Assembly: GCA_021788625.1 (NCBI GenBank)
Contig: JAJYKL010000006.1
Coordinates: 1-64,000, forward strand
Reading direction: 5' to 3'
DNA from: Chloroflexota bacterium
GTDB lineage: Bacteria > Chloroflexota > Anaerolineae > J036 > Brachytrichaceae
DNA length: 64,000 nucleotides
A model generated the notes under the pieces. The model had not been told where the DNA came from. It searched no databases and saw only the letters and a list, made by a program, of their open reading frames with translations. Below are positions 1 to 64,000 of this stretch, piece after piece. A program made the position numbers and the translations under genes. Every line of letters begins with the position of its first letter. Within the stretch, counting starts at the first letter, position 1.

Positions 1-9
1 TGACGCAAT

Positions 10-245
10 TTATCCACAATTGCTCCGGCTTATCCCCAGAAAGCATTCGACTTGTCCACAGGCCGTGATGGTTATGTATGATAGTCATTTTACTTAACCT
101 TATTTTAAGCTTATCCTAATCTTCACTTTCTCCAATATATAGCCGCAGCTCACGATACGCCCCTATATCTTGGATCAAAAAAGACGAGCAGAACTAGCAT
201 GGATCGAGAGCTACATGTGAATAAGTTGTGGACAACTGTGGATAG
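10..245. promoter_or_regulatory. DnaA-box cluster (candidate replication-origin-like region)
   Basis: TTATCCACA (10-18), TTATCCCCA (30-38), TTGTCCACA (52-60), reverse-strand TTGTCCACA (227-235) and CTATCCACA (237-245) around an AT-rich stretch (about 90-135). Confidence 0.5.
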
Positions 246-1533
246 TTTGTGGCAGATTGTGAGCTACAGCTTTCACGAGGTGTTGCCCAAGTTTCTGCTT
301 ATGGCCGTGGTGCTCTGCCTGGTAACGTCTGACGTAGCACAAACATACGGCCGCGAGGCGGTGCTGGACCGCATGTTGGCTGGCAAAGAATACGACTTCA
401 TCAGTTGGGAAACACGGACAGCACTGGCCAAGATCGGCATCGAGCTGACTGCACCACAGAATGGCATGAGTCTTGCTGACCAGGTGTCTTTCGTGCGCAG
501 ATTTATGCAACGGGTGGCCGACGAACAAAATCTGGAAGGCCAGATCAGCCAGTTGTACACGGACCCAACGGTGAAAGATCCCCTCTCTGCGAGCGCTCAA
601 CTACGCAGACAACGCGATGCGCTGCGTGCTCAGATCGCCGTGCGACAAAATCTGGCAGAGGCAATCCTGCAGGAGCAGGTCGAAAGCGTCCTCGCCGAAG
701 AAGGTTTTGCCGTGGGCGGACAGGTCATACCACCCCTGCGTTTCCGCTTCACTCCACTACCCTATGTGCTGATCATCTCGCGGCGCGACAAGATCGAGCG
801 CATCGATCAGCGCGAACTGATCCCTGGACTCACGGTGGATCAGTTCGGCCCGATTGAGGATGCGGTGGATAAACGGTTCAACGTATCCTCTCTGATAACT
901 CCAATCGGTGGGCTGAGCGCGTACCCTACCATGCTGCCTGAGTCCTCATCGCTTGACTTTACCATCGAGACGGAAGCACACGAGTGGACGCACAACTTCC
1001 TCTACTTCAGCTACGTCGGTTTGCATTATGACGACGACCCGGTGGCGCGCGAAATAAACGAGACGACGGCGGTCATCGTGCAGCACGAGATCGGCCAGCG
1101 GGTCCTGCAGCGCTATTACCCCGATTTGGTGCCACCACCCGCACCGCCGCAACCTGCAACGCCGCCAGCGGAGACCACACCGCCCATCAACCGGCCGCCC
1201 GAGTTCGATTTCAATGCGGAGATGCGCCTGACGCGTGTCCACGTGGATCAATTGCTGGCATCCGGCCAGATCACCCAGGCCGAGTCATACATGGACGCAC
1301 GCCGCATTGTCTTTGTGCAGCACGGCTATGAGATCCGAAAACTCAACCAGGCCTATTTCGCCTTCTATGGAGCGTACAACGCCCAACCAGGCGGATCGCC
1401 CGAAGCCGGCAACGATCCCGTTGGCCCGGCTGTGCAGGCACTGCGCAAGCACTCCGCCTCGCTGGGCGATTTCGTGCGCGCTATTGCCACCGTCCACTCC
1501 CTGGCCGACGTGCGGCGCCTGACACGACAATAG
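199..1533 (+). CDS. membrane-anchored putative metalloprotease-like protein of unknown function
   Basis: Single long ORF with an N-terminal hydrophobic segment (VLPKFLLMAVVLCLVTSDVA) and a zinc-peptidase-like HEWTH motif (EAHEWTHNFLYFSY). Confidence 0.7.
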   Translation: MDRELHVNKLWTTVDSLWQIVSYSFHEVLPKFLLMAVVLCLVTSDVAQTYGREAVLDRMLAGKEYDFISWETRTALAKIGIELTAPQNGMSLADQVSFVRRFMQRVADEQNLEGQISQLYTDPTVKDPLSASAQLRRQRDALRAQIAVRQNLAEAILQEQVESVLAEEGFAVGGQVIPPLRFRFTPLPYVLIISRRDKIERIDQRELIPGLTVDQFGPIEDAVDKRFNVSSLITPIGGLSAYPTMLPESSSLDFTIETEAHEWTHNFLYFSYVGLHYDDDPVAREINETTAVIVQHEIGQRVLQRYYPDLVPPPAPPQPATPPAETTPPINRPPEFDFNAEMRLTRVHVDQLLASGQITQAESYMDARRIVFVQHGYEIRKLNQAYFAFYGAYNAQPGGSPEAGNDPVGPAVQALRKHSASLGDFVRAIATVHSLADVRRLTRQ

Positions 1534-1593
1534 GGTGGATCGGGTCAGTTTGTCTTTTAGCGCACACTCATCTGGCTCGCCTATAATCGCCCG

Positions 1594-2220
1594 GTGATTA
1601 CCAGAGGTGATGGCTTGAGCAACAATCGCAGCGAACACAACCCACACAATCATGACTCGCATGACCTGGAGGAAGAGCGCCTAAAGAAGTGGCTGAAGCG
1701 GGGGCACGATCGGCAATTTCGTGAGCAAATGAGAGCGGGCACGCGGCTGCTGCAAGAGCGCAAGCCTAAGGAAGCACTGCCGCTACTAAAGCGGGCGCAC
1801 GAAATTCAACCCGGCGACATGGATGCTGCGCTGAACCTGAGCAGCGCCTACATCATGGCAGGTTGGCACAAAATGGCTGTGCCCGTCCTGGAAGAGGCCG
1901 TGCAGCGGCATCCTGATAATCCTCGGCTGTGGATTAACCTGGGCGCAGCCTATCTGGGCAATCCGCTACTGGCCAGCGATGACGAGCAGGTCCGCGCGAT
2001 CACTGCCTTCCGTAAGGCATTGCAGGTGGACCCGTTCGCTCCCAGCGCGGCTTATAACATCGGGCTCATCTACGTCGACCGCGATGAGCGCGCAGAAGCA
2101 ATAGCCGCGTTCCAATTGGCGGCCCGCTCCGACCCTGGCGATATGGATGCACGGCGCATGCTTAAAAAGCTGAGTGGAGACGGCGACACGGGTGGGTTGA
2201 GCCTGCATCCAACAAACTAA
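1594..2220 (+). CDS. tetratricopeptide repeat protein
   Basis: Repeated TPR signatures (ALPLLKRAHEIQPGDMDAALNLSSAYIMAGW; AFRKALQVDPFAPSAAYNIGLIYVDR). GTG start. Confidence 0.85.
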   Translation: MITRGDGLSNNRSEHNPHNHDSHDLEEERLKKWLKRGHDRQFREQMRAGTRLLQERKPKEALPLLKRAHEIQPGDMDAALNLSSAYIMAGWHKMAVPVLEEAVQRHPDNPRLWINLGAAYLGNPLLASDDEQVRAITAFRKALQVDPFAPSAAYNIGLIYVDRDERAEAIAAFQLAARSDPGDMDARRMLKKLSGDGDTGGLSLHPTN

Positions 2221-2312
2221 GCAAGCCATGGCACCTGTCTGGTATGGCAGGCGGGTTTGCAGGCCAAGTGGTTGCCCGCGATAGAAATCATCCAGGTCCG
2301 ACTGGGCTAGCG

Positions 2313-3287
2313 TTAATGTAAAACCGGTTGATTCACCAGCCTGCTCGCCGTATGAGCGTCGGTGATTAATACATTAATGTACTTCCCGCGCAATGCAGCC
2401 AGGATGGCTCGATATTTTCGGGCTCCGCCGGCCACTCCCACACTACGCTCCACCTGTCGTAACTGCTCCAGCGGCATGGAGACGACCCTGTTGTTGAAGG
2501 CACTCTCAATCGGCTTCCCGTTTTCATCGAAAAAACGCAATAGGATGTCGCCAACCGCACCGTGCTGGCGTAGAAAGCCTTGTTCTGCTCTGGAAAAAAC
2601 GTTCCCACTTAAGTGAAGCAGCTTTGACGGCTGAACAGAGCCAATTCCAACCAGGGCCAGGTTGACACGATCAAACAGGCGCATGGCCTCCTGAACGTAA
2701 GGGTCCTTGAGCATGACACTTAAAGCGGCTGCAGTGCCCACCACACCCGGTGCCGGAAGAAAAACAGCTGTGCCATGGACCAGACTTGCCAGGCGCCCGG
2801 TTAATCGCGCGGCATGTACCTCCGCAGAGGGATTGCCAACTCCTCCCAGTATCTGCACCACCCGTATGCCAGTTTTACCGACCACTTGATGCAGCGAGTC
2901 GATCAAAGCCAGAAGCGATGAGCTCCATGAAGAGATGCCCACGATGTCGTTATTGTGAATGGTTGTCTCGATATAATAAGCCGCGGCCGCGCCCAGATCA
3001 CGCACGATCTGATTTTCATCATCGCTGATGCAGTCGACGACGATGGCATCGCGCAGCCCAAATCTCCTCACCAATGCTTCTTCGAGATCGGAGTTGACCC
3101 CCACGGGGACGTTGACGCTGATACGAATGATGCCTTCTGCCTTGGCGCGTTTGAATAATCGCGAAATGGTGGCTTGCGATAGATTGAGTTGCTGGCCTAT
3201 CTCAGACTGATTCAAGCTCCATTCGTAATGCATTTTGGCCACTTTCGTCATCAGTCTGAGTTCATCCACGGTTGCCATATGGGACAC
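2313..3287 (-). CDS. SorC/DeoR-type sugar-binding transcriptional regulator
   Basis: N-terminal HTH (YEWSLNQSEIGQQLNLSQATISRLFKRAKAEGIIRISV) followed by a SorC sugar-binding domain. The last 9 nt of the ORF may be untranslated (start at MATVDE). Confidence 0.88.
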   Translation of the reverse strand: MSHMATVDELRLMTKVAKMHYEWSLNQSEIGQQLNLSQATISRLFKRAKAEGIIRISVNVPVGVNSDLEEALVRRFGLRDAIVVDCISDDENQIVRDLGAAAAYYIETTIHNNDIVGISSWSSSLLALIDSLHQVVGKTGIRVVQILGGVGNPSAEVHAARLTGRLASLVHGTAVFLPAPGVVGTAAALSVMLKDPYVQEAMRLFDRVNLALVGIGSVQPSKLLHLSGNVFSRAEQGFLRQHGAVGDILLRFFDENGKPIESAFNNRVVSMPLEQLRQVERSVGVAGGARKYRAILAALRGKYINVLITDAHTASRLVNQPVLH

Positions 3288-3380
3288 TCCTGATCATTAC
3301 ATCAACGTTCCGCTAACAGATAACGAAATGGCGCACTTAAAAGAAGGCTCAATCTGGGTAGCCCGGGCGATGCGTCCACA

Positions 3381-4934
3381 CTACAAGGCAGACAGAGAGC
3401 GGCGAACCGCATCTCTCCAACCCTCCAACAGGGCCGCACGCTGGCTGGCAGGCATGTGCGGCTCAAATCGATCGTGTGGGCGAAACAGGTTCTGAACCTG
3501 GTCCAGCGAAGACCAGACGCCCGTCGCCAGGCCGGCTAGATAAGCCGCCCCCAGGGCAGACAGGTCGCTGATCTGGCTGCGCACCACTGGCAGATCCAGG
3601 ATATCGGCCTGGAACTGCATGAGGAAATCGTTGCGGCTCGCGCCACCATCTGCCAGGAGCACGGAGAGTGATTGACCCGAGTCCGACTGCATGGCTGTGA
3701 ACACATCGTGTATCTGGTAGGCGATTGCCTCCACGGCAGCGCGGGCCGCGTGAGCGGCTGTGGTACCGAGCGTGATACCCACCAGCAAACCGCGGGCGTG
3801 CATGTCCCAATAGGGTGCGCCCAAACCCACCAGGGCTGGAACAAAGTAGAGCCCCTCATGGTGGGTCACCTGCCCGGCCAGATCTTCGATCTCGCCGGGA
3901 GCCTGCAGGCCAAGGAACCGGTACAACCATTCGACGGCTGCTCCGGTGGCGTAAATATTGCCTTCCAGGGCATACGTGGCACCCTGGTAGTTCCAGGCGA
4001 TGCTGGTTGACAGCCCATGCCGTGACAGGATGGGACGCGGCATCGGCATCATCAGCGAGGAGCCAGTCCCATAGGTGGCTTTGATTGTCCCAGGGAGGAA
4101 ACCAGCATGACCGAACAAAGCCCCATGCGAGTCGCCAATCATGGCAGCAATGGGAACCCCTTCAGGGAGCGCGCCGGGTTGTCGGGTATGGCCATAGACG
4201 AACCCGGAAGGATACACGGCGGGCAAGATGGCGCGCGGGATGCCAAAGATCTCGATCAATTCATCGTCCCAATCCAGTGTGTGTAGATTGAACAACTGGG
4301 TGCGTGAGGCATTCGTCATGTCGCAAGCATGCACCGCTCCGCCGCTCAGGTTCCACAACATCCAGGCATCGACGGTGCCGAAGCACAGTTCACCGGACTC
4401 GGCGCGCACCTTGCCATCGGCGATGTGGTCCAGCAGCCAGCGGGCTTTGCCGGCGGCGAACATGGGGTCGAGGGTCAGTCCCGTTTTGCTGCGCACGCGC
4501 TCTTCCAGTCCGTCTTCGCGCAACCTGGCGATAAAGGGGGCAGAGCGATGGCACTGCCAGGTGATACAGGGCCCGAGCGGTCGACCTGTTTTGCGTTCCC
4601 ACACCAGGGTCGATTCGCGCTGATTGGTCACTGCCACGGCCGCCAACCTGGCGTCCTGGTAACCATGCAGGGCGTCCTGCATGGCGGCGCAGGCGGTCTC
4701 CCATAGCTCGGCGGGATCCTGTTCCACCCAACCAGGTTGGGGGTAACGGACATGCACCGGATGGGCAGATTCCCGGACCACAACACCAGCAGCATTGACC
4801 AGCGAGACTTTGCTGCTGGAAGTGCCCTGGTCAATAGCGAGAATAAATGGATCGTCCACCTTAAACTCTTGTCCAACGACGTGTCGTGTGCCAGGCCGGC
4901 CATGCAGTGGGACGTGGCGCCCTAACCCGGTCAA
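3381..4934 (-). CDS. FGGY-family carbohydrate kinase
   Basis: FILAIDQGTSSSKVSLVN N-terminus, GDSHGALFGHAGFLPGTIKATYGTGSS, LADGGASRNDFLMQFQADIL. The true start may be the GTG at 4859. Confidence 0.9.
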   Translation of the reverse strand: MTGLGRHVPLHGRPGTRHVVGQEFKVDDPFILAIDQGTSSSKVSLVNAAGVVVRESAHPVHVRYPQPGWVEQDPAELWETACAAMQDALHGYQDARLAAVAVTNQRESTLVWERKTGRPLGPCITWQCHRSAPFIARLREDGLEERVRSKTGLTLDPMFAAGKARWLLDHIADGKVRAESGELCFGTVDAWMLWNLSGGAVHACDMTNASRTQLFNLHTLDWDDELIEIFGIPRAILPAVYPSGFVYGHTRQPGALPEGVPIAAMIGDSHGALFGHAGFLPGTIKATYGTGSSLMMPMPRPILSRHGLSTSIAWNYQGATYALEGNIYATGAAVEWLYRFLGLQAPGEIEDLAGQVTHHEGLYFVPALVGLGAPYWDMHARGLLVGITLGTTAAHAARAAVEAIAYQIHDVFTAMQSDSGQSLSVLLADGGASRNDFLMQFQADILDLPVVRSQISDLSALGAAYLAGLATGVWSSLDQVQNLFRPHDRFEPHMPASQRAALLEGWRDAVRRSLSAL

Positions 4935-4952
4935 TCAGGTCCCATCATGAGA

Positions 4953-6368
4953 TCACTGCTTATACCCGTGACGATAAACGCCCCAGCCAAGATAGGTTTC
5001 AAAGGCCTCGACCAGTACCTCTGCGACGTGGCCTGCCGTCATGGCCACGTGGTGCTCGAAGCCATTTTTGCAAATGTACTTCAGCAGGCGTTGTAGATCG
5101 GGCACCTCCACCACGGCGCGGCTGCCAAAAGTATCCAGCGGATCATCTGTAAAGTTGCCCTCGCCGACGTACGTTCGGATCATGCCGTTGATGTCATCCG
5201 TCGTAATACGAGCGAATGTGACCGGTCCAGCAGGTGTGCGGCCAACCACCGTTCCGTAGGTGTTTTCCACGCCCAGGGTCGTACCCAGGATTGGCGCATT
5301 GCTGATCTCCACGTGAGGCAGGAACGACCTGGCCCAATTGCCACAGTGGAAAAAGACACATTTATTGGGATCATCTCCATAGTTGTTATTCCAATCGTCC
5401 AGCGCCGCAGGGGTGTTCGAAGCCAGTTGGAGCGCGTACATGGACACCGCGCCGGTGATATCGACTTCGCATGCAGAAGGGAGCAGTTGCTGGCTCATCA
5501 TGGACATGAGCGTACACGCGTTGATGCCGTAATTCCGCTGCAGCGAATTCCAGCACTGCAGCGCACTGGCCTGCAGTTCGTTTTCCTGCATCCAGTCGTC
5601 CAGCACGATGCCAAGTTTGGCCATCCGCACGAGGCTTTGCGGGGGCACGCTGTTGGCGCGTGCGTAGCCGGTGATTTCGCGCAGCCTGGCTTGAACCCGC
5701 ATGTCATTGTCGGCCAGACAGCCAGCTAATCCAAGAATTTCAGAAAAATCGACGGTTGTAACACTCATGCCACTATGCTGCAGCAGCTTTTCGCTGTAGC
5801 GGACCGTATTGAAGGCGGAAGGACGAGCCCCCACCGCACCCAGGCGGGCGTTGCGTAATCCATTGACCACCTTGCACACGCCGATGAATTTTTCCAGATC
5901 AGTCTTGAAACTGTCTGAGGAGGGGTGGATGGTGTGGTGCTCCGTCAATGTGAAAGTAAAACCGTATTGGCGCAGGTTATTGCAGACCGAAATCTTGCCA
6001 CAGAAAGAATCGCGCCGCCGCTCAACCGACAGCCGGTCGAGATCATCGGGGTACGCCTGCACCAGGATTGGGACATTTAACCCCGACAGTTTAACCGTAT
6101 CAGCCACGCCTTTCTCATCACCGAAGTTGGGCAGGGTCACCAGGAGGCCTTCGATCCGGTTAGCGTTCCGGCGGAATAGATCGGCGCAGGCTTTGGCATG
6201 GGCATAGGTTTCGACAGATCCCAGCTTGGTCTCCGCCGCCTCCAGCATAACCGGCTCAATGTCCATGGAACGGAACAAAGCGAGAATATCTTCGCGTCCC
6301 TCAGAAATGAGCCGATCCGGAAAGAAATCCCGGTTGCCCACAATCACGCCCAAGGTTGCTCGTGCCAT
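4953..6368 (-). CDS. L-fucose/L-arabinose isomerase-like sugar isomerase family protein
   Basis: MARATLGVIVGNRDFFPDRLISEGREDILALFRSMDIEPVML; late motif VFFHCGNWARSF. The upstream part of the ORF (to 6512) is probably untranslated. Confidence 0.8.
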   Translation of the reverse strand: MARATLGVIVGNRDFFPDRLISEGREDILALFRSMDIEPVMLEAAETKLGSVETYAHAKACADLFRRNANRIEGLLVTLPNFGDEKGVADTVKLSGLNVPILVQAYPDDLDRLSVERRRDSFCGKISVCNNLRQYGFTFTLTEHHTIHPSSDSFKTDLEKFIGVCKVVNGLRNARLGAVGARPSAFNTVRYSEKLLQHSGMSVTTVDFSEILGLAGCLADNDMRVQARLREITGYARANSVPPQSLVRMAKLGIVLDDWMQENELQASALQCWNSLQRNYGINACTLMSMMSQQLLPSACEVDITGAVSMYALQLASNTPAALDDWNNNYGDDPNKCVFFHCGNWARSFLPHVEISNAPILGTTLGVENTYGTVVGRTPAGPVTFARITTDDINGMIRTYVGEGNFTDDPLDTFGSRAVVEVPDLQRLLKYICKNGFEHHVAMTAGHVAEVLVEAFETYLGWGVYRHGYKQ

Positions 6369-6370
6369 GT

Positions 6371-7333
6371 TTATTTCATCCTGATCAAGTCTTGTGCTGC
6401 GGAACAAACCCCCTGCGGGGTCAAGTGATAGTGCTCCAATAGAAATTCGGCCGAACCCGTGGGAGCGAACTCGGGGAATCCCATGATGCGCATGGGGACA
6501 GGGTGATGGCAAACAACCACCTCGGCCACAGCGCCACCCAGGCCACCGTAGATGCTGTGCTCCTCCAACGTGAGCAGAGCACCGGTCTCACGGGCTGCGG
6601 ATGCCACGGCCTCCTGATCTAGAGGGCGGACCGTGGGCATATTCATCACGCGTGCCTGGATGCCATCCACAGCAAGGCGGTCAGCCGCAGCCAGGGCCAC
6701 ATGCAGCAATGTGCCGTTGCTGATGATGGTGAGGTTGCGGCCCTCGCGCAGGATGCTGGCTTTGCCAATTTGAAAGTGATATGTTGCAGGATGGACGGCG
6801 GGAACAGGCATGCGGCTGATGCGCAGGAAAACCGGCCCCCAATACTCGTATGCAGCCTGCACGGCCTGTGCCGTTTCAAGGGGATCGGCCGGGACGATCA
6901 CGGTCATCCTGTCCAGGGTGCGTAACCAGGCTACATCTTCAAGAGAGTGATGGGTAGGGCCGAGGGCGCCATAAGCCACACCGCTGCTCATCCCACAGAG
7001 CTTGACGTTTGCGAAGGAATAGGCCAGATCGACCTTGATCTGTTCCAGAGCTCGCCCTGTCAGGAAGCAGGAAGCGCTGCAAACAAATGGAATCTTGCCT
7101 CCATTGGACAGGCCGGCAGAAATCCCGATCATATCCTGTTCCGCGATCCCGACGTTGATGAAACGATCAGGATATTTATTCTGGTATCCCTCAACATGAC
7201 TGGACCCCGCCGAATCATTTACCACCACGACCACGCGGGGGTCCTGTGCAGCGATGGCTTCCAGCTGGCATGCGAACGCGTCGCGGCAGTCAAATCGAAC
7301 AGGTGGGTCCTGAACGGATTGCGAGCCGGTCAT
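6371..7333 (-). CDS. transketolase C-terminal subunit (split transketolase)
   Basis: MTGSQSVQDPPVRFDCRDAF..RFINVGIAEQDMIGISAGLSNGGKIPF, typical of the transketolase Pyr/C-terminal half. Starts 4 nt inside the upstream tkt-N gene. Confidence 0.9.
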   Translation of the reverse strand: MTGSQSVQDPPVRFDCRDAFACQLEAIAAQDPRVVVVVNDSAGSSHVEGYQNKYPDRFINVGIAEQDMIGISAGLSNGGKIPFVCSASCFLTGRALEQIKVDLAYSFANVKLCGMSSGVAYGALGPTHHSLEDVAWLRTLDRMTVIVPADPLETAQAVQAAYEYWGPVFLRISRMPVPAVHPATYHFQIGKASILREGRNLTIISNGTLLHVALAAADRLAVDGIQARVMNMPTVRPLDQEAVASAARETGALLTLEEHSIYGGLGGAVAEVVVCHHPVPMRIMGFPEFAPTGSAEFLLEHYHLTPQGVCSAAQDLIRMK

Positions 7334-8169
7334 GAATTCGCCTCGCCAAGTTCGGCCAGGGCCCGGGCCAGTTCTGCTTCGGTCGGCACGCGGTGGTGCC
7401 AGCCGACCTGGTCGCAAATGAATGAGACACCCTGTCCCTTGTGAGTGTGAGCGATGATGCAGCTGGGTTTGCCGGCCTGCAAGGGCAGGCGCCGGAAGGT
7501 GTCCAGCAGGTCGGCGATAGCATGCCCATCGACCTCGCAGACCGACCAGCCAAAGGCTTCCCACTTTTGGGCCAGGGGTTCCAGATGCATGGTGTGCTCG
7601 GTGGTGTCGCCCAGCTGGAGGCCGTTTCGATCGACGATGACGGTCAGGTGATCCAGGTGATAGTGGGCGGCAGCCATCGCGGCTTCCCAGTTGCTGCCTT
7701 CCTGTAACTCGCCATCGCCTGTAATGACAAAGGTGCGCCAGCTCGCTGCGTCCATTTGAGCGGCCAGAGCTGTTCCCACGGCAAAGGGCAACCCATGCCC
7801 CAAGGGTCCGGTACTGGTTTCCACGCCAGGCACCTTGACCCGGTTGGGGTGGCCGTTCAGGCGCGACAGCGGCTGGGCAAAGGTATCCAGCTCCGTGATG
7901 GGGAAGAAGCCCCTCACCGCCAGAGTGGTATAGAGGGCACCTGCGCAATGGCCCTTGCTGAGAATCAGGCGATCCCGTTGGGGAGCGTCCGGGGCTTGCG
8001 GGTCCACGTCGAGAACGCCGAAATAGAGGGTGGTCAGGATGTCGATAACAGAGAGATCACCGCCGGTGTGTCCCAGTTGTGCATGGGTCAACATGCGTAG
8101 CGTGAGCCGGCGAATGGCGCTGGCCCGGGCCTGTATCTCGTGGTCGTTAAGCCGTTCAGAATGTTGCAT
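7330..8169 (-). CDS. transketolase N-terminal subunit (split transketolase)
   Basis: TPP-binding half: GHTGGDLSVIDILTTLYFGVL, LSKGHCAGALY, TGDGELQEGSNWEAAMAA. Confidence 0.92.
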   Translation of the reverse strand: MQHSERLNDHEIQARASAIRRLTLRMLTHAQLGHTGGDLSVIDILTTLYFGVLDVDPQAPDAPQRDRLILSKGHCAGALYTTLAVRGFFPITELDTFAQPLSRLNGHPNRVKVPGVETSTGPLGHGLPFAVGTALAAQMDAASWRTFVITGDGELQEGSNWEAAMAAAHYHLDHLTVIVDRNGLQLGDTTEHTMHLEPLAQKWEAFGWSVCEVDGHAIADLLDTFRRLPLQAGKPSCIIAHTHKGQGVSFICDQVGWHHRVPTEAELARALAELGEANS

Positions 8170-8266
8170 GAGGGATATGAATAATTATTCCGTTATTATA
8201 ATCTATTCATAGGCCCGGCCGGATGGATCCTCCTCTTCGGCCCGGCAACGGCGAATCGCCATACGG
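8170..8266. promoter_or_regulatory. divergent AT-rich promoter/operator region with perfect palindrome GAATAATTATTC
   Basis: Perfect 12-bp palindrome at 8179-8190 and a TATAAT at about 8196, between the divergent tkt operon and the glycosidase gene. Confidence 0.4.
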
Positions 8267-9859
8267 GTGCCAGACCTAAAGGAGATGTTTGACATGCCTG
8301 CACAAATTGAAAAATGGGACACTTTCGAACTGGCCTTGCGGGGTCCGGACTCGGGCAACCCCTTTCTGGAGGTTACGCTCGAAGCCGAATTCACCCATGG
8401 CACGCACCGCGTGCGGGGGCATGGCTTTTATGATGGCGATGGAATTTATAAAGTGCGGCTGATGCCCGACCAGGAAGGAGAGTGGGAGTTCGTCACGCGC
8501 AGTAACACCCCCGCGCTGGATGGACAACGCGGCACGCTGATGTGTACCGCGACATCCGCCATGAACCATGGCCCGGTGCGTGTGGCCGATACGATCCATT
8601 TTGCCTATGCGGATGGCACCCCCTATTCACCAGTCGGCACCACCTGCTATGTCTGGAATCTCCAGGGCGATGAATTGGAAGCGCAAACGTTAATGACCCT
8701 GAGCCAGGCACCGTTCAACAAGCTGCGCATGTGCGTTTTTCCCAAACGGTATACGTTTAACAACAACGAACCACCCCTGTACCCATTCCCCGGCCAGGTA
8801 ACCGGTACGTGGAGTTGGGCGCAGCGGAACACCTACCGCACCCACGAACCGCCTGACTTTTGGGACTTCACTCATTTCAACCCACCCTATTTCCGCCATC
8901 TGGAACAACGCATTCTCGACCTGCGTGCGTGGGGGATCGAGGCAGACCTGATTCTTTTTCATCCCTATGATTTTGGCGCGTGGGGCTTTGATCGCATGCC
9001 CGCGGAGGTGAATGACCGTTATCTGCGTTACGTTGTAGCGCGGCTTTCAGCCTATCGCAACCTGTGGTGGTCCTTTGCCAACGAATATGACCTGATGCGC
9101 GACCGAACGATGGCCGATTGGGATCACTATTTCCAACTGGTGCAGGAGCTCGACCCCTATCAGCACCTGCGCTCCATCCACAACTGCCACGAGTTTTACG
9201 ATCACGGCAAGTCCTGGGTAACGCACTGTAGTGTGCAGAGCCATGCGCTGGCCACCGTACCTGCCTGGATCAAAAAGTACGGCAAGCCGGTGGTCGTGGA
9301 CGAATGTGGCTACGAGGGCGACATTTTCATGGCCTGGGGTGACCTTTCGGCGGAGGAGCTGGTACTGCGCTTTTGGCTCGGATTCACCAGTGGTGGCTAT
9401 GTGGGACATGGTGAGACGTATATGAACGACCTGGATCAGCTATGGTGGTCCAAAGGCGGCCGGCTCACCGGCCAGAGTGTGGCGCGCATCGCTTTCCTGC
9501 GACAAGTCATGGAACACGCCCCTGCTTTGACGCCGATTGTGAGAAACGATTCCTCCGCTGCCGCGGCTTCGTCCGCAGGCACACCCCACGAGCCAGGCGA
9601 AGAGATCCGCATCATCTCCGAAGGGTCCTGGAACGCAGAGGCCGCCGGGTTCCATAGCCAGGACTACTACCTCCTCTATTTCGGCATGCACCAACCCCGC
9701 TGGCGTAACCTCAATTTGCCAGCAGGCAGCTACAGAGTCGACGTCATTGACACGTGGAACATGACCCTGGAGACGGCAACAGCCCATGCCACGGGGAGGA
9801 TGCGCGTGGAGTTGCCAGGCAGGAAGTACATGGCCGTCCGTATTCAAAAAAACCAATGA
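8267..9859 (+). CDS. DUF5060/DUF4038-type putative glycoside hydrolase
   Basis: N-terminal beta-domain (WDTFELALRGPDSGNPF..GFYDGDGIYKVRLMPDQEGEWEFVTRSN), a TIM-barrel-like middle (YRNLWWSFANEYDLM; KPVVVDECGYEG) and a C-terminal beta domain. Confidence 0.85.
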   Translation: MPDLKEMFDMPAQIEKWDTFELALRGPDSGNPFLEVTLEAEFTHGTHRVRGHGFYDGDGIYKVRLMPDQEGEWEFVTRSNTPALDGQRGTLMCTATSAMNHGPVRVADTIHFAYADGTPYSPVGTTCYVWNLQGDELEAQTLMTLSQAPFNKLRMCVFPKRYTFNNNEPPLYPFPGQVTGTWSWAQRNTYRTHEPPDFWDFTHFNPPYFRHLEQRILDLRAWGIEADLILFHPYDFGAWGFDRMPAEVNDRYLRYVVARLSAYRNLWWSFANEYDLMRDRTMADWDHYFQLVQELDPYQHLRSIHNCHEFYDHGKSWVTHCSVQSHALATVPAWIKKYGKPVVVDECGYEGDIFMAWGDLSAEELVLRFWLGFTSGGYVGHGETYMNDLDQLWWSKGGRLTGQSVARIAFLRQVMEHAPALTPIVRNDSSAAAASSAGTPHEPGEEIRIISEGSWNAEAAGFHSQDYYLLYFGMHQPRWRNLNLPAGSYRVDVIDTWNMTLETATAHATGRMRVELPGRKYMAVRIQKNQ

Positions 9860-9879
9860 GCCGCAGCGTACTCGTCATC

Positions 9880-10050
9880 CGGCAATACGGCGCTGTTTGG
9901 TGATGACGGGCAGGGTTGTGCGATCATGGCCTTCCGCAGGGTGTTGGACGTGGACCCATTCGCTCTCAGCGCGGCGTTGACCATCGGTCTCATCGTCTCC
10001 AGCATGGCGAGCACGAACGGGCCACTAACGCACTCTGGTCGGCGGGACAT
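9880..10050 (+). pseudogene. decayed TPR-gene fragment similar to 1950-2120 of this window
   Basis: Nucleotide-level similarity: GATGACGGGCAGGGTTGTGCGATCATGGCCTTCCGCAGGGTGTTGGACGTGGACCCATTCGCTCTCAGCGCGGC versus GATGACGAGCAGGTCCGCGCGATCACTGCCTTCCGTAAGGCATTGCAGGTGGACCCGTTCGCTCCCAGCGCGGC. No intact ORF. Confidence 0.7.
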
Positions 10051-10051
10051 T

Positions 10052-10558
10052 TCAGCAGCCAGGCGGGGCTGCAAAGTCCGACGATAATGCCCCGACAAAG
10101 GACTGGTGCGCAGCCAGGTCGCGGTATTGGCGCAGACGGTAGGAGGCGATGCGGAAACCCAGCACCTCCCAGAAGGCGAGCGCCTCGGGCGTGTCACGGC
10201 GCACGCTCAGGTCAATCTGGATTATCTCCAGCGCATCGAGCTGGGTGTAGAGCGTCTGCACGGCCGCCCTGCCGTAACCCCTGCGGCGCACAGTGGGAAG
10301 GATATAAAAGTCTTCGATGAACGCCGTTTGAGCAGCGTGGTCAATGGATATCGAGACAAAGCCAACACGCTCCTGATTTTCGACCACCCACTGCGGGCGC
10401 CGGGAGTCACCCTCAAACGCGAACTGTGACGCGAAGTAGGCATCACGCCGAATCACGTCCGCTACGACGTCCGCACGCGGCATGAGCTCCTGCCAATAGG
10501 TTTCGACAACGGCACGGAATGCGTCCTTCTCCATGACCTGCACTGGATGTAGCTCCAT
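10052..10558 (-). CDS. GNAT family N-acetyltransferase
   Basis: IDHAAQTAFIEDFYILPTVRRRGYGRAAVQTL..SVRRDTPEALAFWEVLGFRIASYRLR acetyl-CoA-binding motif. Confidence 0.88.
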   Translation of the reverse strand: MELHPVQVMEKDAFRAVVETYWQELMPRADVVADVIRRDAYFASQFAFEGDSRRPQWVVENQERVGFVSISIDHAAQTAFIEDFYILPTVRRRGYGRAAVQTLYTQLDALEIIQIDLSVRRDTPEALAFWEVLGFRIASYRLRQYRDLAAHQSFVGALSSDFAAPPGC

Positions 10559-10661
10559 TGGTTGGCTCGTGAACGCTGGCCTGCAGCCAGCGCTTCTCGC
10601 AGCACTGCTCCCAACCAGAACAGCAATCCCTATCTGAAATCGGATGGCTGGAGTTGGACAC

Positions 10662-11165
10662 TCATTGTGCTGTCTCGATAAAATGCGCCGGCAGTAGACC
10701 AGCCGGCTTACGCGTAATGCGCCGCACGCTCAGGTGGCCCATTTCGGCCGAGGTGGTGACCCTGGCTTGCAGCCAGGGGCCAACGGGTTTGGAAATCACC
10801 ATGCCCGCCATCCCGCCCATCACGGCGGAAGGCAGGCGCTCGTACCAACGCGCGCGTCGCCCGGAGGCGAGCGTCATCAAGAAAGCCAGCCCACCGGAGA
10901 GCAGCCCCGACGCGACCAGATTCGTGCCGCAACCTGGGTGCACCGCCAGCCGGCTCTCGCCAGCCTTCAGGCGCCGCAGCGCCTCGTCCACCGCCTGCTC
11001 AATATCCTCGGTCTGCAGATCGCCATAGAGGTAAAAACCATTCGGCTGCGAGCGTCCAGCCACACGCAAGGTCGGGAGGTGCTCGCTGAGAACGTGTATG
11101 GTGGCATGCTCCAGGCCGTGGTTGCGGCGTGTTTGTGAAATGAAAGGAAGCTCCAGCAAGCTCAT
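10662..11165 (-). CDS. DUF6391-like small membrane protein
   Basis: MSLLELPFISQTRRNHGLEHATIHVL..LAVHPGCGTNLVASGLLSGGLAFL. Confidence 0.7.
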   Translation of the reverse strand: MSLLELPFISQTRRNHGLEHATIHVLSEHLPTLRVAGRSQPNGFYLYGDLQTEDIEQAVDEALRRLKAGESRLAVHPGCGTNLVASGLLSGGLAFLMTLASGRRARWYERLPSAVMGGMAGMVISKPVGPWLQARVTTSAEMGHLSVRRITRKPAGLLPAHFIETAQ

Positions 11166-11278
11166 TATCCTTACTCCAGTTCGTGTCCACACCGTTCACG
11201 CCGGCAAGGCTCACATATTCCTCGAGACCCGGCTGAGTATACTTCACGCGACACTCATGGTGGTCTTGGATTATCAAT

Positions 11279-12022
11279 ATGAAACTAAGCAACCGCGTGG
11301 CATTAGTAACGGGTTCATCCAACCGGGTGGGCAAAGTGATTGCTTTGGCACTCGCACGCGAGGGCGCCGACGTGGTGGTGCATTATGGCGGGAGCGCTTT
11401 GGCAGCTCAACAGACAGCCAGCGAGATCGAGGCACTGGGCGTGCGAGTGGCCGTGGAACAGGCCGATCTGGGTCGCTGGGACGAGGCTGTGCACCTGGGT
11501 GAACGGGCGCTGGGTCACTTCGGTCACGTGGACATCCTGGTGAATAGCGCCTCCAGCTTTGTGCATGCCGATTACCTTCACACCACCGAAGCGCAGTTCG
11601 ACGAGGCCATGGACGTGAACGTGAAGGGCCCCTACGCGCTGAGCCAGGTGATCGGCCGGGCGATGGTGGACGGCGCGGGCGGCCACATCATCAACATCGT
11701 GGACGAGGGGGCGTTCTACCCCAGCACGCGCGCCACGGCGCACGGCGTGTCCAAGGCCGCGCTGCTGGCCCTGACGCACTCGCAGGTTGTTGCGCTGGGG
11801 CCCAAGGTACGCGTGAACGCCATCTGTCCCGGGCCCATCCTGAAGCCGCCGTCCTACAGCGACGAGCGCTGGGAAAGTCTGCGTGAGCGGAGCCCGTTGA
11901 ATGAGATCGGAACAGCCGAACAGCTGGCCGAGGTCGTGCTCTTTCTCCTCACCGGCCCCTCGTTCATCGACGGCGACTGCATCATGCTCGAAGGCGGCCA
12001 TAAGTGGCAGCGCGAGTTCTGA
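11279..12022 (+). CDS. short-chain dehydrogenase/reductase (SDR)
   Basis: RVALVTGSSNRVGKVIALALAREGADVVVHY; ..GVSKAALLALTHSQVVALGPKVRVNAICPGPI. Confidence 0.92.
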   Translation: MKLSNRVALVTGSSNRVGKVIALALAREGADVVVHYGGSALAAQQTASEIEALGVRVAVEQADLGRWDEAVHLGERALGHFGHVDILVNSASSFVHADYLHTTEAQFDEAMDVNVKGPYALSQVIGRAMVDGAGGHIINIVDEGAFYPSTRATAHGVSKAALLALTHSQVVALGPKVRVNAICPGPILKPPSYSDERWESLRERSPLNEIGTAEQLAEVVLFLLTGPSFIDGDCIMLEGGHKWQREF

Positions 12023-12028
12023 CCTGTC

Positions 12029-12060
12029 ATCCACGAATCTTCACGAATGCACACGAATGA
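12029..12060 (+). repeat. CACGAAT-type repeat (left arm of inverted pair)
   Basis: ATCCACGAATCTTCACGAATGCACACGAATGA. Confidence 0.8.
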
Positions 12061-12109
12061 AGGGAAAGATACCTCTATCCAATCCTTCGAATACGTCCAT
12101 AATGAGCAC

Positions 12110-12532
12110 ATGGCAGACCTCATCTACAAGGACGAAGTCTTCAAGATCGTCGGCACAGCAATGGCGGTCTATAACGAGCTTGGGCCCGGTTTCCTGGAAG
12201 CCGTATACCAGGAGGCGCTAGAGATCGAACTGACCACCAGGGGCATTCCCTTCCAACCCCAGCAGGAGCTGCATATTACGTACCGCGACTAACCGTTGCG
12301 TAAATACTACGTGGCTGACATCATCGCTCACGGCGTTGTCGTCGTGGAACTCAAGGCGCTCCCACAGCTCACGACCAATGAGCAGGCGCAACTCATCCAC
12401 TACCTGAAAGCAAGCGGCTTTACCGTGGGGCTTTTATTGAACTTCGGTGCAGCGGACAAGCTCGAGTACAAGCGCATGATCCTCACGCCGGATCGACAAC
12501 CGCATTCGGAGCGGCAGCCACGTCAGGCGTAA
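12110..12532 (+). pseudogene. GxxExxY family protein interrupted by an in-frame TAA
   Basis: DEVFKIVGTAMAVYNELGPGFLEAVYQEALEIEL..ELHITYRD*PLRKYYVADIIAHGVVVVELKAL. The reading frame continues directly after TAA at 12290-12292. Confidence 0.8.
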
Positions 12533-12598
12533 CCCTACTCTTTACCGTCTGTGCCGCACTAGAAACTCCGCACCCTTCCCCAGCCCGTGCGGAGCTTT

Positions 12599-12630
12599 AT
12601 TCGTGTTATTCGTGAAGATTCGTGGATTAC
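12599..12630 (-). repeat. CACGAAT-type repeat (right arm of inverted pair)
   Basis: Reverse complement reads GTAATCCACGAATCTTCACGAATAACACGAAT, matching 12029-12060. Confidence 0.8.
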
Positions 12631-13940
12631 AGGTCGCGAGGGGATGCAATGGAGCCGGCGACAGCGCTGGCGGCGACGACGGCTGGCGAGGCGAGGTACA
12701 CCTCGGCCTCGCGGGTGCCCATGCGGCCGCGGAAGTTGCGGTTGGCTGTGCTGATGGTTACCTCGTTGATCGCCGGCACGCCCATGTGGTTGCCCATGCA
12801 GGGGCCACAGCCGGGCACGCCAATCATCGCACCAGCGTCCAGCAGAATGCTGATGTAGCCGCACCGTGTGGCCTCCTTGAGCACCTCCGACGAGGCAGGG
12901 ATGACGATAAAACGCGTGCCTCGCGCGACATGCCTGCCCCGCACCACCTCACACGCAGCGGCAATATCTTCCAGACGGCCATTGGTGCAGGTGCCCAGAA
13001 AAGCCTGCTGGATTCGCGTACCCTTCAGGGAGCTCAAAGGCGCAACATTATCGACGCGGTGCGGCCTGGCGATCATCGGCTCCAGCTCGCCAGCGTTATA
13101 GTGCACCTCGGCGCGATAGCTCGCGTCGGAGTCCGGATACAGAGCAAGAGAGTGGAGATTGGAGATGAGAGACTGGCTGGGGTCGGGCAATCTCCAGTCT
13201 CCACTCTCCAATCTCCTAGTCAGGGGTTTACTCAGGAACTCAAATACCTTCTCATCTGGAGGGAGGTAGGCATTCTTTGCGCCAAACTCAGCCATCATGT
13301 TAGGGATCACCATGCGGCTCGCCACACTGAGGGCGCGGATGCCACTGCCATGGAACTCCACCGAAGCGTAAAGCCCTCCATCTGCACCCAGGTCGCCGAT
13401 CAACCGCAGACAGAAGTCTTTACTGGTGACGCCAGCCGGCAGCTCGCCGTCCAGGGTCACTTTAATGCTCTCCGGCACACGCAGCCACAGCTCGCCAGTA
13501 GCCCACAGCGCGGCCACTTCGCTACGGCCGACGCCGGCACCGAAAGCACCCATCCAACCGTAGTGTGTGGTGTGGCTGTCTGCGCCCAGGATGAGCTGCC
13601 CCGGCAGGATCATGGCCTCCTCGCTGAGCACCTGATGACAGATGCCGCGTCCCACGTCGAAGAAGTGACGCACGCCCTGCTGCTCCACGAAAGCGCGTGC
13701 ATCCGCATGGTTCTGCGCGTGCTGGGTGGTGGGCGCGGGCACGGCGTGGTCCAGCGCGATGCACAAGCGATCCGGGTCCTTCACTCGCTCAATGCCCAGT
13801 TGCTTGAACAGACGAAAGATGGCGCCGGTATTGTCGTGGCTGAGGATCGTGTCCGGTCGCGCATCAACGATCTGCCCAGTCGTTACGTTTACCTGACCCG
13901 ATGCGCGAGCCAGCGCCTTCTCAGCAAATGTCTTTCCCAT
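12627..13940 (-). CDS. 3-isopropylmalate dehydratase/homoaconitase large subunit family (aconitase superfamily)
   Basis: [78 protein letters not shown] Fe-S cysteine motifs. Confidence 0.92.
13154..13216. repeat. palindromic element inserted in frame within the leuC-like gene
   Basis: 23-nt arms GGAGATTGGAGATGAGAGACTGG (13154-13176) and CCAGTCTCCACTCTCCAATCTCC (13194-13216), 20/23 complementary. Confidence 0.85.
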
Positions 13941-14075
13941 ATTTCCTGATGGACCTCTACACTTCAGTGGGGATATTATCCACACACCTCAGCCATCGCT
14001 GTGGCGGCACCCACCCAACCGGTCGCCAAGCTATGGATGCGGTCACCTCGCATCGCTTCACTGGCCGTGTCGCGG

Positions 14076-15344
14076 TTACTCTTTATAGCCGATCTCCTTC
14101 CATACCTTGCGCGCGTGACGCACGGCTGCGGCGCTGGGCTTGACATCGCCGCGGATGCTGGGGAAGGGCTGGCCTGGCCCGGCATCATCCGGGAAAGGCG
14201 ACCACTGGTCGTTCTCGCAAGCCAGGCGCTGCCGCTCATCGCGCATGTCCGGCACTGCGAAAGGTGCGCCTTCCTGCAGCGCGCTCTTCCAGGCCAGGAT
14301 GCCCACGACAGACATTGCCACACCGCGATACACATCCAGGTACGGCGGCCGGCCTGTGCGGATGGCCTCAGCGAAATAGTGCGTGGTGAAGTAGTCGCCT
14401 CCGCCATGGCCGGCCTGCCTGGCCTCGTGCGCCCAGTCCGGGAAGTCCGGCAGGTAGGTGCGCTCCGCCACCTCACCGGGCTGCAGGTCCCACGGCTCGT
14501 GCACCACGCGCAACTGGCCCGGCCCCCAGTAGCCCGGGCCGCGCGTATGCTCCACCAGCCCGCGCGTGCCATGGATGCGATACCAGATGCTGTGCCCTGG
14601 CACGCCGGTCTGGAACAGCCGGAACACCGCGCCATTGTCCATGCGGCACAGAATGACCGAGCCGAGGTCGCCGCGCCGTGGGCTCAAAGGCCGCAAGCCC
14701 TCCGGCACTGCGATGGACAAGGCATTGACGGAGACAGGTCGCAGGTCGGTGGCCGCCATCAGCGGGGCGAGCGCGTGGGTGCAATAGTAAGTGGACGGCA
14801 GGTTGTTGCGCCAGTGCCGCATGCCTGGCGAGATGCGCAGGGTGTCGTCCAGTGACATCGGGTGGTTGTACTCGCCCTCGGCGTAAAGCGCCTGGCCCAC
14901 TTCGCCAGCCTGAACCAGCCGGCGCATCTCGATGTTGGCCGCGGTGTAGGGGTAGTTCTCGGCGAACATATAGATCAGGCCGCTGCGTTCCACCTCGCGG
15001 CACAGCGCCGCACCTTCTGCCAGTGTTTTACAGGCTGATGTCTCGCTCATCACGTGCTTGCCCGCGCGCAATGCCTTAATCGCGAACGGCGCGTGCTCGT
15101 GAAAGTAGTTGGCCGTCACGACGGCATCCATGTCGTGCGCCAGGAATTTGTCGTAATCTGTATAGGTCGCGACGCTGAGTTCCGCACCAACCTTGCGCAA
15201 ACGCTCCTCCCACGTGTCGCAAATGGCGACCAGTTGCATGCCCACCAGAGGAGCCTGATGCATAAACGTCTGCCCTCGCCCGACGCCGACCACCCCAACG
15301 CGGAGGGGCTTATTGGATCGTGCTCTTTGCTTTGCCATGAGCAC
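14076..15344 (-). CDS. Gfo/Idh/MocA family oxidoreductase
   Basis: LRVGVVGVGRGQTFMHQAPLVGMQLVAICDTWEERLRKVG Rossmann motif; KHVMSETSACKTLAEG. Confidence 0.92.
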   Translation of the reverse strand: MLMAKQRARSNKPLRVGVVGVGRGQTFMHQAPLVGMQLVAICDTWEERLRKVGAELSVATYTDYDKFLAHDMDAVVTANYFHEHAPFAIKALRAGKHVMSETSACKTLAEGAALCREVERSGLIYMFAENYPYTAANIEMRRLVQAGEVGQALYAEGEYNHPMSLDDTLRISPGMRHWRNNLPSTYYCTHALAPLMAATDLRPVSVNALSIAVPEGLRPLSPRRGDLGSVILCRMDNGAVFRLFQTGVPGHSIWYRIHGTRGLVEHTRGPGYWGPGQLRVVHEPWDLQPGEVAERTYLPDFPDWAHEARQAGHGGGDYFTTHYFAEAIRTGRPPYLDVYRGVAMSVVGILAWKSALQEGAPFAVPDMRDERQRLACENDQWSPFPDDAGPGQPFPSIRGDVKPSAAAVRHARKVWKEIGYKE

Positions 15345-15361
15345 AATGTATCACCGCTCGG

Positions 15362-15404
15362 CGCCAAGATGTCAGACTTCTTAAAGAAGTCTGTCATCTT
15401 GGCG
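15362..15404. repeat. dispersed palindrome family, copy 1
   Basis: CGCCAAGATGTCAGACTTCTT-A-AAGAAGTCTGTCATCTTGGCG, 20/21 complementary arms. Confidence 0.85.
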
Positions 15405-15430
15405 TCACATCATGTACCATTGCACCCAGC

Positions 15431-16792
15431 ATGGCCGTACAACCGAGCATCGAGATCGCCGCATCCACGACACCGTCCACCTCGTCCCCACCCGCCGTCT
15501 CCATGGACGCGCGGCGCAACGTGCTCGTCTTCATGGGCGATGCGATCACGTTCTCCACCGGTATGTCCTTCATCCCGGCGACTACTGTGCTGGTGGGCCT
15601 GGCCAGCGCGCTCACCGCCGATAAAGTGCTTATCGGCGTGGTCGCCATGTCATGGAGTGTGGCGTGGCTGATCCCCCAACTGGTAGCGGCGCGCCTGGTG
15701 CATGGCAAACGCCGACAGAAACCCTATCTGATCATCCCCAGCATCATCGGCCGGCAGACCATGCTGCTATTCGCCCTCTGGCTGGCGCTCACGGGCGCTC
15801 AGCCACCGCTGCTCACCGTGTGGCTGCTGATCGGCGCGGTGGTGGCGTTCAACATCAACGACGCCATCGCCGGCCTGTCGTACTGGGACATGATGAGCCG
15901 GCTGCTCACGCCGCGCCAGCGCGGCCGCACCATCGCCACCGGCCAGTTCATCGGCTCCCTGGCAGGCGTGGGCGCTGCACTCATTGTGGAGCGCGTACTG
16001 GCTCCAGGCGGATTGCCGTTCCCCATGAACTACGCCCTGATCTTCGTCTTCGCGTGGCTGGGCTTCATCGCCTCACTCGTCATCATCGGCTTCCTGCAGG
16101 AGAACCCCATGACAGACGAGACGCTGGCTCAATCGCATGCGGGTTCGTTCATCACTCATATCCGCGAGGCACTGCACTCCGATGAAGTCTACCGTCGCCT
16201 GCTGGCCGTGCGCCTGCTGACGGGTGTGGAGAACATGACCGCTGCGTTCTACGTGGTGTACATCATGGATCGACTTGCCCTGCCTGACTCGGTGATCGGC
16301 GTCTACAGTGTCGCCTATATCATAGGCGGCATCGTGGGCGTGGCTCTCTTTGGTGCCCTTTCCGACCGGCGTGGGCCACTTGGCGTCATCCGCGCATCGT
16401 CCTGCCTCCAGTTCCTCGCCCCGCTGGCAGCGTTAGGCGTTGCCATCTGGCCAGGTCTTCTGGGCTCAGCACCGACTGTCGCAGTGATCATCTTCGCCGT
16501 CATCCTGGCCATCGACGGCGCCATCGGGCGATCCACCATGCTGGGCTTCAGCAGTTACACCCTGGATCGCGCTCCCGACAGGCGGCGGGCCATCTACGTG
16601 GGCGTGTTCAATACGCTGGGCGGGTTGGCAGCGATGACGCCGGTGCTGGGTGGGATCTTCCTGGACCGCACAGTGTCGGCGTTGGGCTCCACAGCCGCCT
16701 ACGCGCTGATGTTCGGTGCGGCCGCGCTCTGCGTGGGCGTCGGACTGCTGATCAGCCTCACCCTGCCCAGGCCGGAAATGGCGCGCGGGTAA
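15431..16792 (+). CDS. MFS transporter (paralogue of 26184-27551)
   Basis: 12-TM-like hydrophobic pattern. MDARRNVLVFMGDAITFSTGMSFIPATTVLVGLASALTADKVLIGVVAM. Start probably internal at the MDARRN ATG. Confidence 0.88.
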   Translation: MAVQPSIEIAASTTPSTSSPPAVSMDARRNVLVFMGDAITFSTGMSFIPATTVLVGLASALTADKVLIGVVAMSWSVAWLIPQLVAARLVHGKRRQKPYLIIPSIIGRQTMLLFALWLALTGAQPPLLTVWLLIGAVVAFNINDAIAGLSYWDMMSRLLTPRQRGRTIATGQFIGSLAGVGAALIVERVLAPGGLPFPMNYALIFVFAWLGFIASLVIIGFLQENPMTDETLAQSHAGSFITHIREALHSDEVYRRLLAVRLLTGVENMTAAFYVVYIMDRLALPDSVIGVYSVAYIIGGIVGVALFGALSDRRGPLGVIRASSCLQFLAPLAALGVAIWPGLLGSAPTVAVIIFAVILAIDGAIGRSTMLGFSSYTLDRAPDRRRAIYVGVFNTLGGLAAMTPVLGGIFLDRTVSALGSTAAYALMFGAAALCVGVGLLISLTLPRPEMARG

Positions 16793-16905
16793 CCCTGCTT
16801 CCCGGCAGGTCCATGAACGGAATCGACCCCTCACCGGCGAGGAGGTTTCGTCCAGGTTGGCAGAGTGCTGAGGGGACCTTGACACGCGGCGTCGCCCAAT
16901 TTATT

Positions 16906-16925
16906 ATCTGAACAACTGCTCAGAT
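16906..16925. promoter_or_regulatory. ArsR/SmtB-type operator upstream of the metalloregulator
   Basis: ATCTGAACAACTGCTCAGAT imperfect palindrome 5 bp before the ArsR-family start. Resembles SmtB/CzrA-type TGAACA-N-TTCA operators. Confidence 0.65.
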
Positions 16926-16929
16926 AGTC

Positions 16930-17424
16930 ATGAACCGGAAATCGAATGTGCAGCAGGCACTCGCGCCGATTGACGCGCCTGCGCTGGGGAAGGCCCGCAA
17001 GGCCGTCCCAGCGGATGAGGTGCTGGCCGTGATCGTGGCGACGTTCGAGGCACTGGCGGACCCGACGCGAGCCCGCTTGCTCTATGCGCTTGTCGCGCAG
17101 CCGCTATGCGTGCGCGATTTGGCAATCCTGGTTGGCGTGTCCGAGTCAGCTGTCTCACATCAATTACGCCTGCTGCGAGACCGCCACGTGGTGGTGGCGC
17201 GGCGAGAGGGCAACGCCATCTACTACTCTGTGGCTTACCAGCACCTCCTCTCCCTCTTCCGCGAAGCAGAACACTACGCGGACCACGTGCTGCACCACCT
17301 GCCGGACCATCCTGACCCGCGCATCGGGCGGGAACTCACCATTGCACAGCCCTATGCGAAGGGGAAGGCACGCTACTCCATGAGCTCTCGTCGATCCCCG
17401 TCATCGCGAACTCGGCACCGTTGA
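16930..17424 (+). CDS. ArsR/SmtB family metal-responsive transcriptional regulator
   Basis: ALADPTRARLLYALVAQPLCVRDLAILVGVSESAVSHQLRLLRDRHVVVARREGNAIYYSV, with a His/Glu-rich C-terminal helix. Confidence 0.93.
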   Translation: MNRKSNVQQALAPIDAPALGKARKAVPADEVLAVIVATFEALADPTRARLLYALVAQPLCVRDLAILVGVSESAVSHQLRLLRDRHVVVARREGNAIYYSVAYQHLLSLFREAEHYADHVLHHLPDHPDPRIGRELTIAQPYAKGKARYSMSSRRSPSSRTRHR

Positions 17425-17468
17425 TCGGCGTGAAGCAAAATACCCGGTCTAAACACAAAGAGAAACTG

Positions 17469-18524
17469 ATGCCAGAGCATCTTCATTCACTAGAGGCACA
17501 CCACCCAGAACAGCATTCGCACAGTGAGCATTCGCACGGCGATCATTCGCACGGCGATCATTCGCACGGCCACGACCACGTGCACGGCGTGGTGGACCCG
17601 GCGCTCCTCAGCAACGAGCGCGGCATTTGGGCGGTCAAGTGGTCACTGGCCGGATTGTTCCTCACAGCCTGCCTGCAGGTGGTAGTGGTTGCGTTGACCG
17701 GCAGCGTAGGGCTCCTGGCCGACACGATCCACAATTTTGGAGACGCGCTGACGGCCATCCCGCTATGGGTCGCCTTCCGGTTGAGCCGCCGCCAGCCCAA
17801 CCAACGCTTTACTTATGGTTATGGACGGGCTGAAGACCTGGCCGGCATCGCGGTGGTGCTGCTCATCCTCTTCAGCGCCGCCGTGGCCGGCTACGAGTCC
17901 ATTGACCGGTTCCTTCACCCCCACCCCCTGGAGCACGTGTGGGTGGTGGCTGCAGCCGCGTTGATCGGGTTCCTGGGTAATGAGGCCGTCTCGGTCTTCC
18001 GCATCAAGGTGGGTAAAGAGATCCACAGCGCCGCGCTCGTCGCCGACGGCCAACACGCACGCATCGATGCGCTGACCAGCCTGGCCGTGTTGGTCGGAGC
18101 AGTGGGGAGTGCAGTGGGCATCCCCTGGGCCGACCCGCTGGTGGGACTGGCCATCAGCTTCGCCATCCTGAAGGTGGTGTGGGACTCGGCCCGGCCTGTG
18201 CTTACCCGCGCCCTCGACGGCATCGAGCCGGACATAGCCGGCGAGATTGTACATGCCGCCACCCATGTCGGAGGCGTGCAGGATGTGCAAGACGTGCGGG
18301 CGCGCTGGATCGGCCATAGGCTGTACGCCGAGTTGGACATCGCTGTAGACCCGGCACTCTCTGTCGCACAGGCCCACGAGATCGGGGTGGACGTACGGCA
18401 CGCCTTGTTGCACCAGGTGGTCACCCTGTCGGATGTGAGTGTACGCATTGACCCACGCGGCGTGCCACCCCACTCATCCATTGAGCATGCTCATGATGGC
18501 CTGCCGGTACACGTCCATTACTGA
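17469..18524 (+). CDS. cation diffusion facilitator (CDF) family transporter
   Basis: His-rich N-terminus; SVGLLADTIHNFGDALTAIPLWVAF; VADGQHARIDALTSLAVLVGAVG. ORF opens at 17421; MPEHLHS is the likely start. Confidence 0.93.
   Translation: MPEHLHSLEAHHPEQHSHSEHSHGDHSHGDHSHGHDHVHGVVDPALLSNERGIWAVKWSLAGLFLTACLQVVVVALTGSVGLLADTIHNFGDALTAIPLWVAFRLSRRQPNQRFTYGYGRAEDLAGIAVVLLILFSAAVAGYESIDRFLHPHPLEHVWVVAAAALIGFLGNEAVSVFRIKVGKEIHSAALVADGQHARIDALTSLAVLVGAVGSAVGIPWADPLVGLAISFAILKVVWDSARPVLTRALDGIEPDIAGEIVHAATHVGGVQDVQDVRARWIGHRLYAELDIAVDPALSVAQAHEIGVDVRHALLHQVVTLSDVSVRIDPRGVPPHSSIEHAHDGLPVHVHY
17514..17573 (+). repeat. 15-bp tandem repeat encoding His-rich (HSHGD) units in the CDF transporter
   Basis: Four successive 15-mers: CATTCGCACAGTGAG / CATTCGCACGGCGAT / CATTCGCACGGCGAT / CATTCGCACGGCCAC. 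Confidence 0.9.
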
Positions 18525-18699
18525 CATCGCAGCCCCTATGGCCCAGGTCCATGCCAGGCGCCGCTACAAATAAAATGACCGGGAATGCTCACAAGCGATG
18601 AGGCCCGCTTGTTGAATCAACCGCCGGAATGCCGGTTGATAGCCTCCAGGCGCGACCGAATCGCGTTTAGTGGCTTTCTATTTTGGGTCGCCACTGTAG

Positions 18700-18921
18700 C
18701 TCACCCTCCGCTTGCCACCACCCTGCCAGATGGCGTGCACGCCGCCGTGCAGGATGTTGAACATCGGCACCGGAAATGCTTGGCCGCCCCGCATCTCCAG
18801 CGCCTCATGCACGCCGGTGGACGCACCTAACGGCACCACTGCCCAGCCTCACGTGCCCCCATTGCAACCGCACCTCCACCTCGACGGTGGAGTTACTGCG
18901 CGAACCTAATATCTCATGCAT
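18700..18921 (-). pseudogene. eno: enolase relic with frameshift and internal deletion
   Basis: Minus-strand translation gives MHEILGSRSNSTVEVEVRLQWGHVRLG, then after a frameshift AVPLGASTGVHEALEMRGG, then directly QAFPVPMFNILHGGVHA. These match two separated enolase motifs (REILDSRGNPTVEVEV..AVPSGASTGEHEALELRDG and LPVPMMNILNGGAHA). Confidence 0.75.
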
Positions 18922-19639
18922 CCGAGCTTGACTGCGGGTCGTTGACGCTGGTGACATGCACTGCTCCTCCGTAATCTCGCTCAAACCCGGCCCACGCGTG
19001 CAGGTGCGCCGTGTCGTTCATGCTCACGAGGGTGAACGACGATGAAGCCAGCGTCGGCGCCGCCTCGATGACGTTGATGGCGCAGTTGTCTTGACGGAGC
19101 GTCCACAGGCTGTCACTTCCCAGCCCCAACACGCCCAGCAAAATGGAACGGTTCACATCGGTGTGAGATACAAGGATAATGGTGCGGTCGTCATGACGCC
19201 TGATCAACTCGTGCAGCCCGGACATGGCGCGGGACTGCATCTGGGCCAGCGATTCACCATCCGGGAAAAGTACTTCACTGGGCGAAGTGTGCCATATTCT
19301 GTACAGTTCAGGCCACTTCACCTGCACTTGTTCTGGGGTCAGACCCTGCCAGAGTCCCATGTCCAGGTCGATCAGGCCTTGAAAGGGGCTCACCGGCAGC
19401 TTCAGATGCCTGCCGATGGCCTCGGCAGTCTGCACCGTGCGCGTGAGGGGGCTGCTGTAGAGAGCCACCACCTCACGTCCCCACTCCACCGCTATGCGCC
19501 GGCCGGTGGCTTCAGCCTGCGCAAGGCCAGTGTCGTTCAACGGGATGTCGGCGCGCCCACGGTAGTGCTCGACACGGTTCCACTCGGTCTGCCCGTGCCG
19601 TACCAGGATCAGTCGTGTCATGCTGTCATGTTCCTTCAT
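18914..19639 (-). CDS. histidine phosphatase / phosphoglycerate mutase family protein
   Basis: MTRLILVRHGQTEWNRVEHYRGRADIPLNDTGLAQA (RHG motif) ..IILVSHTDVNRSILLGVLGLG. Upstream ORF extension to 19987 unlikely. Confidence 0.9.
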   Translation of the reverse strand: MKEHDSMTRLILVRHGQTEWNRVEHYRGRADIPLNDTGLAQAEATGRRIAVEWGREVVALYSSPLTRTVQTAEAIGRHLKLPVSPFQGLIDLDMGLWQGLTPEQVQVKWPELYRIWHTSPSEVLFPDGESLAQMQSRAMSGLHELIRRHDDRTIILVSHTDVNRSILLGVLGLGSDSLWTLRQDNCAINVIEAAPTLASSSFTLVSMNDTAHLHAWAGFERDYGGAVHVTSVNDPQSSSDA

Positions 19640-20969
19640 GCTTGTCATCGTTTGCTGGCGGGTTGTTGTGCGCACGGGGCACCACACGTGTGCGCTCCCA
19701 GGCAGCCCGAATTGATTCCAGTTCTTCCTCTGTATCCGGTACCTGCCCGTAGTGGGCTGCCACATACGCGTCGGTGACCAGGCGGATGTCCGCATCCGCT
19801 CCAGGGAATGCAACAACCAGTTGGGGGATGTAATCGTAGGGCGTCTGGGATGGCTGGCGCGTGAATCCGCGCTTGGAAGCCTCGTGCACCATGCGCGCAT
19901 ACAGCCGCCGCACGGTAATCCCGGCCAGCCATCGGCGCAGGTCCGGCCTGTGGGGCAGAAAAACAGATTGTTCCTCCGGTTCTGCATCGACAGGCTCTTC
20001 GCCGCCGTCCACCCGTACCTTGATGGGCTCTCGCCGCGCGCGCGCCGTCGTCAACACCATCAGCAGCATGACGGCGATGAGCAACACCACCACGATGATG
20101 AACAGCGCCTCGTTGCTAATGACGATCGGGTTGCCTGCCTGCTGGGGTCGCTGTGGAAACGGACGGGGAATGACTGGTGAATTGAGTGGCCGGACGGAAT
20201 TCGCTGGTTGGAATTTTATGAGCGACATGAGCAGTTGGAGCAACCACCCTACCAGAAACCCAATCGCCAATAGAGGCAACGACACCAGCGAGATCAGCAG
20301 GGTCAGCGCCTGATTCAATACGTTGGGCGTAAACACCGCCAGCATCACAATGGCCATCAACAGTGCCAGCGCTGTGCTGGTCAGGACCCACCTCCACCAG
20401 CGCCAGGTCATCACCACATGCTGACCGCCATCAGACTGTTCCACTCGCTCCAGATAGCTTAACGGTAGCGCCAACAGCCCGGCCAGGAGGAACGGCAACA
20501 GGAAGGGCAGCAGGTCATAGGATGAGTTGAGCAGACTGGCGATAGCATAGATGCCGAATAACACCAGCCCGTTGCGGAAGCGCTGCTGGGCTTCGTCGGG
20601 AAACAACTCAGCCTGGCCCAACTTGATGCCGCGCCACCATAGCAGCGCCGCGCAGGCGAACTGCACCATCAACCCAAATGGCGTGATGGCCTGCATGCCT
20701 TTTTGCGCAGCAGTGAGTGCGATCAGGGCCGCCACCAGACCGAGCAGCCACAGGCCAATGGCCGCTCGCTCCACGCCCGGTCCGGCATCGCGTCCAGCTA
20801 AAGCCCGGCGCGTGCCCGCCATGGCGCACAGCGTGAGCCAGATGACACCCAGACCTACCGGCCCACCAAGTGGTCTCAGCGGCGTCGGCAACGCTACCAG
20901 CACAGGCGTGATGAGGCAGGCTTCCGTAAACCCGAACAGCAGCACCAGTGCCACCCGCCGCAGGCTCAT
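19626..20969 (-). CDS. multi-TM protein with C-terminal DUF4129-like domain
   Basis: Several TM segments, then RRLYARMVHEASKRGFTRQPSQTPYDYIPQL..VTDAYVAAHYGQ. Confidence 0.75.
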   Translation of the reverse strand: MSLRRVALVLLFGFTEACLITPVLVALPTPLRPLGGPVGLGVIWLTLCAMAGTRRALAGRDAGPGVERAAIGLWLLGLVAALIALTAAQKGMQAITPFGLMVQFACAALLWWRGIKLGQAELFPDEAQQRFRNGLVLFGIYAIASLLNSSYDLLPFLLPFLLAGLLALPLSYLERVEQSDGGQHVVMTWRWWRWVLTSTALALLMAIVMLAVFTPNVLNQALTLLISLVSLPLLAIGFLVGWLLQLLMSLIKFQPANSVRPLNSPVIPRPFPQRPQQAGNPIVISNEALFIIVVVLLIAVMLLMVLTTARARREPIKVRVDGGEEPVDAEPEEQSVFLPHRPDLRRWLAGITVRRLYARMVHEASKRGFTRQPSQTPYDYIPQLVVAFPGADADIRLVTDAYVAAHYGQVPDTEEELESIRAAWERTRVVPRAHNNPPANDDKHEGT

Positions 20970-22192
20970 GGTTCTGCCTCATCAATCACACGCATCGTCG
21001 GGGAAGGCGGGATGTGGTAGGCAGGAAAGGGCAAATCGGTCAGGTCGGGCGCCTGGCGGTCCACGCACACCAGCACGACGCGCCGGCCCCGCTCGTGCAG
21101 TTCGCGCAGGGCAACCTCAATACCTGGAGAGTACAGCGGCGTGACGATGATCTGCGTTGCGCCGATGGGCAAATCATACTGTTCATCCAGCAGGAAGTGC
21201 TCGAATGGGAAGAGGGTGTACGGGCCGATCACGGCCAGGCTTTCCAGGATGTGCATCAACTGGTCAGGCGAACGGACAGCCCGCACGCGTGCAGCCATGG
21301 GCGCGTCCGCCGTGTTGCCATTAGCCAGCAGCCCCACCACGGCGCCGCTTTCGTGTACCCACGTGGCGAGGCTGGCAGCCACAGACACAGCCCACTCAAA
21401 ACGCAGTGGATCGGTGCCCCGCCAGGCCTGCTCGAAGGTCGCGACGTTCAGGAAGATCAGAGCAGTCGGATCACTGGTGTATTCCAGAACGCGTGTCTGC
21501 AGCGTGCCGCGGTGCGCGGTGGCTTTCCAGTGGATCTGGCGGAAGGGATCACCGACCTGATAATCGCGAGCGCCGATGACGCGCACAGGATCGTCGATTA
21601 ACCCACGCATCGCCGCCAGTGCGCCATAGGGTTCGCGCGTGGGCAGACCCAATTCCTCCAGCGAGAAGACACGCGGGTACACAATCAAACCATCGTGCAA
21701 CACGGCGACGCCGTCCACCTCGAACATGCCCAGCATATCAGCCGCGCGTAACTCCGCATCGCGAAAGACGTAATAGCCGCGTCGCGTTGGACGCAGCATC
21801 ACATCCCGGCGGGTCTGTCCCTTGGGTAGCAGTGCCATCTGATGCGAGAAGATCAGCTTCCCGCCCGCCGCGTACTTGACCAGGCTGTCGTTCTGCGCGG
21901 ACCGGAACCCCGTTGGCGCACTGTCATAGACGGTAAGTGAGACGAGTGGCAGGCGGCCGTGATTTTCAGCCGTGCACGACAGGATGACGGTTTCGCCCAG
22001 GAAGAAGCGTGTCTCGTTGAAGGTCCGCTTATAACTGATTCCCTTCAAGGCGATACGACGCAGTTGGTGACTGATCAGGATGAGGGTGCCGCTCAACAAC
22101 ACCAACCCGATCAGTGCAGGGGAGCGAGTCAGCGCACCGATCACCCCGCCCAATACCAGCAAATCGATCCAACGCTCGTCAAACATATTCAC
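20966..22192 (-). CDS. DUF58 domain-containing protein
   Basis: Two N-terminal TMs, then VIGARDYQVGDPFRQIHWKATAHRGTLQTRVLEYTS, the DUF58 hallmark. Overlaps the downstream gene by 4 nt. Confidence 0.9.
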   Translation of the reverse strand: MNMFDERWIDLLVLGGVIGALTRSPALIGLVLLSGTLILISHQLRRIALKGISYKRTFNETRFFLGETVILSCTAENHGRLPLVSLTVYDSAPTGFRSAQNDSLVKYAAGGKLIFSHQMALLPKGQTRRDVMLRPTRRGYYVFRDAELRAADMLGMFEVDGVAVLHDGLIVYPRVFSLEELGLPTREPYGALAAMRGLIDDPVRVIGARDYQVGDPFRQIHWKATAHRGTLQTRVLEYTSDPTALIFLNVATFEQAWRGTDPLRFEWAVSVAASLATWVHESGAVVGLLANGNTADAPMAARVRAVRSPDQLMHILESLAVIGPYTLFPFEHFLLDEQYDLPIGATQIIVTPLYSPGIEVALRELHERGRRVVLVCVDRQAPDLTDLPFPAYHIPPSPTMRVIDEAEP

Positions 22193-22987
22193 CCTTACAG
22201 GTCATACGGTATCCGCGGTCACAGATCGAGCAGGTCATGTACTAAGGCTTCCATGGCACCCCATGCCACGGGCGGAGCACCCATGACTGTGAGAAACAGG
22301 GGCAGAATGGCGGTGCCTGCCTTGTGTCCGAAGTCAGCAACAACAGTTTAGTACCCAGACCCACAACATACTGGCTGAACCGTTTTTTAAATGAATCGTT
22401 CGTGCTATGTCGCTCATGCATGTATCTCTGCCTTCGATTTTATGTGATCACTGTCCCGGCGACCAATCGCGCACCTCCCGTCACACCTTTGGCAGTTCGT
22501 GCGCGGCGAGCGGTTCCAGCCGCTTCTGGCCCGGCGCATTCGCAATCCGCACTCAAGCATAGGCGATCTTCCGGATTACGAAGGAACTCTCTTCGGAGGC
22601 CAGTATCTCAGCGAACACCCGCTCGGCTGATGCACTCTTCATCCAGCCTGGCGACTGCATCGCAACCAGGCGGTCAAGTTGCACCGGATATCTCACGGCA
22701 AGCAGCAGCTTCTGTTCGAACGACAGCGGCTCATAGGCCAGCCGGTCATACCCGCAGCCGGGGCATGCTCACTTTCGCGGGTCAACCACGCGCCAACACG
22801 CCGGGCGGAAACAAGACGACTCCGCTTGACTTGTATGGGCGCCGTTCGAATTATCCTCATTTACAACAACCATAGCGCGTCTAGAAATCCACTGGCACTG
22901 CGCAGCAGCAGTGTGCAGAGGGCGCAACCCGGCTGGCCGCAAGCCTCGACCAGGGCGTGGTAATCGATAGGTTGTTGCGGTTCCAAT

Positions 22988-25240
22988 TTATGTACCGGCA
23001 GTGATGAAGCGCAGCATGTCTTGCCGCTCCACCATACCCAGCAGGCGGTGCGCGCGGTCCACCACCACCAGCCGTTTTACCCGTTGGTCGACCATGTGCT
23101 GGATCAAATCCATGGGGCGCGCATCTTCGTAAACCATGTACACCTCCGGCGACATCAGATTGGCAGCTGTGACTTCGTCGCGCAACGACACCTCCACACT
23201 CGTGTCGCCCGCCAGCCAGCTCCGGACGGCTGCCCTGGCCTCATCATCCACGAGGCTGCTGATGCGGTCCATCAGGTCTGCGTCGATGATGATGCCAACC
23301 ACACAGCGCTCGTTGTCCACCACCACCGCCCGCCGCGCGGGATCGTGCACCAGGCGTTCGAGCACCACCGCGAACGGGTCATCAGGCTGAACGGTTGCGA
23401 CGTCCGTGCGCATCCAGCCTCGCACGCGCGAGGTGTCGGCATGCGGGTCAAACGCCGTGAGCAGAGGCGTCTCAATGCGCAGGTGCGCTTCGTTCGCCAC
23501 ACAGCGGAGGACGTCCGAACGACTGATCACCCCCACCAGATCACGGTCTTTGTTCAGTACCGGTAACCGCTTCAACTGCCGTTCTGTCATCAGGCGCGCG
23601 GCCTCGTCCAGTGACGCCGTATCGTGCACGCATAGTGGGTCTGGCGTCATCACATCGCCTGCTGTTTTGCCTGGTGCCAGGATAAGGTACCGAGCCAGGG
23701 CGAAGGGATCAACCTCGCCGGACTGCAGCACCAACCCGCCCCGGCGGAACAGATCGCCGTAGGAGATGATGCCTGCAACAAGCGAGCCCTGCTCATTTGG
23801 CTCGCTTAGCACGACAACGGATTTCAATTGCCGCTGGTTCAGAAGCGCCAATACCCCATTCAATGGCATACTCGGCGATACCGTGGCAGGCTCGCGCGTC
23901 ATGATATCTCGCACGGCAAAGCGCCTGGGCACTTCGAACATGAACTTGGGTGTGTCCACGCGTTGGGCCGAGTAAATGCTGCGGTGTCCCGAGAAGATGT
24001 AGCTGACAACCGTCCCAACCAGCATATACAGGAAGCCTCCACCGCCGAACAGCTCCGCGCTCATGATGGCCGATGCGAGCGGCGTGTTGGAGGCGCCGGC
24101 GAACACAGCAACGAAACCGACTGTTGCCAGAAGGACCGGCGGCACACCCAGGGGCGGCGCCAGCACGTACCCGAGCGTGGCGCCCATGATGAAGAGCGGG
24201 GTGATCTCGCCACCCTTGAACCCCGCGCCGACCGTCAATCCGGTGAAGACGAGTTTGGCCAGCCAGGCGAATGCGGCGACTGCAGCACCACCCCACACCG
24301 CAGTGAGCAGCGGCTGGCTCAGGCCAAGGTAGGTCTGCGTGCCCAGTACCCCTGCCAGGATGATGATGGCGCCTCCGCCCAGCATGGGCCGCAGCCAGCC
24401 TCGACCGTGAGTGACGCGGCCTAGAACCCTGCCCGTGGCATGGGTGAACTCGATGAACAGCAAACTGCACAGGCCGAACGCAATCCCCGCCAGTGCCACC
24501 TTCATCACCAGCCATGCATCAAAAGGAATGGATGCGAGTTGTGGGTATTGGCTGCCATAAGCACCCAGCGCCTTCACGATGCCATACCCCACCGTCGACG
24601 ACACCAGACAGGGCACGAGCCCTTCGTAGCGGATGCGCCCGACGCTCTGCACCTCCATGCCAAAAACCGTGCCGGCCAGCGGTGTGCCAACCACCGACCC
24701 AAACCCACCACTTAGACCGGCCATGAGTAGCACACGCCGCTCTTCTTTGGTCAGGTGCAGTGTTCGCGCCAGCCAGTCTGCCAGCGCCCCGCCCATCTGT
24801 ACAGCGGTACCGACGCTGGCAATGGAGCCGCCAAAGATCAGTGTGACGACCGGGGCCAGGAAACTCAACGGTACCATGCGTAGCGGCACATCTGCGCGAT
24901 TCAGATGCACCTCTTCGATCAGCAGGTTGTTGCCGCGCTCGGTGGCGCCGCCTGCATGGGAGTAGATCAGATGGATGCCGATTCCAGCGCAGGGCAGTAT
25001 CACCAGCAACCAGGGAGCGCCATCATGCACGCGCGACGCCCAACGTAACGTCACCAGGAAGAGAGCCGAAGCCAGGCCGGCCAGTACCCCACTGATAGCG
25101 CCCAACAGGACCCAACGCACAAAGGTAGCCGCGATGGCCGCATACTGACGTGCAGGATCGTGCCGCTTGCCCCGACCCAGACCTGCCGCAAACTGTGCCA
25201 GTGGTTCATACATTGCCCGCATCACGTTTCTTGTCCTCAT
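22988..25240 (-). CDS. CLC-F-like (fluoride) transporter/channel with four C-terminal CBS domains
   Basis: CLC core motifs (RGNNLLIEEVH, GTPLAGTVFGMEVQSVGRIRYE, GGEITPLFIMGATLGYVLAPPLG, GASNTPLASAIMSAELFG, GHRSIYSAQR). Four CBS units begin at about RDIMTREPATVSP, DVMTPDPLCVHD, WMRTDVATVQP and NLMSPEVYMVYED. Confidence 0.92.
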   Translation of the reverse strand: MRTRNVMRAMYEPLAQFAAGLGRGKRHDPARQYAAIAATFVRWVLLGAISGVLAGLASALFLVTLRWASRVHDGAPWLLVILPCAGIGIHLIYSHAGGATERGNNLLIEEVHLNRADVPLRMVPLSFLAPVVTLIFGGSIASVGTAVQMGGALADWLARTLHLTKEERRVLLMAGLSGGFGSVVGTPLAGTVFGMEVQSVGRIRYEGLVPCLVSSTVGYGIVKALGAYGSQYPQLASIPFDAWLVMKVALAGIAFGLCSLLFIEFTHATGRVLGRVTHGRGWLRPMLGGGAIIILAGVLGTQTYLGLSQPLLTAVWGGAAVAAFAWLAKLVFTGLTVGAGFKGGEITPLFIMGATLGYVLAPPLGVPPVLLATVGFVAVFAGASNTPLASAIMSAELFGGGGFLYMLVGTVVSYIFSGHRSIYSAQRVDTPKFMFEVPRRFAVRDIMTREPATVSPSMPLNGVLALLNQRQLKSVVVLSEPNEQGSLVAGIISYGDLFRRGGLVLQSGEVDPFALARYLILAPGKTAGDVMTPDPLCVHDTASLDEAARLMTERQLKRLPVLNKDRDLVGVISRSDVLRCVANEAHLRIETPLLTAFDPHADTSRVRGWMRTDVATVQPDDPFAVVLERLVHDPARRAVVVDNERCVVGIIIDADLMDRISSLVDDEARAAVRSWLAGDTSVEVSLRDEVTAANLMSPEVYMVYEDARPMDLIQHMVDQRVKRLVVVDRAHRLLGMVERQDMLRFITAGT

Positions 25241-25256
25241 CCCTGGCGGTAGGCAT

Positions 25257-25293
25257 AAAAAAAGCTCCTACCACTCCTGAACCGGTAGAAGCT
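25257..25293 (-). terminator. intrinsic terminator overlapping the fluoride riboswitch 3' part
   Basis: Minus-strand RNA AGCUUCUACC-gguucaggagu-GGUAGGAGCU-UUUUUUU. Confidence 0.88.
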
Positions 25294-25352
25294 ATCAGTC
25301 ACTCCGACAGTTCTCGCGGATCGCACCCTCCGCGAAAGCGAGCTTCATCGCT
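25284..25352 (-). ncRNA. fluoride riboswitch (crcB motif) aptamer
   Basis: Minus-strand AGCGAUGAAGCUCGCU..[UCGCGGA..UCCGCGA insert hairpin]..GAACUGUCGGAGUGACUGAUAGCUUCUACC aligns with the known T. petrophila aptamer pattern GGCGAUGAGGCCCGCC..AAACUGCCC..GGGCUGAUGGCCUCUACUG (recalled). Confidence 0.88.
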
Positions 25353-25472
25353 CGAACGTAGTGTATGCCAGGTGTCCCTCCTGTCAAGCTCTGGCAAAAG
25401 CAAACACTCGACACACGAGCAGGCTTGCTACAATGCTCACCGCGTGCGATAGAGGGTGACAGAGATTCGGCA

Positions 25473-26111
25473 ATGAATGTAAAGGTCAATCACGCAGCAC
25501 CGGTGCATGCTGCAATTTGGGTGGAAGTCTTTTCGACGCTATGGATGGTCGTGGAAGGAGCCGTCGCCATCGGGGCGGGTGTGGCCGCCTCGAGCGCTCT
25601 GCTGATGGCCTTTGGCATCGACAGCGTGATCGAGCTGATCAGTGGCGTGTTCCTGCTATGGCGTCTGTCTGTTGAAATGCGCGGAGAGTCTGCCTCACTG
25701 GTTAAACGCGCGGAGCGGCGAGCGGCCTGGCTGGTGACGATCTGCCTGGCCTTGTTGTGCCTGTACGTGCTCGTGACCGCTGTCTACGGATTGGTGATGG
25801 GCGTCACCGGTACGACCGGCACTCACCTGGAGAGTGCTCCGACTGGCATTCTTATCTCCGCGGCCGCCTTCCTGATCATGCCCGTGCTCGGCATTGCCAA
25901 GCGACGCCTCGCTACGCGAATAGGCAGCGGGGCTCTCCGCGGGGATGCGGCCAGTTCCTTCACCTGTTTTTATATGGCTGGGACGGTCCTGCTCGGCGTC
26001 GGCCTCAACGCACTCTTCCATTGGTGGTGGGCCGAAGACGTAGCCGCATTGCTCTTCCTGTTCTGGCTGGTGCGCGAAACACGCGAGGCGCTGGATGAGG
26101 CTCGTGAATGA
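25473..26111 (+). CDS. cation-efflux-like integral membrane protein
   Basis: WVEVFSTLWMVVEGAVAIGAGVAASSALLMAFGIDSVIELISGVFLLWRL resembles the CDF N-terminal TM region. ORF opens at 25365. Confidence 0.7.
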   Translation: MNVKVNHAAPVHAAIWVEVFSTLWMVVEGAVAIGAGVAASSALLMAFGIDSVIELISGVFLLWRLSVEMRGESASLVKRAERRAAWLVTICLALLCLYVLVTAVYGLVMGVTGTTGTHLESAPTGILISAAAFLIMPVLGIAKRRLATRIGSGALRGDAASSFTCFYMAGTVLLGVGLNALFHWWWAEDVAALLFLFWLVRETREALDEARE

Positions 26112-26183
26112 CACAGGAATAAAGTTTGTGTATAGTAGGCCTGCCTGCGCCAGCCGGGTCATTCGCACTCATATAGAAGAATC

Positions 26184-27551
26184 ATGATAGAGACCCAACC
26201 AGCACCGTTGCAGACCGCCGAAGCAGACGACCGTGGGCAGCCAGGGCGCCCTCCTGCAGTCGCTATGAACTCGCGACGTAACCTCATCGCGTTTAGTACC
26301 GACATCCTCAGCTTTATGACCGGCATGTCATTCATCCCGGCTACCATCGTGCTGGTGGGGTTGGCCAGCCACATGACCCAGGACAAGGCGCTGCTGGGTG
26401 TCGTCGCCATGATGGTCAGCGTGGCGTGGTTTCTGCCGCAGATCGTGGCCGCGCGCATCGTGCATGGCAAGCGACGTCAAAAAATATATCTGGTCGGCGC
26501 CGCCCTGTTTGGCCGCCAGGCGTACCTGGTGATGGCTATCTGGCTCCTGGCTACACAGGCGCGCGCCCCCCTGCTGACGGTGTGGATCCTGATCGCCTGC
26601 ATCGCCGTTTTTCACTCCTGTGACTCGCTGGCTGGGGTGGCCTGGTTCGACATGCTCAGCCGGGCACTCAGCCCGCGCATGCGCGCACGGAGCGTCGCCG
26701 CAGGCACGCTGATCGGGTTGGTGGCCGGCATTGGTTCCGGATTGATTGTGGAGCGCGTGCTCTCCCCGGCCGGTCTGCCGTATCCCACCAACTACGCGGT
26801 CATTTTGATCTGCGCATGGGTGTGCTTCATGATCTCCTTTATCGCTATCCTGTTCATCCGGGAAACACCCATGTCTGAAGTCGAACATAGCCGGCTGGCC
26901 GAGTCACACTTCTTCAAAGACCTGCTGTACGCCGTGCGCGCTGACGCCACCTTCAGGCGACTGATGCTGGCACGCGTGCTGACCGGGATGGAAGTCATCG
27001 CGACGGTTTTTTACGTCACCTTCGTGCGCGAGCAATTGCATCTCGGTGATGCAGCACTGGGGGTGTTCACCATTGCTTCCGTGATCGGCGGTATTGTGGG
27101 CATCACCTTCTTCGGCTGGCTGGGCGACCGCCACAGCACCCGTTCGGTGATCTGGCTATCCGTGGCGCTGCAGGTGCTGTCGCCCCTGCTGGCCCTGACC
27201 ATCGCGGCGCTGCCGGCCATTGTCCGAACCCTACCCGATCTGGCACTGGACGGCTTCATTGCGGCTTTCGCCATCGATAATGCCGTAGGACAGGCGGGCA
27301 TGCTGGGCTTCCAGGGCTATCCGCTCGATGTCGCACCGGAACGCCATCGTGCCATGTACATTGGCGTGCTGAACTCAGTGGGCGGCGTAGTGGCACTCAC
27401 GCCCGTGTTGGGCGGCTTCCTGCTCGACTCGCTGACCGCCACGGCTTCCAGCACGACGGCGTATAGTGTGGTCTTTGGGATCGCCCTGCTGTGCGTGGCG
27501 GCAGGCCTGCTGGTGAGTTTTGGACTTCCCAGACCGGTACGGTCAGGGTGA
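26184..27551 (+). CDS. MFS transporter (paralogue of 15431-16792)
   Basis: MNSRRNLIAFSTDILSFMTGMSFIPATIVLVGLASHMTQDKALLGVVAMMVSVAWFLPQIVAARIVHGKRRQK. Co-linear with the 15431 gene. Confidence 0.9.
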   Translation: MIETQPAPLQTAEADDRGQPGRPPAVAMNSRRNLIAFSTDILSFMTGMSFIPATIVLVGLASHMTQDKALLGVVAMMVSVAWFLPQIVAARIVHGKRRQKIYLVGAALFGRQAYLVMAIWLLATQARAPLLTVWILIACIAVFHSCDSLAGVAWFDMLSRALSPRMRARSVAAGTLIGLVAGIGSGLIVERVLSPAGLPYPTNYAVILICAWVCFMISFIAILFIRETPMSEVEHSRLAESHFFKDLLYAVRADATFRRLMLARVLTGMEVIATVFYVTFVREQLHLGDAALGVFTIASVIGGIVGITFFGWLGDRHSTRSVIWLSVALQVLSPLLALTIAALPAIVRTLPDLALDGFIAAFAIDNAVGQAGMLGFQGYPLDVAPERHRAMYIGVLNSVGGVVALTPVLGGFLLDSLTATASSTTAYSVVFGIALLCVAAGLLVSFGLPRPVRSG

Positions 27552-27669
27552 GGATAACCGGCTCATGCATCCAAACGTAGACATCGGTGTTATGAAGTTA
27601 CGCGGCGGCTATAATCCGCAGGGAGATCTCATTGGCATACAAACCTCATGACTCATCGACGACGGAACG

Positions 27670-28419
27670 ATGCCCGGAGGTACACTAATGACCCTTTCAC
27701 CGGCTGGTAACCGCGTCGATGTTGTCATCCCTGTATATAACGAAGAGCGTGATCTGGGTCCCAGCGTTACGCGCCTGCGTGAATTTCTCCTGGCGAACTG
27801 CCCCTATCACTGGCGCATCGTGGTGGCCGACAACGCCTCCAAGGACCGTACGCTGGAGATCGCAGGAGAGCTGGCCGCTCGCTACCCGGGCGAGGTGACC
27901 TACCTTCACCTCGACCAGAAGGGCCGCGGGCGCGCACTGAAGGCCGCCTGGCAGGCTTCGGATGCTGATGTCGTATCGTACATGGATGTGGACCTGTCTA
28001 CCAGCCTGCGGCACTTCATGCCGCTGATCGAGCCGCTGATGCGCGGCGAATACCACGTCGCCACCGGCTCGCGGCTGCTGCACGGCGCACGGGTGGAGCG
28101 CCAGCTCAAGCGTGAGGTCATCTCACGCATCTACAACCTGATTGTTAAAATAATGTTTCCGGCACGCCGGTTCGCCGACGCGCAGTGTGGGTTCAAGGCG
28201 CTCGACCGCCAGGCTGTGCAGCACCTGATCCCGTACATCGTGGACAATGGCTGGTTCTTCGATTCAGAGCTGCTGCTGCGTGCCGAGCAAAACGGCTACC
28301 GCGTGTGGGAAGTACCCGTGGAGTGGATCGAGGACCCGGACACACGCGTTAAGATCGTCTCGACAGCCACCGAGGACCTGAAGGGCCTCTGGCGCGTCCG
28401 GACAACTAAAATGAAGTGA
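27670..28419 (+). CDS. family 2 glycosyltransferase (dolichyl-phosphate mannosyltransferase-like)
   Basis: VDVVIPVYNEERDLGPSVTRLREFL..VVADNASKDRTLEIA..YMDVDLSTSLRHF. Start may be the ATG at 27688. Confidence 0.92.
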   Translation: MPGGTLMTLSPAGNRVDVVIPVYNEERDLGPSVTRLREFLLANCPYHWRIVVADNASKDRTLEIAGELAARYPGEVTYLHLDQKGRGRALKAAWQASDADVVSYMDVDLSTSLRHFMPLIEPLMRGEYHVATGSRLLHGARVERQLKREVISRIYNLIVKIMFPARRFADAQCGFKALDRQAVQHLIPYIVDNGWFFDSELLLRAEQNGYRVWEVPVEWIEDPDTRVKIVSTATEDLKGLWRVRTTKMK

Positions 28420-28425
28420 GGTTCT

Positions 28426-29670
28426 ATGCCCTACAGACGAGTTGTCATCACCGGTATCGGCGCTGTGACGCCAGTCGGATTGGACATGCCCACAACGTGG
28501 GACAGGATCATAAACGGGTGCTCAGGCGTGGCACCGATTACCAATTTCGACTCGAGCATCCTACCCATACACGTCGCCTGCGAGGTGAAGAGCTTCAGTC
28601 CCAACGGCGCCATCGACGTCAAGGAAATGCGACGCACAGATCTCTTCGAGCAATATGCCATGGTTGCCGCCCGCGAAGCCTTGCAGAACTCCAACCTGAT
28701 CCTCACGCCTGAACTGGCCGAGGACACCGGTGTAGTGATTGGCTCGTCCATTGGCGGGCTGCATTCACTGGTGCAACAATACGAGCTGCTCAAAGAGCAG
28801 GGCCCACGCAAGCTGAACCCCTTCTGCATCCCGATGGTGATGGGCAATGGCGCCTCGGGCATGGTGGCGATCCAACTTGGTGCGAAAGGCCCGTCGTATT
28901 CACCTGCGTCGGCCTGCGCGACCAGTAACGATGCACTCGGACAGTCCTTCGAATTGATCCGACGCGGTGCGGCGCGGGCGATCTTTGCTGGTGGCGCGGA
29001 CGCCACCGTCACGATGATCGGCATTGCCGGGTTCGACCGGCTGGGGGCCGTGAGCCATGATAACGCGCTGCCCTCTCACTCACCCAAGCCCTTCGACAAG
29101 AATCGCACTGGCGTGGTGGTCGGTGAAGGTGCATGCGTGCTGGTACTGGAAGACCTGGAACTGGCCCTCTCGCGCGGCGCTCACATCCTGGCCGAAGTCG
29201 CCGGTTACGGCCAGACAACCGACGCCTTCCATGTCATTGCCCCTGCCGAAGGGGGAGCCGGTGCGGCGCGCGCCATAAAGCGCGCGCTGGACCAGGCAGC
29301 CATCCGCCCTGAGCAGGTGGATTACATCAACGCGCACGGCACGGCCACCCCACTGAATGACATCGCCGAGACACAGGCGATCAAAACCGTGTTCGGTGAT
29401 CACGCTTACAAGGTGCCCATCAGCAGCACCAAGAGCATCACCGGCCATCTGATGGGCGCCACGGGTGCACTGGAGGCCGCCGTGTGCGTGCATGCCATCC
29501 AGCATGGCATTGTCCCGCCCACCATCAACCTGACTGAGCCAGACCCGTTGTGCGATCTGGACTACATTCCTGGCGAGGCGCGCCGTAAACGTGTAAACGT
29601 TGCCATGAACAACTCGTTTGGCTTTGGCGGGCACAACGCCGTAGTCGTCTTCAAGCGCTATGAAGACTAG
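28426..29670 (+). CDS. fabF: beta-ketoacyl-ACP synthase II
   Basis: RRVVITGIGAVTPVGLDMPTTWDRIINGCSG; active-site YSPASACATSNDALGQ; NAHGTATPLNDIAETQAIK; SSTKSITGHLMGATGALEA. Confidence 0.95.
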   Translation: MPYRRVVITGIGAVTPVGLDMPTTWDRIINGCSGVAPITNFDSSILPIHVACEVKSFSPNGAIDVKEMRRTDLFEQYAMVAAREALQNSNLILTPELAEDTGVVIGSSIGGLHSLVQQYELLKEQGPRKLNPFCIPMVMGNGASGMVAIQLGAKGPSYSPASACATSNDALGQSFELIRRGAARAIFAGGADATVTMIGIAGFDRLGAVSHDNALPSHSPKPFDKNRTGVVVGEGACVLVLEDLELALSRGAHILAEVAGYGQTTDAFHVIAPAEGGAGAARAIKRALDQAAIRPEQVDYINAHGTATPLNDIAETQAIKTVFGDHAYKVPISSTKSITGHLMGATGALEAAVCVHAIQHGIVPPTINLTEPDPLCDLDYIPGEARRKRVNVAMNNSFGFGGHNAVVVFKRYED

Positions 29671-29758
29671 GGAGCGAGGGAACAGGGGAGCAGGGCCGTG
29701 CGGGCGTACCGGAACACTCAGTGCCCTGCCAACACCCTCTGCTCCCCCCTGCTAAAAG

Positions 29759-30511
29759 ATGCTGCCGGAGTTTAAAGACCAGGAACTGCTGAACCGCGCC
29801 CTGACGCACACGTCGTACGCGAATGAACACGTAGCGGAAGGCGGTGTACCGATGGAGGATAACGAGCGGCTGGAGTTCCTGGGTGATGCTGTCTTGGATT
29901 TCGTCGCGGCCAAGTGGCTATTCCACCGCTTTCCCGACCTTAACGAAGGCCGCCTGACCAGCCTGCGCGCCGCCCTGGTGCGTGCCAGCACCCTGGCGCA
30001 GTTCGCCGAAAGCATCCACCTCTCAGATCACCTGCTGCTCGGGAAAGGTGAAACCGATAGCGGAGGGCGCCATCGCTCCAACATTCTTAGCGATACATTC
30101 GAGGCATTGATGGGCGCCCTGTACCTGGACCAGGGCGTCGATGCTGTGTGCGTGTATTTCGAGCAGATGCTTGAGCGCGTCGTATCGGTCGTGCTGAACG
30201 AGAACCTGGACCGCGATCCCAAGAGCCAGTTGCAGGAGTGGAGCCAGGCGCACCTGGCAGTCACGCCGCGCTATAAGACGGTCAATGCGGAAGGACCGGA
30301 CCATGCCAAGACATTCACGGTGGAGGTGTGGTTGGGTGACCGCGTCGCCGCTCTCGGCACCGGGAGCAGCAAACAGGCCGCCGAGCAGGCAGCCGCCCGT
30401 ACCGCTCTCAGCAGCCTGGCCGCCAGCGAGGGACCAGATTCCACACCAACAAGCGAAAACGATTCAGGAGACGCACACGCTCTGGATCACAAAGAGTCGC
30501 CCATAGCATGA
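29759..30511 (+). CDS. rnc: ribonuclease III
   Basis: NRALTHTSYANEH..NERLEFLGDAVLDFVAAKWLFHRFP; dsRBD DPKSQLQEWSQAHLAVTPRYKTVNAEGPDHAKTFTVEVWLG. Confidence 0.95.
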   Translation: MLPEFKDQELLNRALTHTSYANEHVAEGGVPMEDNERLEFLGDAVLDFVAAKWLFHRFPDLNEGRLTSLRAALVRASTLAQFAESIHLSDHLLLGKGETDSGGRHRSNILSDTFEALMGALYLDQGVDAVCVYFEQMLERVVSVVLNENLDRDPKSQLQEWSQAHLAVTPRYKTVNAEGPDHAKTFTVEVWLGDRVAALGTGSSKQAAEQAAARTALSSLAASEGPDSTPTSENDSGDAHALDHKESPIA

Positions 30512-30514
30512 CAA

Positions 30515-30547
30515 ACGGGCGGATGGGTCATGGACCCATCCGCCCGT
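30515..30547. terminator. hairpin between convergent rnc and rpoB
   Basis: Perfect 15-bp arms ACGGGCGGATGGGTC-ATG-GACCCATCCGCCCGT. Confidence 0.75.
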
Positions 30548-30587
30548 TGAGCGTAAGATCACTGAGCGGCGACTGCCTACCAGCCGC

Positions 30588-33500
30588 TCATTCGTTGACG
30601 CTTTCTTCCAGCCCCAGCAGACCCATCCCCAACCGCGGGGTCTGGCGGCGATCCTCGTCTTTACCGAAGTGCATCACCTCGCCGCTCTCGTTGATGGCCT
30701 CCACAGCCAGTCCCAATGACTGCAGCTCCTTTACCAGTACCTTGAAGGACGCTGGGATGCCTGGTTCCTCGATCGGCTCGCCCTTCACGATCGACTCGTA
30801 GGTCTTCACGCGCCCCTGAACATCGTCGGACTTGACGGTGAGCATTTCCTGCAGCGTATGCGCGGCACCATATGCCTCCAATGCCCACACTTCCATCTCG
30901 CCAAACCGCTGGCCGCCGAATTGGGCCTTCCCGCCTAGCGGTTGCTGGGTAACCAGGCTGTATGGACCTGTGCTGCGGGCGTGCACCTTGTCTTCGACCA
31001 GGTGCGCCAGCTTCATGATATGCAGATAGCCTACCGTGACCGGATGGTCGTACGGCTCGCCACTCTTGCCATCCATGAGCTTCATCTTGCCCAGGGTAGG
31101 CAGTGGGTCCGTTAAATCCAGGCTCAGGTGCGTAGCCTGTTCGCGTACCTGCTCGTCGCTCAAGCCCTCGGGGCTTACCCCATGTGCTTCCAGCCACAGA
31201 CGCAGCGTCGCATTCACCAGCGCATGGTCCGAGGCAGCACGGTTCGAGTACGACCGGTGGTCATCTTCGAAGCTAAGCAGCTCTTCAGGTATGTAGCCCT
31301 TCTCACGCATCCACTCAATCAATACAGTGCGGCGGGCGTAGGCTTCATCGCGCGCCGCGAGCTCCAGATCGTAGCTCCGGTCGGCCAGCCAATCGGACAT
31401 GAACGCGATGCGTGCATCGTGGTCGTCGCGCAGCGTCTCGGTATCGACCTGATTGTCGCGCAAGGCCTGCCAGGCGCGCTGGGTTATTTCATGATAGGAG
31501 TGATCGATCAGCCAGGCGCGGCACAACTCAGCTTCGATCTCCGCTTCATCAGCACCATCGAACACTGGTGTTACAGCGCGGAAGCCCAGCCGGTCCGCCG
31601 CCCAGCCCAGATGCGTCTCCAGGATCTGGCCGATATTCATGCGGCCAGGCACACCCAGTGGATTCAGGATAATGTCAATCGGTGTCCCATCTGCCAGGAA
31701 GGGCATGTCTTCAATGGGCACTACTTTGGACACGACGCCCTTATTGCCATGCCGGCCGGCCATCTTGTCACCCTGCGTCAGTTTGCGGCGCTGCGCGATG
31801 CTTACGCGCACCATGCGGTTGACGCCAGCGGGCAGGTCCCGGTGTTCGTCGCGGTCGAAGATTTTCACCTCCACTACCTTGCCATGCTCGCCGTTGGGCA
31901 GGCGCAGGCTTGTGTCCTTCACCTCGCGGCTCTTCTCGCCAAAGATGGCCCGCAGCAGCTTTTCCTCCGGTGAGAGCTCCTTCTCACCTTTGGGGGTAAT
32001 CTTGCCGACTAAAATGTCGTTCTGGTTTACCTCCGCACCGATGCGGATGATGCCGCCCTCGTCCAGATCTTTTAGCGCTTCCTCACCCACGTTGGGGATG
32101 TCGCGCGTGATTTCCTCAGGGCCCAGTTTGGTCTCGCGGGCTTCGATTTCGTGTTTTTCAATGTGCACACTGGTGAAGTAGTCTTCACGCACCAGCCGCT
32201 CGCTGACCAGGATGGCATCTTCGTAGTTGCCGCCCTCCCACGACAGGAAGGCCACCAGCACGTTCTCGCCAAGCGCCAGCTCACCATGGTCGGTGGACGA
32301 TGAGTCCGCGATCACATCGCCCTTTCGCACGCGCTGGCCCTTGGTCACGATAGGCCGCTGGTCGATGCACGTGCTCTGGTTGGAACGGTTGTACTTACGC
32401 AGCGTGTAGGTGCGGCGACTGGGTTCAGCCAGCTTGCCCCGGCTGCCCTGGATCATGATCTGCTTACCCGTAACGCTGACCACCTCGCCGTCTTCAGCAG
32501 CGATGATCACCTGCCCCGAGTCCATGGCGGCTTGCCGCTCCACGCCCGTGGCGACTACGGGTACGTGCGGCTGCAGCAGCGGCACGGCCTGGCGTTGCAT
32601 GTTGCTGCCCATCAAGGCACGGTTCGCATCGTCGTGCTCCAGGAACGGGATCAGCGCCGCGCTGATGCCCACAATCTGCTTCGGTGCAATGTCGATGTAG
32701 TCAATCTGTTCGGGCGGCGCGAAGATGAATTTCTGGTTGCGGCGCACTGAGATGCGGTTACCCACGAACTCGCCGTTGTCGTTCAACTTGGCATTGGCCT
32801 GCGCGATGGTGAACTTGTCCTCCGTGTCAGCCGACATGTAAGTCGTTTCAGTGGTCACATAGGGCTGCACCGGCAACGTCTCGATGCTGCGATGGCGTGC
32901 CAGCACCCCGGCCAGTTCCTCTGTGATGTGTGTGCCGGCGACGGCAAGCATCTGGCCTTGCGCATCCATTACATCCTGGCTGAGCGTGTGGCCTGCCGCG
33001 GCTTCGACTGTGTTCGGCACCGACCTGGCGATCTTGCGATACGGTGTCTCCAGGAAACCGTAGGCGTTCACCTTCGCGTAGGTGGCCAGGCGGCCGATCA
33101 GGCCAATGTTCGGCCCTTCGGGTGTCTCAATGGGGCAGATTCGACCGTAGTGGCTGTGGTGTACGTCGCGCACATCGAACCCGGCGCGCTCACGGCGCAG
33201 ACCACCAGGGCCCAGGGCCGAGAGGGTGCGTTTGCTGGTCAGCTCGGCCAGCGGGTTTGTCTGGTCCATAAACTGCGAAAGTTGCGACGAGCCAAAGAAC
33301 TCACGTACCGCTGCAACCACCGGGCGGATGTTGATCAAGTTCACCGGAGAGGGCGAGTCGTTGTCGGGCATGGACATGCGCTCCTTCACCATGCGCTCCA
33401 TGCGCCGCAGACCCACGCGCAGTTTATTCTGGATCAACTCGCCGTTCGTCTTAACACGACGATTACCCAGGTGATCCACATCGTCGACCGGGGTGACCTG

Positions 33501-34523
33501 GTTGTTCACCTGGATCAGGTGGCGGAGCAGCCGCACCAGATCGATCTTGGTGATCGTACGGTGCGTGCGGGGGATGATGCTGTCCAGGTCCAGACGCTGG
33601 TTCAGCTTATAGCGGCCGACACGCTCCAGGTCGTAGCGACGCTGGTCAAATAACTGTTGGTTGATGAACTCTGTGGCGTTATCCAGCGTGGGGGGATCGC
33701 CCGGGCGTACACGCTTGAAGAACTCGATGAGCGCTTCCTGTGCAATGGTGCGAGAGGGTTTGTTGGGCCAGTCCGGCTCCTGCTTGAAGGTGGCATCCAG
33801 GAACTGGTGGTCGGGATTGTTATCCACATCGGCAAACAGGGCTTTGATCTCGTCCTCGGTGCCGGCGGTGAGCAAGTCCTTGGTCGCGCCATCGTCCACC
33901 GCCGCCAGCGCGCGCAACAGGATCGTGACGGGGATGGTGCGCTTGCGGTTGAACTTCATGATAATGTAGTCGCTCTTGCGCGTCTCGAACTCCATCCACG
34001 CACCACGATCCGGAATCAGTTTGGCCTGCGCGAGGGGCCGGCCACTGGCCACGTCCTCTTCAGCGCTGAAATACACACCGGGGGAGCGGATGAGCTGGGA
34101 TACGACGACGCGCTCCGTGCCGTTTATGATGAACGTGCCATTCTCGGTCATCAGCGGGAATTCACCAAAGTAGATGGTGTCCACTTTGTGCTCGTCGGTC
34201 TTGCGGTTGTGCAGCGCAACCTTGGCATAGAGGGGCGCGCCATAGGTGAGATCGCGCTCCACACATTCCTCAATGCTCACCTTGGGTTCTTCGAACCAAT
34301 AGGTGAGCCCATACTCCTTGGCTTGTTTGTAATTGCCGGGAAAATAGAGCGCCATCTCGCCATTGAAACTCTCGATGGGCGAGATCTCCTCAAACAACTC
34401 ACGCAACAGCTCGTTCTGGAACAGCTTGAACGACTCCAACTGCACCTCAATCAGCTTGGGCAGCAACTGAATTTCGGGAGAACGTGCATAGGACTTGGTG
34501 GCGTGATTGTGGTTTATCACCAT
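30588..34523 (-). CDS. rpoB: DNA-directed RNA polymerase subunit beta
   Basis: [130 protein letters not shown]. Confidence 0.98.
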
Positions 34524-34735
34524 TAAAAAACACCCTCCTCAATCTTGAGACAGGTTGACCAGCTAACCTGAATAACTTCTACGACTGGCATGCCTATCGG
34601 CTAAATAAGTACAAGGCGACAGAAGTTAGCCTTCGGTCGCCTGTACTAAAAACGCAAAGGTCAAGTATAAGAGGAAATCTGAAGTTAGTCAAACCCTACT
34701 TATGTCAATCAGCTTTACCTGATCAACGCATCGGA
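34524..34735 (-). promoter_or_regulatory. rpoB 5' leader with long hairpin
   Basis: Stem AGTACAAGGCGAC (34608-34620) / GTCGCCTGTACT (34636-34647), plus a shorter AGGTT..AACCT stem near rpoB. Confidence 0.45.
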
Positions 34736-34875
34736 TTGTACCACATCAGCTTGAAAAACCTCGCGTGTATACCGTCCGTTAACCCAGATGCTGCTTGTCT
34801 GGTAGAACGTTCGCGAGTGTTGCATTGCCAGCGTCCTGGGCCGTCTCGTGGACCAGCCATCTTGTCCGCCGTCCT

Positions 34876-35595
34876 TCACTCCTTCAACTCTCGCGGCCGC
34901 GCCTGTGGCTCCCAGTTCAACAGCCGGCGTGCCTTTCTCATGTTCATGATCTTGTTCTCATAATCGCCACTGATCATGAAGGTCTGGAATCCGTTGCGAT
35001 ACTCCAGCGCGGCCAGCATCGCACGCGCCACGTCCTCCGCATCGGTGGCGCCGGTGGGCTTGCCTGGCACGGCTCGCGCCAGCCACTGCTCGCGCCCCAG
35101 CGGATAGAAGAGACGCAGCACGTTAATGCTCATGCTGTACCGTTGATAGGCGTTGCGGCATATCTCCTCTCCCATGCGCTTGGTGAGTCCGTACAGGTCG
35201 TGCGCATCGGGAGGCATGTCCTCATCGTAAAAGTAACGCAAATCCAGGGGCTCGGTATAGACCGACATGGTGCTGGTGTACACCGCGTGCGGGATGCCTT
35301 TTTCGTTCGCCGCGCGCAGAGCCAGGTACACCCCCTTCACGTTCACATCGAAGGAGGTCTGGATGAGATCGATCTGCAGCCCTTTCTGCAGGTTCATCGC
35401 CATATACAGCAGGGCGTCCATCCCCTCGGCGGCCTGCCGCAGCGCATCGTAGTCGGTGACGCTGCCAGTGTGATACTCCACGGATGAATCCGCCGGTGGG
35501 CGCAGGTCGAGCACGCGCAACGTGTGCTTCTGCTTCAGGAACGGAATGACCAGCGTGCCAACGTGTCCCGACGCACCGGTGAGGAGCAATTTCAT
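34876..35595 (-). CDS. NAD-dependent epimerase/dehydratase family protein
   Basis: MKLLLTGASGHVGTLVIPFLKQKHTLRVLDL; DLYGLTKRMGEEICRNAYQRY (YxxxK). Confidence 0.92.
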   Translation of the reverse strand: MKLLLTGASGHVGTLVIPFLKQKHTLRVLDLRPPADSSVEYHTGSVTDYDALRQAAEGMDALLYMAMNLQKGLQIDLIQTSFDVNVKGVYLALRAANEKGIPHAVYTSTMSVYTEPLDLRYFYDEDMPPDAHDLYGLTKRMGEEICRNAYQRYSMSINVLRLFYPLGREQWLARAVPGKPTGATDAEDVARAMLAALEYRNGFQTFMISGDYENKIMNMRKARRLLNWEPQARPRELKE

Positions 35596-35808
35596 ATCAC
35601 ATCTCCTGTAAACTCATCATGGCTGCCAGCGCAACCCTGCATGACGAACGTCTTTCAACCAGCATGATGCCATCACGTGCGCTCGAGCGATGCTGTGTGA
35701 CCCGCAACGGTACGATTTTAACCGCCCCCAGCACTCACGCGGCTGGATGACGTGCCGCGCACTTTTTCCGAAAATGAATAAAAATTGAGCCCAAGGAGTT
35801 GTGAACAA

Positions 35809-37041
35809 ATGACGTCTGTACAGACCCCGGTCTATGATATTTTGCTGCGGGGCGGACATGTGATCGACCCCCTCAATAACGTCGACGGAGTACGCGACGT
35901 GGCCGTCAAGGAGCACGCCATTGCCGCGGTCGCGCCCAACCTCAACCCGGCGCTGGCTAAAAAGGTCATTGACGTAAGCGGCCGCTACGTCACGCCTGGC
36001 ATCCTGGACATCCACGTGCACGTCTACCATACACGCGCGCCGGAGGGCGCTCCTGAAGGCTTAAGCGTCCTGGCCGACGCCTTTTCCTTTAAGAGCGGCG
36101 TGACGACCATGGTGGACACCGGCACCGCCGGCGGACGGCAGCTGCGCCACTTCAAGCACACCGTCATTGATCGCGCCCGGACGCGCATTTTCGCGTTCGT
36201 CAACATCGTGGACGACGGCATGATCGGCGACTTCGAGCAGGACCCACGCCATTTCGACGCGGAGCTGGCTGCCTCGGTGGTGGAGGCTTACCCTGAAATC
36301 TGTGTGGGCATCAAGACCGCCCACTACTGGACGCACAAGCCCTACGACGACCTGCACACGCCGTGGGCCGCAGTGGACCAGGCCATCAAGGCTGCGGAGA
36401 TGTGCGGCAAACCTGTGATGTACGACTTCTGGCCACGCCCCGAGCGCACCTACCCCGACCTGCTGCTGAAGAAGATGCGCCCCGGCGACATCCACACGCA
36501 CGTCTTCGCCCAGCAGTTCCCTATCGTCGACGAGCACGGCCGCGTGTACCGCCACATGTTCGAGGCGCGCGAGCGCGGCATCATCTTTGACCTGGGCCAC
36601 GGCGGGGGCAGCTTCTGGTTCCGCAATGGCGCGCGCGCCATTACCGATGGCTTCGTGCCCGACTCGATCAGCACCGACCTGCACACGGGCAGCATGAATG
36701 CCACGGTGGGTGACATGCAGACCACGATGAGCAAGGTGCTGAACATGGGCGTGCCCCTGTACGACGTGATCAAACTCTCCACCGTCAATCCGGCGAAGGA
36801 GATCGGCCACCCCGAGCTGGGCCACCTGAGCCCCGGTGCTTGCGCCGATGTGGCTGTGTTTGATCTGCGCCACGGCGAGTTCGGTTTTATCGATTGCGGC
36901 CGCGCCAGGATCGTGGGCGATCGCAAGCTGGAGTGCGTGTTCACCTTGAGAGGCGGCGACATCGTCTACGACCTGGGCGGTTTGAGTGCGCCTCTGTGGA
37001 CCGAGGCTCCCCCCGCTTACTGGCGCCTGCCGGAGGCATAA
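35809..37041 (+). CDS. amidohydrolase/deacetylase family metallohydrolase
   Basis: YDILLRGGHVIDPLNNVDGVRDVAV; GILDIHVHVYH; FDLGHGGGSFWF; ISTDLHTGSMN. ORF opens at 35785. Confidence 0.9.
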   Translation: MTSVQTPVYDILLRGGHVIDPLNNVDGVRDVAVKEHAIAAVAPNLNPALAKKVIDVSGRYVTPGILDIHVHVYHTRAPEGAPEGLSVLADAFSFKSGVTTMVDTGTAGGRQLRHFKHTVIDRARTRIFAFVNIVDDGMIGDFEQDPRHFDAELAASVVEAYPEICVGIKTAHYWTHKPYDDLHTPWAAVDQAIKAAEMCGKPVMYDFWPRPERTYPDLLLKKMRPGDIHTHVFAQQFPIVDEHGRVYRHMFEARERGIIFDLGHGGGSFWFRNGARAITDGFVPDSISTDLHTGSMNATVGDMQTTMSKVLNMGVPLYDVIKLSTVNPAKEIGHPELGHLSPGACADVAVFDLRHGEFGFIDCGRARIVGDRKLECVFTLRGGDIVYDLGGLSAPLWTEAPPAYWRLPEA

Positions 37042-37045
37042 GACC

Positions 37046-37077
37046 TATCCACGAATCTTCGCGAACAAACACGAATA
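37046..37077 (+). repeat. CACGAAT-type repeat copy
   Basis: TATCCACGAATCTTCGCGAACAAACACGAATA. Confidence 0.7.
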
Positions 37078-37117
37078 AGAACCCATGCGCCTGTGCGCCA
37101 TTGCGAGAGATAACGAT

Positions 37118-38227
37118 ATGAGCATTTATGAAGAACTGGGCATCCGGCCCGTGATCAACGCGTGCGCGACGCTGACGAAGCTGGGCGGCAGCATCATGCC
37201 GCCCGAGGTGGTCGCGGCGATGGAGGACGCCTCGCACTGCTTCGTCGATCTGGAGGAGCTGCAGTCGAAGGTCGGCGATCAGATCGCCAGATTGACGCGC
37301 AATGAGGCAGCCTACGTATCGTCGGGTGCGGCAGCGGGCATCGTGCTGGCTGTCGCCGCCTGCATCACCGGCCAGGACCGCACCCGCATGGACCTCATCC
37401 CCAACGACGCCGGCCCCAAGGACGAGGCGATCGTCTTTAAGTCGCACCGCAACGGCTATGACCACGCCGTGCGCATGGTGGGCGTAAAGATGGTGGAGAT
37501 TGGCACCGCCCAACACACCGACCCGGCGGAACTGGCGGCAGCCATCACGGACCGCACATCTGCCTTCGTGTGGTTCCAGGGTGGCATGACCGGCCGCGCC
37601 GACTTCCCCATCGAGCAGGTGATCGAGATCTGCTCGGCGCGCGGCGTGCCGGTGATCGTGGACGCGGCGGCGCAACTGCCGCCCGTGGAGAACCTGTGGA
37701 CCTTCACGCAGAAGGGCGCGGTGTGCGCCATCTTCAGCGGCGGCAAGGACCTGCGCGGCCCGCAGTCCAGCGGGCTGGTGGTGGGCCGCCGCTGGTTGAT
37801 CGAAGCGATGCGCCCCAATGGCAACCCCAACGCGGGCATCGGCCGGCCGATGAAGGTGGGCAAGGAGGAGATGGCGGGCCTGCTCGCCGCCGTGCAGCGC
37901 TATGTGTCGCTGGACCATGTGGCGCGGCGCGAGCGCGACGAGCGGGTGGTGCGCGAGTGGTGCACGGCGCTGGGTGACCTGCACGGGGTGCGCGCGCAGC
38001 GCAGTTTCCCCAACGAGGCCGGTCAGCCGCTGCCGCGCTGTGAGGTGCTGCTCGAAGAGGGTGCCCTCCTCAAGCTTGATGCATTGATGCAGGCCCTGCG
38101 CGACGGCACACCAGCCATCGCCGTTGCCGCAGCAGGCGAACGTGGCCTCTACCTGAATCCCATGACGTTGACTGACGAAGAGGCAGTGGTGGTTGGCCAC
38201 AGGTTGCGGGAGCTTCTGGCAGGGTGA
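37118..38227 (+). CDS. PLP-dependent SelA/DgaE-like lyase (aminotransferase class V fold)
   Basis: MSIYEELGIRPVINACATLTKLGGSIMPPEVVAAMEDASHCFVDLEELQSKVG; IFSGGKDLRGPQSSGLVVGR PLP-lysine region. Confidence 0.88.
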   Translation: MSIYEELGIRPVINACATLTKLGGSIMPPEVVAAMEDASHCFVDLEELQSKVGDQIARLTRNEAAYVSSGAAAGIVLAVAACITGQDRTRMDLIPNDAGPKDEAIVFKSHRNGYDHAVRMVGVKMVEIGTAQHTDPAELAAAITDRTSAFVWFQGGMTGRADFPIEQVIEICSARGVPVIVDAAAQLPPVENLWTFTQKGAVCAIFSGGKDLRGPQSSGLVVGRRWLIEAMRPNGNPNAGIGRPMKVGKEEMAGLLAAVQRYVSLDHVARRERDERVVREWCTALGDLHGVRAQRSFPNEAGQPLPRCEVLLEEGALLKLDALMQALRDGTPAIAVAAAGERGLYLNPMTLTDEEAVVVGHRLRELLAG

Positions 38228-38315
38228 TAGCCACTCTCCTCACCTGAAGCTCATTACGATCCGCTCGGCCGTCGATGCAAACCATCGCGGGTGGTAAATC
38301 GGGGCAAGCGCAGGT

Positions 38316-38846
38316 TCAACCAGACGAGGTCCTGTCAGCGTGTAAAGGGTAGCAATACGATATCTCACGGGGCATGTCCACGCCCCACGTGCGCAACTCA
38401 CTCACGACAGCATCGACCAGCGCCGACATGTTGGCCGTGACTTCTGGTGACAGGTCGGTGCCCCAACCGAGTGTAGACGGCTGCATGCCCCAGATGACCA
38501 GACGTCTGGGAGCACCGCCCTTCATTTGGTTGGCGGCCAGCACCTTCTGCAAACCTGCCTGGTGGATCGACGTCTTTGTCGACAGGGCCGAACTGATCTC
38601 TTCGCCTTCCAGGCGAGTCAGCGAGCCTGCTGACCTGCCCATATCCACCGCATCGATGATCAGCGCGTCGGTCGCATCTTGCAGGTAGGGCAGCAGGTCC
38701 ATGCCCAGTGTCCCGCCGTCGATAGCCTGAACCTCGTCCGGCAGCCGGTAGTCGGCCAGGAGGCGCTTCAATGCGCGAACGCCAAGTCCCTCATCTTTCA
38801 GCAGAATGTTGCCCACGCCCATCAGGAGGACGCGCATCTGTGCCAT
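38316..38846 (-). CDS. hydrogenase maturation protease
   Basis: MRVLLMGVGNILLKDEGLGVRALKRLLADY..EVQAIDGGTLGMDLLPYLQDATDALIIDAVDMG (HyaD/HybD/HycI family). Confidence 0.9.
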   Translation of the reverse strand: MAQMRVLLMGVGNILLKDEGLGVRALKRLLADYRLPDEVQAIDGGTLGMDLLPYLQDATDALIIDAVDMGRSAGSLTRLEGEEISSALSTKTSIHQAGLQKVLAANQMKGGAPRRLVIWGMQPSTLGWGTDLSPEVTANMSALVDAVVSELRTWGVDMPREISYCYPLHADRTSSG

Positions 38847-39204
38847 GTAGCTCTCGCGTTGTCTTGTCATCCCTTCGCCCCCGCGCACTACTGCGGACCA
38901 CGAGCCACCTGCGTCAGGCAAAAGGTCAGCTAACAGCCGTATACCGGTTGCTGGCGACGGTATTACCACGCTCAATTAATTTTCGGTACTGTACTGCGGG
39001 TCTACCGTTAAAGAACCGTGAGAATCTATTCATGATTCCTTGTTACAGCTTGATCAGTTAGGACGCGATGGCGGATACCTGTCCCCAACAGGGTCAAAGC
39101 CAGGTCGCGCTATATACTAGCAACGGAGGATCAGTCTGAGCACCAGGCCAGACTCTCTGGTCCGGTGCAGGGCACTCCGAGTGTAAACCGAATTCATTCA
39201 ACCC

Positions 39205-40137
39205 TTGGAGGAAACGATGGACAACAAGAACCTCCGAAATATCTGGCCTGCCATGATTGAAACGGCGCACGCGCTGGGCGCACACTACAGGCCAGCGATG
39301 GAGCGGACCGCTCAACAGCATGGCCTCGCGCCGGCCGAGTATGGCGTGTTACTCGTAGCGCTCATGTTTGCCCCCCATCCCGTTGCAGTGTGGAACCTGC
39401 GCCTGCGTGGTCCTTACACGTCTGCTGGCCGCTACGATGAGCGCCTGCGTCAGGCTGCGCGCCTGGGTTACTTCAAGGTGCCTCATGAGGGTGAGTACCG
39501 GCTGACCGATCTGGGCCAGCGGACGGCGCAGCGCCTGCTGGATGCAGCATCCAGAGCCATGTCGCGGTTGGCGCCTGTGCCAGGTGCCGAGTCGCATCGC
39601 CTGGCTGAACTCCTGCACCGCCTGGTTGTCGCGAGCGCGGCGGCCCCCGAGCCACCCGGTACACGGAATCTGAGCCTGAGTCGGCGGCTCGACCCTGACG
39701 AGAAAGCCAATGTTATCGTCAGGCTTGACCAGTCGTTCAGTGACCTGAATGCCTTCCGGGATGATTCACACCTGGCGGCATGGCAGCCCTGCGGTCTCAA
39801 CGCGATAGCCTGGGAAGCGTTGACCTTCGCCTGGCGTGGCGAGGCTCACACGCCCGATGAGCTATTTGCCAAGCTGCCCAACCGCGGTCACTCGCGCGAC
39901 GATTACGCCCAGGCCCTGGCCGACCTGGCAGCGCGTGGCTTGGCTAAAGCAGACTCGGGCACATATGCGCTGACCCGGAAGGGCCAGGCACTGCGCCAGA
40001 AAGCTGAGGAGCAGACCGACCAATACTTCTATGCACCGTGGAAAGTACTGTCGGAGGGTGAGGTTGACGAATTGAGCTCCCTGCTGGAGCAGCTGCGTGG
40101 TGGGCTTGCATCACCTGTGAAGACCTCTCGCACTTGA
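39205..40137 (+). CDS. tandem winged-helix (MarR-like) protein
   Basis: Two similar wHTH-like halves ending in wing motifs (GYFKVPHEGEYRLTDLGQRTAQRLL and GLAKADSGTYALTRKGQALRQKA). Confidence 0.65.
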   Translation: MEETMDNKNLRNIWPAMIETAHALGAHYRPAMERTAQQHGLAPAEYGVLLVALMFAPHPVAVWNLRLRGPYTSAGRYDERLRQAARLGYFKVPHEGEYRLTDLGQRTAQRLLDAASRAMSRLAPVPGAESHRLAELLHRLVVASAAAPEPPGTRNLSLSRRLDPDEKANVIVRLDQSFSDLNAFRDDSHLAAWQPCGLNAIAWEALTFAWRGEAHTPDELFAKLPNRGHSRDDYAQALADLAARGLAKADSGTYALTRKGQALRQKAEEQTDQYFYAPWKVLSEGEVDELSSLLEQLRGGLASPVKTSRT

Positions 40138-40295
40138 ACCGCAGGGGTTGGCCCGGCAGAGGCTCGCCCATGCAGTGCTCTCCTGCTGGCAGCGTAATCG
40201 TTTGCACGCCGCCGCTTGCGTACTACAATGGCGCATGCGCTATTGAGGGTGCGGAGTTGTTTAAAGCTATACAGAGCTAAGGCAGGGGGAGCACT

Positions 40296-41016
40296 ATGAA
40301 AGCACGCATCAGTAGAGAACAAGCCCGAACCCTTATCGCGCTTGGGGTGTGGGTCGCCATCACACTTTCCGTGCTGGCCGCTGATGCCACAGGGCTCAAC
40401 GTTGTCATCCTTCCCGCGGGCCTAAGCCTGTTTTGACTGATCGCGCTGGTCGCTGGTGTCCTGGCTCTGACGGACTTGGGGATCCTGGCCAGCCAGTTCA
40501 TATTCGTGCACCAGCACAAGCCACCCATCGAGGCGTCCATGCTGGGCCGCATCTACCAGTTGGTAGCGGGGCTGGTCATTGTGTTAGGCCTGGCTTACGC
40601 CTTCAGCCAGTTGTCCGCCTTCGGCTCCTTCCTCTCGCTCTTTGGCGGCATGCTGCTGGGCTGGTCACTCCAGGCGCCCGTTAGTGGCTTCGCTGCCTGG
40701 GTGCTGGTCTCGATCAAGCGCCCGTTCCGGCCTGGCGACCGTATCCAGTTCCCAAACCTGAGCCTGGTCGGCGACGTCAAGGACGTGGGCATCATGTACA
40801 CCCGGCTCGATCAGGTAGGCGGCACGATCGGCAGCGAGGAGGCTGTGGGCTGCTCCATCCTGGTGCCCAATGCCATACTCTTCAGCCAGGTGGTCATCAA
40901 CTATACCGTGATGCAGGAGGCGCCGTACATGCTGGATGAGGTCGTCGTGCGCATCACCTACGACTCGGACTGGAACCGCGCCGAGCTGATTCTGGTGGAC
41001 CTGGCCATTCGCTATG
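40296..41016 (+). pseudogene. MscS-like mechanosensitive channel fragment with in-frame TGA
   Basis: MKARISREQARTLIALGVWVAITL..AGLSLF*LIALVAGVLALTDLGILASQFIFVH..LFGGMLLGWSLQAPVSGFAAWVLVSIKRPFRPGDRIQF. TGA at 40434-40436. Truncated at the 3' end. Confidence 0.8.
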
Positions 41017-41029
41017 TCTACTCGTATCG

Positions 41030-41400
41030 CGCTGGTGCAGCTTCGGCGAAATCTTCGGTTCGACGTACGCCTTGCTCTCGTACATTGCTCCCAGCAAGCC
41101 CATCATGATTGCCGAGGTTGCCAGCACCGAGATGGGTGGATCCAAGGCAGCCTGGATCACCGACGCGCTGACGACTCAGCTCCCCAGGCATTTCCCTCGG
41201 GTGAAGGCGCCGGTCTGGTTCGATTGGAATGCGGAAAGGATGGATTGGGTTGTCAAATCATCCTCCGCCGCACAGCAGGCTTTCGCCGCCGCCATCGCAT
41301 TGCCGTATTACTGGGGCGATGGCTTGCTCGATGTAAATATCTCGCCCATTTTCATAGAAGTGAATCGGTCCGGGCATTTTGCCATTTACGATGATTCGTG
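41030..41400 (+). pseudogene. 3' fragment of a GH26-like glycoside hydrolase
   Basis: WCSFGEIFGSTYALLSYIAPSKPIMIAEVASTEMGGSKAAWITDAL..FPRVKAPVWFDWNAERMDWVVKSS. No N-terminal half. Confidence 0.65.
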
Positions 41401-41418
41401 TACATTCAGGGATAACGT

Positions 41419-42132
41419 ATGGCGTCATGGTATCCGATCCCGTTGTTGCTTATCACGGTCACGGCGACTATTCTGGTAGACGAGCGCAGACCGCCTGGCG
41501 CTCCGCGCAATATACGCTGGTTAATCGTGTGGAAGCCGCTTTCCACGCTGCTGGTGATCCTGGTCGCAGCGCTCTCGCTGATCCACTCCGGCAAATACGA
41601 CGCTCTTTACAGCGCATTGATCATGGCTGGGTTGATTTTGTCGCTGGCCGGTGACGTACTTCTGATCATTCCGTCGCCCAGTGCTTTCCGTGCAGGGCTG
41701 GTGGCGTTCCTGTGCACACACCTGATCTATATCGCCGCCTTCGTGCATGTGCGCATCACGGGTGTGTTGGGTCTGCCACAGCCGCATCTCCCTGCCGAGG
41801 TGATCACCGCCGTGGTACTGGTACTCGTCGCCGGGGCGATGTATCTATATCTGAAACCGAAGCTTGGCCAGATGAAAACACCGGTCGTGCTCTACATCCT
41901 GGTGATCTCGGTCATGCTGCATCGCGCACTGGACGTCGCGTTCACGTTTCCCGGCCAGCCCGCAGGAGGTCTCATCGCGGTCGGGGCGCTGCTGTTCTAT
42001 GCCTCCGACGCCGTGCTCGCAGTGGATCGCTTCCGCATGGGCGGGCACATGCGGCACGGGCACCTGTGGGACCTGTCCACCTATTACACCGGGCAGTTAC
42101 TCATCGCGCTGTCTGCCTCATTGATGATCTAG
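41419..42132 (+). CDS. lysoplasmalogenase family (YhhN/TMEM86-like) membrane protein
   Basis: KPLSTLLVILVAAL..YDALYSALIMAGLILSLAGDVLLIIPSPSAFRAGLVAFLCTHLIYIAAF. Confidence 0.85.
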   Translation: MASWYPIPLLLITVTATILVDERRPPGAPRNIRWLIVWKPLSTLLVILVAALSLIHSGKYDALYSALIMAGLILSLAGDVLLIIPSPSAFRAGLVAFLCTHLIYIAAFVHVRITGVLGLPQPHLPAEVITAVVLVLVAGAMYLYLKPKLGQMKTPVVLYILVISVMLHRALDVAFTFPGQPAGGLIAVGALLFYASDAVLAVDRFRMGGHMRHGHLWDLSTYYTGQLLIALSASLMI

Positions 42133-42304
42133 ACTTGCACGACGAACCACATTACACAATGGATGGTGCCCCGTCTGGTCGCGGGTGCCAGTTGTCCATC
42201 TGTTCCGCGGCCTTGCAGTAAAGACTTGGAGATCGAACCTGTTTCCGATACAATGTTGTGCGGTCATCGCTGATACAACAGGCTCAGCACGATAGGAGTC
42301 ACGC

Positions 42305-43048
42305 ATGACAATGGAATTCGTCGCTGCCGATTGGCAGAAGCACGCATTCAAATGGGACGAGCCATACCCCTGCTACGAGACACCGGAACGCGAGATCGCG
42401 ATCGTGGACCAGGCGCTGGAGGCGCTGGTGCAGGCAGGCATCCTCCCACATACGAAGTACGACGGCGAGCGCTTTGCAGCGCACCGCGGCGCGGTGCGCG
42501 AGCGATTCGAAATCCCCTGGACGGCCATTACCCCGCGGATGCAGCGCCTGCTTTACGCCATCAACGCCATTGTGCAGCCGCGTGTGATGGTGGCAGTGGG
42601 TATCTTTTGTGGCAACACGTTCATCTCGAACGCTGGCGCGGCTATTGGCCCGGGCGCCGTTTACCAGGCCGAGCGGCTGGTGGGGCTGGAGATCAAACCC
42701 ACCGAAGCCGCGCGAGCCCGTCGCAACGTGGCGTCCGTTGACGCCTCCCGCAGCGCGGAGGTGTTGGCCGAAGACGGCATCCCCTGGCTGCAGGCGTTCG
42801 CCGGCACCATCGACCTGCTCTACCTGGATGCGGACGGCACCCAGGGGCGTGGCAAGTCCATCTACCTGGACTTGCTGGAGACAGGCCTTCATTCGTTGCG
42901 AACCGGCAGCCTGGTGCTGGCACACAACTCGGTGAATTGCGCGGGCGAGCTGGCCGATTACCTGGCTGCTGTACGCGACCCCAGCCGCTTCCACGTCAGT
43001 ATGAATATCGTGGTCGACGATCAGGGCCTGGAGGTGACACGGCGTTAA
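42305..43048 (+). CDS. class I SAM-dependent O-methyltransferase-like protein
   Basis: VQPRVMVAVGIFCGNTFISNAGAAIG..VGLEIKPTEAARARRNVAS..IDLLYLDADGTQGRGKSIYLDLLE. Confidence 0.8.
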   Translation: MTMEFVAADWQKHAFKWDEPYPCYETPEREIAIVDQALEALVQAGILPHTKYDGERFAAHRGAVRERFEIPWTAITPRMQRLLYAINAIVQPRVMVAVGIFCGNTFISNAGAAIGPGAVYQAERLVGLEIKPTEAARARRNVASVDASRSAEVLAEDGIPWLQAFAGTIDLLYLDADGTQGRGKSIYLDLLETGLHSLRTGSLVLAHNSVNCAGELADYLAAVRDPSRFHVSMNIVVDDQGLEVTRR

Positions 43049-43082
43049 CGGTGGCTCTCAGCCTGATTGGGGAGGTGACGCA

Positions 43083-44117
43083 ATGAACGACTTTGTGATC
43101 GGTACGAGCGCCTTTTCAGACGCGCATGTCGAACTCATGAAAGAAGCCGGCATCGGCTGGGTGCGCCAGGACTTCCCGTTTCCCTTTGTGGACCGCGTGG
43201 GCGGCGAATTGAGCACCCCGTACCGCAAGGCACGCGAGGTCGCGCAGAGCTGGGGCGCCAGGGGGCTGAACGTGATGGGCGTCACGCCCCTGCCGGGCAG
43301 CGGCGGTTATAAACCCGACGACGCCGGCAGGATGGTGCTGCATTGGCACAGCGCCTTCCCAGACTGGGCAGGCGCCCTGGGCAGCGATGCGTACCTGCGC
43401 ACCTACCGCGAGGTGTGTGCCTTCCTGGCAGGCGATCTGCACGGCGTGGTGCAGATGTGGCAGATCGCCAACGAGCTGGATATCGAGCTGTTTGCCGGGC
43501 CGTTAAATCCGCGCCAGGGGGCAGGGTTGATCCTGCACGGCGCGCAAGGCTTGAAGAATGCCGACCCATCACTCATGGTGGGGCCGAACACCGCTGGTGG
43601 CGGCGCGGCGTATTACCTGTACGGCCACCTGTATGCCTCGCCGAATAACCACCTGGATTACTGCGGCGTAGACGGTTACTACGGTTCGTGGGCTGCGGGT
43701 GGCCCGGAGAATTGGGCGCCGCGCATCGCCGAGCTCTTCACTCTGACGCAGAAGCCCGTGCTGGTCAACGAGTGGGGCTTTGCCTCAAAGGGTGAGGTGA
43801 TGAATGAAGACGAGCTGCGCCAGAACCGGGCAGGCCTCTCGGCATGCCAGTTCCGCAAATGGCCGGCTACCTGGGACGGCGGGCACACGCCGGAGGTGCA
43901 GGCTGAGTTCGTCCGTCGTGTCATTGAGGGCTTTGCCTCGCAACGCGAGCATCTGATGGGCATGTTCTTCTATCGCTGGGAGGACCAGGAACGCTGCTGG
44001 CAATGTGGTTCGCCCGATTGTCCCCTGGAGATCGCCTGGGGTCTGGTCAGCGTGGACAACACCCCCAAACCAGCCTACCACGCCTTTCGAGATGGCGTGC
44101 GTCGGCTTATGGGATGA
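43083..44117 (+). CDS. TIM-barrel glycoside hydrolase-like protein (GH5/GH39-like clan A)
   Basis: WQIANELDIELF (acid/base NE) and KPVLVNEWGFASKG (nucleophile E) motifs. Confidence 0.75.
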   Translation: MNDFVIGTSAFSDAHVELMKEAGIGWVRQDFPFPFVDRVGGELSTPYRKAREVAQSWGARGLNVMGVTPLPGSGGYKPDDAGRMVLHWHSAFPDWAGALGSDAYLRTYREVCAFLAGDLHGVVQMWQIANELDIELFAGPLNPRQGAGLILHGAQGLKNADPSLMVGPNTAGGGAAYYLYGHLYASPNNHLDYCGVDGYYGSWAAGGPENWAPRIAELFTLTQKPVLVNEWGFASKGEVMNEDELRQNRAGLSACQFRKWPATWDGGHTPEVQAEFVRRVIEGFASQREHLMGMFFYRWEDQERCWQCGSPDCPLEIAWGLVSVDNTPKPAYHAFRDGVRRLMG

Positions 44118-44225
44118 AGCCGGATTGCATCTGCATGCGCTGATGCTTTAGTGGGCACCGGTCGTGATGCGCAGTGCAGTGGCTCACACCCCAGTTAAAA
44201 TGATGCATGGGTATGAGGAGGTGCA

Positions 44226-44591
44226 GTGATGGATGAGCAAGTCATGCGCGCCCTGGCGCAAGACCAAACAATCGATATCACCACTCACGGGCGCAAGACG
44301 GGGCAGCCGCACCGGATCGAAATACGGTTTCACAATGTGGGCGGGCACGTCTACATCGCCGGCACGCCGGGCAGGCGCGACTGGTACGCCAACCTGCTGG
44401 CGCACCCGGACTTCATCTTCCACCTGAAGGGTACCACCAAGGCGGACCTGAACGCCCGCGCCACACCCATCATCGATCCGTTGCGGCGCCGTGAGGTCAT
44501 GGGCCAGATCGTGCGCAACACCGACTGGGCGAATGACCTGGACAAGTGGGTGCTAGGCAGCCCGCTGGTGGAAGTCACATTTACGGATTAA
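44226..44591 (+). CDS. nitroreductase/deazaflavin (F420)-dependent oxidoreductase family protein
   Basis: DITTHGRKTGQPHRIEIRFHNVGGHVYIAGTPGRRDWYANLLAHPDFIFHLKG. Confidence 0.85.
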   Translation: MMDEQVMRALAQDQTIDITTHGRKTGQPHRIEIRFHNVGGHVYIAGTPGRRDWYANLLAHPDFIFHLKGTTKADLNARATPIIDPLRRREVMGQIVRNTDWANDLDKWVLGSPLVEVTFTD

Positions 44592-44735
44592 GGCGGGTTC
44601 CCGGCTCGTACCGCGGCCATAACCAGGTTCATCGGCGCCGGCTGCCTGACGATGACCAGCCGTATCACCTGGCACGGGTCCACCTGGGACCATGTACCAG
44701 GAGAGCACCTGGTGCGTGAGTGACCTCACTGACAC

Positions 44736-44769
44736 AGATGTCAGACTTCTTGGGAGAAGTCTGACATTT
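44736..44769. repeat. dispersed palindrome family, copy 2
   Basis: AGATGTCAGACTTCT-TGGG-AGAAGTCTGACATTT. Confidence 0.85.
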
Positions 44770-44777
44770 CTACCAGT

Positions 44778-45938
44778 CTACTTGCTGCACCCGCCGCTGA
44801 AGTTGCACGCGGCAAAAGGCGTGGCGTGTTCATCGTTGCGGTGGAGTGTGCCCAGCTTAAAGGTGTTCTCCACGAAGCGCAGCAGGCTGTAGTGTGTGTA
44901 GGCGGTCGCGTCGACGGTACCCGCCTTTACTACCGGTCCCAGAAGCACGGTGTAGAGCGGGCTGCTGGCAGGATTGTTCAACATGCCGCCTGTCTCATCG
45001 TACGTGATCACGACCAGCATGCCCGTGCTGAAGTTGGGGTTGGCCAGCAAAGGCTCCAGGAATCCCTTCATCCATTTGGAGCTATAGGCCACCCCCGTGT
45101 CGTGACCGTCATTGTCCTGGTTCGGCACATAGTAACTGAATTGTGGCAGTTTCCCGGCGGCCACGTCGGCATTCAGTTGATCCGCATTGACCAGCTTGGC
45201 GCAGCGCTGCGGATTCGTGCGGACGTCGTTGAACGAGATGAACGGATTGTGCTTGCGCGCGTAGACATCGCTCTTGCTATTACCAGCCATGGCCCCCGCG
45301 AAGCACGAACCGGGGTAGTTCTCCAGGTAGGCTTTCCACGACACGTTCGCAGCTTCCAGCAGGTCCACCAGGTTGGTCTGCGGCAGGTTGTAGGAACCGT
45401 CGTCCGGGACGAGCGGATCGCCGGCGAGCATCGCGATGTAGTTTGGCTGGGAAGGGTGGACGATGCCGTAGTAGCGGGTCAGTTGTACCCCGCGCCTGGC
45501 CAGCGCCTTGAAGTATGGATCAGCCATCACGCTCGCCTGCGACGCGTTCTCCAGGACGATGATAAAGATGTGCTGGATGGGAGAGGTGTTTGTTTTCGTT
45601 ACCACCAGGGTGGCCGTCGGTACTGGGGTCAGTCGTCCCGTCCCGGTCGGGGACGATGTAGGCGCCGTATCGGCAGCCTGCGCCCGTGTCGGGGCGGGGA
45701 TGGCTGATGGTGCGGTGGCTGGCGTGATCGTCGGGGTTGTTGAGGCAAGCGCTGCCGCAGGTGCGGTTGCAGAAGGCTGAGCTTCGGGCGATGTGCCCGG
45801 CAAATTCGCCGAGCAGCCCGAGATGAAGATGAGTACAGCTGCCACCACAGGGCACAGCGCGTTCCACCTGCCTGCCCAATGCTTACGCCCCCAATTCACA
45901 TACTGCATTCCAAATCCCCCATTCCATGTTTTATACAA
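44778..45938 (-). CDS. secreted phosphoesterase family (phospholipase C/acid phosphatase-like) lipoprotein
   Basis: Lipobox-like LIFISGCSAN, Pro/Thr linker, IQHIFIIVLENASQ..YYGIVHPSQPNYIAMLAGDP..VVITYDETGGMLNN. Confidence 0.88.
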   Translation of the reverse strand: MYKTWNGGFGMQYVNWGRKHWAGRWNALCPVVAAVLIFISGCSANLPGTSPEAQPSATAPAAALASTTPTITPATAPSAIPAPTRAQAADTAPTSSPTGTGRLTPVPTATLVVTKTNTSPIQHIFIIVLENASQASVMADPYFKALARRGVQLTRYYGIVHPSQPNYIAMLAGDPLVPDDGSYNLPQTNLVDLLEAANVSWKAYLENYPGSCFAGAMAGNSKSDVYARKHNPFISFNDVRTNPQRCAKLVNADQLNADVAAGKLPQFSYYVPNQDNDGHDTGVAYSSKWMKGFLEPLLANPNFSTGMLVVITYDETGGMLNNPASSPLYTVLLGPVVKAGTVDATAYTHYSLLRFVENTFKLGTLHRNDEHATPFAACNFSGGCSK

Positions 45939-46217
45939 CTATAGATCACTGCTTTGGCTATTTTCGCAAAAGAGGGGCTCAGGTCGCGGACAGCGCTATG
46001 ACCTGGTCCGTTATATAACAGCATCTCAGGAAGTCAGCACGGTATTTATTTGTCGCCAGAGAACACTGCGCGGCAGGCGCCCCCCCCAGCAGGATGCTGG
46101 CTTGTTCACGTTACACAGCATGGCATGCTGCGGGGGTGTGAATGGTGAATGGGAATAGAGTTTAGGGTTAAAAGCCAAGAATTTTAGGTTTAGAGCTGGA
46201 GGAAGGCAGGTGGAGAA

Positions 46218-47246
46218 ATGACGCGGATCAAGGTGGCGCTGGTTGGTGGCTGGGGCAAAGCACCCATACCGGAGTGGATCACGCAGGGTTTTGCCGAACG
46301 GGACATCGAATTTACGGTACGCGAGTGCCTCACCCGTGCGGACCTGGCAGAGTGTGCTGGCGACGCCGATGTCGTGTGGGTATTTGGCGGCTGCCGGGCG
46401 CTCACACCGGCACAGGCTGATAACCTGCACGTGCTGCCGCGCTGTGGTGCGCTCATCCGTACTGGCAGCGGCACCGACAACGTGCCGGTAGCCCGCGCGA
46501 CCGAGTTGGGCATCGTCGTGGCGAATACGCCCGACGCCGTGACGGACCCGGTGGCGGACCACGTGGTGGGACTGTTATTCGCCGCAGCCCGGCGCATCCC
46601 CTGGCATGATCGCGCCATGCGCCAGGGGCGCTGGGAGCGCGATGCCGGTTATGCCAACCCACACATCCACGGCCGCGTACTGGGGCTGGTGGGCTTCGGG
46701 CGCATCCCCCGGCGCGTGGTGCAACGGCTGAGCGGCTTCGAGCTGGTCGTGCTGGCTTACGACCCCTACGTTCCTGCGGAGACGATGGCGCAGCACGGCG
46801 CCCGAGCTGCCAGCCTGGATGACCTCCTCACGCAGGCCGACTTCGTCTCGGTCCACACTCCCTTGACTGAACAGACCCACCACCTGATCAACGAGCGCAC
46901 GCTGCGTCTCATGAAGCGCACCGCCGTGTTGATCAATACGTCACGCGGGCCGGTGGTCGATGAGCCTGCGCTGGTGAAGGCACTGTCGGAAGGGTGGATC
47001 CGCGGTGCGGGGCTGGACGTGTTCGAGCGCGAGCCGATTGACCCGGCTAACCCGGTCCTGAAGCTGGACAATGTGGTCCTCTCGCCACACCTGGCATCCC
47101 TAACGGACGAGTATATGGACTCGTGCTGGCGCTACTCGTACGAGACCGTACTCGACCTGGCAGATGGGTACTGGCCGCGCTCATACGTAAACCACGAAGT
47201 GAGTCCACGAATGGCGCTGCGTGCGCGCGCCTCTGGCCCTACCTAG
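46218..47246 (+). CDS. D-2-hydroxyacid dehydrogenase (phosphoglycerate dehydrogenase-like)
   Basis: GRVLGLVGFGRIPRRVVQRLSGFELVVLAYDP; RTAVLINTSRGPVVDEPALVKALSEGWIRGAGLDVFEREP. Confidence 0.92.
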   Translation: MTRIKVALVGGWGKAPIPEWITQGFAERDIEFTVRECLTRADLAECAGDADVVWVFGGCRALTPAQADNLHVLPRCGALIRTGSGTDNVPVARATELGIVVANTPDAVTDPVADHVVGLLFAAARRIPWHDRAMRQGRWERDAGYANPHIHGRVLGLVGFGRIPRRVVQRLSGFELVVLAYDPYVPAETMAQHGARAASLDDLLTQADFVSVHTPLTEQTHHLINERTLRLMKRTAVLINTSRGPVVDEPALVKALSEGWIRGAGLDVFEREPIDPANPVLKLDNVVLSPHLASLTDEYMDSCWRYSYETVLDLADGYWPRSYVNHEVSPRMALRARASGPT

Positions 47247-47663
47247 AGCTGCTTAAGACATAGATCCAATCTGGCTTCTGCTATGACATGCTGAGGACGA
47301 CCATCCATAGCCGTCGCTCCGTCAGAATATTTTGACAGTCGCCTCGATCTGCCAGCCGGCCGTCACCGTGTTCCTCGATGCGGGTGGCCAACGGCAGCAG
47401 TCCCGCGATGCGGAAGAGCGCCTGCCTGCCGAAATCCAGCAGGCTGGTGGTATATGTTTGCATAGCCGCCAACAGCAGGCACGGCTTATCTGCCGCCAAA
47501 CAGAAATGACAGATCTGGTGCAGACGGACGGTGGTGATTTACAGGTTGCTGACGACATGGAATCATGACCTCGTGTGCATAGCAGTCGGCACGCACTCAT
47601 GCCACGCTCCGGAGTGTGCAGCCAGCTTAAGGAGTGTGCTGGCGCCATATGAGATGAAATGAT

Positions 47664-48773
47664 ATGGATGGGCGAGCATTTATGCGCAATAACGAACCAG
47701 TCATTACGGACCTTGCCGAGGTCACTCCCGCATGGCTCACAGGGGTGCTGCGGCACAGCGGGGTGCTCCCTGCCGGGGAGGTTACCGGCGTGGGGGTGGA
47801 TGCCAAACCGACCTACACCTCGACCGTCGCGCGGCTGGCCCTGACTTACTCGGCCGGTGCCCCGCCCACAGCGCCGACCCGCCTGTTCCTGAAGCTGGCG
47901 CGGCCGGCATCGACCCAGCGCGTGGTGGGCAATGCGCAGCGACGCCACGAGGTGGAATTTCACAACCGTGTCGCTGCGATGATGCCACACCCACTCGTCG
48001 TGCGCTGCCACCACGCCGCCTACGCCGAGGAGACCGGCGCCTGCCACCTGCTCTTCGACGACGTCTCGCAGACGCACTTTACGGCACCGAGCACGTCCCC
48101 GCCCAACCTGCCGCGCTGCGAGAGCGCGATGGATGCCTTCGCCGCCTTCCACGCCTTCTGGTGGGACAACGCGTTCCTATCCGAAGTCGCCAGCGTCCCC
48201 ACTCCCGAGTCGGTGGCGCGCGAGGTGGCGGCTATCCGCGACTGCTACCCCGGCTTCGCCGACTTCGCCGGCGCGCGCCTGTCTGCACCGCAGCGCCGGT
48301 GGTACGACGGGGCGCTCGATGCCCTGCCACGCCTGTACCAGCGGGTGGCGGACGGGCGCAACCGGCGAGCCCTCACGCTGATCCACGGCGACGCCAACCT
48401 CTCGAACGTCATGCTGCCTCGCGACGTTGGGCACGAGCAGACACTACTCATCGACTGGCAACTGTGGGGCGTCAGCTTCGCGGCTGAAGACCTGGCGCAC
48501 CTGATCGCACTGTACTGGCCCAAACCGGTGCGCGACGCCACGGAACGCGGTCTGCTCAAGCGCTACCACGAGGGACTGCTGCGGCACGGCGTGCAGGGTT
48601 ATACGTGGGTGGACTGCTGGGCCGACTACCGGCTGGCGGGGATCCTGCGCGTGCTGTTCATGCCCATGTGGTTCTGGAATAGCGGGGCGCCCGTGGAGTC
48701 CGTGTGGCGCAGCCTGGGGAGCGCCATGCAGGCCTTCGAAGACCTGGGGTGCGCTCAGCTGCTGGCTGGGTAG
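47664..48773 (+). CDS. aminoglycoside phosphotransferase / choline-kinase-like family protein
   Basis: ALTLIHGDANLSNVMLPRDVGHEQTLLIDWQLWGVSFAAEDLAHLIALYWP (Brenner motif and DxD-like site). Confidence 0.88.
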   Translation: MDGRAFMRNNEPVITDLAEVTPAWLTGVLRHSGVLPAGEVTGVGVDAKPTYTSTVARLALTYSAGAPPTAPTRLFLKLARPASTQRVVGNAQRRHEVEFHNRVAAMMPHPLVVRCHHAAYAEETGACHLLFDDVSQTHFTAPSTSPPNLPRCESAMDAFAAFHAFWWDNAFLSEVASVPTPESVAREVAAIRDCYPGFADFAGARLSAPQRRWYDGALDALPRLYQRVADGRNRRALTLIHGDANLSNVMLPRDVGHEQTLLIDWQLWGVSFAAEDLAHLIALYWPKPVRDATERGLLKRYHEGLLRHGVQGYTWVDCWADYRLAGILRVLFMPMWFWNSGAPVESVWRSLGSAMQAFEDLGCAQLLAG

Positions 48774-48777
48774 GGAA

Positions 48778-49012
48778 ATGCCCGCGCTCGAGGCGCCACC
48801 CTCGCCTCAGGTCGACGCGTTGGTCGGCGAACTCGTCAACGACCTGTCCGGCCGCCTGGCGGATTTCGTGCTGGTGCTGGACGACTACCATGCCGTCGAC
48901 AGCGCGGCCGTGCACGAGGCGCTGCGCGACCTGGTCGAGAACCAGCCCCAGCCGATGCACCTTGTAATCGCCACGCGCGAGGATCCGCCGTTGCCACTCG
49001 GCCGGCTGCCGC
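48778..49012 (+). pseudogene. fragment of MalT/LuxR-type ATPase regulator
   Basis: DALVGELVNDLSGRLADFVLVLDDYHAVDSAAVHEALRDLVENQPQPMHLVIATREDPPLPLGRL, a Walker B/STAND-like segment only. Confidence 0.75.
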
Positions 49013-49440
49013 GCGCGAGACCGCCGTCTTCCTGTTCTTCGTCGGCGGCTTCCTGCAGCTGGCCTGGCTGGACCGCATCGGCTCGGCGCTGCTCACCGGC
49101 GAGCCGCCCTACGGGCTGGCCAGCAACACCACGCTGCCCATTCAGGTGATGGACCTGGGCCTGATCGTGCCACTGGCGCTGCTCACCGGCGTGCTGCTGC
49201 GCCGCCATGCGTTGGGTTACCTGCTGGCCGCGGTGGTGCTGACTAAGTGCGCGGTGATGGGCCTGGCACTCGTGGCAAGATCATCGGCCAACTGGTGGCC
49301 GGGGTGGAGGTGTCCGCCGTCGAGGCGGTGATCTTCGGCGGCATCGCCGCTGCTGGACTCGTCATGGCAACACTGATGCTGCGGTCGGTGCGGGAGATGT
49401 CTGACTTCTCCGGAGAAGTCAGACATCTCCCGCCACATCC
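49005..49440 (+). pseudogene. frameshifted fragment of a multi-TM membrane protein
   Basis: ETAVFLFFVGGFLQLAWLDRIGSALLTGEPPYGLASNTTLPIQVMDLGLIVPLALLTGVLL..LALVA, then a frame shift near 49276 to KIIGQLVAGVEVSAVEAVIFGGIAAAGLVMATLMLRSV. Confidence 0.65.
49391..49432. repeat. dispersed palindrome family, copy 3 (perfect 42-bp palindrome)
   Basis: CGGGAGATGTCTGACTTCTCCGGAGAAGTCAGACATCTCCCG. Confidence 0.92.
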
Positions 49441-49446
49441 GGCTAA

Positions 49447-50325
49447 CTAGATCGTAAACTCCTGCGCGCCGCTCTGCGTGTAGCTGTGGATCGTTCCACT
49501 CGCGCGCAGGCGCGGGTCATCCTCATAGAGTGCACGCACAGTGTTGAAGTCGGGTACGTCGCCGTGTGTCAGCTCCGCAAGGCGGTCGAGCAAGGCCAGG
49601 TCATCAGGTGTAAGAGCCTCATCACGCGACTCGATGATGCCCCAGGTGTCCCAGGGCAGCAGTTCCATTTTGTTCAGCGCAGCCACGTCGCGCACGAAGT
49701 CGCCGCGCACGAACCACAGGCCGTGCATGTCGAAGATGCCGAAGGTGTCGGGGTTCGCCTGGCCTGAGCGACACATCTGCCAGGCCGCGCCACCCACGAT
49801 GAATTGATTGCGCGGCACGTCGAGCGGATTGAACGGAATCTTCAACACCTTGCACTGCAGGGCGTCGAGCTGGGCGTCAACCAGCACCCAGCGTGCCTGA
49901 TCCGCATTCCAGTACTCGCACACCCAGTGATCCTCAAAGTGGTCGGGCAAGAAATAGGCGCCGAAGCCGCAGCGAGCGCGCGCCGGAATGCCTTGATGCC
50001 GCAGGATGGAGACCAGCATGAGGGAGAAATCACGGCAATTGCCCACCAGCCGGCGTTCCAGCGGGCGCGCCTTGCTGAGCGGGCTGTCATCCAGCTCCAT
50101 CATGCGCGCCAGCCGGCGCTGCTGGGTACGTAACTGCACCTCGGCCTTTCGATCTTCCGGCAGCTCGATGCCATAACGCTGCGCCCAGAAGACGTGCAGT
50201 GAAGTCCCCTGCACCACCTTGACCAGGCTGGCAATGTCAGTCGGCAGGGAGTCGTATCGTTGTGCGTATTGGCCCGGGTCGCTCATAGGGCCCTGGAGAG
50301 AGAGGAAATCCTGTAGGGTGATCAT
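49447..50325 (-). CDS. transglutaminase-like domain protein
   Basis: LVGNCRDFSLMLVSILRHQGIPARARCGFGAYFLPDHFEDHWVCEYWNADQARWVLVDAQLD (Cys/His/Asp triad). Confidence 0.9.
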   Translation of the reverse strand: MITLQDFLSLQGPMSDPGQYAQRYDSLPTDIASLVKVVQGTSLHVFWAQRYGIELPEDRKAEVQLRTQQRRLARMMELDDSPLSKARPLERRLVGNCRDFSLMLVSILRHQGIPARARCGFGAYFLPDHFEDHWVCEYWNADQARWVLVDAQLDALQCKVLKIPFNPLDVPRNQFIVGGAAWQMCRSGQANPDTFGIFDMHGLWFVRGDFVRDVAALNKMELLPWDTWGIIESRDEALTPDDLALLDRLAELTHGDVPDFNTVRALYEDDPRLRASGTIHSYTQSGAQEFTI

Positions 50326-50419
50326 GATGGTCTCCTTGAATGGTTGGCGTACCTGTTATTATGAGGCCAGTGCATTTCCTCCGGCATTAGCGCTGGAGCA
50401 TGCACATAAACAGGGGTGA

Positions 50420-51307
50420 ATGGACATGATCCTCGTCACCGGCGCGGCCGGTTTTCTGGGCGGCTACGTGTGCCGCTCGCTCGCCGCGCGCGGCCACGAC
50501 GTCGTCGCCACGGACCGGTCTTTCGCTGTCCGCCTGCCTTGCCTCACGGAGCAGGGCGATTTGACAGATTTGGGCTTCCTTGCCAGTTTGTTTCGCACCT
50601 GTTCCTTTGACGCCATTGTTCACCTGGCATCTCTGCGTAATGCCGCATCACAACAGCGACCTGACGAAGCGCTACGCGTGAATATCGGCGGCAGCCTCGG
50701 CCTGCTCCAACTGGCCCGTCAATCCGGCGTGCCGAAGTTTATCTTCGGCAGTTCCATCAGCGCCTATGGTCCGAAGCCCTACTCACGTTATGGACAAGTG
50801 TCCGAGTCTGAGCCGGCCTCACCCGACAACGTCTACGGAGTGAGTAAGCGCTATATCGAAGTCGTCGGGAAGCAATATCGCAAGCAGAGTGACTTCCAGT
50901 TCGTCGCCTTGCGCATAGCGATGGCGGTCGGCGCGGGTGTAATGAGCACCGCATCGGCGTGGCGCGGCGAGATCTTTGAGAAGCTGCGGGCACCACAACA
51001 CACCTCCATCCACCTGCCCTACGCTGGTGGCGACTTTCTCCCGCTCGTCCATGCCGTAGACGTGGCGGAGATGATCCGGCGCCTAGTGGAGACCGAACGG
51101 ACAGCCCACACGATCTACAACACGCCCTGCGAGAACTGGCAGTGTAGCATGCTGGCCGAAACAATCGCATCGCTCAACCCCAACGTCGAACTCGTGATGG
51201 AAGCTGCCGCAACCCGTGGCGATCCGGAGGCAATCAACGGCCAGCGCTTCGTGGAGGAGTTTGGTTATCAGCCCACGCTTATTGGCAATCGTCTGCGCTC
51301 GCAATAA
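50420..51307 (+). CDS. NAD(P)-dependent epimerase/dehydratase
   Basis: MILVTGAAGFLGGYVCRSLAARGHDVVATDR; VYGVSKRYIEVVGKQY. Confidence 0.92.
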   Translation: MDMILVTGAAGFLGGYVCRSLAARGHDVVATDRSFAVRLPCLTEQGDLTDLGFLASLFRTCSFDAIVHLASLRNAASQQRPDEALRVNIGGSLGLLQLARQSGVPKFIFGSSISAYGPKPYSRYGQVSESEPASPDNVYGVSKRYIEVVGKQYRKQSDFQFVALRIAMAVGAGVMSTASAWRGEIFEKLRAPQHTSIHLPYAGGDFLPLVHAVDVAEMIRRLVETERTAHTIYNTPCENWQCSMLAETIASLNPNVELVMEAAATRGDPEAINGQRFVEEFGYQPTLIGNRLRSQ

Positions 51308-51333
51308 AGCCGGGAGATCGCTAACGGACTCTG

Positions 51334-51759
51334 TCAGGGCACGGTAATAGTGTACGGGTGGCTGGGGTAGATGCTCCCCGGGTAGTCAGGATTGTTCTTC
51401 TCCTGGGCCGGGCTATAACACTGCGCTGTGCGGACGTGCGTGGTGCAGACGGATCCAAATAAGCCGGCCGCGGTCATGAGGTTCAGCAGAAGCACCAACA
51501 CCATTGCGCCCACTGCCATGAGCACGGTGATGAGGATCACCGCCCGGTCGTGTGTTTCATCGCTGACAGGCTCCTCCGGTTCAGGTGCATATAGGGCGTG
51601 CTCGAACGAGTCGTCGTCATCCGGGCTGTCGAAGCCCTCGTCAAACAGTTCGTCGGGCGTCTCGTCTTCGTCTGTGGGCTGGGAGTTGGCTCCCGCCACG
51701 TCCGCTCGCAGGAGTTGTTGTGCTTTGATCATGATGCACCTCCTCGCTGCAGATATCAC
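51334..51759 (-). CDS. acidic single-TM hypothetical protein
   Basis: Asp/Glu-rich N-terminal region followed by VILITVLMAVGAMVLVLLLNLMTAAGLF. Likely start MIKAQQ at 51735. Confidence 0.55.
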   Translation of the reverse strand: MISAARRCIMIKAQQLLRADVAGANSQPTDEDETPDELFDEGFDSPDDDDSFEHALYAPEPEEPVSDETHDRAVILITVLMAVGAMVLVLLLNLMTAAGLFGSVCTTHVRTAQCYSPAQEKNNPDYPGSIYPSHPYTITVP

Positions 51760-52093
51760 GTCTTTGGCGGCCAGCAGTTGGCCGCCAGATTTTCGCGCGC
51801 CCCTGCCCTCCCCAGTGTTTGTTTTGATATTTCCCGAGAGCCTACAGGCCGATATTCACTCCAAGGCCGCTGCCATTCCGGCTGCTCCCTGCAGCGTTAC
51901 CAGGCGTGATGGCTTATGCCATGATATTGTACATGCGAAGGATATCTTATGAATATCATCAACCATGCTTAATATGGTGAATAGAGGCATGACGGCTTCA
52001 CATAACTTTTATCAAATGACCGGTTAGGTCGGAATGTAACAACGAATGCGCCTTACAATCACTGAACGAATTACATGACAGGCAGGTCCGGAC

Positions 52094-52846
52094 ATGGAAT
52101 CAACACAACAACAGGGTTATTATGAAAGACAGGCCGCGTACTATGATGCCATCTACGCAGGCCATGGCAAAGACTACGCAGCCGAATCAGAGGCATTGCA
52201 CGGCATTATTGAGGCATATAAGAAGACAGCGGGAAAGGACCTGCTCGACGTGGCATGCGGCACCGGCGTCCATCTGACATACCTGAAGAACTGGTATACG
52301 GCGGAAGGTCTGGACCTGGACGCGAGCATGCTCAACGTCGCCCGCCTGCGGCACCCTGATCTCACCTTCCATCGCGCTGACATGACCACCTTCGACCTGG
52401 GAAGGCAGTATGACGCAGTAACCTGCCTGTTCAGCGCGATCGGATATGCCAGGACGCTCGACGGCCTCAATGCGGCCATCGACCACATGGCCCGGCACGT
52501 CCGGCCAGGGGGAGTGCTTGTTGTCGAGCCGTGGTTCTCTCCGGAACAGTGGCAGGTGGGCACAACCCACGCGACCTATATCGATCAATCCGGCCTAAAG
52601 CTGGCCAGAATGAGCATCTCTGAAAGGAAAGGCGATGTATCCGTGCTGCGCTTCCACTTTCTGGTTGCTACCCTGGCGGATGTGCAGTATTTCAACGAAC
52701 TGCACGAATTGGGGCTCTTTACGCAGGAGCAATACCTGGCGGCATTTACTTCGACAGGGCTGGCTGTTGGATACAACGAGCAGGGACTTACGGGACGGGG
52801 ACTGTACGTCGGTATAAAACCGCTGCAGACGAATGATGCAACCTGA
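52094..52846 (+). CDS. class I SAM-dependent methyltransferase
   Basis: KDLLDVACGTGVHLTYLKN..EGLDLDASMLNVARLRHPDLTFHRADMTTFDLGRQYDAVTCLFSAIGY. Confidence 0.93.
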   Translation: MESTQQQGYYERQAAYYDAIYAGHGKDYAAESEALHGIIEAYKKTAGKDLLDVACGTGVHLTYLKNWYTAEGLDLDASMLNVARLRHPDLTFHRADMTTFDLGRQYDAVTCLFSAIGYARTLDGLNAAIDHMARHVRPGGVLVVEPWFSPEQWQVGTTHATYIDQSGLKLARMSISERKGDVSVLRFHFLVATLADVQYFNELHELGLFTQEQYLAAFTSTGLAVGYNEQGLTGRGLYVGIKPLQTNDAT

Positions 52847-53052
52847 TTGACTTCTGAGTTATTCGGCTTACCATGTATGGTGAAAGCAGCTGCGATCGGC
52901 TCAACGAGCCGTAATCGATGGCAGCTTCTCTACAACTTCAATAACTTGGACTGTAGCCATACATCCTTGACCTCTGAGAACGAAGCTTTCGCTGTGGGCA
53001 GATGAACCCCTTTTGGTATTGCTGCGTAAGTCGCAACTTCAGGAGGACTGAC

Positions 53053-53739
53053 ATGGCAACCATAACTATCTCCCGCGAGTACGGTAGTGGCGGTGATGAG
53101 ATCGCCATCCGCGTGTGCGACATGCTGGGATATCGCTACTTCGACAAGGCTCTCATGGCACGGCTCGTCGCTGAAACGGGTCTGTCTGAGGGCGAGATCG
53201 TGGACTTCTCCGAAGATCACTATAAACTGCGGAGCTTCATGGATCGTTTACTTGCCTGGCGCGGCCCGCGTGAGTTAAGCCGGGTTGCTTCCTGGCGCGA
53301 AGACACAGGCGGAACCCGCAAGAAAGAAGTCTCTATTCTGAACGAGGCTGAAGGCGTTGCGCTGGTGCAGGGTGCCATTCGAGCGGTTTACAAACAGGGC
53401 AACGTCGTGATCGTCGGGCGAGGTGGCCAGGCCATATTGAAGGGCCTGCCGGGTGTGCTCCATGTGCGGATCCACGCTCCCTCTGAGATACGCTATAAGC
53501 GTATTGCCACGACGGAGGACATCCACCTCTTCAACCTGCAAAAGGAACTGGACGAACACGACCGGGCAGCGGCCGACTACCTGCAGCGATTCTACGATGT
53601 CAACTGGGATGATTCATCGCTGTATGACCTGGTGATCAACACCACCCAAATCAACGTCGAGGCGGCAGCCCAGATCATCGTCGAGGCGGTCAAACACCTG
53701 CCAGTTTCTGAAACGCCGGGGGAAAAAGCCCAGGCATAG
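53053..53739 (+). CDS. cytidylate kinase-like family protein
   Basis: MATITISREYGSGGDEIAIRVCDMLGYRYFDKALM..VVIVGRGGQAILKGLPGVLHVRIHAP. Confidence 0.9.
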   Translation: MATITISREYGSGGDEIAIRVCDMLGYRYFDKALMARLVAETGLSEGEIVDFSEDHYKLRSFMDRLLAWRGPRELSRVASWREDTGGTRKKEVSILNEAEGVALVQGAIRAVYKQGNVVIVGRGGQAILKGLPGVLHVRIHAPSEIRYKRIATTEDIHLFNLQKELDEHDRAAADYLQRFYDVNWDDSSLYDLVINTTQINVEAAAQIIVEAVKHLPVSETPGEKAQA

Positions 53740-53973
53740 TGCAGACCGTTCAAGAAGCCCTCGCCACCCTCCGTTCCTCCTGAGAATGATGGAACGGAGG
53801 GCATTGCGCGCCCCGCACTACAGTTGAGCGATCCATCCTGCGAGGTAAAATCCCTTTCGCATATATGCGCTCTGTTTACGCGAGTGGCGCGGACTGCCTG
53901 GATGAGCAGCGAGCAGAATGTCTTGGACACACTCGCTCCTGGCACGTTGCCACCAGGTGGAGGACTACATCCG

Positions 53974-55449
53974 ATGGATAACCATGCCCTGCAGGCTCTG
54001 ATCGACGCGCTGACGTCACTGTATCCCCCGGACCGGCTACTGAGCAAGGCCGGGGAACTGGCTCCGTATGAGTCCGATGCGCTGACAGCCTACCGCGTCC
54101 GGCCAGCCGTGGTGGTGATTCCTGAGACACAGGACGAGGTGATTCAGACCGTAAAGCTGTGCCATGCGCACAAGGTGCCGTTCGTGGCGCGTGGCAGCGG
54201 CACCAGTCTGTCGGGCGGGTCACTACCGGTGAAGGATGGCATCGTCATCGCTTTGAACCGGCTCAATCACATCCTCAAGCTGGACCCGCGCGAGCGTATT
54301 GCTGTCGTCGAGGCCGGTACGATCAATCTGGACATTACCAAGGCTGCCGCCCCCTACGATCTGTACTACGCGCCCGATCCGTCCAGCCAGCAAATTTGCA
54401 CCATCGGCGGCAATGTGGCCTTCAACTCCGGCGGCGCACACTGCCTGAAGTACGGCATGACTTCGAACCACATCCTGGGTCTGAAGGTTGTGTTGCCTGA
54501 TGGCCAGGTGGTGCGCCTGGGCGGCGAGAGCACCGAAGCGGTCGGGCCAGACCTGGTGGGTCTGTTCGTCGGATCGGAAGGGCTGTTTGGCATCGTGCTG
54601 GAGATCACGGTGCGCCTTTTGCCGCGACCGGAGAAATATCACACACTTCTGGCCGCGTATTCCACGCTTGAGGCAGCCGGCGAAGCCGTTTCACGCGTTG
54701 TGGCGTCGGGGTTGTTGCCGGGAGCATTGGAGATCATGGATCGGCTGGCGATCCAGGCGGCCGAGGCGGCTGTGCACCCCAACTATCCCAAGGGCGCACA
54801 GGCCATCCTGATTGTGGAACTGGAAGGCGAGCCGGAAGAGGTGAGCGAGGAGACCCAGCGACTGGAGCAGGTTATCCGTGAGTCGGGTGCGTACGAGGTG
54901 CGCGTGGCACAGGACGCATCTGATCGCCAGCGCATCTGGAAAGGCCGCAAAAGCGCGTTCTCCGCGGTGGGCCGGCTCAGCCCCGACTACATCGTACAGG
55001 ATGGAGTGGTGCCGCGCAGCCGCCTGAGCGAGGCACTGGCTGAGATCAAGCGGCTGGGTGAGCAATACGGCCTCCGCGTGGCGAATGTCTTTCATGCTGG
55101 CGATGGGAATCTGCACCCGCTCATTCTCTACGACGGCCGCGAGGCGGGTGCGTTGGAGCGCGCCGAAAAACTGGCCGGTGAGATCCTGGACCTGTGCATC
55201 CGCTTCGGGGGGTCCATCACGGGCGAGCACGGCGTGGCAGTGGAGAAGCGCGACTACCTGCCGCGCATGTACAGCGAGACCGACCTGGACGTGATGTGGA
55301 GGCTGCGTTGTGCCATCGACCCGGAGCAGATCGCCAATCCCGGCAAGATGTTTCCTCCTGGCACGGGTGGCAACGGTGTTGTTTCGCCCGTGGCGCACTC
55401 CACCAACCTGCATCCCCTGGATCAGGCAGGCATCATCTCTCGTGAGTGA
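53974..55449 (+). CDS. FAD-linked oxidase, glycolate oxidase GlcD-like
   Basis: [44 protein letters not shown]; ..[36 protein letters not shown] opens at 53824; MDNHAL is the likely start. Confidence 0.92.
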
Positions 55450-55453
55450 AGTA

Positions 55454-55505
55454 GCCACGAATGAACCCGGATCTGAAAATGATTCGTATCTGTGTTCATC
55501 TGTGG
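55454..55505. repeat. CACGAAT-related intergenic inverted repeat
   Basis: CCACGAATGAAC (55454-55465) / GTTCATCTGTGG (55494-55505). Confidence 0.6.
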
Positions 55506-55519
55506 TTTATTGGTAAACG

Positions 55520-56608
55520 ATGATTCACATTGAGTCGATCGAAGATGTGCAACGCGCGATGCGCGCATGTGCTCACGTGCTACCGCGCGGGGGCGGCAGT
55601 AAACCTGCGTTATCGGTGCCGCCACCTGACGTCGAGGAGCTGGACCTTTCGAACTTAAAGGGCGTGGTGGAGTACAACCCGGGCGAGTACACTTTCACTG
55701 CACGAGCCGGGACGCGCATCGACGAGGTTCAGGCTCTACTCGCCGGTCATGGCCAGTATCTGCCATTCGACCCGCCCCTCGCGGAACACGGCGCCACGCT
55801 CGGGGGGACGTTGGCCGCAGGGCTCAGCGGTCCTGGGCGTTATCGCTATGGTGGCGTGCGCGACTTCATCCTCGGCGTGCGCCTGGTGGATGGCACGGGA
55901 CAGTTGGTGCGGGGCGGGGGCAAGGTGGTGAAGAATGCAGCAGGCTTTGACATCCCCAAGCTGATGGTGGGCAGCCTTGGCCGGTTCGGCGTGCTGGTGG
56001 AACTCACCTTTAAGGTTTTCCCCCAGGCCGATGCATTCACCACCGTGCGACAGCCGTGTGCTAAATTGGAATCAGCCGTGGCCGCGCTTGAGCGCGTCTA
56101 CCTGGCGCGACTGGACGTGGACTCGCTCGACCTGATGCCAGGCGAGGGCGGTTCGGCAACCGTGTGGGTGCGTCTGGCCGGCATGCCAGGAGTCCTTCAC
56201 GCGCGAGCCGAGCGCGTGCGCGCTCTGCTCGGGGGCGGCGATGTGTTGGACGGTACGGACGACTTTCTCGCCTGGCGCGAAGCGCGCGAGTTCACGTGGG
56301 TGCCGCCCGGCTGGACGCTGGTGAAGGTGCCGCTCACGCCTGGGCGAATCGCGGGGCTGGAGGCGATACTCGACCCACTGCAGGCGCAGCGGCGCTATAG
56401 CGGAGGTGGCAACGTGGCGTGGGTGGCTCTGCCTGATACCGTGCCGGCGCAGAGGTTGGATGGCATCCTTTTGCCAGCCGGTTTGGCCGGTTTGATCTTG
56501 TTCGGTCCTGCGGGTAAAGTGCGTATCGGCGCGCGTGAGAATGAGGTATTTGAACGGCGCGTAAAGGCGGTGTTCGATCCGGCTGGGCGGCTGCCGGATT
56601 TGGCGTAG
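55520..56608 (+). CDS. FAD-binding protein, GlcE-like subunit
   Basis: [93 protein letters not shown]. Confidence 0.92.
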
Positions 56609-56624
56609 ATCGAGTGGACTCTCA

Positions 56625-57911
56625 ATGCAACATACGATATCCATAGACCAGATCGGCCCGAATGGTGTAGAGATGGCGCGCGCGGTGGAGCAATGCGTGC
56701 ACTGTGGGTTCTGCCTGTCCACCTGCCCGACATACCTTACACTGGGCGAGGAGATGGACTCGCCGCGCGGGCGCATCGTCCTGATGAAGTCGGCTCTGGA
56801 GGGCACCCTCCCCCTGTTGGACAGCCTGCCCTTTGTGGATCGCTGCCTCGGGTGCATGGCGTGCGTCACCGCGTGTCCTTCAGGTGTGCAGTATGGCAAT
56901 CTTCTGATACCCTTTCGCGTGCGAGCTGAACCGCTGCGCCCCCGTACCCTCACGGAGCGGGTTGGCCGCACGCTCGTCCACGAGACGCTGCCCTATCCCG
57001 CACGCTTCCGCGTGGCAGCGACGGCAGGCCGATTGGCGGAGCTGCTGCGGCCACATCTACCGGAGCCGTTCTCCGCAATGCTCGGCCTCCTGCCAGATCA
57101 TCTGCCGCGCGATGCGGAGCCGCTGCCTTACCTCTACCCAGCCGCAGGCAAACCCAAAGCGCGCGTCGCACTGCTGGCAGGTTGCGTGCAGCAGGTGCTG
57201 GCGCCGGATATAAACTGGGCCACGTTACGCGTGCTGGCACGCCAGGGCATCGAAGTGGTCGTCCCACATGGCCAGGGCTGCTGTGGCTCGCTCATGATGC
57301 ACGATGGCGATGACGAGGGAGCGCGCCGGCTTGCGCGCGTCAACTTACGCGCCTTCCCGACCGACGTGGACGCAATCGTGACCAATGCGGCCGGGTGCGG
57401 CTCGGGTATGAAGGAATATGGCCTGCTCTTTCAGGACGAACCGGATGAAGAGCAGGCGCGCGCTTTCGCCGGGAAGGTGCGCGACGTAACCGAATTCCTG
57501 GTGGGTTTCGAGATGGCGCCTGCATCGCTGCCGGATCCGGTCCGGCTGGCCTACCACGACGCCTGTCACCTGGCACACGCGCAGGGTATTGTCGGCGCGC
57601 CACGCAAGCTGCTGGGCGCCGTCTCCAATCTCACCGTGCTGGAAATCCCCGAAGGCGAGTTGTGCTGCGGCTCGGCCGGCACCTACAACGTGGAGCAACC
57701 AGAACTGGCCGCGAAGATTGGCGAGCGCAAGGCGAAGAATATCCTGCGCACCGGAGCAGACGCAGTGGCGGCTGGCAATATCGGCTGCATCGTCCAGATC
57801 CGCACCCACCTGGCCCGACTCGGCAGCTCTCTGCCCGTGTTGCACACGATCGAAGTGCTGGACCGCGCCTACCGGAACGCACCCCTATTCACCACAAATG
57901 AACATAGATAA
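56625..57911 (+). CDS. (Fe-S)-binding protein, GlcF-like subunit
   Basis: [49 protein letters not shown]-type motifs ([23 protein letters not shown]). Confidence 0.95.
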
Positions 57912-57982
57912 GTACGGATCGGGTATCCATTTGTATTCGTGATCATCTTTGGTATATTCCAAGCCGCTATATAGTTGAGCTC

Positions 57983-59119
57983 ATGAATGCACTCCAGCGC
58001 TTTTATGCATGCCTGAACTACGAACCGGTGGACCGGGCGCCCTTCTGGATCTGGGGCCCGTGGCCCGAGACAGCCGAGCTATGGCGCCCGCACGGTTATA
58101 ACCCCGATCGCCCACCGGACCTTGGCGACGACCCGCGCACCAACGAGGGCGGCTGGTTCTTCCCCCACCCGCCGTTCGAGCACCGGGTGCTGGAGGAGGA
58201 CGCCGCGCACGTGTTGTACGTGAACCACGAGGGCATCTTAATGCGCGAGCGCCGGGATCAGCCGATGAGCTCGATGCCGCAGTTCGTCAAGTTCCCGGTG
58301 GAAACACGCGAGGAGTTCCGGCGCTTCTGGCGCGAGCGCATGCAGCCGGACCTGGCAAAGCGCATCGGGCCAGACTGGCGCGAGCAACTGCTCGCCCGGC
58401 GCGCGCTACCGCAGCCCTTCATCATCATCTCCGACCGCTGGGGTGGCTTCTTTGGTCCCCTGCGCAATCTGACGGGCGTGCAGCGGCTATGCACGCTCTT
58501 CTATGATGATGCGGATTTTGTGGACGAGATGATGGACGCCGACGCCGACTTCATCATCGCCATGATGTCGCAGATCCTGGACGTGGTCTCCATCGACGCG
58601 TTCGGCTTCTGGGAGGACATGGCCTACAAGACGGCGCCGCTGTTATCGCCGCGCCTGGCCCGGAGCCACATGCTGCCGCGCTACCGGCGCGTGGTGGACT
58701 TTCTGCGTGGGCGCGGCGTGCCCTTCGTCGGGCTCGACAGCGACGGCCGGGTCGACCAACTGATTCCCGTCTGGATGGACGCGGGGCTGAACTTCCTCTA
58801 CCCGTTCGAGGTGCAGGCCGGCATGGACGTGCTGGCGGTGCGCCGCAAGTACGGGCGAGGCTTGCGGCTGTGGGGCGGGGTGGACAAGCGAGCGCTGGCG
58901 CACGGGCGAGGAGCGATCGACGCCGAGTTGGAGCGCGTACGGCCGCTCATCGCGGAGGGCGGCTTCATTCCCCACACCGATCACTCCATCCCACCCGACG
59001 TAGCCTACGAGGACTTTCTCTACTACGGGCGACGGATGCGCGAGGTGTGTGAGGAGGCGGCTTCATCGCCGTCGCCCACGCAGGCTGCATGGTCGGGCCG
59101 GGGCGAAGCGGGAAGGTAG
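57983..59119 (+). CDS. uroporphyrinogen decarboxylase (UroD) family protein
   Basis: MNALQRFYACLNYEPVDRAPFWIWGPW..FVGLDSDGRVDQLIPVWMDAGLNFLYPFEVQAGMDVLAVRRKYGRGLRLWGGVDKRAL. Confidence 0.88.
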   Translation: MNALQRFYACLNYEPVDRAPFWIWGPWPETAELWRPHGYNPDRPPDLGDDPRTNEGGWFFPHPPFEHRVLEEDAAHVLYVNHEGILMRERRDQPMSSMPQFVKFPVETREEFRRFWRERMQPDLAKRIGPDWREQLLARRALPQPFIIISDRWGGFFGPLRNLTGVQRLCTLFYDDADFVDEMMDADADFIIAMMSQILDVVSIDAFGFWEDMAYKTAPLLSPRLARSHMLPRYRRVVDFLRGRGVPFVGLDSDGRVDQLIPVWMDAGLNFLYPFEVQAGMDVLAVRRKYGRGLRLWGGVDKRALAHGRGAIDAELERVRPLIAEGGFIPHTDHSIPPDVAYEDFLYYGRRMREVCEEAASSPSPTQAAWSGRGEAGR

Positions 59120-59934
59120 GTTTGTAGGGCTGGCGTCGAATCCGGCGGGTTCGGCGGTTCGGGTACGCCGGCCACGATCACCTGCAAGCCAGAGGCGCGC
59201 AACTGCTCCAAAATGCCAGGCGCAGCGCCGTTATCGGTGATGATTGTGGACACTCTATCCAGCGGCACAATTTGCACCAGCGACGCCTTGCCCAGCTTGC
59301 CGGAATCGACCAGGGCGATGGTCTGGCGGGCAGCTCGCATCATGCTCTGCTTCAGGCGAATGCGCCGCATATTCGTGTCCATGAAGCCGTGTTGCAAGTC
59401 CACACTGCGCAGGCCCATGAAGTAGCGATCGGCATGCAGCCGGCCGAAGGCTTCCTCGACTTCCGGCCCCTCCAGGGACATGGTGACCGGGTCCAGCATG
59501 CCGGTGCCGGGCACGATCACCGTTACGAAGGGCAGCGCCCCAGCCTCCAATGCCACGTTGAGCGCCGCCGTGATCACGTGGAGCGAGTTGATGCCGCGCA
59601 GGTGGCACACCATCTCGAGCGTGGTGCTCCCGGCGTCGATGATGATGTTTTCTCCCGGTTGGACCAATTGAGCCGCGGCCGCGCCGATCAGGCGCTTCTC
59701 ACGCTCGTGCAGGCGCGCGCGCTCCTGGACGGTCTGGTCCAGTTCGGCGCCGCGAACCAAGACAGCACCCCCGAAGGTGCGTAGGACTTCGCCGCGCTTC
59801 TCCAACGCCTCTAGGTCTTTGCGTACAGTGATCGCGGAGACTCCCAGGCGCTCCACCATTTCCTGGATTGACACGCGTTCCTGAGACTTGATGATCTCGT
59901 AAAGTGCGCTAAGCCTGAGCTCTTTTCTGTTCAC
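59023..59934 (-). CDS. DeoR/GlpR family transcriptional regulator
   Basis: NRKELRLSALYEIIKSQERVSIQEMVERLGVSAITVRKDLEALEKRGEVLRTFGGAVL. GTG start proposed at 59934; ORF opens at 60015. Confidence 0.93.
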   Translation of the reverse strand: MNRKELRLSALYEIIKSQERVSIQEMVERLGVSAITVRKDLEALEKRGEVLRTFGGAVLVRGAELDQTVQERARLHEREKRLIGAAAAQLVQPGENIIIDAGSTTLEMVCHLRGINSLHVITAALNVALEAGALPFVTVIVPGTGMLDPVTMSLEGPEVEEAFGRLHADRYFMGLRSVDLQHGFMDTNMRRIRLKQSMMRAARQTIALVDSGKLGKASLVQIVPLDRVSTIITDNGAAPGILEQLRASGLQVIVAGVPEPPNPPDSTPALQTYLPASPRPDHAACVGDGDEAASSHTSRIRRP

Positions 59935-60016
59935 GAGTATTGTTCTACCATGTGGCGGTATAAGAATCAAGCAATTGTGTTGAAAAGAAATAAAAATATA
60001 TACAAATGAAACCAAA

Positions 60017-60069
60017 ATACTTCGATTTGTGAAGTATCAATTGACACTTGGCGTTTCGTATGATATACC
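60017..60069 (+). promoter_or_regulatory. candidate operator and sigma-70-like promoter upstream of the ABC operon
   Basis: ATACTTC-N7-GAAGTAT (60017-60037), then TTGACA (60041-60046)-17 nt-TATACC (60064-60069). Confidence 0.55.
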
Positions 60070-60561
60070 TCTGTCTAGTTACTCGCGCGGGACGTTTCCC
60101 TTTGGACGCCCACAAACGTCATTGATTTGCTAACAAACAGGAGGAATTACCGTATACCCAGCACTTTAGTGCATCGATACATGCGTTTCACAGCATGGTA
60201 AATCAGTGCCCGGAAATGGTATATTGACAATCCCGTTCGGTTTCCAGATTATACAAGTGCAATAGCCTGGTAGTCGCTTCATCCCGGAGCAGCTTATCAC
60301 TACCAGTCATTGCCACTAGTTCGTGTATGGCGTGCCAACGTCTCTGTGTACGAGTAGACGTATATCGAGTGAAGCAGTGAGTGCGATGGAAAACCCAATG
60401 AACCTGCCGTCTCTTACCGCCAGGCTATCGCAGTCACTTGGTAAAGGAGGTGATACCGAGAGATACCTGAAACCCTTCTACGTCCATGTCGAACATCACA
60501 TGCATTTTGCCCTGTCAGTTAAGCGTTAACCAGCTCTTATGGTGTGAGGAGAGTGGAAGTT

Positions 60562-62082
60562 ATGGTCAAGAAGCCTATAACGAGACGCGATTTTATTAAG
60601 GGGGCCGGTTTCGCGCTCAGCTCCGCAGTGCTGGCTGCCTGCGCGCCACAAACGGTCACCGTCCCAGTCACGCAAATCGTCCAGCAAACATCTGTTGTTA
60701 CCGTCCCGGTCGTGCAGACGCAGGTCGTCGAGCAGACCGTGCAATCGGTCATCACCGCGACGCCGGCGCCCACCAACACGGCGGCACCCGCCGTCATGGA
60801 TATATGGTGGAACGCCGACATCCCCGACCTCACCACGGCGGAATGGAAGAACGACCCGAACGATCCGGTATTCAAAAAGGAGTGGTACTGGGGCGGCCTG
60901 GCACGCGTGAAGTTCCTGCCCTGGCTGAAGGCTCACCCCGGTGTGACGATGAAGATCACCACGCACAGTTGGGATGCCGACCTGCGCCAGAACCAGCTCA
61001 TGGCCCTCGCCTCCGGGCTCATCCCCGACACGACCTACGGCGAGGCCTACGTGAACGAGTTTGTGCAGTTGGGCGTGTATAACACCGTTTCCAACGACAA
61101 GGCAGCGCTGTTCGCCGAGGGCTCCACCCGCGGCTCCACGCTGGACGGCAAGCACTACGGCCTGCCGAAGTCTTCTGGCGCCGACGCCTTGTTCATCAAC
61201 CTGACGCTATGGCAGAAGGCCGGCCTGGACAAGACCAAGCTGCCCACCACCTGGGATGACCTGGTGAAGGCGTGCCAGGCCATCTCCAAGATCAACCACA
61301 GCGACAAGTGGGGCAACACCTGCTACTACACCTACGGCCCGGGTGGCTCCAGCTACGGCCAGGCCATGCGCATCCTGCAATGGTTCAACCAGAACAACGC
61401 GCCGTTGGGCAGCGACACGGGCGTCCCCTCGGCCAATGTCCCCGGCGCGGCCGACACGTGGGTATTCCACAACCAGCTCATGTGGACCTCAACCGAGAAC
61501 CTGATCAACCAGGCTGAGGGCGAGGGTGGCTCGGGTAAGCTGTTCAACGATGGCGTGATCGCGATCAAGCCAGGCTGGAACAACGACGCCACTTCCGTGG
61601 GCGACGGCAACATCGACGGCACCGCCATCCCGTTCCCGCTCCCGCCGAATGGCAAACCCGCCACCATCGTGATCGGCAACGACGTCGAGTCGCCGCTGCT
61701 ACACGGCCCGAACCCGGACCTGGCCGTCAACCTGATCGAGGAGAACGTGCCGAACCCAGACGCGCAGGCCTTCCTGGCGAACAACTGCGGCATCTGGATA
61801 CCAGCCCTAAAGTCGCAGCTGGAGCAATACCAGACCTTCGACCAGTTGAACGGCTACAAGACCGACACGGCCAAGAACATCGTGCGCACCACGATGAACA
61901 TCCTGCTGAACGGCGGCGCCGGGCCGCTGCCGGGGTGGCCCAAGAACGGTTCCAACATCTGGACTGAGTGGAACGATATGTACGGGCGCATCTGGAAGAA
62001 CAAGGAGTCCAAGGACGCCATCCAGAAGGAACTGGACACTCTGCAGAAGGACATTCAAGGCTTTGTGGCCAAGACTGGTTGA
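60562..62082 (+). CDS. ABC transporter extracellular substrate-binding lipoprotein (sugar type)
   Basis: KKPITRRDFIKGAGFALSSAVLAAC (RR signal and lipobox), family-1 SBP body. ORF opens at 60544. Confidence 0.9.
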   Translation: MVKKPITRRDFIKGAGFALSSAVLAACAPQTVTVPVTQIVQQTSVVTVPVVQTQVVEQTVQSVITATPAPTNTAAPAVMDIWWNADIPDLTTAEWKNDPNDPVFKKEWYWGGLARVKFLPWLKAHPGVTMKITTHSWDADLRQNQLMALASGLIPDTTYGEAYVNEFVQLGVYNTVSNDKAALFAEGSTRGSTLDGKHYGLPKSSGADALFINLTLWQKAGLDKTKLPTTWDDLVKACQAISKINHSDKWGNTCYYTYGPGGSSYGQAMRILQWFNQNNAPLGSDTGVPSANVPGAADTWVFHNQLMWTSTENLINQAEGEGGSGKLFNDGVIAIKPGWNNDATSVGDGNIDGTAIPFPLPPNGKPATIVIGNDVESPLLHGPNPDLAVNLIEENVPNPDAQAFLANNCGIWIPALKSQLEQYQTFDQLNGYKTDTAKNIVRTTMNILLNGGAGPLPGWPKNGSNIWTEWNDMYGRIWKNKESKDAIQKELDTLQKDIQGFVAKTG

Positions 62083-62295
62083 TCGACGCCAGGCTCAACT
62101 GGACCAGGCCAGATCGGGATCTTTCGTACCCGCCTGCGCGGCGGGCGGCCGGAAGGGGGAAGGCGGAGGCAAGCCTTCGGCATTCCCCCCAGGAAGATAT
62201 TGGCAAGCTGAGCTCCTGTGTTGCGCGTTTGCGGCGATATCGCAGCCAGCGCAGAGGCTCAGCTTTGCAACTGTCATGATTAGGGATCGGCGATT

Positions 62296-63255
62296 ATGAG
62301 CCTGAAAACCGTGACCGGCGTTACTGCCGTGTCGGGAGCGGTCTTGCCCTTGAAAGAGCGGCTTCGGCGGTGGTACTACCACCGCCATGATGCCGTGCTG
62401 GCCTGGTCGTTCCTGATCCCCATGGTCATCTACTTCGCCATCATGACCTTTGTCCCGCTCGCATTCCTCGTGGGGATCAGCTTCACCCGCTGGAACCTCA
62501 TCTCGCCGCCGCGCTGGGTGGGCCTGGCCAATCTGGCCAAGGTCTTCTCGGACTACCGCGAATTCTTCTATCTGAAAGTGATCGGCCGGACATTCCTGTA
62601 CGCGGTCGCGATCCTGGCCCTGAACGTCTGCACCGGTTTCTTCATCGCCCTGCTGCTGAACCAGAACCTGAAGGGTAAAGGCGTCTTCCGCACCATGTGG
62701 TACCTGCCATCGGTCTTCTCCGGGGCCGTCGTGGCCCTACTCATGCGTATCTACCTGGCGGCTTCCTCGGTAGGCGTGCTGAACATGGTCATCGGCAAGT
62801 TCGGCATCCAGCCGGTCGACTGGCTGAATAACACCTTGTGGACACCGATCATCACCGTGCTGTTCCCCGTCTGGCTGGGCATCGGGTTCACGGTCATCTT
62901 CTTCCTGGCCGGCCTGCAGAGCGTTGACGAGAACCTCTACGACGCCGCCCGCATCGACGGCGCGAACGACATCCAGCTTCTGCGCTATGTCACCATCCCG
63001 CAGATGGTGCCCGTGCTGTTCTTCATCTCCATGACGGGAATCATCGGCTCCGCGCAGATGTGGGAGGTGCCGAAGATCATCACCGCAGGCGGCCCAAACT
63101 ACATGACGTACACCCTGGTGTACAGCATCCAGCAGGACGCCTTCGGGGCGCTGGACATGGGGCTGGGGACGGCCCAGTCGCTCGTCCTGTTCGTCATGTT
63201 GCTGGCTTTCATCGGGTGGCAGCTCAACAACTACCGCAAACAGTACGGTGTTTAG
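62296..63255 (+). CDS. sugar ABC transporter permease (MalF/UgpA-like)
   Basis: EAA-loop-like YDAARIDGANDIQLLRYVTIPQMVPVLFF; 6-TM pattern. Confidence 0.94.
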   Translation: MSLKTVTGVTAVSGAVLPLKERLRRWYYHRHDAVLAWSFLIPMVIYFAIMTFVPLAFLVGISFTRWNLISPPRWVGLANLAKVFSDYREFFYLKVIGRTFLYAVAILALNVCTGFFIALLLNQNLKGKGVFRTMWYLPSVFSGAVVALLMRIYLAASSVGVLNMVIGKFGIQPVDWLNNTLWTPIITVLFPVWLGIGFTVIFFLAGLQSVDENLYDAARIDGANDIQLLRYVTIPQMVPVLFFISMTGIIGSAQMWEVPKIITAGGPNYMTYTLVYSIQQDAFGALDMGLGTAQSLVLFVMLLAFIGWQLNNYRKQYGV

Positions 63256-63270
63256 GCCGGGGATGGAACG

Positions 63271-64000
63271 ATGAGAAAACAAAAGACGATCGTCCGGATT
63301 GCCAGTTACGTCTTCCTCACCGTCTCCAGCTTCGTGATGATCTATCCCGTCTTGTTCATGGCGCTGGGCACGTTCACCACGCGCGACCGCTTCCTGGACG
63401 CCACCATCCTGCCCATCCCGGACACGCCGAACATCAACCGGTTCAAGCTGGCGATCGATGCGGGCCTGGGTGTTGCGTACGTGTTCACGCTGGAGCGCTG
63501 CTTGTGGTACATCTTCATCACGCTCTTCGTTGGCCTGATCGGCGGCTACATCTTCTCCAAGCTGCGCTTCCCGGGCAGGAACAAGGTGTTCCTGCTCTTC
63601 CTGTCTGGCATGGTGATGCCCGGCATCCTGATGCTCGTCCCGAGCTACCTGCTGATGGCCTGGTTCCCGTTCGTAGGCGGCAACAACGCCATCGGGCAGG
63701 GCGGGCACGGCTTCATCGGCAACTGGCTCGTGCTCTTCGTTGGCGGCTGGGTGCCCGTGTTCGCCATCTTCCTGCTCAAGCAGAGCTTCGACATGCTGCC
63801 CACCGAGTATGAGGACGCAGCCAAGATGGACGGCGCCGGCTTCTTCACCATCATCTTCCGTGTCTACGGGCCGCTACTGAAGCCGCCCCTCGTCGCACTG
63901 GTCATCGTGACCTTCCTGGGTACCTGGAACGACTACCTGTGGCCCGTGCTGACGATCTCCGGCCATCCGCAGTGGTACCCCATCGCCATGGCCATCCAGT
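63271..64000 (+). CDS. carbohydrate ABC transporter permease (MalG/UgpE-like), truncated by window end
   Basis: MRKQKTIVRIASYVFLTVSSFVMIYPVLFMALGTFTTRDRF..YEDAAKMDGAGFFTIIFRVYGPLLKPPLVAL. The frame is open to the window edge. Confidence 0.93.
   Translation, partial: MRKQKTIVRIASYVFLTVSSFVMIYPVLFMALGTFTTRDRFLDATILPIPDTPNINRFKLAIDAGLGVAYVFTLERCLWYIFITLFVGLIGGYIFSKLRFPGRNKVFLLFLSGMVMPGILMLVPSYLLMAWFPFVGGNNAIGQGGHGFIGNWLVLFVGGWVPVFAIFLLKQSFDMLPTEYEDAAKMDGAGFFTIIFRVYGPLLKPPLVALVIVTFLGTWNDYLWPVLTISGHPQWYPIAMAIQ

Follow-up and report, generated by a model that had tools for sequence, protein, structure and literature searches.

A fluoride riboswitch-associated CLC-F lineage with valine at the gate and four CBS domains in Chloroflexota, and its possible role in fluoride export

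The CLC-F proteins characterised in the CLC-F literature are proton-coupled antiporters. Three signatures, namely GNNLI/GMGLI, GREGT/V and GEVTP, set this family (PMC11139923). In other CLCs, loss of the gating glutamate (Glu_ex) has been found to cause uncoupling, and a phenylalanine (Phe_ex) serves as the aromatic partner of Glu_ex and aids its movement (PMC7274781). The E148A mutant of CLC-ec1 transports Cl- approximately threefold more slowly, and the E148A/F190A double mutant shows a wild-type-like rate in an uncoupled form (PMC7274781). A natural valine at the gate site occurs in CLC-K, where it removes the gate and produces a true channel (PMC6019066).

Here, a gene of the CLC-F type was examined in a 64,000-nucleotide stretch of contig JAJYKL010000006.1 from a Chloroflexota bacterium (hereafter the window, meaning the whole stretch analysed). 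Its protein carries valine at the gate, and the same trait was followed through the GTDB family of the host, which was surveyed as 29 genomes; no other family of its order is represented in the genome set examined. Val-type proteins containing [I/V]ASVGTAVQMGG were found in seven genomes from three genera of this family (hereafter the Val clade), one copy of which, in G015, ends at the contig end inside the CBS region.

Anatomy of the gene and its riboswitch

By using Pfam, Voltage_CLC was recognised at residues 94-417 of the protein, followed by four CBS stretches, and the top solved relative in a phmmer search was the Enterococcus CLC-F antiporter (6d0j/6d0k/6d0n, E~5e-47). The first family signature (GNNLI/GMGLI) is present as GNNLLIEE at residue 103, and the third (GEVTP) as GEITP, a conservative V to I change with E318 of the Enterococcus protein retained. 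Two trees of 46 and 47 rows, built with the gate columns omitted, separated the CLC-Fs from the canonical (chloride) CLC outgroup (96/97 and 99/97) and placed the window protein on the CLC-F branch. Thus, the CLC-F identity and the four CBS units, forming two Bateman pairs, that had been proposed in a first-pass annotation from the letters of the sequence were both borne out. Translation may begin at ATG 25222 instead of 25240, since GAGGA precedes the former. An AlphaFold2 model built from four sequences had a pLDDT of 47 in the membrane domain, too poor to judge pore width. When the neighbours of the Val-type gene were compared across the clade, none was conserved and no operon was found. 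The features of the locus are listed in Table 1.

Table 1. Coordinates of the features of the Val-type CLC-F locus within the window
Feature	Position	Strand	Details
CLC-F-derived membrane protein with four CBS domains	22988..25240	(-)	750 aa, ORF intact
CLC membrane domain, residues 36-432	23945..25135	(-)	Pfam Voltage_CLC and phmmer to 6d0j
First CLC-F signature GNNLLIEEVH (selectivity)	24905..24934	(-)	Asn104 = Met79 of Enterococcus CLC-F; signature in PMC11139923
Gate region GSIASVGTAVQMG replacing GSAGREGTAVQMG	24791..24829	(-)	Val143 codon GTC, 24812-24814
Val184 at presumed Phe_ex site (F190 of CLC-ec1)	24689..24691	(-)	Ile in 6 other clade members; invariant Phe in 34 Glu-type CLC-Fs; role of Phe_ex in PMC7274781
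GGEITPLF, fluoride-binding signature kept	24191..24214	(-)	Glu345 = E318; alignment
Tyr423, inner-gate tyrosine kept	23972..23974	(-)	Y396 of Enterococcus CLC-F; alignment
CBS domain 1, residues 440-500	23741..23923	(-)	Pfam
CBS domain 2, residues 524-584	23489..23671	(-)	Pfam
CBS domain 3, residues 601-660	23261..23440	(-)	Pfam
CBS domain 4, residues 685-746	23003..23188	(-)	Pfam
Fluoride riboswitch aptamer RF01734	25279..25361	(-)	31.1 bits, E=1.4e-6
Intrinsic terminator AGCTTCTACC...GGTAGGAGCT then T7	25257..25293	(-)	Hairpin -18.5 kcal/mol
Putative promoter TTGACA-N16-TACACT just upstream of aptamer	25360..25387	(-)	Read directly

The window aptamer scored below the Rfam gathering score (31.1 bits versus 34), with no match at gathering in the window, and the aptamers at the equivalent site in two other genomes reached 38.6 bits (G012) and 35.6 bits (G021). 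Both aptamer and terminator precede the gene at each of the six clade loci whose upstream DNA is readable (in L009 the aptamer was recognised by motif only); the seventh locus, L012, has Ns upstream and was left out of this count. At each of the six, the upstream arm of the terminator is the 3' strand of the aptamer, forming an overlapping expression platform, and TTGACA likewise occurs upstream of homologous loci. The fluoride riboswitch control suggested at first reading is therefore supported by the scores of the relatives and by the terminator overlap. One further riboswitch match (27.2 bits) occurs elsewhere in the host genome, at C121:49274-49321; it falls inside a nuoD-like gene, in antisense orientation, and was judged to be a chance hit.

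Loss of the gating glutamate and changes around it

The segment GGSAGREGVAVQLG of the Enterococcus CLC-F aligns without gaps with GGSIASVGTAVQMG of the window protein, and the mutant chain 6d0k (GRQG) pins E118 of the former to Val143. The earlier observation that valine replaces the gate glutamate was thereby upheld, and no other Glu is placed at this position. Whether relatives share the valine had been raised at the same time; it is present in all seven clade genomes, where the GREGT/V signature with its gating Glu is absent and IASVGT or VASVGT is found instead (7/7). The glutamate lost in this lineage thus belongs to one of the three signatures of the family. Since the seven genomes use different codons for the constant valine (GTC, GTG, GTT), an assembly or sequencing error at this codon could be ruled out.

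All of the 34 other aligned CLC-Fs, from Chloroflexota, Pseudomonadota, Bacillota, Bacteroidota and Nitrospirota, have Glu at the gate, as do all further loci of the class with a readable gate, in a survey that was wide, not exhaustive, and composed mostly of Chloroflexota and plasmid-borne genes. Within the family itself, the CLC-F of five members is shorter, reads GREGT and lacks the CBS tail; that of a sixth (L018 in G009) carries Ile at the gate, has neither CBS tail nor riboswitch, and forms a fast-evolving long branch. In both trees L018 joins the Val clade on a single branch (98/93 and 100/100), implying that the gate Glu was lost once on the tree, in a single event; the exact placement of L018 is unsure, owing to its long branch. 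Within-genus differences by codon position were about 0.19/0.12/0.46, which indicates purifying selection, and the gate motif is nearly identical in a clade whose overall identity is 64-73%. The Ile-type gene (L018/L124, gate GAPAASITGTIQLGG) is the single CLC-F-like gene of its genome, in which CrcB is also missing.

When the clade was set against the 34 Glu-type proteins, several near-invariant positions proved to have changed, namely T105P, H109L, G116A, R117S, E118V, F158I/V and V319I (Enterococcus numbering). F158 aligns, through the motif F-x-x-P-[LI]-A, with the residue taken to be F190 of CLC-ec1 (Phe_ex). The Asn at the M79 site (Asn104), E318 (Glu345) and Y396 (Tyr423), which are the predicted fluoride-selectivity positions, are retained unchanged. 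With both Glu and Phe_ex gone, the lineage displays a natural pair of changes that resembles the laboratory uncoupled conduit derived from CLC-ec1. Loss of proton coupling, as predicted in the first-pass annotation, is well supported at the sequence level, because Glu has disappeared along with the Arg, His and Phe_ex that assist it. With a natural and conserved Glu-less lineage it may be possible to test directly whether a CLC-F can turn into a channel selective for fluoride, and which residues would permit this, in parallel to CLC-K.

Origin and relatives of the CBS tail

The ribose-contact Asp of the G-h-h-x-x-x-D motif is kept in all four CBS units across the clade. Nucleotide gating via the tail is plausible. 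In the class, the tail is related to three kinds of protein: DUF190-CBS4 (19, of which 16 adjoin CrcB), USP-CBS4 (five, three of them with a CPA2-type antiporter as neighbour) and sulfate-permease-like-CBS4 (three). The clade tails group with the DUF190-CBS4 proteins of G532 and G562 (97/93 and 95/93), the former of which lies beside CrcB. A CBS4 tail was also found on Glu-type CLC-Fs in two genomes, G688 (L159, 808 aa, which also carries the fluoride riboswitch) and G690 (L166/L169, split over two contigs). Constraining all CLC-F tails to one group was rejected (AU p=0.0003, with long branches in play), which suggests that the CBS4 module was captured by CLC-Fs at least twice.

The first-pass annotation had singled out the combination of a Val gate with four CBS units. 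The tail is indeed present, and its specificity to gate loss did not survive the comparison with L159, L166/L169 and the DUF190-CBS4 proteins. The idea that the tail substitutes for the lost gate was rejected as a general rule, as Glu-type CLC-Fs hold an independently gained CBS4 tail; the tail is better read as a putative regulator of fluoride exporters. According to a 2024 review, no protein-level control of passive fluoride export or of fluoride channels has been identified (PMC11139923). One candidate for such control of fluoride export at the protein level is the Fluc-linked CBS4 module, which CLC-Fs have acquired at least twice.

Several other arrangements of these modules were observed. 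The DUF190 (PII-like)-CBS4 proteins of Chloroflexota of the same class (L125, L133, L137-L141 and L147-L156) are candidate protein-level regulators of fluoride channels. On Sinorhizobium and Agrobacterium plasmids (L113, L119), CLC-F is fused directly to DUF190, in L119 followed by crcB, and DUF190 genes adjoin CLC-F on plasmids of Sphingomonas, Sphingobium and Pseudomonas. CBS4 fusions also involve universal stress proteins with CPA2-type antiporters next to them (L019, L020, L132) and sulfate-permease-like transporters (L142, L143), and the module may regulate ion transport more generally in this class.

Fluoride export in the family, possible mechanisms and known systems

Among the 29 family genomes, CLC-F was found in 13 and CrcB/Fluc in 15, and both were found together in none; the simple-draw chance of such zero overlap is 2e-7, a figure to be taken as a guide only because the genomes are related. 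Within the genus of the host, four genomes have the Val protein without CrcB and two have CrcB without CLC-F. CrcB was searched for and not found in the host genome (G000, metagenome-assembled, 92% complete), which contains one further CLC of the ordinary type. As CLC-F and CrcB/Fluc never occur together in the family, the Val protein would be the only recognised fluoride exporter of its host, and it occupies the place where almost every other family member keeps its fluoride exporter. A missed exporter in the incomplete host genome is conceivable; the exclusion pattern nonetheless holds over the 29 genomes. Neither CrcB nor CLC-F was found in one member of the family (G017, 93% complete), which might reflect an unrecognised exporter or an assembly gap.

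Based on these data, the protein, descended from a CLC-F antiporter, is read, with slightly better than even confidence, as the exporter by which its host removes fluoride, most likely working as a proton-uncoupled anion conduit, induced by the riboswitch and regulated by the CBS domains. Fluoride would enter as HF and stabilise the riboswitch aptamer, preventing the terminator and allowing the gene to be transcribed. The change of Glu118 to Val143, together with loss of the helpers, would have removed the proton-carrying side chain and left the fluoride positions in place, so that F- would exit down its electrochemical gradient, with the membrane potential (negative inside) as the driving force, just as Fluc operates. 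Regulation of the conduit would fall to the four-CBS tail, from a module that accompanies Fluc in the class, probably through adenine nucleotides, whose binding might either favour or hinder conduction. The further proposal of an antiporter turned fluoride channel, in which the proton carrier and its aromatic partner were lost, F- selectivity was kept and CBS ligands would open or close the pore, can be put forward only tentatively. If it is true, this channel and the DUF190-CBS4 proteins beside Fluc would show passive fluoride export being controlled in nature at the level of the protein.

The anion carried is less certain than the uncoupling. In the 2018 work of Last et al., E118Q/A substitutions in the Enterococcus CLC-F reportedly abolish F- and H+ transport and give a fast uncoupled Cl- flux, which implies that a neutral gate alone would be insufficient for an F- channel and might let Cl- through. 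The passive fluoride channel predicted in the first-pass annotation therefore stands as far as uncoupling is concerned, and does not follow from the valine alone; F- conduction would rest instead on the co-evolved substitutions and the genome evidence. The same reported behaviour lends some weight to a fluoride-induced leak of chloride or anions in general, serving charge, pH or osmotic balance and not fluoride export. Such a leak seems unlikely, as it would leave the host without a known fluoride exporter, would be costly without need, and fits poorly with the conserved F- selectivity positions. F- conduction is favoured over a Cl- leak since the host has no other recognised exporter, and a passive channel, as Fluc demonstrates, suffices for fluoride resistance.

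Somewhat less probable still is a protein that remains a coupled F-/H+ antiporter, with another acid (e.g., Glu345 or the EE of GNNLLIEE) taking over from the lost Glu. Glu345 and other CLC-F positions are retained, and the Val protein stands where antiporters and Fluc stand in other genomes; yet Glu345 and the EE also occur in Glu-type relatives, no novel residue at the gate stands in for Glu118, the surrounding His109, Arg117 and Phe_ex were lost along with it, and Glu_ex loss uncouples other CLCs (PMC7274781). The least probable of the readings is a non-transporting sensor of fluoride or nucleotides, or a decaying gene. The loss of an otherwise universal residue would be compatible with it, as would L018, a very fast-evolving relative without tail and riboswitch, but third-position codon changes dominate, the near-identity of the gate motif stands out against overall identity, the riboswitch is retained, and the mutual exclusion with Fluc holds.

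The likely uncoupled fluoride conduit proposed here can be set beside several known systems. The CLC-F of Enterococcus casseliflavus (6d0j) is alike in fold and family by sequence, in GNN(L), GE(I/V)TP and the inner-gate Tyr, and in riboswitch control, whereas the window protein has IASVGT for GREGT, has lost His, Arg and Phe_ex, and has gained four CBS domains. The Glu-type CLC-Fs with CBS4 (L159; L166/L169) share the four CBS domains but keep GREGT and acquired the tail independently. Fluc/CrcB is an unrelated small dual-topology protein, and yet it resembles the window protein in its passive fluoride exit, as proposed here, in its riboswitch class and in having the CBS4 module nearby in this class. 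Vertebrate CLC-K, which has two CBS domains per subunit, likewise has a naturally occurring Val where the gating glutamate would be, and would work in the same manner if the window protein is uncoupled. CLC-K belongs to the chloride branch and lacks the fluoride signatures, so that its Val represents an independent loss, i.e., a shared state rather than shared ancestry.
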